From: a virus | Length of the DNA: 31,555 bases | Strand: one strand, 5' to 3' | Virus record (IMG/VR): IMGVR_UViG_3300013132_000161 | Span: 1-31,555 of that record | Position numbers and translations under genes: made by a program | Notes under the pieces: model-generated | The model's database searches: none | What the model was told of the DNA's origin: nothing | Seen by the model: the letters and a program-made list of their open reading frames with translations, nothing else | In this document: piece after piece, positions 1-31,555 of the stretch | Layout of the letters: each line of letters begins with the position of its first letter | Numbering within the stretch: position 1 is the first letter of the stretch

Positions 1-516
1 ATGCTCGCTGACGCGATGCTCGCTATCGAGCGAAAAGGTGTCTGCCTTCGCGACACCTGCGGGCCGGATGACATTTACCGAGAACGCTACGACACTGCGA
101 AAGCCGACCGCGAGGCTCAACGGTTCAAAGTCCTGGAATGCTACGCCATTCGCGAACGCGACCTAGCAGGCGAGGAGCTTCAACGAGCGTTCTGGACTGC
201 CCTATGCCTCGGCTTCAAGGTCGGTGTGGCGGTGCAGGTCGGCAGTCGGTTTGACTCGCTCAGCAGCGAAGGCATCGCGGGCGTTGATCGCGGCAGCGGC
301 AATCATGCCGTTCATAGTTTCGGTATCACTTACGCAGCCGGCAAACTGGCTGCGGTTAGCGAAAATACCTGGGGAAAAAACTGGGGCCACTCAGGACGCA
401 TGCTTTTAACCTGGGATCACTTCGTCCAGACAATTGGCGTGCATAGTTTTTACGCCGCTCGCACTGCGGCAGAAGACCCCATGAACGCCGATAGGCCGCC
501 TGAGGTGCGAGCATGA
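1..516 (+). CDS. Papain-like (C1-type) cysteine peptidase, N-terminus cut by window edge
   Basis: The C-terminal half looks like a papain-fold peptidase. There is a Gly-Asn-His-Ala-Val segment with the candidate catalytic His at residue 102 of the visible part, then an Asn-Thr-Trp-Gly-Lys-Asn-Trp-Gly segment with the candidate catalytic Asn at 122, in the usual C1 order and spacing. The catalytic Cys, which lies near the N-terminus in this family, is not visible. The frame is open to base 1, so the gene probably starts before the window and the ATG at base 1 need not be the true start. It overlaps the next gene by ATGA. Beside a second papain-fold gene and a membrane gene, a role in lysis or virion-associated wall cleavage is plausible, but this is inference. 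Confidence 0.6.
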   Translation: MLADAMLAIERKGVCLRDTCGPDDIYRERYDTAKADREAQRFKVLECYAIRERDLAGEELQRAFWTALCLGFKVGVAVQVGSRFDSLSSEGIAGVDRGSGNHAVHSFGITYAAGKLAAVSENTWGKNWGHSGRMLLTWDHFVQTIGVHSFYAARTAAEDPMNADRPPEVRA

Positions 517-1040
517 AACCAGCATCGAAAGGAATCGACATCGTCGCCTACGTCGGCAACCGCGTCTTCTCGCGGGTGATACAATGGCGGTCAGGCTCGA
601 AGTTCTCGCACGTCGGCATGGTCTGCGAATGCGATGGAGTGGAATATGTGCTCGAATCTCTTGAAGGCAAAGGCGTGCGACTAGTACCGCTCACGCACTG
701 GCTGACATGGCCGGGTAAGATCGTCGGCTGGAAACTTGACCCCAACATCGTCGGCGATGTCGATCGGCAAAACATGGTCGATTGGTGCGTTGCCCGCTTA
801 GGCTGTGAATATGCTAGCCCGAAGCAATTTCTACGCTCCTTCGGGTATAGCTCACGCTGGTTGATGCGTTTGCTGCACCTGCGAATTGACTTAGAATTCG
901 ATCGCTTCTTCTGTTCTGAATATCTTTCCCAAGCGATGGAAAGTGTAGGTCTCGTGCTGCCGAAATACGGTAGCGAAATGACACCAGGCGACGTCACGAA
1001 ACTGCCGTTTTTGATCAATCCAATCGAGATCAAAACATGA
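513..1040 (+). CDS. Permuted NlpC/P60 (YiiX/YebB-like) papain-fold hydrolase
   Basis: This 175-residue protein fits the circularly permuted NlpC/P60 superfamily. A Phe-Ser-His-Val-Gly-Met-Val segment near the N-terminus supplies the His (residue 33), and a Phe-Phe-Cys-Ser-Glu-Tyr segment near the C-terminus supplies the Cys (residue 134), the reverse of the usual Cys-then-His order. Members act on amide or thioester bonds in peptidoglycan or lipids. There is no signal peptide. The start overlaps the stop of the upstream peptidase (ATGA) and its own end overlaps the next small membrane gene the same way, so the three are translationally coupled. The substrate is unknown. Confidence 0.7.
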   Translation: MKPASKGIDIVAYVGNRVFSRVIQWRSGSKFSHVGMVCECDGVEYVLESLEGKGVRLVPLTHWLTWPGKIVGWKLDPNIVGDVDRQNMVDWCVARLGCEYASPKQFLRSFGYSSRWLMRLLHLRIDLEFDRFFCSEYLSQAMESVGLVLPKYGSEMTPGDVTKLPFLINPIEIKT

Positions 1041-1222
1041 GCGACCCTAAGCATCCATTTTGGAAGATCCTACGCTTGGCCGTTGTCGGCGGCCTGATGC
1101 TAGGCTTTCTGTCGCTGAATTATAATCAATTCGATCAACGCGATGTGATTACCATCATCGGCGTGCTTGCTGGGCTGGGCGGTTTTGATATCGTAAAAGA
1201 ACGAGCGGCGAAAGGTGACTGA
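1037..1222 (+). CDS. Small two-helix membrane protein, holin candidate
   Basis: This 61-residue protein has a short charged N-terminus, a hydrophobic segment at about residues 13-28, a polar stretch, a second hydrophobic segment at about 37-51 and a charged tail. That layout suits a small class II-like holin or another phage inner-membrane protein. It is coupled by ATGA to the papain-fold gene before it and is followed closely by a lipoprotein gene. The lysis-gene setting supports the holin reading, but no family motif is visible and many phage membrane peptides look alike. Confidence 0.6.
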   Translation: MSDPKHPFWKILRLAVVGGLMLGFLSLNYNQFDQRDVITIIGVLAGLGGFDIVKERAAKGD

Positions 1223-1224
1223 TC

Positions 1225-1788
1225 ATGCGAATTGCGTTCTGCGTATTATTGCTTCTGACGGGTTGCGAAATGCTCGCTCCAAATGGCAACGGCAAGCAAA
1301 CCCCGAAGCCAGTTCCAGCGGCACAAGTTGTCGAACTGCGAATCATTGTGGATGGTGAAGGCAAGATCAGCCTAGCGGGCGCGGGCGATATCAACGTGAA
1401 GTCTTTGAAGGCTTCCGAGAGCGACGAATGCGAGTGCGGCTGCGGTAAAAAAGGCTGTCAGTGCACTCGTGATAACGAGACTCAAGACCTCGGCGGCGGG
1501 GCGTCAAGTGACGCAGTGGACCGCAAGACCAGAACCGCCGTCGAGGATTTAACTAAACTCAAAAAGAGCCGCGATATCATCGTCATCAGCACGCAGGGCT
1601 GCCTTGCCTGCGATCTTGCAGCGGCAGATATGCGTCTTCTTGGTTTCGATGTGAAGGTTGTTTACGACCAGCAGGCTCGTCAGTATCCGACGTTAAAGAA
1701 TCGGCGGGGTGATACCTACGAAATTGACGACGGTTACTGGAATACCGGCGACGACGATATCAGGGCCGCGAAGAAGCTAGCGGAGTAA
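1225..1788 (+). CDS. Lipoprotein with Cys-rich linker and thioredoxin-like CxxC domain
   Basis: The N-terminus is a short hydrophobic signal ending in a lipobox, Leu-Leu-Thr-Gly-Cys, with the lipidated Cys at residue 14. A low-complexity linker follows, then a cluster of five Cys at residues 69-80 in the pattern CxCxC(4x)CxC, which could bind metal. The last 80 residues contain Gly-Cys-Leu-Ala-Cys at 125-129 and look like a thioredoxin or glutaredoxin fold of the kind that ends with a pro-rich strand (Tyr-Pro-Thr). The protein is expected in the envelope, facing the periplasm. It lies between a holin candidate and small genes. It could be an unusual lysis accessory (outer spanin position) or a redox lipoprotein that alters the infected cell; neither is shown. 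Confidence 0.65.
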   Translation: MRIAFCVLLLLTGCEMLAPNGNGKQTPKPVPAAQVVELRIIVDGEGKISLAGAGDINVKSLKASESDECECGCGKKGCQCTRDNETQDLGGGASSDAVDRKTRTAVEDLTKLKKSRDIIVISTQGCLACDLAAADMRLLGFDVKVVYDQQARQYPTLKNRRGDTYEIDDGYWNTGDDDIRAAKKLAE

Positions 1789-1789
1789 T

Positions 1790-2065
1790 ATGGCAACAAA
1801 ATACACCGGCAAAAGTGAAGTCGTCCGCTCGTGGCGTAACATGCTTAGCGGCATGATTGCACATCGCAACGAGCCTGAAACGCCGCCCAAAAGTGAATAC
1901 ACATGGCGGGATTACGACGAATCATTTCAGAATGAACCGCCGTTCGGATCGAAAGAATGGCGAGCCAGACAGGCCGAGCGTGTTGAGATTATTCGCTTCG
2001 TTAGAAAGTATGTTTATGAGCCATTCCCCGCGACTCGGTTGGTCGACGCCTGCGAAGGTGATTGA
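1790..2065 (+). CDS. Small hypothetical protein, 91 residues
   Basis: I do not recognise this protein. It is charged, rich in Trp, Arg and Glu, and has no membrane segment. It starts two bases after the lipoprotein stop, so it is in the same transcript. Its last 56 bases overlap the start of the thermonuclease-like gene in another frame. The first ATG at 1790 is the only good start. Confidence 0.5.
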   Translation: MATKYTGKSEVVRSWRNMLSGMIAHRNEPETPPKSEYTWRDYDESFQNEPPFGSKEWRARQAERVEIIRFVRKYVYEPFPATRLVDACEGD

Positions 2066-2405
2066 TATCCACGACGGCGATACTCTGACGGTTGAAGTCA
2101 CTCGGCAGATCACGGTCAGGCTGAAAGATTGCTGGGCACCTGAAACTGGCATGCGAAATGGCAATCGTCGCATCACGCATGACGAACGGGAACGCGGCCA
2201 ACAATCGCGGGACGAACTAGAGCGACTGCTCAACGAGTGCGGCGGGGTCGTTACGCTATTTGTGCCGACGACCAAAGATCGAAGCTCGATTGATGCCGAG
2301 CTAGCCCTGACATTCGGGCGAGTGGTGGGCGAGATTTGGGACGAAGACCTCAACATTGGTGACGAGCTTGTGCGTCGCGGGTTTGCGACGGCGAAGAAAG
2401 TTTAG
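2010..2405 (+). CDS. Thermonuclease-like (SNase fold) protein
   Basis: The core matches the staphylococcal nuclease fold: an Asp-Gly-Asp-Thr turn at 22-25, Val-Arg-Leu then Ala-Pro-Glu at 36-45, and Phe-Gly-Arg at 102-104. These supply the equivalents of Asp21, Arg35, Glu43 and Arg87 of the classic enzyme. The position of the calcium ligand Asp40 is Trp42 here. I chose ATG 2010 (ATG 2016 is an alternative) because the frame upstream shows only low-quality residues and overlaps the previous gene; 131 residues is close to the usual domain size. There is no signal peptide. The likely job is phosphodiester cleavage of nucleic acid in the cell, subject to the odd active site. Confidence 0.7.
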   Translation: MFMSHSPRLGWSTPAKVIDIHDGDTLTVEVTRQITVRLKDCWAPETGMRNGNRRITHDERERGQQSRDELERLLNECGGVVTLFVPTTKDRSSIDAELALTFGRVVGEIWDEDLNIGDELVRRGFATAKKV

Positions 2406-2489
2406 GATTATCTTCACTTTCCAACGCGGTCAAAATCTGTTACTTGATCGGCAGCGGGCTGGACTTCGCTCATCAATCAATCGCCAAAA

Positions 2490-2765
2490 ATGATCGACAA
2501 AATGACGCTATTCGCTGACTACTTTTCTGAGAACGCCAACTGGCTGGTGCCATGTGCTGTGGGTATCACAGGCGGAGCCATTGGATGGCTCACAAAACTC
2601 ACAATGACACTGACCCGCATTGAATCTCGCCTTGACTACGTCGTTCAATCGGCGGACTCAGCGGGAAAGGCTTCGACATCAGCGAGAGAATCAATCGTCG
2701 CAAAAATCGACGGGCTAGACGCAAGAATCAGGTCTATCGAACTCAATCAGGCTCATGCACACTGA
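2490..2765 (+). CDS. Single-helix membrane protein with coiled coil (holin/XhlA-like)
   Basis: One hydrophobic helix at about residues 17-36 is followed by a coiled-coil-prone polar region to residue 89 with regular Ile, Leu and Val spacing. This layout is known from phage haemolysin/holin-associated proteins of the XhlA kind, although there the helix is usually C-terminal. The ribosome site is weak. The 84 bases before it (2406-2489) hold no gene or clear signal that I can see. With the small membrane protein at 1037 it could form a two-component lysis system, but this is only positional. Confidence 0.5.
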   Translation: MIDKMTLFADYFSENANWLVPCAVGITGGAIGWLTKLTMTLTRIESRLDYVVQSADSAGKASTSARESIVAKIDGLDARIRSIELNQAHAH

Positions 2766-2775
2766 GGCTTAATAA

Positions 2776-3015
2776 ATGTTCAATCAGTATATTCCCGACC
2801 GCCTCGAAGCGGTAACACCGTCAGACACCACCAACTATGACAACACTGCCTCAGGCTTTATGGTCGAAACTAGCGGCGGCGTGGCCGTAGTAACACATCC
2901 CGGAGCGGCTGCGGTCGTCATGCCGTGTGTGGCTGGAGTTCAGTATAAAGTGCGGCATGTTCGCATTGATGCGACTGGCACGGACGCCGTTGGTGATATT
3001 GTCGCCTTCTTCTAG
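2776..3015 (+). CDS. Small structural protein resembling phage/GTA spike base proteins
   Basis: This 79-residue protein has the pattern seen in small spike-base or decoration-like proteins of phages and gene transfer agents. It has a polar Thr/Pro/Ser/Asp start, a hydrophobic strand-rich middle, an Ala-Gly-Val turn, and an end with Val-Arg-His-Val-Arg-Ile-Asp-Ala-Thr-Gly-Thr before a hydrophobic strand. It starts 8 bases after a TGAGG ribosome site and is followed by another small gene. The family match rests on pattern only and needs a profile search. Confidence 0.45.
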   Translation: MFNQYIPDRLEAVTPSDTTNYDNTASGFMVETSGGVAVVTHPGAAAVVMPCVAGVQYKVRHVRIDATGTDAVGDIVAFF

Positions 3016-3035
3016 GCTTGAAAAAAGGTGCAAAA

Positions 3036-3272
3036 GTGACAGAGGACGAACTTGATCTTGTCGAGACGGAAAAGCTCATCGCTGCATTGAAGCGGCGAAA
3101 TGAGCTATTGATTGTCATCGGGATGAATCCCAAGAATATCACGCAGAGCGACTTCATGATGAGCATCAACGGCAACAAACTAGCCGCAATGGCGATGCTG
3201 CAAATTGCGACCGATCGGTTGACCGCGAACATGTACCTTGAGTTTGACAGCGTGTTTGATGGGAATTTGTAA
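3036..3272 (+). CDS. Small hypothetical protein, 78 residues
   Basis: I do not recognise this mostly helical protein. I place its start at GTG 3036, five bases after an AAAAAAGGTGC ribosome site. An upstream TTG in frame at 3018 would place the ribosome site inside the coding region. The same AAAGGTGC-type site precedes several other starts in this genome. The gene lies directly before the terminase genes. Confidence 0.55.
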   Translation: MTEDELDLVETEKLIAALKRRNELLIVIGMNPKNITQSDFMMSINGNKLAAMAMLQIATDRLTANMYLEFDSVFDGNL

Positions 3273-3288
3273 TGCGTGAGGTGTTAAA

Positions 3289-3678
3289 ATGATTTCATCA
3301 GAAGGCATAGAGCATAACTTATCAGGCAGGACTGAGGCGGCACTCTATCGAAAAGCTATTAAACAGCGGTGGCCATTGCCTGAGAAATACAAGCAGGCAG
3401 TGATTGAACGGCAAGTCAAGATTGCTGTTTCGCCGGAATCGACGCCTCGTGAATCGACATCAGCGGCGAAAGTAATCATGACGGCTGAGGCTCAAAACCA
3501 AGCCGACGAGTTAAAATTAGAGCCTGCTGAAGTCGGTCAGCATGTGCATTTCCATCAACACGGCGAGGGCGTGAATGGCGAGCTTGGGACCGGCGAGCAC
3601 AACGCTAAAAGGCTTGAGCGACTCAGAACTGCTATTGCTGAGCGCGAGCGAGCTAGCGGAATTGGAAACGCTGGTTGA
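3289..3678 (+). CDS. Candidate terminase small subunit
   Basis: This 129-residue protein lies just before the large terminase and overlaps it by 104 bases, the usual place for the small, DNA-recognising subunit. The N-terminal part has helices with many basic residues, and the middle has a His-rich segment (His-Val-His-Phe-His-Gln-His near residues 85-91). The C-terminal helix is strongly charged. No helix-turn-helix is obvious to me, so the call rests on position, size and composition. The start at 3289 follows a GAGGTG site. Confidence 0.45.
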   Translation: MISSEGIEHNLSGRTEAALYRKAIKQRWPLPEKYKQAVIERQVKIAVSPESTPRESTSAAKVIMTAEAQNQADELKLEPAEVGQHVHFHQHGEGVNGELGTGEHNAKRLERLRTAIAERERASGIGNAG

Positions 3679-5110
3679 GCAGGAATTGTTCCTCGAAATG
3701 CCGCCCGAATGCCGTCCCGCCAAGATTAGCCTGCGGGAATATACCGAGCAAATTTGGCCGACGATCGAACCGACGTCTGACCTTTCTTGGAACTGGCACT
3801 TAGACATCTTCGCGAAGAAATGTAACGACATCGCTCGCAAGCGGTCTCGTGATACGATCGTAAATGTGCCGCCGGGAACGATGAAATCGCTGTGGTGGAG
3901 TGTCATTTTTCCAACGTGGGTTTGGACGTGGTGGCCGGAATCGCGATGGATGTTTTCAAGTTATAATGGCGGGCTTTCAATACGCGACTCAACGAAGCGG
4001 CGAAGGGTGATTGAATCCGACTGGTATAAACGCTCCTTCGGTGTGCATCTGGTTCAAGATCAGAATCAAAAGATCCGCTTTGAAAACACGCTGGGCGGTT
4101 TCATGTTTGCCACGTCGACCTTCGGGCAGGTCACTGGCGAGCATATTGACTTTCTGCTGAACGACGACCCGCATAAAGCGGATGAGGTCTATAGCGAGAC
4201 TGAGCGGCAGTCGGTGATTGATTCGTACGAAAGCAATTACACGACTAGAGGCGTTAGTCGTAACGTCACTCGCATGGTGATCATGCAGCGTTTGCACGTC
4301 GAAGACCTTTCGGGCGTGCTGAAAAAGACAGGCGAGTGGGATCATATTTGCCTGCCTATGCGGTATGAATCAGGGCGTGATGACATACACGCCGAAGACC
4401 CTCGCAAAGAAGATGGGGAGCTACTGTGGCCGGAGCTATTCAGCGAGGAGAAGGTTGCGAAGCTCGAAGCCTCGCTGGGGATTAGTAAAACAGCGGGCCA
4501 ACTTCAGCAGCGACCGCCTGACCAATTAACGGGGGTAGAATGGCCTCAGTCATACTTCAGTGAAGATATCTTCTGTGCTGAGCATCGTTGGCCTGAAGCG
4601 TTTCAGATGGGTGTGATGGCGTTAGACCCGTCGAAGGGTAAAGACGGCAAAAAAGGTGACTATTCGCCAATCCTATTTGTGGGCGAAAATGGCGGGAAAC
4701 TGTGGGTTGATGCCGATATCAAACGCAGGCCGGTTGAGCAGATCGTTGACGACGGGATTGATATGGCGACCAAATACGGCCAATATTTGTTTGCCTTCGC
4801 GATCGAAGGCAACGGCTTTCAGGACTTGCTCAAACCGATGTTCGAGCGGCGGTTGATTGATCGCGGTCTGCTACCGTTGCCATTTCAAATCGTCGTCAAT
4901 TCCGTGAACAAGAAATTGCGAATTGCAAGGCTCGGACCATACTTTCACGGTAAGCAGATTGTGATTCGTGACAACGAAGGCGGCAGATTGCTGGTTAAAC
5001 AGTGCTCGCAATTCTCTATGAAAGAACAGTCTGGCGTTCATGACGACGGGCCAGACTGCTTAGAGATGGCGATTCGCGTAGGGCTTCAGATGCAAGGCGT
5101 GCGGTTATGA
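3575..5110 (+). CDS. terL: Terminase large subunit (packaging ATPase and nuclease)
   Basis: The protein has 511 residues. The ATPase half contains a deviant Walker A, Pro-Pro-Gly-Thr-Met-Lys-Ser at 99-105, a Walker B, Phe-Leu-Leu-Asn-Asp-Asp-Pro at 193-199, and a coupling motif Ile-Met-Gln-Arg-Leu-His near 236-241. The RNase H-like nuclease half offers acidic residues at Asp351 (Ala-Leu-Asp-Pro), Glu411 and Asp491/Asp494. It drives DNA into the prohead through the portal and cuts the concatemer. I kept ATG 3575, which has a CGAGG site and overlaps the small subunit; ATG 3698 is possible and would remove an N-terminal Leu/Ser-rich stretch. Its stop is coupled by ATGA to the portal gene. Confidence 0.92.
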   Translation: MASLGPASTTLKGLSDSELLLLSASELAELETLVEQELFLEMPPECRPAKISLREYTEQIWPTIEPTSDLSWNWHLDIFAKKCNDIARKRSRDTIVNVPPGTMKSLWWSVIFPTWVWTWWPESRWMFSSYNGGLSIRDSTKRRRVIESDWYKRSFGVHLVQDQNQKIRFENTLGGFMFATSTFGQVTGEHIDFLLNDDPHKADEVYSETERQSVIDSYESNYTTRGVSRNVTRMVIMQRLHVEDLSGVLKKTGEWDHICLPMRYESGRDDIHAEDPRKEDGELLWPELFSEEKVAKLEASLGISKTAGQLQQRPPDQLTGVEWPQSYFSEDIFCAEHRWPEAFQMGVMALDPSKGKDGKKGDYSPILFVGENGGKLWVDADIKRRPVEQIVDDGIDMATKYGQYLFAFAIEGNGFQDLLKPMFERRLIDRGLLPLPFQIVVNSVNKKLRIARLGPYFHGKQIVIRDNEGGRLLVKQCSQFSMKEQSGVHDDGPDCLEMAIRVGLQMQGVRL

Positions 5111-6630
5111 TTGATAACTTTGATGCGGCAAATATCGGGCGGACTGCTGAAAGCGTGTTATGCGATTGGCTCGAATCACAACTGCAAGTGATGGGTCCGA
5201 TTACTGATCCGTCTGACCCGCAACTCGGTGTGGATGGTAGGCTGTGGGATGTGCTTTCCACGGGGGACGAAGGCGACTTCATTCCATACCGCACTGAAGA
5301 CGACTTAGCACGCTGCCGCCGAATCGGTGAGTGGCTGTATTGGGCTTGCCCGTGGGCACGGGCCGCACAAGAAAACCGAGTCTCGTATGTTGTTGGCTTC
5401 GGGCATACCTATAGTGTGAATGCACGCAAAGACCGCGAACCAACAGGCGAGCAAAAGCGGCGGGTTTATGAGTGGCTGAAGGAATGGCAGAAGCTCAATA
5501 GGTGGTCACAGCGGCAGCGTGATAATCAACTGCAAGGTGATATGCTGGGCGATGTGTTCCTACGCAAATTCGATCTAGGAAATGGCTTCCTAGTCGTGCG
5601 TCCGATTCACCCGTCAGCAGTAAAGCGGCCTGATGATAAGATCGACGATCGGTTCTTGTTCGGCATTGAAACCGACCCGAACGACGTCGAGACGGTGCTG
5701 AATTACTGGGTGAATGGCGAGCCTATCGAAGCAAGTCTCATTCAGCACAGGAAATACTGCCCGCCACCGTTCGGCAAACGCGGGACGCCGTTACTGTGGG
5801 CGTGGCGATTTCATTTCCAGCGTGCTCTAAACATGCTGCGAAATGGCAGCAAGGTCGTCGAATTGCAAGCGACATACGCTGTGATCAAGAAGGTCGCGAA
5901 GCAAATGGCGGCGAATATGTCCGCTTGGGCGGCTGGTAATTCGAACGCCAGAGCGACGGTATCACAGCCAGGAATGGGCACTGGCAGCAGCAACGCGACG
6001 AACTACCAGAACGAGCAGAACGGCAAGATCGTTACGATTCCCGACGATCAACAGATCGAGCTACCGGGCATCGGAATTGATCCGTCGCGGTATGATGCCA
6101 GCGTTGGCACTGAGATGCGATCGGTCGCAGCGGCGATTGTCATGCCTGAATTTATGATGTGTTCAGACGCTCGAAATGCGAACCGAGCATCAAGCATTGT
6201 GGCGGGTGATCCAGCAGAACAAAACTTCCTGCGATTACAGCAGCAGGCGATCGACTGGGATCTTGAGATTATCAACGAAGCCGCTCAGTTAGCGGTTGCG
6301 TTTGGTGTGCTTCAAGAAGCCGATCTTGAAGACTTAGAGATCGTTGCGACCGCTCCTGAATTGTCGCAGAAGGACAAACTCAAGGACGCTCAATCGCGGA
6401 AGATTGACATCGAGAGCGGTATTCTGTCGGTAAAAACTGCGACGGTAGAAAGCGGTCGCGACCCTGAAGTTGAGCAGCGAAATAAGCAGGAAGAGCGGGA
6501 AGAAAATAACGAAATGAGAATCGCTCCGCAGGAGCGTGTTGATAATATGCCTGAGCCAATTGATGGCGAACCAGACGAAGGAGATGAGGACGATGAGCCA
6601 ACTGATTCTGAACCGAAAACAAGTAATTGA
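5107..6630 (+). CDS. Portal protein
   Basis: This 507-residue protein sits directly after the terminase, as expected for the portal that forms the DNA gate of the prohead. It has a long helical crown and wing region, a middle segment with Met-Pro-Glu-Phe-Met-Met followed by a Ser/Ala-rich part (typical of the portal stem/clip transition), and a C-terminal helical segment. The last 40 residues are very acidic (Glu, Asp, Pro). The call is from order, size and overall pattern. Its end overlaps the start of the next small gene. Confidence 0.88.
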   Translation: MIDNFDAANIGRTAESVLCDWLESQLQVMGPITDPSDPQLGVDGRLWDVLSTGDEGDFIPYRTEDDLARCRRIGEWLYWACPWARAAQENRVSYVVGFGHTYSVNARKDREPTGEQKRRVYEWLKEWQKLNRWSQRQRDNQLQGDMLGDVFLRKFDLGNGFLVVRPIHPSAVKRPDDKIDDRFLFGIETDPNDVETVLNYWVNGEPIEASLIQHRKYCPPPFGKRGTPLLWAWRFHFQRALNMLRNGSKVVELQATYAVIKKVAKQMAANMSAWAAGNSNARATVSQPGMGTGSSNATNYQNEQNGKIVTIPDDQQIELPGIGIDPSRYDASVGTEMRSVAAAIVMPEFMMCSDARNANRASSIVAGDPAEQNFLRLQQQAIDWDLEIINEAAQLAVAFGVLQEADLEDLEIVATAPELSQKDKLKDAQSRKIDIESGILSVKTATVESGRDPEVEQRNKQEEREENNEMRIAPQERVDNMPEPIDGEPDEGDEDDEPTDSEPKTSN

Positions 6631-6772
6631 CCTGACGGCAGAAGTCGTTGCACAAGGCGCGGAAGTCACCGCGACGCTGCAAGAAATGCGAGATTTCTTC
6701 GGGCTTGATCAGCCGATTGCTGCCGAAGCGGCGGTTGAAGACGTGGCTGAAGATGTCGAGGATGCCGAATAG
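6593..6772 (+). CDS. Small acidic protein after the portal
   Basis: This 59-residue protein is not recognised. The start ATG 6593 has an excellent AAGGAG site 6-10 bases upstream, inside the end of the portal gene, so it overlaps the portal by 38 bases. It is predicted helical with an acidic C-terminal tail (Ala, Glu, Asp, Val repeats). It may be a small head accessory factor. Confidence 0.65.
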   Translation: MSQLILNRKQVIDLTAEVVAQGAEVTATLQEMRDFFGLDQPIAAEAAVEDVAEDVEDAE

Positions 6773-6878
6773 TTTTGAGCCATTTCCCGGAAGCGGTCCG
6801 ACCGGGTTGGCAAGCGGACGTGATACACCCGCTCTGCCACTACTCCAGGAGTTACATCTCGCCGGGCTATTAGCCTGA
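6762..6878 (+). CDS. Possible 38-residue peptide
   Basis: This is a short open frame starting inside the end of the previous gene. It encodes a Pro- and Gly-rich start and a Leu-rich amphipathic end. A GAGG stretch overlaps the start too closely to be a good ribosome site. It is the only open frame I can find in an otherwise silent stretch between two head genes. I would not rely on it without comparative data. Confidence 0.25.
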   Translation: MPNSFEPFPGSGPTGLASGRDTPALPLLQELHLAGLLA

Positions 6879-6982
6879 ATTCCTACACATGACGCAATAA
6901 CATCGGGAACGCACGCTCTTTCCCCTGCCGTGTTGTTCGCACCGCAAGCGAGATACTTTTTACCTTCATACCGTAAAGCAAG
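6773..6982. other. 210-base gap inside the head operon
   Basis: Apart from the doubtful 38-codon frame, no gene is visible here, although neighbouring genes overlap or nearly touch. The segment has a short inverted repeat (GTCCG at 6809-6813 with CGGAC at 6828-6832). Its reverse complement around 6800-6845 has a D-arm-like look, but no complete cloverleaf can be drawn. It may hold regulatory sequence, a decayed gene or a structured RNA. Confidence 0.4.
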
Positions 6983-8239
6983 ATGGCTAGCCCGAAGACG
7001 ATCAACGAGCGAATCGCAGCGGCATTAGGTCAGTTGCACGTCGAGAAGATCGTGCAGGCTGATGCTTTGGCCGACTCGTTGGATGAGGTGACAATCTCGG
7101 CGATCGACAAGGCGGTCAGAATTGCCAGCAGCATTCGGACGGATGTCGTCAGCAAGATCTTGAGCATCGGCGGCGTACTAAAGAACCTGCCGAATCAGTA
7201 TCAAAAGCACTTAGCTCCGCGATTGGCGAAGCTCAATTTGTGGGCTTCCCAGAAGGCGGCATTGATTTTTACGACTGAAGTTCCGCGAACGTGGATGGCT
7301 TCGAAAATTAAAACAGAGCAGGCGAAAAGCGGTAAGAAAGAAACGCCGCCCAGCAAGATTCACGAGATGCCGAAGGACGAGTATGAATCGCTCGTGCAGC
7401 GGTATGTGTTGAAGCCTCGCAAGAAGGCTGATATTGAAAAAACAATGAACCGACCGGTTGAAATCGTAAAACCGGATGGGCAGCGTGAAGTGCTGACATG
7501 GGAAGAACGCATTCAAAATCTGAGCAAACTGGTCGATCCTGAAGCGGTCGCGAAAAAGGTAGTCATCGCTCAAGAGAGCGGCGAATCGGCGCAAAAGCTC
7601 GCTGAAATGCTGGTATCAGAAACGAAGGGTGTGGGAGCGTCTGCGAAGCGTATTGCACGCACAGAAACGCTGCGGCAACTCGAAGACGAGCAAGTGCAGC
7701 GGTATGACGAACTTGGTGACATTTACATTGGTCGGCAGTATATCGCGACGCTCGATGAACGAGTCAGGGCGGAGCATGCTATTTTGCATGGCCGGATATG
7801 GTGGAAGGACCGGCAGCCATATCTGACCGAGTTTCCTTCGCCGCCTATCGCTGCAAACTGTAGGTGCTATTCAGCGAGCGTATTAGCACCGCCAGAAGAT
7901 GCTCTGAACGACCCAGTGTATCTAGCGGAACTGAGGTCGCTCACCGCTGGGGGGCCAGACGTGAATAGCATGTCGGCATGGTGGAACGAAACTGACATCG
8001 AGCGGCGGCGATTGAGCGTTGGCACAAAACGCTATAACACGTTGGCCGATCACTTAGGCCGGCAGCCTGATTGGGTGGACTTTATCAATGTCGACGGCGG
8101 GCTGATGAAACTGCCCGCACTTCTCAAAGAGACCGAAGAGCAGCGGCAGCGACGCCGGATGGCCATCAATATGACGGTCGGCGATCAAGCGAGATTGGCG
8201 GCGGATGTTAAGCAGTTGGGCTTCACGATTCAGGGTTGA
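6983..8239 (+). CDS. Minor head protein (Mu gpF-like head morphogenesis domain)
   Basis: This 418-residue protein has the C-terminal signature of the Mu gpF/SPP1 gp7 head morphogenesis family. An Arg-Thr-Glu-Thr helix is followed by Ala-Thr-Leu-Asp-Glu-Arg-Val-Arg, a His in Ala-Ile-Leu-His-Gly, and the terminal Pro-Pro-Ile-Ala-Ala-Asn-Cys-Arg-Cys motif. The N-terminal half is helical and charged. Family members act inside or at the portal vertex during head assembly and may be ejected with DNA. The gene follows the portal after an unusually long gap, and the ribosome site is weak (AAAGCAAG). Confidence 0.85.
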   Translation: MASPKTINERIAAALGQLHVEKIVQADALADSLDEVTISAIDKAVRIASSIRTDVVSKILSIGGVLKNLPNQYQKHLAPRLAKLNLWASQKAALIFTTEVPRTWMASKIKTEQAKSGKKETPPSKIHEMPKDEYESLVQRYVLKPRKKADIEKTMNRPVEIVKPDGQREVLTWEERIQNLSKLVDPEAVAKKVVIAQESGESAQKLAEMLVSETKGVGASAKRIARTETLRQLEDEQVQRYDELGDIYIGRQYIATLDERVRAEHAILHGRIWWKDRQPYLTEFPSPPIAANCRCYSASVLAPPEDALNDPVYLAELRSLTAGGPDVNSMSAWWNETDIERRRLSVGTKRYNTLADHLGRQPDWVDFINVDGGLMKLPALLKETEEQRQRRRMAINMTVGDQARLAADVKQLGFTIQG

Positions 8240-8244
8240 AATCA

Positions 8245-8478
8245 ATGCGACAGATCGAAGGTGCGAAGACTGAAGAATTACTGCATGCCGTGCATGCGTG
8301 CCGATCCGTTCTGCTCTGCGAAGTCGCTGGGCAGTGGGGTGTCACTCCGGTTGGCAACATTGATTTAGAGCGGTGTCTGCGAATCGTGGAAGCTTATGAG
8401 GCGAGAGCGTCTGTTGTCTCGACGGATATCAGGCGACTGATCGCAGACATCAAAGAAGGCCGAAAGCGAGGCGTCTAA
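8245..8478 (+). CDS. Small helical hypothetical protein
   Basis: The protein has 77 residues, is predicted all-helical with two Cys in the middle, and is not recognised. I chose ATG 8245, just after the stop of the minor head gene; a TTG at 8236 would overlap that stop. It is followed without a gap by a zinc-ribbon gene, so the two are probably co-translated. Confidence 0.6.
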   Translation: MRQIEGAKTEELLHAVHACRSVLLCEVAGQWGVTPVGNIDLERCLRIVEAYEARASVVSTDIRRLIADIKEGRKRGV

Positions 8479-8676
8479 GTGGCTGGGAATCAAGGTGCAG
8501 CCTCAGTGACATGCCCGTTCTGCAAAGTTAAAACGACGCAGAAAGTAGAGGCGGTTTATCACCGCACTCGCCTGCGAGTCGACGGTCAAATGATCGAAAA
8601 GGACTTCGTGTGCCGCTACCGACGCTGCCTTAAATGCGATAATACTTTCAAAACGACCGAGAGCGTTTCAGGTTAG
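8479..8676 (+). CDS. Zinc-ribbon protein (NrdR/Ogr-like pattern)
   Basis: This 65-residue GTG-start protein has Cys-Pro-Phe-Cys at 12-15 and Cys-Leu-Lys-Cys at about 51-54, preceded by Arg-Tyr-Arg-Arg. The second half resembles the zinc-ribbon end of NrdR (Arg-Arg-x-Cys-x-x-Cys-x-x-x-Phe-x-Thr) and Ogr/Delta-type phage activators. It may bind DNA or RNA or act as a small regulator. The GTG lies right after the previous stop. Its own stop overlaps the stop of the convergent minus-strand gene. Confidence 0.65.
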   Translation: MAGNQGAASVTCPFCKVKTTQKVEAVYHRTRLRVDGQMIEKDFVCRYRRCLKCDNTFKTTESVSG

Positions 8677-9158
8677 CCCATCACGATTCCGACTGAGAAT
8701 GATTGCGATCCAGTGCCGGCGAGATCGAGCGTTTTGACCGTGCTGCTAATGTCGGCCAGTGTGTCCGCGAAGGTCATGGCGAGCGTTGAGCCGGCAGGTA
8801 CAACGACGCTACCTGAAGCTCCAAAAATGCTATAACCGTTCGTCGCTCCTTTGCTGATAGTCACCTGATTGGCAGCGGCATTCTTGAAAATTAGCGATTG
8901 AACCTTCAGGCCAGTGCCGTCAACCGTGCCTTGTGTGCCGGTCAATGCGGTCAGGTCGATCGTCGCTGTACCGCTCGAAAGTGCCTTCGTGAAATAGGCG
9001 CATACAGTTGCCGGTGGCGTGCTACTCGCATTCAGAGCGAGCGTCGTATCAAACCCATCATGCGTGATGGCATTACCACGAGCCGACGCGGCTGGAACAT
9101 TGCTCGTGAGCGTTTCTGTTGTTTTTACAGACAGAGTAACGGCGACTGAAACAGTCAT
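8673..9158 (-). CDS. Beta-rich virion-type protein encoded against the head operon
   Basis: This 161-residue protein is rich in Thr, Ser, Ala, Val and Gly with alternating hydrophobic residues, and it ends in a Gly-Thr-Gly-Ser-Gln-Ser-Phe segment. The pattern suits a beta-sandwich decoration or fibre-knob protein. I chose ATG at 9158, which has an AAGG ribosome site about nine bases upstream on its own strand. It is the only gene on this strand between 1 and 26.6 kb. It converges on the zinc-ribbon gene with overlapping stop codons and no terminator, and it diverges from the protease gene, so it needs its own promoter somewhere in 9159-9251. Confidence 0.7.
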   Translation of the reverse strand: MTVSVAVTLSVKTTETLTSNVPAASARGNAITHDGFDTTLALNASSTPPATVCAYFTKALSSGTATIDLTALTGTQGTVDGTGLKVQSLIFKNAAANQVTISKGATNGYSIFGASGSVVVPAGSTLAMTFADTLADISSTVKTLDLAGTGSQSFSVGIVMG

Positions 9159-9251
9159 TTGATGAGCCTTGTTTTCTACCGGGTATAAATTACATGTTTC
9201 GCTACAAAATAGCCTATTGAACGGCACTCACTGTAACCGTATCAACGCGGC

Positions 9252-10196
9252 ATGGCTACCGCAAAAACTATCAACCGCGAATCTGACGAAGTCTGCGAAT
9301 CCCTCGCAAACAGCGGGGCGATTGTCGATCGCGATGCCAGTCTCATTCGTGGTGTCAAGATTCTTGGCTTCACTTCAAAGAACAAGCGGACTTACCCGCC
9401 TGAAATCGTGCGGCAGTCTGTCGAGCAATACGAAGGCAAGCGAGTCAACCTCGATCATCCCGACGCGAACCAACTTGGCAAACCGCGTTCGGTACGAGAT
9501 CGGTTTGGTACTCTGACGGGTGTCAGATTTGTCGAAGGCAAAGGCTTATTTGCCGACCTCAAATTCAACCCGAAGCACGCTGCCGCAGATCAAATCACAT
9601 GGGCCGCCGAAAACGATGCAGGCTCGATTGGTTTTTCACACAACGCGACGGTCAAAACTCGCCAGGGCAATGACGGCAACGTCGTTGTCGAAGGCATTTT
9701 GAGTGTAAGGCACGTTGATATTGTTGCCGATCCGGCAACTACTGACGGCGTGTTTGAGCATGATACTTTTAAGACAACGGAAGGCGATGATATGGACTTC
9801 ACAAAAGTCACGCTTGAAGACTTGAAGGCCAATCGGCCTGACATCGTTGACGCGATCGAGTGGGCGAAGGCCAACGAGTTTGCAGAGCAAACTAAAGAGC
9901 TAGCGAGCCTCAAAGCAGCGGACGCAAAACGTCAAAAGCAGGCTGTTATTGAGGCAGAATTGAAGGCCGCGAAGCTTGATCCCGCCGACGCCAAGCACTG
10001 CTCAGCGGTCTTTTTGGAGCAACTCAATGCCCTGGAAGACGAGCAGGCTCGCAAGAGTTTGATCGACGATCGTGCGGTATTGGTGCTCGAAAGCAAGACC
10101 GACAAAGCACCGCAAAAACCGTTCACGGTCACAAATACTACCGAGAGCGTGACGCCATTAACGCGGCAGGAAATCCTCGCTGCATTTCGTCGCTAA
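9252..10196 (+). CDS. Prohead protease with C-terminal scaffold region
   Basis: The first 180 residues look like a phage prohead serine protease. They have Asn-Leu-Asp-His-Pro with candidate His69, Gly-Ser-Ile-Gly-Phe-Ser-His with candidate Ser126 or Ser129, and Val-Arg-His-Val-Asp-Ile-Val-Ala-Asp-Pro-Ala, a run typical of these enzymes. Residues 181-314 are helical, rich in Ala, Lys and Glu, like a scaffolding domain. The protease trims scaffold and capsid proteins during maturation. It lies upstream of the decoration and major capsid genes, its standard place. An internal start at 9792 could make the scaffold alone. Confidence 0.82.
   Translation: MATAKTINRESDEVCESLANSGAIVDRDASLIRGVKILGFTSKNKRTYPPEIVRQSVEQYEGKRVNLDHPDANQLGKPRSVRDRFGTLTGVRFVEGKGLFADLKFNPKHAAADQITWAAENDAGSIGFSHNATVKTRQGNDGNVVVEGILSVRHVDIVADPATTDGVFEHDTFKTTEGDDMDFTKVTLEDLKANRPDIVDAIEWAKANEFAEQTKELASLKAADAKRQKQAVIEAELKAAKLDPADAKHCSAVFLEQLNALEDEQARKSLIDDRAVLVLESKTDKAPQKPFTVTNTTESVTPLTRQEILAAFRR
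9792..10196 (+). CDS. Nested scaffold protein from an internal start
   Basis: Inside the protease gene and in the same frame, ATG 9792 follows a GGAAGG site with a 7-base spacer. The product would be 134 residues: the helical, charged C-terminal scaffold domain without the protease. Lambda makes its scaffold Nu3 within gene C in just this way. The boundary falls exactly between the protease-like and helical parts. Production of the shorter product is inferred, not shown. Confidence 0.5.
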   Translation: MDFTKVTLEDLKANRPDIVDAIEWAKANEFAEQTKELASLKAADAKRQKQAVIEAELKAAKLDPADAKHCSAVFLEQLNALEDEQARKSLIDDRAVLVLESKTDKAPQKPFTVTNTTESVTPLTRQEILAAFRR

Positions 10197-10232
10197 TTGA
10201 TCCCACGAACATTTATTTGAGAGGAATATGCA

Positions 10233-10949
10233 ATGTCTGTTGCATTGATCAACAAGCCGGATTCGATCGAAAAGCGACGTTTAGCGTTCTTCATCGAAGA
10301 CGACTTCGAAGGCTTCAACACGGGTGATACTTGGACGTCCGTTGTTGCTGATGCTGGTACTTCAGCGGCAGCGACCGACGCGGCTGGCGGTGTATTAGCG
10401 CTCGGCACAGCGGCGACCGATAACAATGAAGCCTATGTCAAAACGACGAAGGAAGTCTTCAAGATCGCAGCGAACAAGACCATTGAGGGTCAGGTTCGTG
10501 TGCAGTTTTCTGAAGCTAATACCGACGACGCAAACGTATTCGCCGGGTTCGCCGATGCTATCGGTGCGAACACCCTGGTTGATGACGGGGCTGGCATGAA
10601 AACCAGCTTTAGCGGTGCGGTGTTTTTCAAAGTCGACGGCGGAACCAAGTGGAAAGTGCTTAGCTCGATTAGCACTACACAAACAAGCAATACGACTGAC
10701 GTGACTGCGGGCGGAAGCTCTTATCAGTTGCTCACGATTCGAATCGTGCCGATCAGCAGCACTGAGGCTGATGTTACGTTTTTTGTCGACGATCAACAGT
10801 GTCGCGACAACACGACCGGCGAGCTTATTAATCACCGTATCACCTACACAGGTGCTACTGAAATGCAATTGGGCTGGGGTGTTAAAGCAGGTGGTGCAAA
10901 CGCCGAAACGCTCAATATTGATTATGTCACCGGCGCGATGACTCGCTAA
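10233..10949 (+). CDS. Candidate head decoration or accessory structural protein
   Basis: This 238-residue protein is rich in Thr, Ala, Asp and Gly with regular beta-strand alternation and an Asp/Phe-rich start. It suggests a concanavalin/LamG-like or other beta-sandwich fold. It lies between the protease and major capsid genes, where decoration or head-fibre proteins are common. The ribosome site GAGGAA is good. The stop codon lies inside a 16-base tandem duplication. No specific family is recognised. Confidence 0.6.
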   Translation: MSVALINKPDSIEKRRLAFFIEDDFEGFNTGDTWTSVVADAGTSAAATDAAGGVLALGTAATDNNEAYVKTTKEVFKIAANKTIEGQVRVQFSEANTDDANVFAGFADAIGANTLVDDGAGMKTSFSGAVFFKVDGGTKWKVLSSISTTQTSNTTDVTAGGSSYQLLTIRIVPISSTEADVTFFVDDQQCRDNTTGELINHRITYTGATEMQLGWGVKAGGANAETLNIDYVTGAMTR

Positions 10950-10965
10950 CGCGATGACTCGCTAA
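10934..10965 (+). repeat. Exact 16-base tandem duplication over a stop codon
   Basis: The unit CGCGATGACTCGCTAA occurs twice in a row, at 10934-10949 and 10950-10965. The first copy encodes the last three residues and stop of the decoration-type protein. Each copy contains a 4-bp hairpin (GCGA/TCGC). A related hairpin, CTCGC with GCGAG, follows at 10985-10999. Confidence 0.9.
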
Positions 10966-11036
10966 TTACTTCCAAACCTTTGGCCTCGCTAACTGCGAGA
11001 CATAAATACTCAATCTCACTTTCAAAGGATTACGCC

Positions 11037-12200
11037 ATGCGTGGCCTGCAACTTTCGAAAATGATCGCCGCTCACGGCATTAAGCCTGTCGTCCAAGAGT
11101 TGAGCGAGGCCGTTAGTGACTTTTGCGAAGGCAAAACGGGCGGGTTGAACCCGTTCGATTTCAATTTCCGTGATGCCTTTTTGGAGACCGTCAAAGACGG
11201 TCATCAGGTGAGTGAAGCGTGGCGGCGTGAAGAGATCGTCGAGTCCGACGCCGTTAATACTGCAGCATTCCAGGCGATTAGTCGCACATTCATTGCAGGC
11301 ATGGTTCGCAGTGCTTATGCGAATCCAGGCTTTGTATTTACGGGCCTAATCCGCTCGGAACGCAGCACAAATCCAGGTATCGAGATTACTCCTGAAGTTG
11401 CTCCGATTGGCGAGCAAAATCAGGTTGTCGGCGAAGGCCAAGAGTATCCGGTGCTTGGACTTTCCGAGAACTGGACTGAGCGACCACTCATGAAGAAGCG
11501 TGGCAGCACGATCTTCCTCACGAAAGAAACGATCACGATGGATCGCACTGGCGTCATTCAGGAAGAAGCTCGCCAGCTTGGTTATTGGCTCGGACTCAAT
11601 AAAGAATTGCGTCTGATCGACGTCGCGATTGGGTACACCAACACCTACAAGCGAAACGGCACGGCCAGTAATACTTATCAAACCGCGACGCCGTGGATCA
11701 ACGATCAGTCGAATCCGTTCGCGGATTGGACTGATTACGACGACAGCCGCAAATTATTCTATGATATGCGTCACCCTGACACCGGCCTGCCAATCTTCCT
11801 GGGCAGCGAAACAATTGTTGCACCTGCGACGAAGCGGGCCACCTTCAGCCGAGTGCTGTCGGCGACAACCGTTGAAACCGGTGTAACGACCGACGCTCTG
11901 CGAACCATCGGCGGCAACCCGATTAGCGGTGTTAACGCTCAGTACTCCGAGCTTCTTGATTATCAAATCGCAGCTCGTGGATTGGCAACCGCTGCTAATG
12001 CTCGCTCATGGTGGTTGCATGGCAACCTAGGTGAGGCTTTCGGTTATGCGGAGATCTCGCCGCTGATGCTGGAGCAAGCCTCGGACGCTGCGATTGCTCA
12101 ACTTAGTTTCACTCGTGACATCATCGCTGGCTACAAGGCCAGCGAGAAGGGTGTTGCGTTCGTGAAAGAGCCTCGAAAAGTCGTTCGCAATAAGAACTAA
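11037..12200 (+). CDS. Major capsid protein (HK97-fold expected)
   Basis: The protein has 387 residues. I place the start at ATG 11037, which follows AAAGGA with a good spacer; a TTG further upstream in frame is less likely. Position after protease and decoration genes, size, a long N-terminal helical/E-loop-like region and a C-terminal hydrophobic core fit a major capsid protein. It resembles capsid proteins in which the Asn-Pro-Gly-Ile-Glu region and Leu-x-Lys-Glu-Thr helices form the P-domain. It is followed at once by a strong hairpin terminator, as often seen after the most highly expressed virion gene. A possible promoter (TTGGCC, 17 bases, TAAATA) lies at 10980-11008. Confidence 0.85.
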   Translation: MRGLQLSKMIAAHGIKPVVQELSEAVSDFCEGKTGGLNPFDFNFRDAFLETVKDGHQVSEAWRREEIVESDAVNTAAFQAISRTFIAGMVRSAYANPGFVFTGLIRSERSTNPGIEITPEVAPIGEQNQVVGEGQEYPVLGLSENWTERPLMKKRGSTIFLTKETITMDRTGVIQEEARQLGYWLGLNKELRLIDVAIGYTNTYKRNGTASNTYQTATPWINDQSNPFADWTDYDDSRKLFYDMRHPDTGLPIFLGSETIVAPATKRATFSRVLSATTVETGVTTDALRTIGGNPISGVNAQYSELLDYQIAARGLATAANARSWWLHGNLGEAFGYAEISPLMLEQASDAAIAQLSFTRDIIAGYKASEKGVAFVKEPRKVVRNKN

Positions 12201-12221
12201 GCCTGACGGCTTCACGTCATC

Positions 12222-12258
12222 GAGGCCGTTGGCAGTATGTGCTAGCGGCCTCTTTTTC
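12222..12258 (+). terminator. Rho-independent terminator after the capsid gene
   Basis: A perfect 7-bp GC-rich stem (GAGGCCG at 12222-12228 with CGGCCTC at 12246-12252) is followed directly by TTTTT. It lies 21 bases after the capsid stop codon. It would stop or thin out transcription so that the capsid message exceeds the downstream connector messages. Confidence 0.85.
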
Positions 12259-12282
12259 TATACGCCGAAGGCTTAATTCATC

Positions 12283-12528
12283 ATGTCGAAATCAGACAAA
12301 AAACCGTCGCCACATGCGGCGGAGCAAGCCCAAGAAAACGCAATTGAGCGGCAGAATCAATCGTCTGCCGAATTGCCAATCAAGTCATATAGCGTCTGCC
12401 TTTCGGGTCTGGGCGGCACTCCTATTGGCGTGCAATCAACCACGATCGAAGGTGCTGCGGACGAATTTTACAAGGTTGCTTTTCAGTGCGATCGAGCGTT
12501 GCCGCTCACGATTACTGAGGTCCAATAA
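12283..12528 (+). CDS. Small hypothetical protein after the capsid gene
   Basis: The protein has 81 residues: a polar, Gln/Ala/Lys-rich N-terminal third and a more ordered rest with alternating hydrophobic residues. It is not recognised. It starts shortly after the terminator, so either read-through or a promoter in 12258-12282 must supply transcription. Its stop is followed immediately by the next start (TAAATG). Confidence 0.6.
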   Translation: MSKSDKKPSPHAAEQAQENAIERQNQSSAELPIKSYSVCLSGLGGTPIGVQSTTIEGAADEFYKVAFQCDRALPLTITEVQ

Positions 12529-12786
12529 ATGCCAACGGCGGCTGAAAATCTTGCGACGATTAAGTCAACGGCGATAACGCGAATCATTGCGATTCAAGCG
12601 GAAATCGCTGACGGCGACGTTCGTAAGCCGACCTACTCCGTCGAAGGCAGATCGGTCAGTTGGAACGAATTTCGTCGGTCGCTGCTCGACGAAATGAAGA
12701 TGATGCAAGAGCAGATTAAGTGGGCTGATCAGCAGATCGCGAACGAGACTGGTCCGCTCGAATTTATTGCTCTCGGATATAGCTAA
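12529..12786 (+). CDS. Small head-tail region protein
   Basis: The protein has 85 residues with an N-terminal helix, then a Ser-Val-Glu-Gly-Arg-Ser-Val-Ser-Trp-Asn-Glu segment, then a long helix. Small proteins with a Tyr-Ser-hydrophobic-x-Gly-x-x-Val-Ser-Trp stretch are common between capsid and connector genes in many phages, but I cannot name a function. It begins directly after the previous stop and runs to within nine bases of the next start. Confidence 0.6.
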   Translation: MPTAAENLATIKSTAITRIIAIQAEIADGDVRKPTYSVEGRSVSWNEFRRSLLDEMKMMQEQIKWADQQIANETGPLEFIALGYS

Positions 12787-12795
12787 AGGTGCATT

Positions 12796-13425
12796 GTGGC
12801 TCTCGATATCACTGGCGACTTTTCGGTTGTTGACAACCTAGAAACGATCACGGTCACGTTGAAAGACACGACCAGTGAGAGCGTTGCTAGTTGTTTTTCA
12901 ACACCGATCAGAACGCGGGAAATCGAAGCTAGCGATGGACGTTATACGGTAGGTGATATTCGATTTCATGTGCCGGTTGATAATACGACTAGCCCGCCAG
13001 ACGTGGGAGGCACAATTACGACGGCAGGCGGTGCTGTTTATACGATTCTTGATGTGTCAAACGCTGGCATGTCGGGAATCTATAAATGTGGGGCGAGGCT
13101 GCTTGATATCTATAACGAACTCAACACGCTGATCACGGTGCAGGTTGCTACTTGGGCGAAGAATGCGAATGGCGTGCAGGAAGCTACTTGGGCGAATGAA
13201 GCGACCAGCGTGAGAGCAAAAATACAACCTGCAACCGAGCAGATTGAGAGCGACGAAGGTTCTCGAAATGTGCGGAAGCGTTTCACGATTTACCTAGAAG
13301 CGGATCGGGTGATGGATCATTCGCGACGCATTATCGGGCCTGATTCGGCGGTCTATAAGTTTCTGTCATATACGAAACGCGAACGATTGGATCAGTTACC
13401 AAGCGTGCTTGTGGAGCTTCTGTAA
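12796..13425 (+). CDS. Candidate head-tail adaptor or stopper
   Basis: This 209-residue GTG-start protein is preceded by AAAGGTGC. It is beta-rich, with an internal near-repeat (two Ala-Thr-Trp-Ala segments about 50 bases apart). A C-terminal half with Glu-x-x-Val-Arg-Lys-Arg-Phe-Thr-Ile-Tyr-Leu and a Gly-Pro-Asp-Ser turn recalls the head closure (SPP1 gp16-like) group. It sits after the capsid gene and before the gp10-like tail-completion gene, the proper slot. Its stop overlaps the next start (TAATG). Confidence 0.6.
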   Translation: MALDITGDFSVVDNLETITVTLKDTTSESVASCFSTPIRTREIEASDGRYTVGDIRFHVPVDNTTSPPDVGGTITTAGGAVYTILDVSNAGMSGIYKCGARLLDIYNELNTLITVQVATWAKNANGVQEATWANEATSVRAKIQPATEQIESDEGSRNVRKRFTIYLEADRVMDHSRRIIGPDSAVYKFLSYTKRERLDQLPSVLVELL

Positions 13426-13985
13426 TGGCCAAAAACGGATATCAACTACTAGAGCAAAAACTGAATAAGGCGAGCCTCAACGCTATTAAGCGGGTGACAT
13501 CGTTTTTCCATCAGAAGGCTCGTGAGGCGGTTGGTGTGCCAAATTCAGGCGTGAAGATTTCTGCGAAACGGATGCGAGAACAGGCACAGAAACAACTCGG
13601 CAAGCGAACCAAGGGCTTGGTATCAATCAGTCATGACAAGGACGTTTACAGCACTGAAAGCGATATTGCGAGGTACGGAACTAGCCTCAAAACGTCGCGA
13701 ATGTGGCATGATAAGAGCCTGAATAACAACAAGCGATCGGCAACGATTTACCCCTACCCGTCATTGCCTGGGGAGCCACCGCGTAAGCGGACGGGCGAAG
13801 GGCAGCGGTCGATTCAATTTGAAATTGACGAGAACGTTCCAGCGGGGCGAGTCGGCGTTATGCCAGGCGGAAAGTATATGGTTTATCTCAATTTCGGTAC
13901 GAAGCGAGTTGCGGCGAGGCCGTGGGTTGAGACGACATTGAGAAAAAACGAAGCAGCAATGGCAGTACTTGCTAGGTCAAAATAA
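13425..13985 (+). CDS. Tail-completion/neck protein (HK97 gp10-like)
   Basis: The protein has 186 residues. The N-terminal half is basic and helical. The C-terminal half carries the hallmark of gp10-like neck proteins: a Tyr-x-x-Tyr-Leu-Asn-Phe-Gly-Thr strand followed by Arg-Pro-Trp-Val and a terminal helix. These proteins help join the finished tail to the head. It is coupled by TAATG to the preceding connector gene, and the next gene begins 11 bases later. Confidence 0.72.
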   Translation: MAKNGYQLLEQKLNKASLNAIKRVTSFFHQKAREAVGVPNSGVKISAKRMREQAQKQLGKRTKGLVSISHDKDVYSTESDIARYGTSLKTSRMWHDKSLNNNKRSATIYPYPSLPGEPPRKRTGEGQRSIQFEIDENVPAGRVGVMPGGKYMVYLNFGTKRVAARPWVETTLRKNEAAMAVLARSK

Positions 13986-13996
13986 CAAGGTGAAAC

Positions 13997-14413
13997 GTGG
14001 CAGACGCCGTGCAAATTGCTCCGGTATTACATGCAGTTTGGACCGCTTCAGCGGCCTTAACTGCATTAGTACCGGCATCGCGTTTTGTCACAGGCGAAGT
14101 CATGTCGGAAAGCATGACCAGACCTTATGTGACGGTCAATTTCGATCAGGCGCAAGTGACTGTGACGAATTCAGGCAGGGCTGATCGAGCAACTGTTTTT
14201 TTTGATGTGTATTCCGACGCGGAAGCGACGGCGGACACTATCGGCAGAACGATCGTTGAGGAATTTTGCAGGACTAATAGCGGGCGGCACGCCAGCGGCA
14301 ACACAACTGTTGATTGCGATTTGCCGTCAGCACCAATTCGGGAATGGACTGACCTAGATCGGTGGCATTTGCAACTGACGTTGCAGGCGACCGCTCAAGC
14401 ACTCTTTAGCTGA
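13997..14413 (+). CDS. Candidate tail terminator protein
   Basis: This 138-residue GTG-start protein has an AAGGTG site. It shows an N-terminal helix, a Val-Pro-Ala-Ser-Arg segment, alternating strands and a C-terminal strand. This is the usual layout of tail terminator (gpU/DUF3168-like) proteins that cap the tail tube. Its place, between the gp10-like gene and the tube gene, agrees. The sequence match is by pattern only. Confidence 0.6.
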   Translation: MADAVQIAPVLHAVWTASAALTALVPASRFVTGEVMSESMTRPYVTVNFDQAQVTVTNSGRADRATVFFDVYSDAEATADTIGRTIVEEFCRTNSGRHASGNTTVDCDLPSAPIREWTDLDRWHLQLTLQATAQALFS

Positions 14414-14424
14414 AGGAATATAAC

Positions 14425-14865
14425 ATGGCCGCAGGAACACTAGCGACTTACAAAGGCTCGACGCTCAAGCTCGCTGCGACTGGCGTGACGCCGCTCGTTG
14501 AGGAGCCGCATTTCAAGGGCTGGTCGCTCGGTTTTACGGCGACCAAGTCGCGAACCGCGACAAACAGCACGGGCGGGTATACCACTGGCTCGACTGGCGT
14601 AGTGACATGCGAAGGCACTGTCACTTACGAACAGCACGAAGGCGAAGTATCACCGATCAAGATTGGCGACATCATCGACGCCGAATTCTACGTCGGCCCG
14701 GTGGCTGGTGGTAATTATTACAACGGCACGTTCATTATCACTGCCGGGCCGAAGGAATTGACGGCGGATCTTGAGGATTCATCTCAGTTCGTGATGCTGG
14801 AATATGACGTTGAATGTCGCGGTGTGGTTGGTGCAACTGGTGACGTTGCTCCGATCCCGACTTAA
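14425..14865 (+). CDS. Major tail (tube) protein
   Basis: The protein has 146 residues, is strongly beta-rich with many Thr and Gly, and has no helices in the core. It starts after AAGGAA with a 7-base spacer, a strong site. Its position after the terminator-like gene and before the frameshifted chaperone pair and tape measure is the standard place of the tube protein. A structured element follows its stop, consistent with high expression and controlled read-through. Confidence 0.75.
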   Translation: MAAGTLATYKGSTLKLAATGVTPLVEEPHFKGWSLGFTATKSRTATNSTGGYTTGSTGVVTCEGTVTYEQHEGEVSPIKIGDIIDAEFYVGPVAGGNYYNGTFIITAGPKELTADLEDSSQFVMLEYDVECRGVVGATGDVAPIPT

Positions 14866-14878
14866 TTTTGAGGCTGTC

Positions 14879-14938
14879 TGCCGAGGCGGGTGGAGTGTGG
14901 TCGCACCTTCCCCGCGAAGCCCGACCTCGGCAACTTTT
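14879..14938 (+). terminator. Structured element, probable terminator after the tube gene
   Basis: An outer perfect 8-bp stem (TGCCGAGG at 14879-14886 with CCTCGGCA at 14925-14932) encloses a second hairpin (GCGGG with CCCGC, and within it GTGT with GCAC around a GGTC loop). Only four T follow (14935-14938), so termination may be partial. The T run merges with the TTTTGAAAGGTGCT element ahead of the chaperone gene. Confidence 0.6.
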
Positions 14939-14948
14939 GAAAGGTGCT
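14935..14948 (+). promoter_or_regulatory. TTTTGAAAGGTGCT element, copy 1 (ribosome site)
   Basis: This is the first of three exact 14-base copies. The GAAAGGTG part can pair with the 3' end of 16S rRNA through AGGTG. It ends four bases before ATG 14953 and sets the chaperone start there, not at the GTG inside the element. Confidence 0.65.
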
Positions 14949-14952
14949 CGTT

Positions 14953-15516
14953 ATGCTCGATGGTGTTATGCACTTAGGACGCTTAGTCGTGCCTTACGTT
15001 CTCGGCGAAAAGACATTGCATTTGAGTGTTGGTCGGACTCTCGCTGAATACCGCGAAGTCGAACAATACATCACAGCGATGAGACGCAATCCAGTCGATG
15101 TCATTAAGCAGGCGGCGGACTTGCCTGCGAATGTGCTGGGTTTGCTGGTTGCCGAGTCGATCAAAGTTGCGTCTGCTCCGACGTATGTTCGCGGTGATGA
15201 GTATCAATCATTTGAATCGTCACCTCGTGGCATGGCGTTCGACGTGTGGCGAGCATTGCGTGATAATGAAGAAGAATTCGGCATGATTCCGCAGGGTGAA
15301 AAACGCAATGCGGCCTACGTCTTCGGCGGTAAGCGGTACACGCTAGGGCCTGACGAAGGCGTGCAAAAAGTGCTCGATCTCTTCGACGAATACGGCGGCG
15401 ACGCCATTCAAGAGCTTGCCAGGATTGCACGAGCAAGCTCGCAGCAGGTGGCGTTGGGAAACTCGAATGGCCCGACCGAGACGACGGGCCAGACGCAGAC
15501 GCCTACCGAATCTTGA
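14953..15516 (+). CDS. Tail assembly chaperone, short (G-type) product
   Basis: This is the 187-residue zero-frame product between the tube and tape measure genes. Like lambda G, it is mostly helical and polar and ends in a low-complexity Thr/Gln/Pro/Glu tail of about 17 residues after the slip site. It is expected to bind the tape measure during tail assembly. The start is fixed by TTTTGAAAGGTGCT. The -1 frameshift signal near its end makes a minor longer product. Confidence 0.75.
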   Translation: MLDGVMHLGRLVVPYVLGEKTLHLSVGRTLAEYREVEQYITAMRRNPVDVIKQAADLPANVLGLLVAESIKVASAPTYVRGDEYQSFESSPRGMAFDVWRALRDNEEEFGMIPQGEKRNAAYVFGGKRYTLGPDEGVQKVLDLFDEYGGDAIQELARIARASSQQVALGNSNGPTETTGQTQTPTES

Positions 15517-15698
15517 ATAATTCATTAGCGGAACGCGGTGTTTATCGGCGGATGCCGTGGTCTCAAATTTACCGTATGATGGGCGAGAAAGGATTCTCGT
15601 TCGCTGCGGTCGATGAAATGACACTGCTAGAGGTGTTCACGCATCTGGGTGCGAATATCCGAGGCATGGGCGGCCTCAAGCTCAAGAGGAAAAACTGA
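14953..15698 (+). CDS. Tail assembly chaperone, -1 frameshift (GT-type) fusion
   Basis: A -1 slip on GGGAAAC (15456-15462) joins 170 residues of the G-type frame to 78 residues of the overlapping frame, giving about 248 residues. The second frame is open from before the slip site to the stop at 15696-15698. It begins Leu-Glu-Trp-Pro-Asp-Arg and contains a helical region with Tyr-Arg-Arg-Met-Pro-Trp-Ser. That domain has no good independent start: TTG 15513 is poor. As in lambda, the T-like extension should recruit the tube protein to the tape measure. Confidence 0.8.
15456..15491 (+). promoter_or_regulatory. Programmed -1 ribosomal frameshift signal
   Basis: The slippery heptamer G GGA AAC (15456-15462) is in the correct phase for the zero frame. 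Five bases later comes a perfect 7-bp stem, TGGCCCG at 15468-15474 with CGGGCCA at 15485-15491, with a 10-base loop. All elements of a bacterial -1 site are present. It is close to the lambda G/GT heptamer GGGAAAG. Confidence 0.85.
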
Positions 15699-15699
15699 C

Positions 15700-18600
15700 A
15701 TGGCGTTTACTCTTGAGAATCCGGTTGTCGAATTTACCGCGAAAGGAATCGCGGACGTTCTTGCTCAGGCGGCGAAAGCGACTGCGGCGGTTGAAAATTT
15801 TGCGGCATCGACAAGCAGGCTGGAGAAGTCTGCTACTGCTTTTGCTGTGGTGAATGGTGTTGCGTCGGAAGTCGCTGCCATTCTGCCGAATGTTGCTACT
15901 GGATTTAATACAGCGGCAACTGCGGCTGCCCACTTAGGCGAACAACGAACGCCGATTGCTCAATTGGCCGTCGAGCTTGCGAAGATCAAAAAGAGTGTCA
16001 CCGATGCCACTACCGCGATGGCGCCGAAGGCTTCTAAGGGTGGCTTTTTTGCCGGGCTGCAAAGCATGGCGAACGAGATCATCGGGAGTTTTTCAAAGCA
16101 ATCGCTCGGCAAAGGCTTGAGCACGTTTGAGACGTCGCTCGGTACGCTGACGCCTAAATTGACGGCGGCGACAAATGCACTCGCTCAAACGACGCCGGTA
16201 GTAAATAGCTTTACGGTAGCAGTTCCAGCGGCGAGTTCTGCGACTCGGCAACTCGCAGTTGATATGGGTGCTTTGCGATCAAATAGCAGCGGGGCTGCTA
16301 AGTCGTTGACACCGCTGACGGCGGTAATGGCACGCATTGCAAAAGATGCTGGCGGTGCCGCGACTGGTACTTCATCGATGATGAAATCAATCACCTTCGG
16401 TGCGTCCGCTCGTGGTACTAAGGCCTTCGAAGCGGCGTTGACGCAGATCAAACCGAAGTCGGATTTGGCGAATAGTGCCTTGGCCGTTTTGACGCCGACG
16501 CTGGCAGGCTATACGCAGCATGCTCACACAGCGGCGATTACTACCAGAGACTTTGCGAGATCGCTGGCTGAAGTGAAATCAGGCTCTACGGGCCAGAGTC
16601 AGCAGGTCGGCTCGCTAGCTGATGCGATGAAAAAACTAGCGACGGCAACGGCGGGAACTGCGGGCCAGAAAGGCGGATTGAGAGGCTTTTTCTCAGGCTT
16701 TACGCCGCCCAACATGGGTGGTTTTTCGTCACAGTTAAGCGGTATCAAATCGCAGTTACTCGGTATCGTCGGCGTTACTTCAGTCGGTGCCTTAGGTGCT
16801 GGCGTGCTCAAGCTCGCTGCCGATGCCGAGACGCTACAGGTCTCGTTTGAGACGTTGCTGGGTAGCAGTTCCCAGGCGAAGACGATGGTCAAAGACCTGC
16901 AAAAACTCGCTGCAGAAACGCCGCTTTCCGAGATGGGTGTCGGCGACGCGGCTAAAAAAATGCTGGCATTTGGCTTCGCTGCCGAGTCGATTATTCCCAT
17001 GCTAGCCACGGTGGGCGATGCCGCTACATCTATTGCTGGCGGCGGGGCAGCAGGCGAGGAAGCACTAGCGGGAGTTGTGCGTGCCCTCGGTCAAATTAAG
17101 CAAAAGGGCAAAGTTCAGGCTGAGGAGTTTAATCAGCTAGCTGAGCGTGGCATTGGCGCTTGGGATATGCTGGCGACCGCAATGGGCGTTTCGGTAGCAG
17201 AGGCTCAAAAGCAGGTGACTGCCGGAAGCGTATCAGCACAGGTCGGAATTGATTCCCTGATGAAAGGCATGCAAGAAAAGTTTGGCGGCGGTATGAAACG
17301 CATGTCGCAAACTTCCGCTGGTCTATTTTCGACGTTGATTGATTCGTTTCGCTCGCTAGGCCGTAACATTGGCGAGCCGTTCCAGCCGTTCGTCAAATCA
17401 GCATTGAAAGCCGGTATAGAAGCTACATCGAGCCTACAAGCGGTCATCATGCCGAGTGTTAGAGTTCTTCAGCAGGCACTCGGCAAAGAACTAAAGCTCA
17501 ACATCGACGCCAATTCGGTCACAGCAATCGGCGATACGCTGGCGAGTATTACGCAGACGGTCGTTGATGGTGTTAGTTCGATCAAGAATTGGCTGCTTTC
17601 ACTGTCGCCTACTGTGCTCAAATTCGGCGGGGCGTTCGCTAGTATTCTGCCGCTCGTTTCAGCCTTTTCGACAGGCATGAGCCTACTTGCTCCAGTGCTA
17701 GCAGTGCTGCTTAATCCAGTCGGATTAATCACGACAGGCGTCGTCGCGCTAGGTGTCGCATTGTCGCAAAATAAAGGCATTGCTACCGCGTTTGGCAATG
17801 CGACAAAAGCAGCGTTCGAGCTGGTGACTTCAGCGTGGCAAGCGGCCTCAGAAATGGCAGGCGAGCTATGGGCAGCAATCGGCGAAACAGGGGCTTGGGA
17901 CGCGATTCAAACCGGTATCAAAGGCACAATGAATTGGATTGCTAGTCTAATGACTGACGTCGCATTCATGGCTCGAAATTGGAAGCAATCGGCGGTAATC
18001 GTTGGCGAATCTGTCAAGCTGATGTGGGATAACACTAAGCAGGCTTTCAGAAATATCGGTCAAAACTTTTTCGACTTTATTGCGGCACTCGAATCGTTCG
18101 CTAACGGCGAAGGTTTCAACTTTCAGTGGACTGGCCTAGCGGAAGGCTTCGAAAATTCAACACAACGAATGCAGAACGCAATCAGCGAGATGCAGGCGAA
18201 TGAAGAAAAGAGGCTGAAAGATCAAGCAGATGCACAGCGAAAAGTTGCTGAAGATAGCGTTGTCGCGACTCAAGAAACCGAGAACAAAAAGGAACAGATT
18301 CGTAAAGCCGGTGCTGATTCTAATGCTGAAACGCAAGACAAGATCAAGCGTGATATGCAATCAACGTCAATTTCATGGGTTGATGTTGCTGACCGCATCA
18401 AAGCAGGGTTCGATACATTTCCTAAGCCAGACGAGCCATCTTTAGGCCGCTCAATTGGAGAAGCCGCCGATAAAAATATGATGCAAGCGGCAAAAGATAG
18501 CCTCACGGGATTCACCGACGCTCAGATTGCGGAATCTCAAGCGGCGGGCTTTAGCGATGGGAATGAGAGTGCTAGACGCAGAGCAGCGATTGAAGAAGCG

Positions 18601-18765
18601 GCGGCAGAGGCGGCAACTGTTGCTACTCCAGACGAACAAGGGCATAAACTGCTACAGGAAGTCGCTAAGATTCAAGAGCAAATGACACAGTTGATGACGC
18701 AACTGGTAACAGCGGCGACGTCGACGGGCCTGAAAATTGAGCCTCAACCAGCAACACTAGGCTAA
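15700..18765 (+). CDS. Tape measure protein
   Basis: The protein has 1021 residues from ATG 15700, one base after the chaperone fusion stop. The N-terminal 380 residues are helical and rich in Ala, Thr, Ser and Lys. At about 381-567 lies the tape measure N-terminal-type domain: Phe-Glu-Thr-Leu-Leu-Gly-Ser, an Ala-Glu-Thr-Pro-Leu segment, and Ala-Glu-Glu-Phe-Asn-Gln-Leu-Ala-Glu-Arg. A strongly hydrophobic stretch at about 638-690 may insert in the membrane at DNA injection. A charged coiled-coil part lies near 827-885. The protein sets tail length. From its length the tail would be of the order of 150 nm, using the usual helix rise as a rough guide. Confidence 0.92.
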   Translation: MAFTLENPVVEFTAKGIADVLAQAAKATAAVENFAASTSRLEKSATAFAVVNGVASEVAAILPNVATGFNTAATAAAHLGEQRTPIAQLAVELAKIKKSVTDATTAMAPKASKGGFFAGLQSMANEIIGSFSKQSLGKGLSTFETSLGTLTPKLTAATNALAQTTPVVNSFTVAVPAASSATRQLAVDMGALRSNSSGAAKSLTPLTAVMARIAKDAGGAATGTSSMMKSITFGASARGTKAFEAALTQIKPKSDLANSALAVLTPTLAGYTQHAHTAAITTRDFARSLAEVKSGSTGQSQQVGSLADAMKKLATATAGTAGQKGGLRGFFSGFTPPNMGGFSSQLSGIKSQLLGIVGVTSVGALGAGVLKLAADAETLQVSFETLLGSSSQAKTMVKDLQKLAAETPLSEMGVGDAAKKMLAFGFAAESIIPMLATVGDAATSIAGGGAAGEEALAGVVRALGQIKQKGKVQAEEFNQLAERGIGAWDMLATAMGVSVAEAQKQVTAGSVSAQVGIDSLMKGMQEKFGGGMKRMSQTSAGLFSTLIDSFRSLGRNIGEPFQPFVKSALKAGIEATSSLQAVIMPSVRVLQQALGKELKLNIDANSVTAIGDTLASITQTVVDGVSSIKNWLLSLSPTVLKFGGAFASILPLVSAFSTGMSLLAPVLAVLLNPVGLITTGVVALGVALSQNKGIATAFGNATKAAFELVTSAWQAASEMAGELWAAIGETGAWDAIQTGIKGTMNWIASLMTDVAFMARNWKQSAVIVGESVKLMWDNTKQAFRNIGQNFFDFIAALESFANGEGFNFQWTGLAEGFENSTQRMQNAISEMQANEEKRLKDQADAQRKVAEDSVVATQETENKKEQIRKAGADSNAETQDKIKRDMQSTSISWVDVADRIKAGFDTFPKPDEPSLGRSIGEAADKNMMQAAKDSLTGFTDAQIAESQAAGFSDGNESARRRAAIEEAAAEAATVATPDEQGHKLLQEVAKIQEQMTQLMTQLVTAATSTGLKIEPQPATLG

Positions 18766-18768
18766 TAT

Positions 18769-19683
18769 ATGCCATCGACAGCAATACCATTCGAGGAGAT
18801 CACGCCGAAAGGTGGCGGGCTGAAAGTCGCTCGTGACGGATCGGCATCGGCAACTCGCGTTTTTAAGGTGTCAGGCCCTAATTCATTGGGCTTTATGTCG
18901 TATTTGCTCACCGGAGATCTAGGCTTCCCATTGGCTTATCCGGGCCTTCCTGGAATGCGAGTCGACGAAGTAACGCGGGAGAATTACACAGATAAGGCAA
19001 CGGCGGCTTCGTTCGGTACTTATACCGACGCGGCGAATCATCTTGCCGTCCGCGAAGAAGTCGAAATCACAGTCACATACAAACCTTTTCCGATTCCTTC
19101 GGCAGGTGATTCTGCTGATTTACCGAGTGGCACATGGGCTGAATATAAAACTAGGGCGGCAGGTGCGAGGCGGTCCATTCCAAAGACTCAGCTAACGTGG
19201 GCAACAGACGGCAAGCCAGTCATCGGCGAAGATGTCGAAGACTCGCTCTATCTTGTTGAATCCGAGCATGTTGTCACATGGCACAACGTGCCGAATCCCC
19301 CTTGGTCAGCGATTGCAAACTGCGAGGGTTGTATCAACGCCAATGAGTGGCGAATCCCTGGAACGCCGCAATATGTGTTTGCCGGGACGATGCTGTTTAT
19401 GGGTGCGACGACTTCACTGAAACTCGATCTAAATAGCTCGAACAACAAACGCTCGCTGGAATACTCGTTTCGATCGCGGCATTGGCGAGTCGGTCAACTG
19501 GGAAGCGGCAACGTCAAGAATACGGCAGGATCTTATCCCGGCACGGTTTACGGCTGGCAGTATATTATTCGGCCTGACGCGGCGGACGGTATTAAACTAG
19601 ACCGACCAGTGCGACCGAATGGCAGTTACCTTTACTCGACTGCAAATTTTGCGACGCTCTTTCAATTTGAAGCGTTTCCGTAA
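18769..19683 (+). CDS. Tail protein after the tape measure (distal tail candidate)
   Basis: The protein has 304 residues, is beta-rich with many Trp, Tyr and Pro, and has no membrane segment. It starts three bases after the tape measure stop. The gene after the tape measure often encodes the distal tail or baseplate hub protein, and the strand-rich composition fits. I see no specific motif, so the exact role is unsure. It has a pair of close Cys (Cys-Glu-Gly-Cys near 184-187). Confidence 0.55.
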   Translation: MPSTAIPFEEITPKGGGLKVARDGSASATRVFKVSGPNSLGFMSYLLTGDLGFPLAYPGLPGMRVDEVTRENYTDKATAASFGTYTDAANHLAVREEVEITVTYKPFPIPSAGDSADLPSGTWAEYKTRAAGARRSIPKTQLTWATDGKPVIGEDVEDSLYLVESEHVVTWHNVPNPPWSAIANCEGCINANEWRIPGTPQYVFAGTMLFMGATTSLKLDLNSSNNKRSLEYSFRSRHWRVGQLGSGNVKNTAGSYPGTVYGWQYIIRPDAADGIKLDRPVRPNGSYLYSTANFATLFQFEAFP

Positions 19684-19696
19684 AAAGGTGGGCGAC

Positions 19697-22519
19697 ATGG
19701 CCGAGTTCAAGGCGGGTCAGCCGCTCACAGCACAGGCACTTAACGAAGCATTCGAAGAAGTCTCGACGAATCGCAGCGAGGTGCCTTCGTTCGGCGAGCG
19801 GGTGCCGCAAAATAATAATCGCATTCGTGTGAGGCTCGATTATCCGTATCGCGCCCCGATGGGCGCTTGTGTTGGCATCGACTTTCCGATCCGAGGTCAT
19901 ACGGTCGAAGATACCAACGGGCTGTTGCGTTTTTTGCACGAGGAGACGGTCTACTCATGCACGAAGAATCAATATCGTCATCACAACCGTTGGGGCATTC
20001 TTGAGCAACCACTCGCTCCGGGAGAGGTTGGCTGGGCGATCGTTTCGGGCGTGGCTAAGACTTTTTGGCACGCTGCTTGGCCGCCGTATACGTCTGCCCG
20101 CAGTGCGATTGACGCTAACTATAAAAGCACTGAAGAAAACCTGCCGCCAGAAAGCACGAATGCGGCGGTCGATGAATATCGGCAGTTAGCCATTTTGAGT
20201 GCTGATTACTCAACATCAGAAGGAGCGGAGAGCGGGCTAAGAGGTTCTGAGCACTACTTAGAAAGCGGCCAGTGGCATAATCGCGAGCGACCGTGGTGGC
20301 TCGCCCCACGTCCAAGACCATATCCGCCCGAAGATGATCCGGATGCTGATAGCGCAAATGAACTGCTATACCCGTTTGGGGAAACACTTGAGTCGACTTA
20401 TAATCTTTTTTTGCAAGGTACTAGGACGCCTTATATGGCTTCATCCTACGGCAGGGCGATGGGCCTAAGCGGTTATGTCGTGCCTGAGCCGACATGCACT
20501 GGGACATCGACAGCAACATGCCAAGGCGCACACTGGGTTATCACAGAGAGCACATGCAATGGAGGGTGCTCTTCGTGGCATCTGATTGAAAGAATTGACA
20601 CTTCAGATAATTATGGATTGACGCTTCCGTGTGCTGAAGATTCTGTAGTCTATGATATTCCTTGCGGTCCAGAATATCCGGTTTTTGATTTCACAGCAGT
20701 TAGCCCAAATCAGAACGACAAGGTTTTTACGTCTCCAGTTGGCGATTGGGATAATTCTTATAAGGCGTATTTAGACTATGCTAGAAACTGGATTTTGGGA
20801 CATGCCATTCTTGGAACGTCTTCGAAATACGGGGTGATTGACGATGAGCTGACGATGATCGACGAGGAGTTGGATCATCGACCTCTTCATTTTCCAGATC
20901 CGCTCAATGACAGCAGTGTTGTTAATGTCGATGGAATCATTAAAGATGAGCAGTGGGGGCTGGTCTTAAGGGCATGCGCAAACTTAACATGCACATATGA
21001 ATGTGATGGTTCTTCTTGGCAAAGAGTCAGGGGGGAAACTCCATACTTTATTGACGAGCGTTGGCGATGTAAGTGCCCGGATGCGTGGATGGCGGATATG
21101 GCAGATAAAGATTTGCCATGCGGAGAAAATACGCTTCCGAAGGAATTCACCGTTGGGATGATTTATTCCCATACAGACATGATCGGGGCCTGTTGTGACC
21201 TAGGAAATAGCACATGCTCTAGGATTAGCCGCGAAGACTGCATTGATGCTGGCCATGTGTGGCGTGGTTATGGGTCTCTGTGCGAAGATGGGGTTTGCGA
21301 AAAAGGTGCTTGTTGCGAATACAATCCTACTCTCAGTTATTACGAGTGCTCTATTGTTTTTGAGCATGAATGCGGCGGCACATATCACGGAGATGGATCT
21401 AGTTGCAACCCTGACCCATGCAATGCTGTCGGTGCGTGTTGCGTTCCAGATATTGAGTCGAGGGACTGCCGAGAGATTACGAGGCCGGAATGCCTTGCTC
21501 TAAATGGTCATTTTTATGGCGAAAACTCTCAGTGCATTAGCGATATCACCTGCTTTCCGCAAGGTGCCTGTTGCACTCCGGCTGGTGGCGGAGCGACTAG
21601 CGGCAGTTGCTCGGTCGTTCAAGAAGTGTTGTGTGTTGGCTCATCTACATACCTTGGCGACGGGACGACGTGCGAGCCAGACCCGTGCAACCAAGCGTGC
21701 TGCATGCCAGCGAATGTTTTTCAGCAGTGTTTCGACTATTACCTATATGGTGCAACAGACAACTGCACGCTGGGTGGCGGTACGCCGCTTGGGCAGTTTA
21801 CCTCATGTGCCAGCGATGAAGGGTCATGTCCGCCTGATGAGTTTGGAGCGTGCTGCCGGAATAAGGGGATTGAGTATGTAATGACCTGTGAAATTCTCAA
21901 CGAGGCAGACTGCTTGGCGTTAGATCCGAACTACCCGTATGAAGCTGGTATTTATCAAGGCGACGGAACATCATGCACGCCTGATCCTTGCGGGGTTCCA
22001 ACAACAACCACAACAACCACAACAACCACAACAACCACAACAACTACTACCACTACCACGACTTCGTCAACAACCACAACAACCGAAGGCACATCATCGA
22101 GCACAACGACAACAACCGGAACAGGTGCTTGTTGTATCAATAATATTGAAGGCGGGCAGACGTGTGCCGTCGAAAATGAAGAAGACTGCAACGCTCATGC
22201 GGGCGGTGCAACATATATGGGCGACGGCACGACATGCTCGCCAAACCCGTGCAGCACAACATCGACAACAACGACATCGAGCACAACGACAACCTCGCAG
22301 GGCGGAAGTTCAAGCTCATCAACGACAACGACGCAAGGCGGCAGTTCGTCGTCAACGACGACTTCCGAATGCGGCGGAACATGCTTCTGGCAGTGTGCCG
22401 AAGGCAACTGGAGCGTTGTTACAGACGAGTGTGCGGGTGCTCCGTCTTGCGTTTGCCAAACGCCGTTTACTGAGTGTGTGAACGGCGGATTTGATACGAC
22501 GAATTGCTTCATTCCATAA
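19697..22519 (+). CDS. Large tail fibre/adhesin with Cys-rich repeats and Thr-rich stalk
   Basis: The protein has 940 residues from ATG 19697, after AAAAAGGTG. Residues 1-110 form a putative virion-attachment part. A middle region contains two loose Cys/Trp modules near 265-300 and 430-465. Residues 497-852 hold seven GACC-type repeats: each begins Gly-Ala-Cys-Cys (Gln-Ala-Cys-Cys in the fifth), and most end Gly-Asp-Gly-x-x-Cys-x-Pro-x-Pro-Cys. A run of 21 Thr (769-789) and a Ser/Thr stalk (about 853-892) separate the last repeat and a C-terminal Cys/Trp module. The many Cys imply disulfides formed outside the cell. It is likely the host-recognition protein. Parts of 20.5-21.5 kb are visibly richer in A and T than neighbouring genes. 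Four sugar-modifying genes follow directly. Confidence 0.8.
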   Translation: MAEFKAGQPLTAQALNEAFEEVSTNRSEVPSFGERVPQNNNRIRVRLDYPYRAPMGACVGIDFPIRGHTVEDTNGLLRFLHEETVYSCTKNQYRHHNRWGILEQPLAPGEVGWAIVSGVAKTFWHAAWPPYTSARSAIDANYKSTEENLPPESTNAAVDEYRQLAILSADYSTSEGAESGLRGSEHYLESGQWHNRERPWWLAPRPRPYPPEDDPDADSANELLYPFGETLESTYNLFLQGTRTPYMASSYGRAMGLSGYVVPEPTCTGTSTATCQGAHWVITESTCNGGCSSWHLIERIDTSDNYGLTLPCAEDSVVYDIPCGPEYPVFDFTAVSPNQNDKVFTSPVGDWDNSYKAYLDYARNWILGHAILGTSSKYGVIDDELTMIDEELDHRPLHFPDPLNDSSVVNVDGIIKDEQWGLVLRACANLTCTYECDGSSWQRVRGETPYFIDERWRCKCPDAWMADMADKDLPCGENTLPKEFTVGMIYSHTDMIGACCDLGNSTCSRISREDCIDAGHVWRGYGSLCEDGVCEKGACCEYNPTLSYYECSIVFEHECGGTYHGDGSSCNPDPCNAVGACCVPDIESRDCREITRPECLALNGHFYGENSQCISDITCFPQGACCTPAGGGATSGSCSVVQEVLCVGSSTYLGDGTTCEPDPCNQACCMPANVFQQCFDYYLYGATDNCTLGGGTPLGQFTSCASDEGSCPPDEFGACCRNKGIEYVMTCEILNEADCLALDPNYPYEAGIYQGDGTSCTPDPCGVPTTTTTTTTTTTTTTTTTTTTTSSTTTTTEGTSSSTTTTTGTGACCINNIEGGQTCAVENEEDCNAHAGGATYMGDGTTCSPNPCSTTSTTTTSSTTTTSQGGSSSSSTTTTQGGSSSSTTTSECGGTCFWQCAEGNWSVVTDECAGAPSCVCQTPFTECVNGGFDTTNCFIP
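21185..22252 (+). repeat. Seven Cys-rich GACC-type protein repeats
   Basis: The repeated unit is roughly 40-65 residues: Gly-Ala-Cys-Cys, a variable stretch, one or two single Cys, then Gly-Asp-Gly-Thr-x-Cys-x-Pro-x-Pro-Cys. The copies are well diverged at the DNA level, so they are old or imported repeats rather than a fresh tandem expansion. I recall similar repeats in secreted proteins of Planctomycetota; a search must confirm that. Confidence 0.8.
22001..22063 (+). repeat. Poly-threonine tract coded by 9-base repeats
   Basis: Twenty-one successive Thr codons begin with four exact copies of ACAACAACC and end in a mixed set of ACT, ACC and ACG codons. The repeat is in frame and its unit is a multiple of three, so slippage would change the stalk length without breaking the gene. 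It links Cys-rich repeats six and seven. Confidence 0.9.
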
Positions 22520-22532
22520 AGGAGTCCGAAAG

Positions 22533-24452
22533 GTGCTTAATAAGGTGCAGAAATTCGGCCAGATACTCGCCAGGATCGGCGATTGGCTCAGCAAGTTTGG
22601 CAAGAAAACCGAAGCGGCCAAAGGCTTGGGCGATTTGATCGAAGCTCAAACGCACGCCACCAAACTCGACAAATTCGCAGAATGGTTGGCTGTTGATATT
22701 TTGGGCCGTGAAGGCTGCGGTTGCCCTGCCAGACGTAATAGGCTCAACACGCTGTGGCCATTCAGCAAGCCTAAGCTGATTATCACAATCCCTGAATATA
22801 ACGACCGAGGCGGGTTGTGGGGCATGTTGCACTCGCTGGTCAGCGAGATTCAACGCTATCAACTAGAGCAATATGTTGAAATCATGGTGGTGACGCAGAC
22901 GCCTACGCTGCTCGCTCCTGAAAGGCATGTCACTGGATTTGGTACGCCAGAGCAAAAAGAGCATCAGCCAATCGGGCCAACGGTTGTTGCCGGTCACGAA
23001 CCGCTCAAAGGGATGTGTAATACCTTTACTGCTCGTGGCGTCAAAGTGCATTATAAAGAATTCGCACAGCCTATCGGCACCTCGCCTGCCAAGCGTGCTT
23101 GCGTTCGTTTTGCCGCACAAGAGAAAGCGGAATGGGTGTGGATTTGCGATTCTCATTTGCACTTTGTGCCAGGGTCAATCCATCGTTTTTATAAGTGGGT
23201 CTGCAAAACCAAGAACCGCAATAGCAAGCATCTCTATCACTGCCCGCTATTACTCGACGAAGGCAAGAGTGCCTTCACGGGCATGGAAACGCGTAAACCA
23301 AACAAGCTCGCCTTAATCGGCGGCGACAATCTTTGGGGCCAATTCAGAACCGAAGCCAAGTTGCTTTCTGAGGATTCGAAGCCTGAAGAAATACAGGCTC
23401 ACGGCGGTTTCTTTTTTGCAACGCGGGTTGATATCGCGTTAGCAACTTTCGGGCACGATCTTTTTAGGGGGTTCGGCGATCCCGAAACAATCCTGCACGA
23501 AATGCGACGAGCGGCAGGCTTCAAGGTCTATTGCCTGCCCGCGAAGATCGTGGCTTGCTGGCATAGGTTCTTGAAGGTCAGGCATAACGATTATCATTCG
23601 CCTTGGACTGATGCCCTTAGAAATCACGTCATCGGCGTGCTAATGCTGCGGGTGCATCTTATGAAAGAAGCCGTCTCAGCAGGATTTGACGAGCCGTTCG
23701 AATGGCTCTTGGCTTCATGGGTTGACGCCTTCCCGGAACGCAAGGAGCAAATTTACGCGACTGGTATCAAGGCTGCCGAGGAGTATGCAGCCTGGAAAGC
23801 CGACGTCGAGCAAATGCAGGAAAAAGCCAAACAACAAAAAGCAGAGCAGCAAGCAGCGAAGGCGTGCAAGATTACTGAGGAGAATCTTGAGCAGCGTTTT
23901 CAACGGCTGGCCAATACTCCCAGCGATATCAACGAGCACTTACCGAAACTCAAAGAGCTTGCCAGCAAATGCAAGTCTGTCTGCGAATTTGGCACTCGCG
24001 ACGGAGTATCAACGACAGCGTTGCTTGCTGGAAAGCCTGCCAAGGTCGTGACCTATGACACAAATCCCAGCGTGATCAACGAGGCACTTCGTAGACTCAA
24101 GCCTGAAGGCACCGAGCTATTTTATAAAGCCGGGCCGCAATTCAATACGGCGACGATGCCGCAAATTGAGTCCTGCGAAATGCTACTGATTGACTCGCTG
24201 AATACTCAGGAGCATGTCAGAAACGAACTGACACGGCATAGCGAAAGCGTATCGCGATGGATAGTTCTGCATGATTGCTCACCGCCGTTCGCAAACATGG
24301 ACGAAGGCGGCGGACCTGGTAAAGGTGTGTTGGCCGGCATTGCTGATTGGCGGCAAACGCCAGACGGCAAGCGATTCAAATTGGCCTACGAAAACAAGGC
24401 GAATCACGGCCTGCAAGTCTGGGAGCGAACGGAGCGACCGAATGGCAATTGA
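22533..24452 (+). CDS. Glycosyltransferase-methyltransferase fusion
   Basis: The protein has 639 residues. I chose GTG 22533, nine bases after AAAGGAG; GTG 22545 is possible. After a helical N-terminal part, residues 80-350 look like a GT-A glycosyltransferase (family 2-like): a strand Lys-Leu-Ile-Ile-Thr-Ile-Pro, an acidic Asp-Ser-His at 206-208 in the DxD place, His-Gly-Gly-Phe-Phe at 290-294 and Cys-Trp-His at 342-344. A charged helical linker follows (about 400-455). Residues 480-639 form a class I SAM-dependent domain with Cys-Glu-Phe-Gly-Thr-Arg-Asp-Gly at 484-491 and a later Leu-His-Asp-Cys. The gene starts 13 bases after the fibre stop. Confidence 0.72.
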   Translation: MLNKVQKFGQILARIGDWLSKFGKKTEAAKGLGDLIEAQTHATKLDKFAEWLAVDILGREGCGCPARRNRLNTLWPFSKPKLIITIPEYNDRGGLWGMLHSLVSEIQRYQLEQYVEIMVVTQTPTLLAPERHVTGFGTPEQKEHQPIGPTVVAGHEPLKGMCNTFTARGVKVHYKEFAQPIGTSPAKRACVRFAAQEKAEWVWICDSHLHFVPGSIHRFYKWVCKTKNRNSKHLYHCPLLLDEGKSAFTGMETRKPNKLALIGGDNLWGQFRTEAKLLSEDSKPEEIQAHGGFFFATRVDIALATFGHDLFRGFGDPETILHEMRRAAGFKVYCLPAKIVACWHRFLKVRHNDYHSPWTDALRNHVIGVLMLRVHLMKEAVSAGFDEPFEWLLASWVDAFPERKEQIYATGIKAAEEYAAWKADVEQMQEKAKQQKAEQQAAKACKITEENLEQRFQRLANTPSDINEHLPKLKELASKCKSVCEFGTRDGVSTTALLAGKPAKVVTYDTNPSVINEALRRLKPEGTELFYKAGPQFNTATMPQIESCEMLLIDSLNTQEHVRNELTRHSESVSRWIVLHDCSPPFANMDEGGGPGKGVLAGIADWRQTPDGKRFKLAYENKANHGLQVWERTERPNGN

Positions 24453-25314
24453 GCTTCTGACCGCAGGCACATGGCATGATTCGATTGGCGATATTGCCAT
24501 CATGCAAACCATGCAGAACGAGATGGCGTTGCGCGGCGTGCCGGTGGTATCGCAATCGCACTGGTCAGGCAGCGGCAGTGCGATTATTGGCGGTGGATGG
24601 CTACTGCATCCTAACGGAATGCAAGATCCGATCTTAGCCCCATTTCATATCGGCGGGCAGCATGTTTTGAACGCCGTTTCGGTCGCATCCGGCGAAGGTA
24701 ATTTCGAGCACCTCAAACACTATAAGCTCGTCACAGTTCGCGATGAGTTTTCGCGGCAGCAACTCTTGCCATTTCGGTCAGACGCGAAGTGCGTCCCATG
24801 TTCGACGGTGCTGCTAAAGCGACCGAATATCGACTATCTCACGAACTGCCACGGTTATCGCTGGCTCAAGACGCTCAAAGAGCGTAAAGGCGAATTCGTC
24901 GTCTACGACATCGAGCTAGAGAAAATGGTCGGCGATTACATCCATCGCATTCCGGTAGATACGCGGGGCTTTATGCGACGCAAAAGCGATGGCAAGCTGT
25001 GCGAGCATCGCAATCCCGAAGCACTGTTGGCACTGATATCGCAGGCTAAGTGCGTGATCACAGCGAGCCTGCATCTTTCGATCTTCTCGATGGCGATGGG
25101 CGTTCCGTTTGTGTGGCCGAATCAAGGCCAGTTTGCCAGCAAAGGTATCAATTACTGGGGCCGGGCTGGATTCCCGGAAGCATGCTGCGAAGTCGGGACC
25201 GACCTACTCGCTCACGCTCTGAATTATAGGGCGAAGATGCTCGACGTTCGCGGTGATGAAATCAGGCGAGCGACCGAGCACCTCGACGAAATCGCAACAC
25301 TACTTAAGGAGTGA
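24442..25314 (+). CDS. Polysaccharide pyruvyl transferase-like protein
   Basis: The 290-residue protein starts at ATG 24442 after GGAG, overlapping the fusion gene by 11 bases. It shows the features of the WcaK/PS_pyruv_trans group: an N-terminal Asp-Ser-Ile-Gly-Asp, an Ile-Ile-Gly-Gly-Gly segment (48-52), Val-Arg-Asp-Glu-Phe-Ser at 99-104, and the late Ala-Ser-Leu-His-Leu-Ser-Ile-Phe-Ser-Met-Ala-Met-Gly-Val-Pro at 208-222. Family members transfer pyruvate as a ketal to sugars in surface glycans. Here it would add charge to a glycan made or remodelled by its neighbours. Its stop overlaps a GTG of the next gene. Confidence 0.72.
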   Translation: MAIELLTAGTWHDSIGDIAIMQTMQNEMALRGVPVVSQSHWSGSGSAIIGGGWLLHPNGMQDPILAPFHIGGQHVLNAVSVASGEGNFEHLKHYKLVTVRDEFSRQQLLPFRSDAKCVPCSTVLLKRPNIDYLTNCHGYRWLKTLKERKGEFVVYDIELEKMVGDYIHRIPVDTRGFMRRKSDGKLCEHRNPEALLALISQAKCVITASLHLSIFSMAMGVPFVWPNQGQFASKGINYWGRAGFPEACCEVGTDLLAHALNYRAKMLDVRGDEIRRATEHLDEIATLLKE

Positions 25315-25319
25315 AAAAG

Positions 25320-25811
25320 GTGCATCCATCGAGCGTTGATTTAATGCGTAACTTTATCGAGGAGCGTCTTGATAAAAGTGCTCAATTACGAATCGCAGAC
25401 GTCGGCAGTTTTGATGTCAACGGTTGCTACCGACCGCTTTTCAAAAGTGAATCGTGGGAGTATGTCGGATTCGACAAAGAACCTGGGCGAAATGTCGATC
25501 ACCTTTGGCCGTACTCGGAAGATCATGTCGGTCAATTTGACGTGGTGATTTCAGGCCAGACGATGGAGCATGTTGATAAACCGTGGATTTGGATTCACGA
25601 CGTCGCAGCACTCGCTAAGCAGGGCGGATTGATCTTTATCATCGTGCCGAATTCCTTCCATTATCACGGGGAAGGGCACTACCGTGATTACTGGCGAGTT
25701 TGGCCGGAAGGCTTAGAAGTCATTTTCAAGGAAGCAGATCTTGAGGTTCAATACTGCCGCCGAGTGGGTATGGACACGTTCGGTCTAGCGATCAAGGTGC
25801 AATATGATTAG
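25320..25811 (+). CDS. Class I SAM-dependent methyltransferase
   Basis: The 163-residue protein has a Rossmann methyltransferase pattern: Ile-Ala-Asp-Val-Gly-Ser-Phe as motif I, an acidic end to strand 2 (Val-Gly-Phe-Asp), then Phe-Asp-Val-Val-Ile-Ser-Gly-Gln-Thr-Met-Glu-His-Val, as in Methyltransf_11-like enzymes. I place the start at GTG 25320, nine bases after AAGGAG; GTG 25311 would leave no spacer. It probably acts on a sugar, given its neighbours, but protein or other targets are possible. It overlaps the next gene by eight bases. Confidence 0.72.
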   Translation: MHPSSVDLMRNFIEERLDKSAQLRIADVGSFDVNGCYRPLFKSESWEYVGFDKEPGRNVDHLWPYSEDHVGQFDVVISGQTMEHVDKPWIWIHDVAALAKQGGLIFIIVPNSFHYHGEGHYRDYWRVWPEGLEVIFKEADLEVQYCRRVGMDTFGLAIKVQYD

Positions 25812-26556
25812 ACATGTTTTAGGGCTTTGCCCGACGTACAATCGGCCTGGATGTGTTGCAAACACGCTCGCTCAATGGCGAGATCAGGTCGTTGATTGCG
25901 AGCGGCATTTGATCGTTTTCGACGATGCTGGGCAGTATCAGCCAGAGTCATGCGAACTATGGCGAATTGTCTCTTGGAAAGAACGCTGCCCAACTTTGGG
26001 CGAGAAATTCGACAACCTGCTACGCATGGCGGTCGGCATCGCATTAGAAAAGCGATGGAGTACAGCAGAGACGCTTTGCGTTGTTTTTGAAGACGATGAC
26101 GTTTATCTGCCGAATCATATTCAGTGCCATATTGACGCGGTTGATACTGCTGAGAAACCGTGGGCAGCACCGTCGCGAATTTATGCGAACGACGGTTGCG
26201 GGCGAGGCAAGGTGCATCTCAGTAATGCGACGGGAAGGTATCACGGGGCTTGGAGCTATGAGCTTTCAGCAGCACTGGCGGTCAATGGTTATCCGCATTT
26301 CAACGGCGAAAACGGCATTGGCTTCGATCTCGTTTTCGGCGGCAGAATGCGGCAGCGGTGGGGCGATCCAGTCGATACTACTCCAGGCGAGTCGAAGCCT
26401 CATTACATTTACAGGTGGGGCACGGCATCGCGAAACGGATCGGCCTTCGGAATAGAGGGGATGTTGAGGGAGCAGGGTGAGCCGAAGTATCGAGGACGAA
26501 TTCATCCACTATATGACGTCGAGACGCTGGGGTATTATTCGGAATTCGCGAAATGA
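25804..26556 (+). CDS. GT-A glycosyltransferase (family 2-like)
   Basis: The protein has 250 residues. The N-terminus (Leu-Cys-Pro-Thr-Tyr-Asn-Arg-Pro) is the standard first strand of family 2 transferases. Phe-Asp-Asp-Ala at 39-42 and Phe-Glu-Asp-Asp-Asp-Val-Tyr at 95-101 supply the acidic nucleotide-sugar and metal site. The start follows AAGGTGC and overlaps the methyltransferase. There is no membrane segment, so it is likely cytoplasmic and soluble. It is the last gene of the sugar cluster. Confidence 0.78.
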   Translation: MIRHVLGLCPTYNRPGCVANTLAQWRDQVVDCERHLIVFDDAGQYQPESCELWRIVSWKERCPTLGEKFDNLLRMAVGIALEKRWSTAETLCVVFEDDDVYLPNHIQCHIDAVDTAEKPWAAPSRIYANDGCGRGKVHLSNATGRYHGAWSYELSAALAVNGYPHFNGENGIGFDLVFGGRMRQRWGDPVDTTPGESKPHYIYRWGTASRNGSAFGIEGMLREQGEPKYRGRIHPLYDVETLGYYSEFAK

Positions 26557-26716
26557 ATGACGAGCGGCCTTTCGTCATCATGGTCGAGGCGGCCTATTGC
26601 GGGCTGCGACGCTCGCAGAGGCACAGGAAAAGGCGGCTGAGCTAGTCCGGCAGCACGACTGCGGACGGATCACGATTTGCGCCGCGATTCAGACGGTAAT
26701 CTGTGCCCCGAACTGA
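26553..26716 (+). pseudogene. Small gene broken by a one-base frameshift
   Basis: ATG 26553 (overlapping the previous stop) opens a frame reading Asn-Asp-Glu-Arg-Pro-Phe-Val-Ile-Met-Val-Glu-Ala. It then goes out of phase near 26590 and stops after about 30 codons. In another frame the sequence continues as a convincing helical protein (Ala-Ala-Thr-Leu-Ala-Glu-Ala-Gln-Glu-Lys-Ala-Ala-Glu-Leu-Val) to a stop at 26714-26716. Adding one G near 26590 restores one continuous reading of about 54 codons. It may be a true decay, a sequencing error or a frameshift site; no slippery heptamer is visible. Its end overlaps the convergent gene. Confidence 0.6.
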
Positions 26717-27042
26717 TCGACGAATCGGACGGGGATTTCGTGCGAGAGTGCGAATTCGATTTCAGCGGCGACGCCGACCGATTCCCGCCAGCTGGGAATA
26801 GAAGTAGCCACCCAGAGTTCGTCGCAGCGTAGGATCATGTCTTCGTCGATTTTCTGCCACGCTTTCCAGTCGAATTCTAAGTCGCTTCGCACTGCGATTC
26901 CGTGCGAATGAGCGATCGGCGAATAGACGTTCACGCCACGTCGCAGGCAGTGGCCTGCTAGGTGGCAGACTTCCGCGTAGCGGGCCTCTCGGACGGCGGA
27001 TTCAACGTGCGAATAGGGTGACGCTAGATAGATTAGTCTCAT
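26689..27042 (-). CDS. DUF1937/nucleoside deoxyribosyltransferase-like protein
   Basis: The 117-residue protein starts at ATG 27042 on the minus strand after an AAAGG site. It begins Leu-Ile-Tyr-Leu-Ala-Ser-Pro-Tyr-Ser-His and contains Tyr-Ser-Pro-Ile-Ala-His-Ser-His near the middle. It ends with Gly-Val-Ala-Ala-Glu-Ile-Glu-Phe-Ala, the acidic helix typical of deoxyribosyltransferase-like folds. Related proteins cleave or exchange bases on nucleosides, and phages often carry them for nucleotide salvage or DNA modification. It is a single-gene unit, convergent with the end of the structural and sugar operon. Confidence 0.75.
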   Translation of the reverse strand: MRLIYLASPYSHVESAVREARYAEVCHLAGHCLRRGVNVYSPIAHSHGIAVRSDLEFDWKAWQKIDEDMILRCDELWVATSIPSWRESVGVAAEIEFALSHEIPVRFVDQFGAQITV

Positions 27043-27110
27043 TTTTTGCCTTTGTTTTTCGGGGTTTGAAGCGACTTCGAAGAATCTTTGAATTTTGTCT
27101 GCCGAAACTA

Positions 27111-27140
27111 TTGACGTTCGAAACTGGTGCCGATTATAAT
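27111..27140 (+). promoter_or_regulatory. Strong sigma70-type promoter
   Basis: TTGACG (27111-27116), an 18-base spacer and a perfect TATAAT (27135-27140) form a near-consensus promoter. It points into the rightward run of small genes that begins at 27196 and leaves an A-rich leader of about 50 bases. It is the best promoter in the window and may be an early promoter. Confidence 0.8.
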
Positions 27141-27195
27141 CTGCCCGTCGCAAGCACGACAGCGAAACGAAAAACAAAAAAACAAGGAACGCAAA

Positions 27196-27387
27196 ATGGC
27201 TAAGACACGAGAGTATCTGGTGGTTACCGACGACGACAAAATTTATCGGAGATGTTACGCCACGAATCGGGCACAAGCTGCCCGCCTGCTCAACTACGGA
27301 AAGGAGCACGGTGATCTCTATGCGCTCAGCGAGATGTGTTACACGCTCGAAACTCGGCGTGATTACGACCGCCGAGCGAAGTATTAA
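27196..27387 (+). CDS. Small basic hypothetical protein, first gene after promoter
   Basis: The protein has 63 residues from ATG 27196, after an AAGGAA site. It is charged, rich in Arg and Tyr, and has no Cys ribbon or membrane helix. It would be the first product of the strong promoter at 27111, a place often used by host-takeover proteins. Not recognised. Confidence 0.65.
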   Translation: MAKTREYLVVTDDDKIYRRCYATNRAQAARLLNYGKEHGDLYALSEMCYTLETRRDYDRRAKY

Positions 27388-27413
27388 GCGAGTGACTTTT
27401 TGGGAGTGCTTTT

Positions 27414-27929
27414 ATGCGCGTTTTGTTTTCGACCGCGAGGAACATTCGCTACAGCCTCGTTGAAGATGCGATTGAGCCGGAGATAGAGGCAGTGCTCGCT
27501 GTTTACGGACGGCACACAGAGTTCGTCGGTGCAGGGGTGTCGCAGGTTGAGCACTGCGAGACGGTGCGATTCACGATGACCCTGGACGCCGCGCGAAAGT
27601 TTTCGGAGCGCCTGCTTGAATGGGCCGATGAGGCCGAGAAACAGGCTACGCGACTGACTCTAAAGAAAGGCCGAGCCATGCAAAAACGACTAGACCTGCA
27701 CGATTGGCCGCTGGTTGTGCAGTCCTCGTGGGTCGAGGACGAAAGCCAAGAGGCCAACTGCCAGCACTGCGGATCACCGATTTGTATCGGCGAAAAACGG
27801 TGGATTGAAATCGGTGACGAAGGAGCTTTCGGCACGTTCGCCGTCGGATGCTCTGCCGAGTGTTGTTTTGAAGCGGCGATCACCGAACTTCACTGGATTA
27901 AAGAAGTCAAAGAGGTGCAGAGTGACTGA
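27414..27929 (+). CDS. Hypothetical protein with C-terminal zinc-binding candidate
   Basis: The protein has 171 residues from ATG 27414, after GGGAG. The N-terminal half has alternating strands and a helix. The C-terminal half has Cys-Gln-His-Cys and further Cys residues (Ile-Cys, Gly-Cys-Ser, Glu-Cys-Cys) that could form a zinc site. An internal ATG at 27678 has its own AAAGG site and could give the C-terminal part alone. Not recognised. It overlaps the next gene by eight bases. Confidence 0.6.
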   Translation: MRVLFSTARNIRYSLVEDAIEPEIEAVLAVYGRHTEFVGAGVSQVEHCETVRFTMTLDAARKFSERLLEWADEAEKQATRLTLKKGRAMQKRLDLHDWPLVVQSSWVEDESQEANCQHCGSPICIGEKRWIEIGDEGAFGTFAVGCSAECCFEAAITELHWIKEVKEVQSD

Positions 27930-28275
27930 TGTAAAAAAGAAGGTAGGCCGCCCGCCGAAGTATGCCGAAGGCATGGTTCGCTGCGGACTTCGACTACCGC
28001 AGAAGCATGTCGACTTTTACGAATCGCAGGGCGATTCGTTCAACGACGGCGTTCGGAATGTGGCTGATCGACTGCTTGAGTCGGCAGGCCGCGACGACGG
28101 AGTTTTGCAGGCGGAGTGCCCGTCCTGCGACGGCAAAGGCGTGATCGGATTCGTTCGCGATGTCGACGACATTCGCGACGAACGCTGCCAAACGTGCAAC
28201 GGCGAAGGCAAGCTTGACTTCGACGAAGCTGGCGTTGCCAACTTTTACGCGAAAGGAATCCCATGCCAAAAATAG
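27922..28275 (+). CDS. Putative DNA-binding protein with DnaJ-type zinc motifs
   Basis: The 117-residue GTG-start protein is preceded by AGAGGTG. It begins with a basic Lys-Lys-Val-Gly-Arg-Pro-Pro-Lys stretch, as in AT-hook and ribbon-helix-helix regulators, then a Gly-Leu-Arg-Leu-Pro strand and helices that suit ribbon-helix-helix. The C-terminal part has Cys-Pro-Ser-Cys-Asp-Gly-Lys-Gly and Cys-Gln-Thr-Cys-Asn-Gly-Glu-Gly, the CxxCxGxG zinc motif of DnaJ. It is probably a small regulator. It overlaps genes on both sides. Confidence 0.6.
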   Translation: MTDVKKKVGRPPKYAEGMVRCGLRLPQKHVDFYESQGDSFNDGVRNVADRLLESAGRDDGVLQAECPSCDGKGVIGFVRDVDDIRDERCQTCNGEGKLDFDEAGVANFYAKGIPCQK

Positions 28276-28439
28276 CCCGCGTTGGCTGGGCGTCACTTCG
28301 CAGCGGCGGCAAGCAGCGTAAGTGCTTACGCTGCAAAAAAAGCTTCAAGTCGATCGGCGACTATATTTGCACGGATTGCCATTATCAGATTAGCAGTTTA
28401 TCGAAGATGGACTGCTATCGACCGTCAGTGAAACGATAA
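28263..28439 (+). CDS. 58-residue zinc-ribbon protein
   Basis: This short gene starts 13 bases before the end of the previous one. It encodes a basic N-terminus, then Cys-Leu-Arg-Cys, and 16 residues later Cys-Thr-Asp-Cys, a complete four-Cys ribbon. Arg, Lys and Ser are frequent. It is likely a nucleic-acid or protein-binding mini-protein of the kind common in phage early regions. The CsrA-like gene starts 13 bases after its stop. Confidence 0.6.
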   Translation: MPKIARVGWASLRSGGKQRKCLRCKKSFKSIGDYICTDCHYQISSLSKMDCYRPSVKR

Positions 28440-28451
28440 GGAGATCGAAAA

Positions 28452-28664
28452 ATGCTGGTCCTTTCTATGAAGCCTGAAGACAGAATCTTCATCGGCGAAA
28501 ATGTGGTAGTGACTTGCGTGAAAATCAAAAACGGCAAGGTCGCAATTGGCTTTGAAGCTCCTAAAGAGCTTCCAATTGTTCGATCGGATGCGATCGACAA
28601 AGAATCCAAAACACACAAGCCTAGACTGAGTGTTCTGGGTATTACACCGAAGCCAGTGCAGTAG
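28452..28664 (+). CDS. csrA: CsrA/RsmA-family RNA-binding translational regulator
   Basis: The protein has 70 residues, the usual length. It starts Met-Leu-Val-Leu-Ser and continues with Asp-Arg-Ile-Phe-Ile-Gly-Glu-Asn-Val-Val-Val-Thr, Lys-Val-Ala-Ile-Gly-Phe-Glu-Ala-Pro-Lys-Glu and Ile-Val-Arg-Ser-Asp, matching the CsrA fold almost strand for strand. The Arg of the second RNA-binding region (Arg44 in E. coli) is kept. The Arg6-Arg7 place is Met-Lys here. CsrA dimers bind GGA motifs in leaders and block or stabilise messages. The gene has an AAGGAG site, which itself contains a GGA target. It could redirect host metabolism or control phage translation. Confidence 0.88.
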   Translation: MLVLSMKPEDRIFIGENVVVTCVKIKNGKVAIGFEAPKELPIVRSDAIDKESKTHKPRLSVLGITPKPVQ

Positions 28665-28673
28665 GAATTCAGC

Positions 28674-28865
28674 ATGACACTCGAAGAAGCAAAGCTAGCA
28701 CTCGCCAGGATCGAGGCGTTAATCCTGGAAGAACAGATTGCCTTTGAGCAGCAAAACGCATTGCGGGCCTGTATGCAGGCTATTGGTGAAAAGCAGTATC
28801 AGCTTGCCGAATTGCGGCGTGTTCGCCGCAATCGCGAACAATCAAAGCTAGATGTCGAGGTATAA
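28674..28865 (+). CDS. Small coiled-coil protein
   Basis: The 63-residue protein is predicted to be one or two long helices with many Glu, Gln, Arg and Ala and a single Cys. The start follows AGGAA. Not recognised. It lies nine bases after the CsrA-like gene and is probably co-transcribed. Confidence 0.6.
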   Translation: MTLEEAKLALARIEALILEEQIAFEQQNALRACMQAIGEKQYQLAELRRVRRNREQSKLDVEV

Positions 28866-28866
28866 A

Positions 28867-29118
28867 GTGAAGCGATATAAGGTGCAGTTCGAGGTTGATT
28901 TGATGGCCGAAGATCCTGTTTCAGCCAGGGCGTTAGTCGACTATGAGTTGATCGAAACGCAGAAAATGAAGTGCAAATTGCGTGCAATCGCACAGCGAGC
29001 GGACGAAGCGGACGGCGATGTTTTTACATACCCGCCAGAGCGGCACGAGACCGAGGCCGCTGCATGGGAAGCCGCAGAACAAACGCTAATCGTTAGCGAG
29101 GTGCCTGATGGCGATTGA
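28867..29118 (+). CDS. Small hypothetical protein, 83 residues
   Basis: I chose GTG 28867, six bases after GAGG and one base after the previous stop; ATG 28852 is in frame but lacks a good site. The protein opens with a strand (Val-Gln-Phe-Glu-Val-Asp-Leu) and continues with helices rich in Ala and Glu. It ends acidic. It overlaps the next gene by 11 bases. Not recognised. Confidence 0.6.
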   Translation: MKRYKVQFEVDLMAEDPVSARALVDYELIETQKMKCKLRAIAQRADEADGDVFTYPPERHETEAAAWEAAEQTLIVSEVPDGD

Positions 29119-29356
29119 AGACCTCGCACAGTATCACGCTGATCGGCGCGAAATGCTGATTAAGCTCGGCATGTGTGTTCGCTGTGGTCGCAAAAAATCA
29201 GTGCATCGGCTGCAAATGTGCCAGCCATGCCGCACTGCAAAAAACGCAATGAGCAGGCGTTATCGAGAGCGAAAGGCGATCGAAAAACGCAAGGCGGAAA
29301 GAGAGGCTAAACGTGAAGCACGGCAGATCGCCGAGCGTTCGCGGCGGCTCCAATGA
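29108..29356 (+). CDS. Zinc-finger mini-protein A
   Basis: The 82-residue protein contains Gly-Met-Cys-Val-Arg-Cys-Gly, 13 residues later Met-Cys-Gln-Pro-Cys-Arg, and then a highly basic helix (Arg, Lys, Glu repeats). It follows GAGGTGC. The Cys layout and the basic helix suggest nucleic-acid binding. It is paralogous in layout to the next gene, which it overlaps by 44 bases. Confidence 0.65.
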   Translation: MAIEDLAQYHADRREMLIKLGMCVRCGRKKSVHRLQMCQPCRTAKNAMSRRYRERKAIEKRKAEREAKREARQIAERSRRLQ

Positions 29357-29654
29357 CGTGTGGGCTTGGATCGCCGAAGCATTACGGCTAGCGAAATCAG
29401 TTGCGGATGGGCATCGTGACGCTAAAATCCGAAAAAGAGCATCGCGACGACTGGAGCAACTTCGCGAAATTGCCAGCGAATTACGACGCCAAAGGCGTCT
29501 GGAGTACGGCTCGAAAGACATCAGCACGCTGCGTCAGAATGGCATGTGCATTACATGTCGAAGTCATAAAAGCGAGTCGTGCCGAAGTCGCTGCGAATCA
29601 TGCCTGAAGCGGTATTCGTCAGAGGTGGCGAATAAACGAAGTCAAATGAAGTAG
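29313..29654 (+). CDS. Zinc-finger mini-protein B
   Basis: The 113-residue GTG-start protein follows AGAGAGG. Basic helices come first, and then a C-terminal Gly-Met-Cys-Ile-Thr-Cys and Arg-Cys-Glu-Ser-Cys-Leu-Lys ribbon like that of the previous gene, but here at the end instead of the start. It probably shares a role with its neighbour. It starts inside that gene in another frame. Confidence 0.6.
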   Translation: MKHGRSPSVRGGSNDVWAWIAEALRLAKSVADGHRDAKIRKRASRRLEQLREIASELRRQRRLEYGSKDISTLRQNGMCITCRSHKSESCRSRCESCLKRYSSEVANKRSQMK

Positions 29655-29656
29655 CT

Positions 29657-29670
29657 TTTTGAAAGGTGCT
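29657..29670 (+). promoter_or_regulatory. TTTTGAAAGGTGCT element, copy 2
   Basis: An exact 14-base copy lies directly after the stop of the previous gene and three bases before ATG 29674. It serves as the ribosome site of the ParB-like gene, and the conserved T run suggests a further function. Confidence 0.65.
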
Positions 29671-29673
29671 AAA

Positions 29674-30594
29674 ATGAAATGGGTTCCAGATGAAACTGCT
29701 CGAAGCGTTCTCCAAAAAATGGGGATCAAGCACTCAATCAAACCGGTATCAATCGACTCAATTGATCTGGTCAGGTCGGGGCAAAACTGTGCTAGGTCCA
29801 AAGCTATCAACGGCGAACTTGTCGACAATTACGCCGCAGCTATGGGACGTGGAGACGCCTTCCCGATGATCGTGCTTGTCCCGCTCGGTGATAAATATGT
29901 CGTTGCTGGCGGCAATCACCGCCTAGCAGCAGCGGTCAAGCATGATGAAAAAGAAATCGACGCAATTGTTTGCGAAAAGCGTGACGCTCATGATTTTGAT
30001 ATCTTATGCAAAGCATTGAATTCGCGGCATGGAGCGTCAACGTCGCTTCGAGAACGAGTTTTGCAGGCTGTCGATTTGATTACCGAGCGGAATGTTCCTT
30101 TGCGTGTTGCTTGCGAATTTTTGAACGTATCAACCGAGCCGGTTCGCAACGAATTAGCAGCACAGCAGGTCACTCAAATCGGCATCAATTGCGGCGTCAA
30201 AACGACCTGGAATAACACCTGCTTGAACGAGCTTTCGCGGGTAAAACTGGAGTCTGTGATCGAGTATGTGATGGAAAAAACCGGAACGCTGAAGATCAAT
30301 CAGGAGCAAATCAGGGCGTTAAGGGCCGATCTTGCAAAGTGCAAAAATGAAGAGGAAATGCTTGTTTCCGTCGATGGGTGGCATGAGCAGGTTGCAAACG
30401 CACCTCGCGCTATTAGGCGAGCAAACAGGCCGAATAAAGCACGATTTCTGAGGGCGGCAACAGAACTGAAAGGCTTGGCCGAAGAATGCAAGAATCTCAA
30501 GCAGTTGCAGGTGGAGCCGGAAGAGTGCTTGGCGATAATCATCTCGATCAAAGAATCGGTCAGCAAGATTTGCAAGCTTTCGGAAGGTGGATAA
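29674..30594 (+). CDS. ParB-like N-terminal domain protein
   Basis: The 306-residue protein is set at ATG 29674 by the upstream element. Residues about 25-90 match the ParB/Srx domain, with a Phe-Pro-Met-Ile-Val-Leu strand and Val-Ala-Gly-Gly-Asn-His-Arg-Leu-Ala-Ala-Ala, the GxHR box that binds CTP or acts as a nuclease site in relatives. A helix-turn-helix-like segment follows near 125-150 (Val-Ala-Cys-Glu-Phe-Leu-Asn-Val-Ser). The rest is helical. Roles could be DNA partition, regulation or modification. It is coupled by TAATG to the next gene. There is no ParA-type gene in this window. Confidence 0.72.
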   Translation: MKWVPDETARSVLQKMGIKHSIKPVSIDSIDLVRSGQNCARSKAINGELVDNYAAAMGRGDAFPMIVLVPLGDKYVVAGGNHRLAAAVKHDEKEIDAIVCEKRDAHDFDILCKALNSRHGASTSLRERVLQAVDLITERNVPLRVACEFLNVSTEPVRNELAAQQVTQIGINCGVKTTWNNTCLNELSRVKLESVIEYVMEKTGTLKINQEQIRALRADLAKCKNEEEMLVSVDGWHEQVANAPRAIRRANRPNKARFLRAATELKGLAEECKNLKQLQVEPEECLAIIISIKESVSKICKLSEGG

Positions 30595-30974
30595 TGGGTG
30601 CCAGGAATATATTAGATCAGCATCCGCATGGCATAAATCGCGAAGAGTTCATTGAGGCCGTGGCTCGAATCGTGCCCTTGCATGTGGCTCTAAGATATTC
30701 CAAAAATCAAAACATACTGCTCGCTAAAAGAAGCGTTGCTGCTAGGTCGATTTCAATGCTCGGTGATGGAGTGCGAATTGATGGCGACATGCTTTTTCCG
30801 GTTCAAAAAAAGAGCAGTAGTAAGATAATCGAAGAGCTTTCCAGGGACTTTCAGGGCTGCAACTGGAGACTGTCGGAAGAACAGATGAAAGCATTGGCGG
30901 CCAAGCATTCGATCAAGCCTGATACGGTAAGACAATACTGCTACAGGATAAGGGCCAAGCATCAGCGAAATTGA
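30594..30974 (+). CDS. Putative helix-turn-helix protein coupled to the ParB-like gene
   Basis: The 126-residue protein starts at the TAATG overlap. The N-terminal half is mixed. The C-terminal 45 residues form a likely helix-turn-helix: Leu-Ser-Glu-Glu-Gln-Met-Lys-Ala-Leu-Ala, then Ile-Lys-Pro-Asp-Thr-Val-Arg-Gln-Tyr and a basic tail. It probably binds DNA together with, or to control, the ParB-like protein. Confidence 0.55.
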   Translation: MGARNILDQHPHGINREEFIEAVARIVPLHVALRYSKNQNILLAKRSVAARSISMLGDGVRIDGDMLFPVQKKSSSKIIEELSRDFQGCNWRLSEEQMKALAAKHSIKPDTVRQYCYRIRAKHQRN

Positions 30975-31022
30975 CCCGGCACGGTGTGTCGTCGCTAGTC
31001 AATGCGAGTCGAGGCGTTTTTT
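30970..31022 (+). terminator. Possible terminator or structured leader
   Basis: A 6-bp inverted repeat (ATTGAC at 30970-30975, GTCAAT at 30998-31003) overlaps the stop codon. It is followed 13 bases later by six T (31017-31022). The distance to the T run is long for a classic terminator, so it may be a structured leader for the next gene. Confidence 0.3.
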
Positions 31023-31032
31023 GAAAGGTGCT
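31019..31032 (+). promoter_or_regulatory. TTTTGAAAGGTGCT element, copy 3
   Basis: This is the third exact copy, five bases before ATG 31038. It fixes the start of the last complete gene. As with copy 1, the T run follows a possible hairpin. Confidence 0.65.
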
Positions 31033-31037
31033 GTAGT

Positions 31038-31508
31038 ATGAGCTTATTTGTCAGAAGTGCGGAAGCCTCGTTGATTGAGGCGGAATTAAAGCAGGCCAGC
31101 GTTGGCGAAGTCGTGCCTTATGAACGACTGAATAGCATTGTTGGTCGCGACGTTCGCAAGCAATGTAAAGGTGCGATTACGACGGCACGCAAGACGCTGG
31201 CGAGGGATGGAATTTGGTTCGATTGTGAGACCAACATTGGTCTCAAGCGACTGGGAAGCTCCGGCATTGCTACCGCCGTTAAAGGTAGAATTGCACGATC
31301 GCGACGGGCGGCAACGCGGGCCCTGGATATGTCGAAAGCTGTTGTGCTCGACGATCTTCAGCCGAATGAATCTAAGGAATTGATCGCGTCGGTCGCTCAA
31401 TTGCAGGCGATTGAATTATTCGCGACGCCGTCGAGTCGTGCTAAAATTGCAAGTGCCGTCAATGATGGGACGGTATCAATCGGCGACACTTTGAAGTTAT
31501 TTCAGTAA
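31038..31508 (+). CDS. Hypothetical protein, possible winged-helix DNA binder
   Basis: The protein has 156 residues. An early helical part includes Val-Val-Pro-Tyr-Glu-Arg-Leu-Asn-Ser-Ile-Val-Gly, followed by Thr-Ala-Arg-Lys-Thr-Leu-Ala-Arg-Asp-Gly-Ile-Trp-Phe-Asp and Gly-Leu-Lys-Arg-Leu. This arrangement looks like a helix-turn-helix followed by a wing. The remainder is helical. It may be a small regulator. The last 47 bases of the window (31509-31555) hold no gene I can call. Confidence 0.6.
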   Translation: MSLFVRSAEASLIEAELKQASVGEVVPYERLNSIVGRDVRKQCKGAITTARKTLARDGIWFDCETNIGLKRLGSSGIATAVKGRIARSRRAATRALDMSKAVVLDDLQPNESKELIASVAQLQAIELFATPSSRAKIASAVNDGTVSIGDTLKLFQ

Positions 31509-31555
31509 TCACGTCCGGTTAGGTCGGGGGCAGTCGTGTCAGTCCGAGTCGCGTC

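Follow-up and report, generated by a model that had tools for sequence, protein, structure and literature searches.

The virus described here carries, immediately behind the gene for a tail fibre with threonine- and serine-rich stalks, four overlapping enzyme genes that we interpret as a phage cassette for mucin-type O-glycosylation of its own fibre. We put the probability of this reading at roughly three in four; it is a genomic inference, and neither a glycan nor an enzyme activity has been measured. The window, by which we mean the whole stretch of DNA analysed (31,555 nucleotides), is the entire IMG/VR virus record IMGVR_UViG_3300013132_000161 (31.6 kb). A record from a second assembly, IMGVR_UViG_3300014720_000057 (44 kb), is 100% identical to positions 9697–31535 of the window and represents the same virus; scans of IMG/VR with single proteins matched no virus other than the window's own. 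The gene order is terminase, portal, head genes, a neck-type protein and the tape measure (15649–18765, PF20155), followed by the tail protein gp304 (18769–19683), the fibre (19697–22519) and the enzyme genes. From gp304 onwards, all features described are on the plus strand. A homologue of gp304 (E=2e-4) is present in the viral locus L184, where it adjoins a tape measure and a Ser-rich fibre. Homology of gp304 to p264, the tail protein on which one of the surveys below is based, could not be shown (hhalign probability 1.3). Predicted promoters and terminators were disregarded, their number being close to that obtained from shuffled DNA.

The fibre contains 940 amino acids and is made up of an amino-terminal attachment domain, Cys-rich repeats and Ser/Thr stalks. 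Its amino-terminal domain fibN (19703–20059) is common to the fibres of related phages: hhalign comparison with an 11-sequence profile (A8) gives a probability of 94 and an E-value of 1.6e-7, and by this profile comparison the amino-terminus of the window fibre is homologous to that of other stalked fibres. Seven Cys-rich (G)ACC repeats, overlooked in the earlier note on this DNA, are located before and between the stalks; those at 21185–21997 are of the GACC...GDGTxCxPDPC type found in Planctomycetota proteins. Stalk 1 (21998–22126) consists of 21 Thr plus SSTTTTTEGTSSSTTTTT, with the Thr run at 22001–22063, and stalk 2 (about 22253–22366) reads STTSTTTTSSTTTTSQGGSSSSSTTTTQGGSSSSTTTS. The earlier note had reported 21 consecutive Thr in a fibre with a Ser/Thr-rich stalk, followed 13 bases on by a glycosyltransferase-methyltransferase fusion, a pyruvyl transferase-like gene, a methyltransferase and a second glycosyltransferase, with reading frames that overlap or nearly do; the Thr residues number exactly 21, all its coordinates are right and the gene arrangement is confirmed. 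When the fibre protein was shuffled 2000 times, the longest Thr run was 6 residues, versus the 21 observed. The stalk Thr residues are encoded by all four Thr codons and the Ser residues by both TCN (16) and AGY (7) codons; the Thr tract is therefore not merely a slipped triplet, and at the codon level this mixture points to selection acting on the residues themselves.

The repeats also bear on the host. A DNA-pattern search for them, with each species represented by a single genome, gave 15 matches, nine of them under Planctomycetota or Phycisphaerae/Phycisphaerales names, four in unnamed bacteria and two in other phyla, and the fibre matches these repeat-bearing proteins at E-values down to 5e-47. 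Both glycosyltransferases have relatives in Planctomycetota genomes, several of which are situated inside apparent prophage tail modules with tape-measure-like genes. From the Planctomycetota-type repeats and these enzyme relatives we infer that the host is probably a planctomycete. Two Planctomycetota loci of the same kind, L174 and L179, look chromosomal rather than prophage, which counts against the proposed O-glycosylation of a phage fibre.

The first enzyme gene (22533–24452) begins with a GTG codon 13 bases past the fibre stop, preceded by AAAGGAG, and encodes a 639-residue fusion of a GLGD domain, a DxH glycosyltransferase and a methyltransferase. The GLGD...CGCxxRxxxLNxxWPF domain (22623–22772), within the amino-terminal 75 residues, is a widespread phage domain that the first reading of the sequence had also passed over; elsewhere it forms a stand-alone phage protein, and a scan for GLGD...CGCxxRxxxLNxx[FW]P[FY] returned 99 viral loci, with small proteins in all of them. 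As a clue to targeting the domain was dropped: its stand-alone relatives have a sigma-like gene, terminase and replication genes as neighbours rather than sugar genes. The GT-A domain that follows (22764–23675) is of the GalNAc-transferase type, as judged from invariant residues, an AlphaFold2 model and its PDB fold matches. It contains the motifs DSH (23148–23156), GGFFF, GFGDPE and CWHRF (with its His at 23562–23564). When aligned with 18 relatives (alignment A6, 19 sequences), Asp129, His131 and His267 are invariant and Glu241 is nearly so. The model built from this alignment (pLDDT 80, pTM 0.82) finds its best PDB matches among the polypeptide GalNAc-transferases (8ujg, 6e4q and 1xhb; E=1.9e-10), with GlfT2 next. 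A profile search of PDB sequences likewise gave GalNAc-T10 (E=2.5e-9), T4 and others, in alignments that bring both the DxH motif and the distal His into register; the top hit of that search was TarP, covering the first 120 positions only. By these models and profiles, the first glycosyltransferase is similar to the initiating enzymes of mucin-type O-glycosylation, which act on Thr or Ser; its activity is untested. Towards the carboxy-terminus, a Methyltransf_24-like domain (23985–24275) is matched weakly (PF13578, E=0.005, below the curated cut-off). The fusion protein had no match at E<=1e-3 in a tblastn search of 50,697 phage records, in which the second glycosyltransferase was not included.

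The pyruvyl transferase gene (24442–25311) starts with an ATG inside the end of the fusion gene, whose stop codon is at 24450–24452. Its product belongs to the polysaccharide pyruvyl transferase family (PF04230, E=1.3e-18), with a score of 68.4 bits against a curated cut-off of 25.3. The SAM methyltransferase gene (25311–25811; PF13489, Methyltransf_23, E=1.7e-7) overlaps both this gene and the following one, for the second glycosyltransferase (25804–26556). The latter enzyme is of the GT2 type with a DDD motif and is predicted to have an ordinary GT2 fold (AlphaFold2 pLDDT 91; SpsA/TarP-type PDB folds). Pfam gives weak GT2 matches for both glycosyltransferases, neither of which is well named by Pfam and PHROGs by themselves. 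The pyruvyl transferase, p264 and the GT4 enzyme of related loci had no match in the phage collection. The four cluster proteins lack any segment hydrophobic enough to form a membrane helix, the highest 19-residue hydropathy being 1.56.

Scanning IMG/VR with a five-sequence alignment of the second glycosyltransferase (GT2) yielded 56 further viral loci. A neighbour was scored as Ser/Thr-rich, here and in all other sets, if an open reading frame within 6 kb had at least 60% Ser+Thr over 40 residues. This was so in 29 of the 56 GT2 loci, in 2 of 62 control viral loci picked for another protein and in none of 20 regions drawn at random from the same planctomycete genomes; after dereplication, 20 of 39 GT2 loci remained positive (p=1e-8). 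The locus maps show a recurrent module of tape measure, p264, stalked fibre, a GT4 or DxH glycosyltransferase and GT2. About half of the GT2 loci have no strongly Ser/Thr-rich neighbour; the contigs are fragments. All statistics given here take dereplicated loci as independent, which is only partly true.

A second scan of IMG/VR used eleven DxH sequences, an eight-sequence DxH alignment having proved too divergent as a query, and returned 353 relatives, many of them in large phages. From the best 80 of these 353, 38 dereplicated loci had enough upstream sequence. A Ser/Thr-rich open reading frame is present in 24 of them, nearly always upstream and on the same strand, and in about eleven it ends 11–14 bases before the glycosyltransferase, like in the window. 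The other 14 of this selection lack a strongly Ser/Thr-rich neighbour; here too the contigs are fragments. The Thr-rich neighbours are otherwise dissimilar, comprising small Thr-Pro proteins, repeat-domain proteins and Cys-rich fibres. Closest to the plan of the window among the best 80 of 353 is L391, with a Cys- and Thr-rich fibre, a DxH glycosyltransferase and a GT2.

The residue that dominates the stalk goes with the type of enzyme. In a first set of loci, Thr is the more frequent of the two residues in 10 of 11 DxH loci, and Ser is in 13 of 14 GT4 loci; the GT4 exception (L231) has one GT4 and two DxH genes, and L157 has a DxH enzyme beside a mostly Ser stalk. Among the loci of the DxH scan (from the best 80 of 353), 22 of 24 are Thr-dominated, counting L371, in which the Ser/Thr-rich frame is on the opposite strand; the two sets overlap slightly, since both come from IMG/VR. 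GC content was ruled out as the cause of the split: at a GC fraction of 0.5 or more, 12 of 12 DxH loci are Thr-dominated versus 0 of 13 GT4 loci, and a regression gives t=8 for enzyme type but no effect for GC. Across the loci surveyed, the enzyme family predicts the stalk residue, DxH going with Thr-rich and GT4 with Ser-rich stalks. Animal GalNAc-transferases prefer Thr.

The tail protein p264 is encoded beside the fibre and is itself neither stalk nor glycosyltransferase. The best 80 of more than 570 IMG/VR relatives provided 34 dereplicated loci with enough sequence. In this set, stalks were defined by homology, a positional definition of the fibre having mis-picked some reading frames in GC-rich contigs. 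The fibres behind p264 have a common amino-terminal domain of about 200 residues, with a stalk present or absent. Twelve loci have a stalk and GT4/GT2, one a stalk only, one glycosyltransferases only and 20 neither (p=3e-7), that is, the enzymes adjoin 12 of 13 stalk loci versus 1 of 21 stalk-less ones. L304, the sole stalk locus without GT4/GT2, has GT25-like and GT32-like genes instead. Stalk-less fibres also neighbour sugar genes, for PF11051, FkbM and TubC_N-GT2 proteins. At L271, L294 and L303 a separate Ser/Thr-rich gene is located upstream of the PF11051 gene, and at L336 and L337 one is located downstream of an MptE-like gene (at L336 found by reading the sequence). As sugar enzymes of other families occur behind stalk-less fibres, the position after the fibre accommodates sugar genes in general; within the p264 loci, the stalk predicts the specific enzyme pair, not sugar genes as such. 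Since stalk-less fibres are accompanied by sugar genes too, targets other than the stalk are not excluded.

These stalk-less neighbours, glycosyltransferase and FkbM genes among them, lend some support to another explanation, in which the enzymes alter the host surface glycan, for instance against superinfection or re-adsorption of progeny, and the stalked adhesin is a chance neighbour. The pyruvyl transferase and GT2 families are also typical of surface polysaccharide clusters. This explanation, however, predicts neither the co-occurrence with stalks nor the match of Thr or Ser to enzyme family, the cluster is without membrane proteins, and the top fold matches are protein O-glycosyltransferases; we regard it as unlikely. 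The earlier note had favoured glycosylation of the virus's own fibre over remodelling of host glycan, and had proposed surveying related phages for joint gain and loss of stalk and cluster. The two do come and go together, both in the dereplicated GT2 loci and in the p264 loci, and this co-occurrence, the GalNAc-transferase-like first enzyme, the Thr/Ser match and the absence of membrane helices support the preference.

Glycosylation of the phage's own fibre also has to be weighed against the possibility that the enzymes act on another virion protein or on phage DNA. There are precedents for both, in phage glycosyltransferases that hypermodify DNA (PMC12619734) and in those of mycobacteriophages that modify capsid and tail tube (PMC12363180), but the location right after the fibre, which recurs in many unrelated phages, and the match to the stalk residue indicate the stalk, and polypeptide transferases are the closest in fold to the DxH enzyme, which leaves this possibility very little weight. 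Two swaps bear on inheritance: L156 has p264 and the fibre domain of the Ser/GT4 group, yet a Thr stalk and a DxH enzyme, while L184 has a tape measure and gp304 like those of the window, yet a Ser stalk and GT4. In these genomes the link with tail ancestry is broken, the pattern being that expected of enzyme-substrate pairs, and although few, the swaps argue against joint inheritance. That the tracts are unmodified disordered linkers arising from repeat slippage, adjoining glycosyltransferases only because one tail module is inherited together, is the least credible alternative: a 9-base ACAACAACC repeat does lie within the 21-Thr run, and p264 and fibN are common to many stalked loci, but against it stand the variety of Thr codons, the use of TCN as well as AGY codons for Ser, the same pairing on unrelated tail proteins and these swaps.

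The window joins a stalked fibre to a glycosyltransferase resembling mucin enzymes, and the same pairing is apparent in many viruses; it is therefore probable that phages glycosylate their own fibres in the manner of mucins. In the mechanism we propose, the DxH enzyme would attach the first sugar to stalk Thr or Ser residues late in infection, in the host cytoplasm. The second glycosyltransferase would extend this sugar, and the pyruvyl transferase and two methyltransferase activities would cap the glycan. The outcome would be a stiff, hydrated and possibly charged stalk on the virion, which may keep the tip away from the tail and either shield it from proteolysis or modify binding. With less assurance, we favour the broader view that several tailed-phage lineages have true mucin-type O-glycosylation, in which Thr stalks are served by GalNAc-transferase-like DxH enzymes and Ser stalks by GT4 enzymes, and the pairs are exchanged between fibres that are otherwise unrelated.

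Known systems show both likenesses and differences. The polypeptide GalNAc-transferases (GT27), which start animal mucin-type O-glycosylation, have the DxH motif with distal His and the GT-A fold in common with the window enzyme and are its best PDB folds, and many relatives of the window enzyme have Thr- and Pro-rich putative substrates. The window enzyme, however, is only about 15% identical to them, comes from a bacterial virus and is fused to a methyltransferase-like and a phage GLGD domain. Pfam finds no carboxy-terminal ricin-type lectin domain in the fusion protein, where the methyltransferase-like domain follows instead. As to the UDP-GalNAc donor and Thr/Ser peptide acceptor of that family, the Thr-rich neighbours are no more than a hint. 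Because the lectin domain is absent and activity untested, membership of GT27 is not claimed. The pyruvyl transferase, although well above the PF04230 cut-off, differs from that family in being located in a phage tail operon, its acceptor and activity being putative. Gtr-type serotype conversion involves a membrane flippase and a membrane-anchored glycosyltransferase, whereas the window cluster has neither a membrane helix nor a flippase family match. Virion glycosylation has been described for the mycobacteriophages Che8, Corndog and Myrna (Freeman et al. 2023, cited in PMC12363180 and PMC12619734). By these accounts the glycosyltransferases are phage-encoded there as in the window, but it is capsid and tail tube subunits that are reported to carry the glycans, whereas the inferred target in the window is the Thr/Ser fibre stalk. 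In the likely host's phylum, the planctomycete Kuenenia stuttgartiensis has a heavily O-glycosylated S-layer according to the available part of PMC5088730; that is protein O-glycosylation, but on the host S-layer. Fibres with Thr/Ser stalks and GalNAc-transferase-like enzymes were not found for phages in a literature search of partial coverage. Phage virion glycosylation is thus known, and a mucin-type version with enzyme-matched stalks appears to be new.

Virion glycosylation has been demonstrated in only a few phages. If our reading is true, hundreds of uncultured phages would make mucin-like glycoprotein fibres with their own enzymes, and the type of enzyme could be read from the stalk, and vice versa. 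Bacterial protein O-glycosyltransferases with defined Thr or Ser acceptors would become available for testing, and the enzymes that start mucin glycosylation in animals would have a relative in viruses of bacteria.

The domain with the signature GLGD...CGCxxRxxxLNxx[FW]P[FY] (positions 22623–22772), which corresponds to PHROG 32048/27568, is joined to the DxH glycosyltransferase in the same protein. In around 100 other viral contigs (L023–L142), this domain is a small free-standing protein, often with a sigma-factor-like gene upstream and a terminase gene downstream. The 44-kb contig, a second assembly of the same virus, contains at positions 189–488 an open reading frame of about 99 residues, made up nearly entirely of Gly/Ser/Tyr/Asn repeats (GYGYGYGSGNGNG).

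At locus L304 (8798–14585), GT25-like and GT32-like enzymes are encoded downstream of two consecutive Ser-rich proteins, and are a third enzyme solution after the same fibre domain. At loci L302, L309, L313 and L326, stalk-less fibres are followed by GT2 glycosyltransferases fused to a TubC_N docking domain, an odd pairing in a phage. In the tail module of L336 (6796–8954), a MptE/Maf-like gene directly precedes that of a Ser-rich protein containing a Hint/intein-like segment (CLLCGTLVTMADGRRVPIESLAPGD). Small Thr-rich proteins of the large phages L359, L374, L389 and L412 (around 5100–6000) share a C-terminal motif, roughly CxxxCxxLx[YF], possibly a recognition tag.

In Planctomycetota, GT4 and GT2 genes adjoin genes for Ser-rich proteins (L174, 7782–9510; L179, 1587–11000). 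As these loci look chromosomal, the host may have a Ser-rich glycoprotein system of its own.
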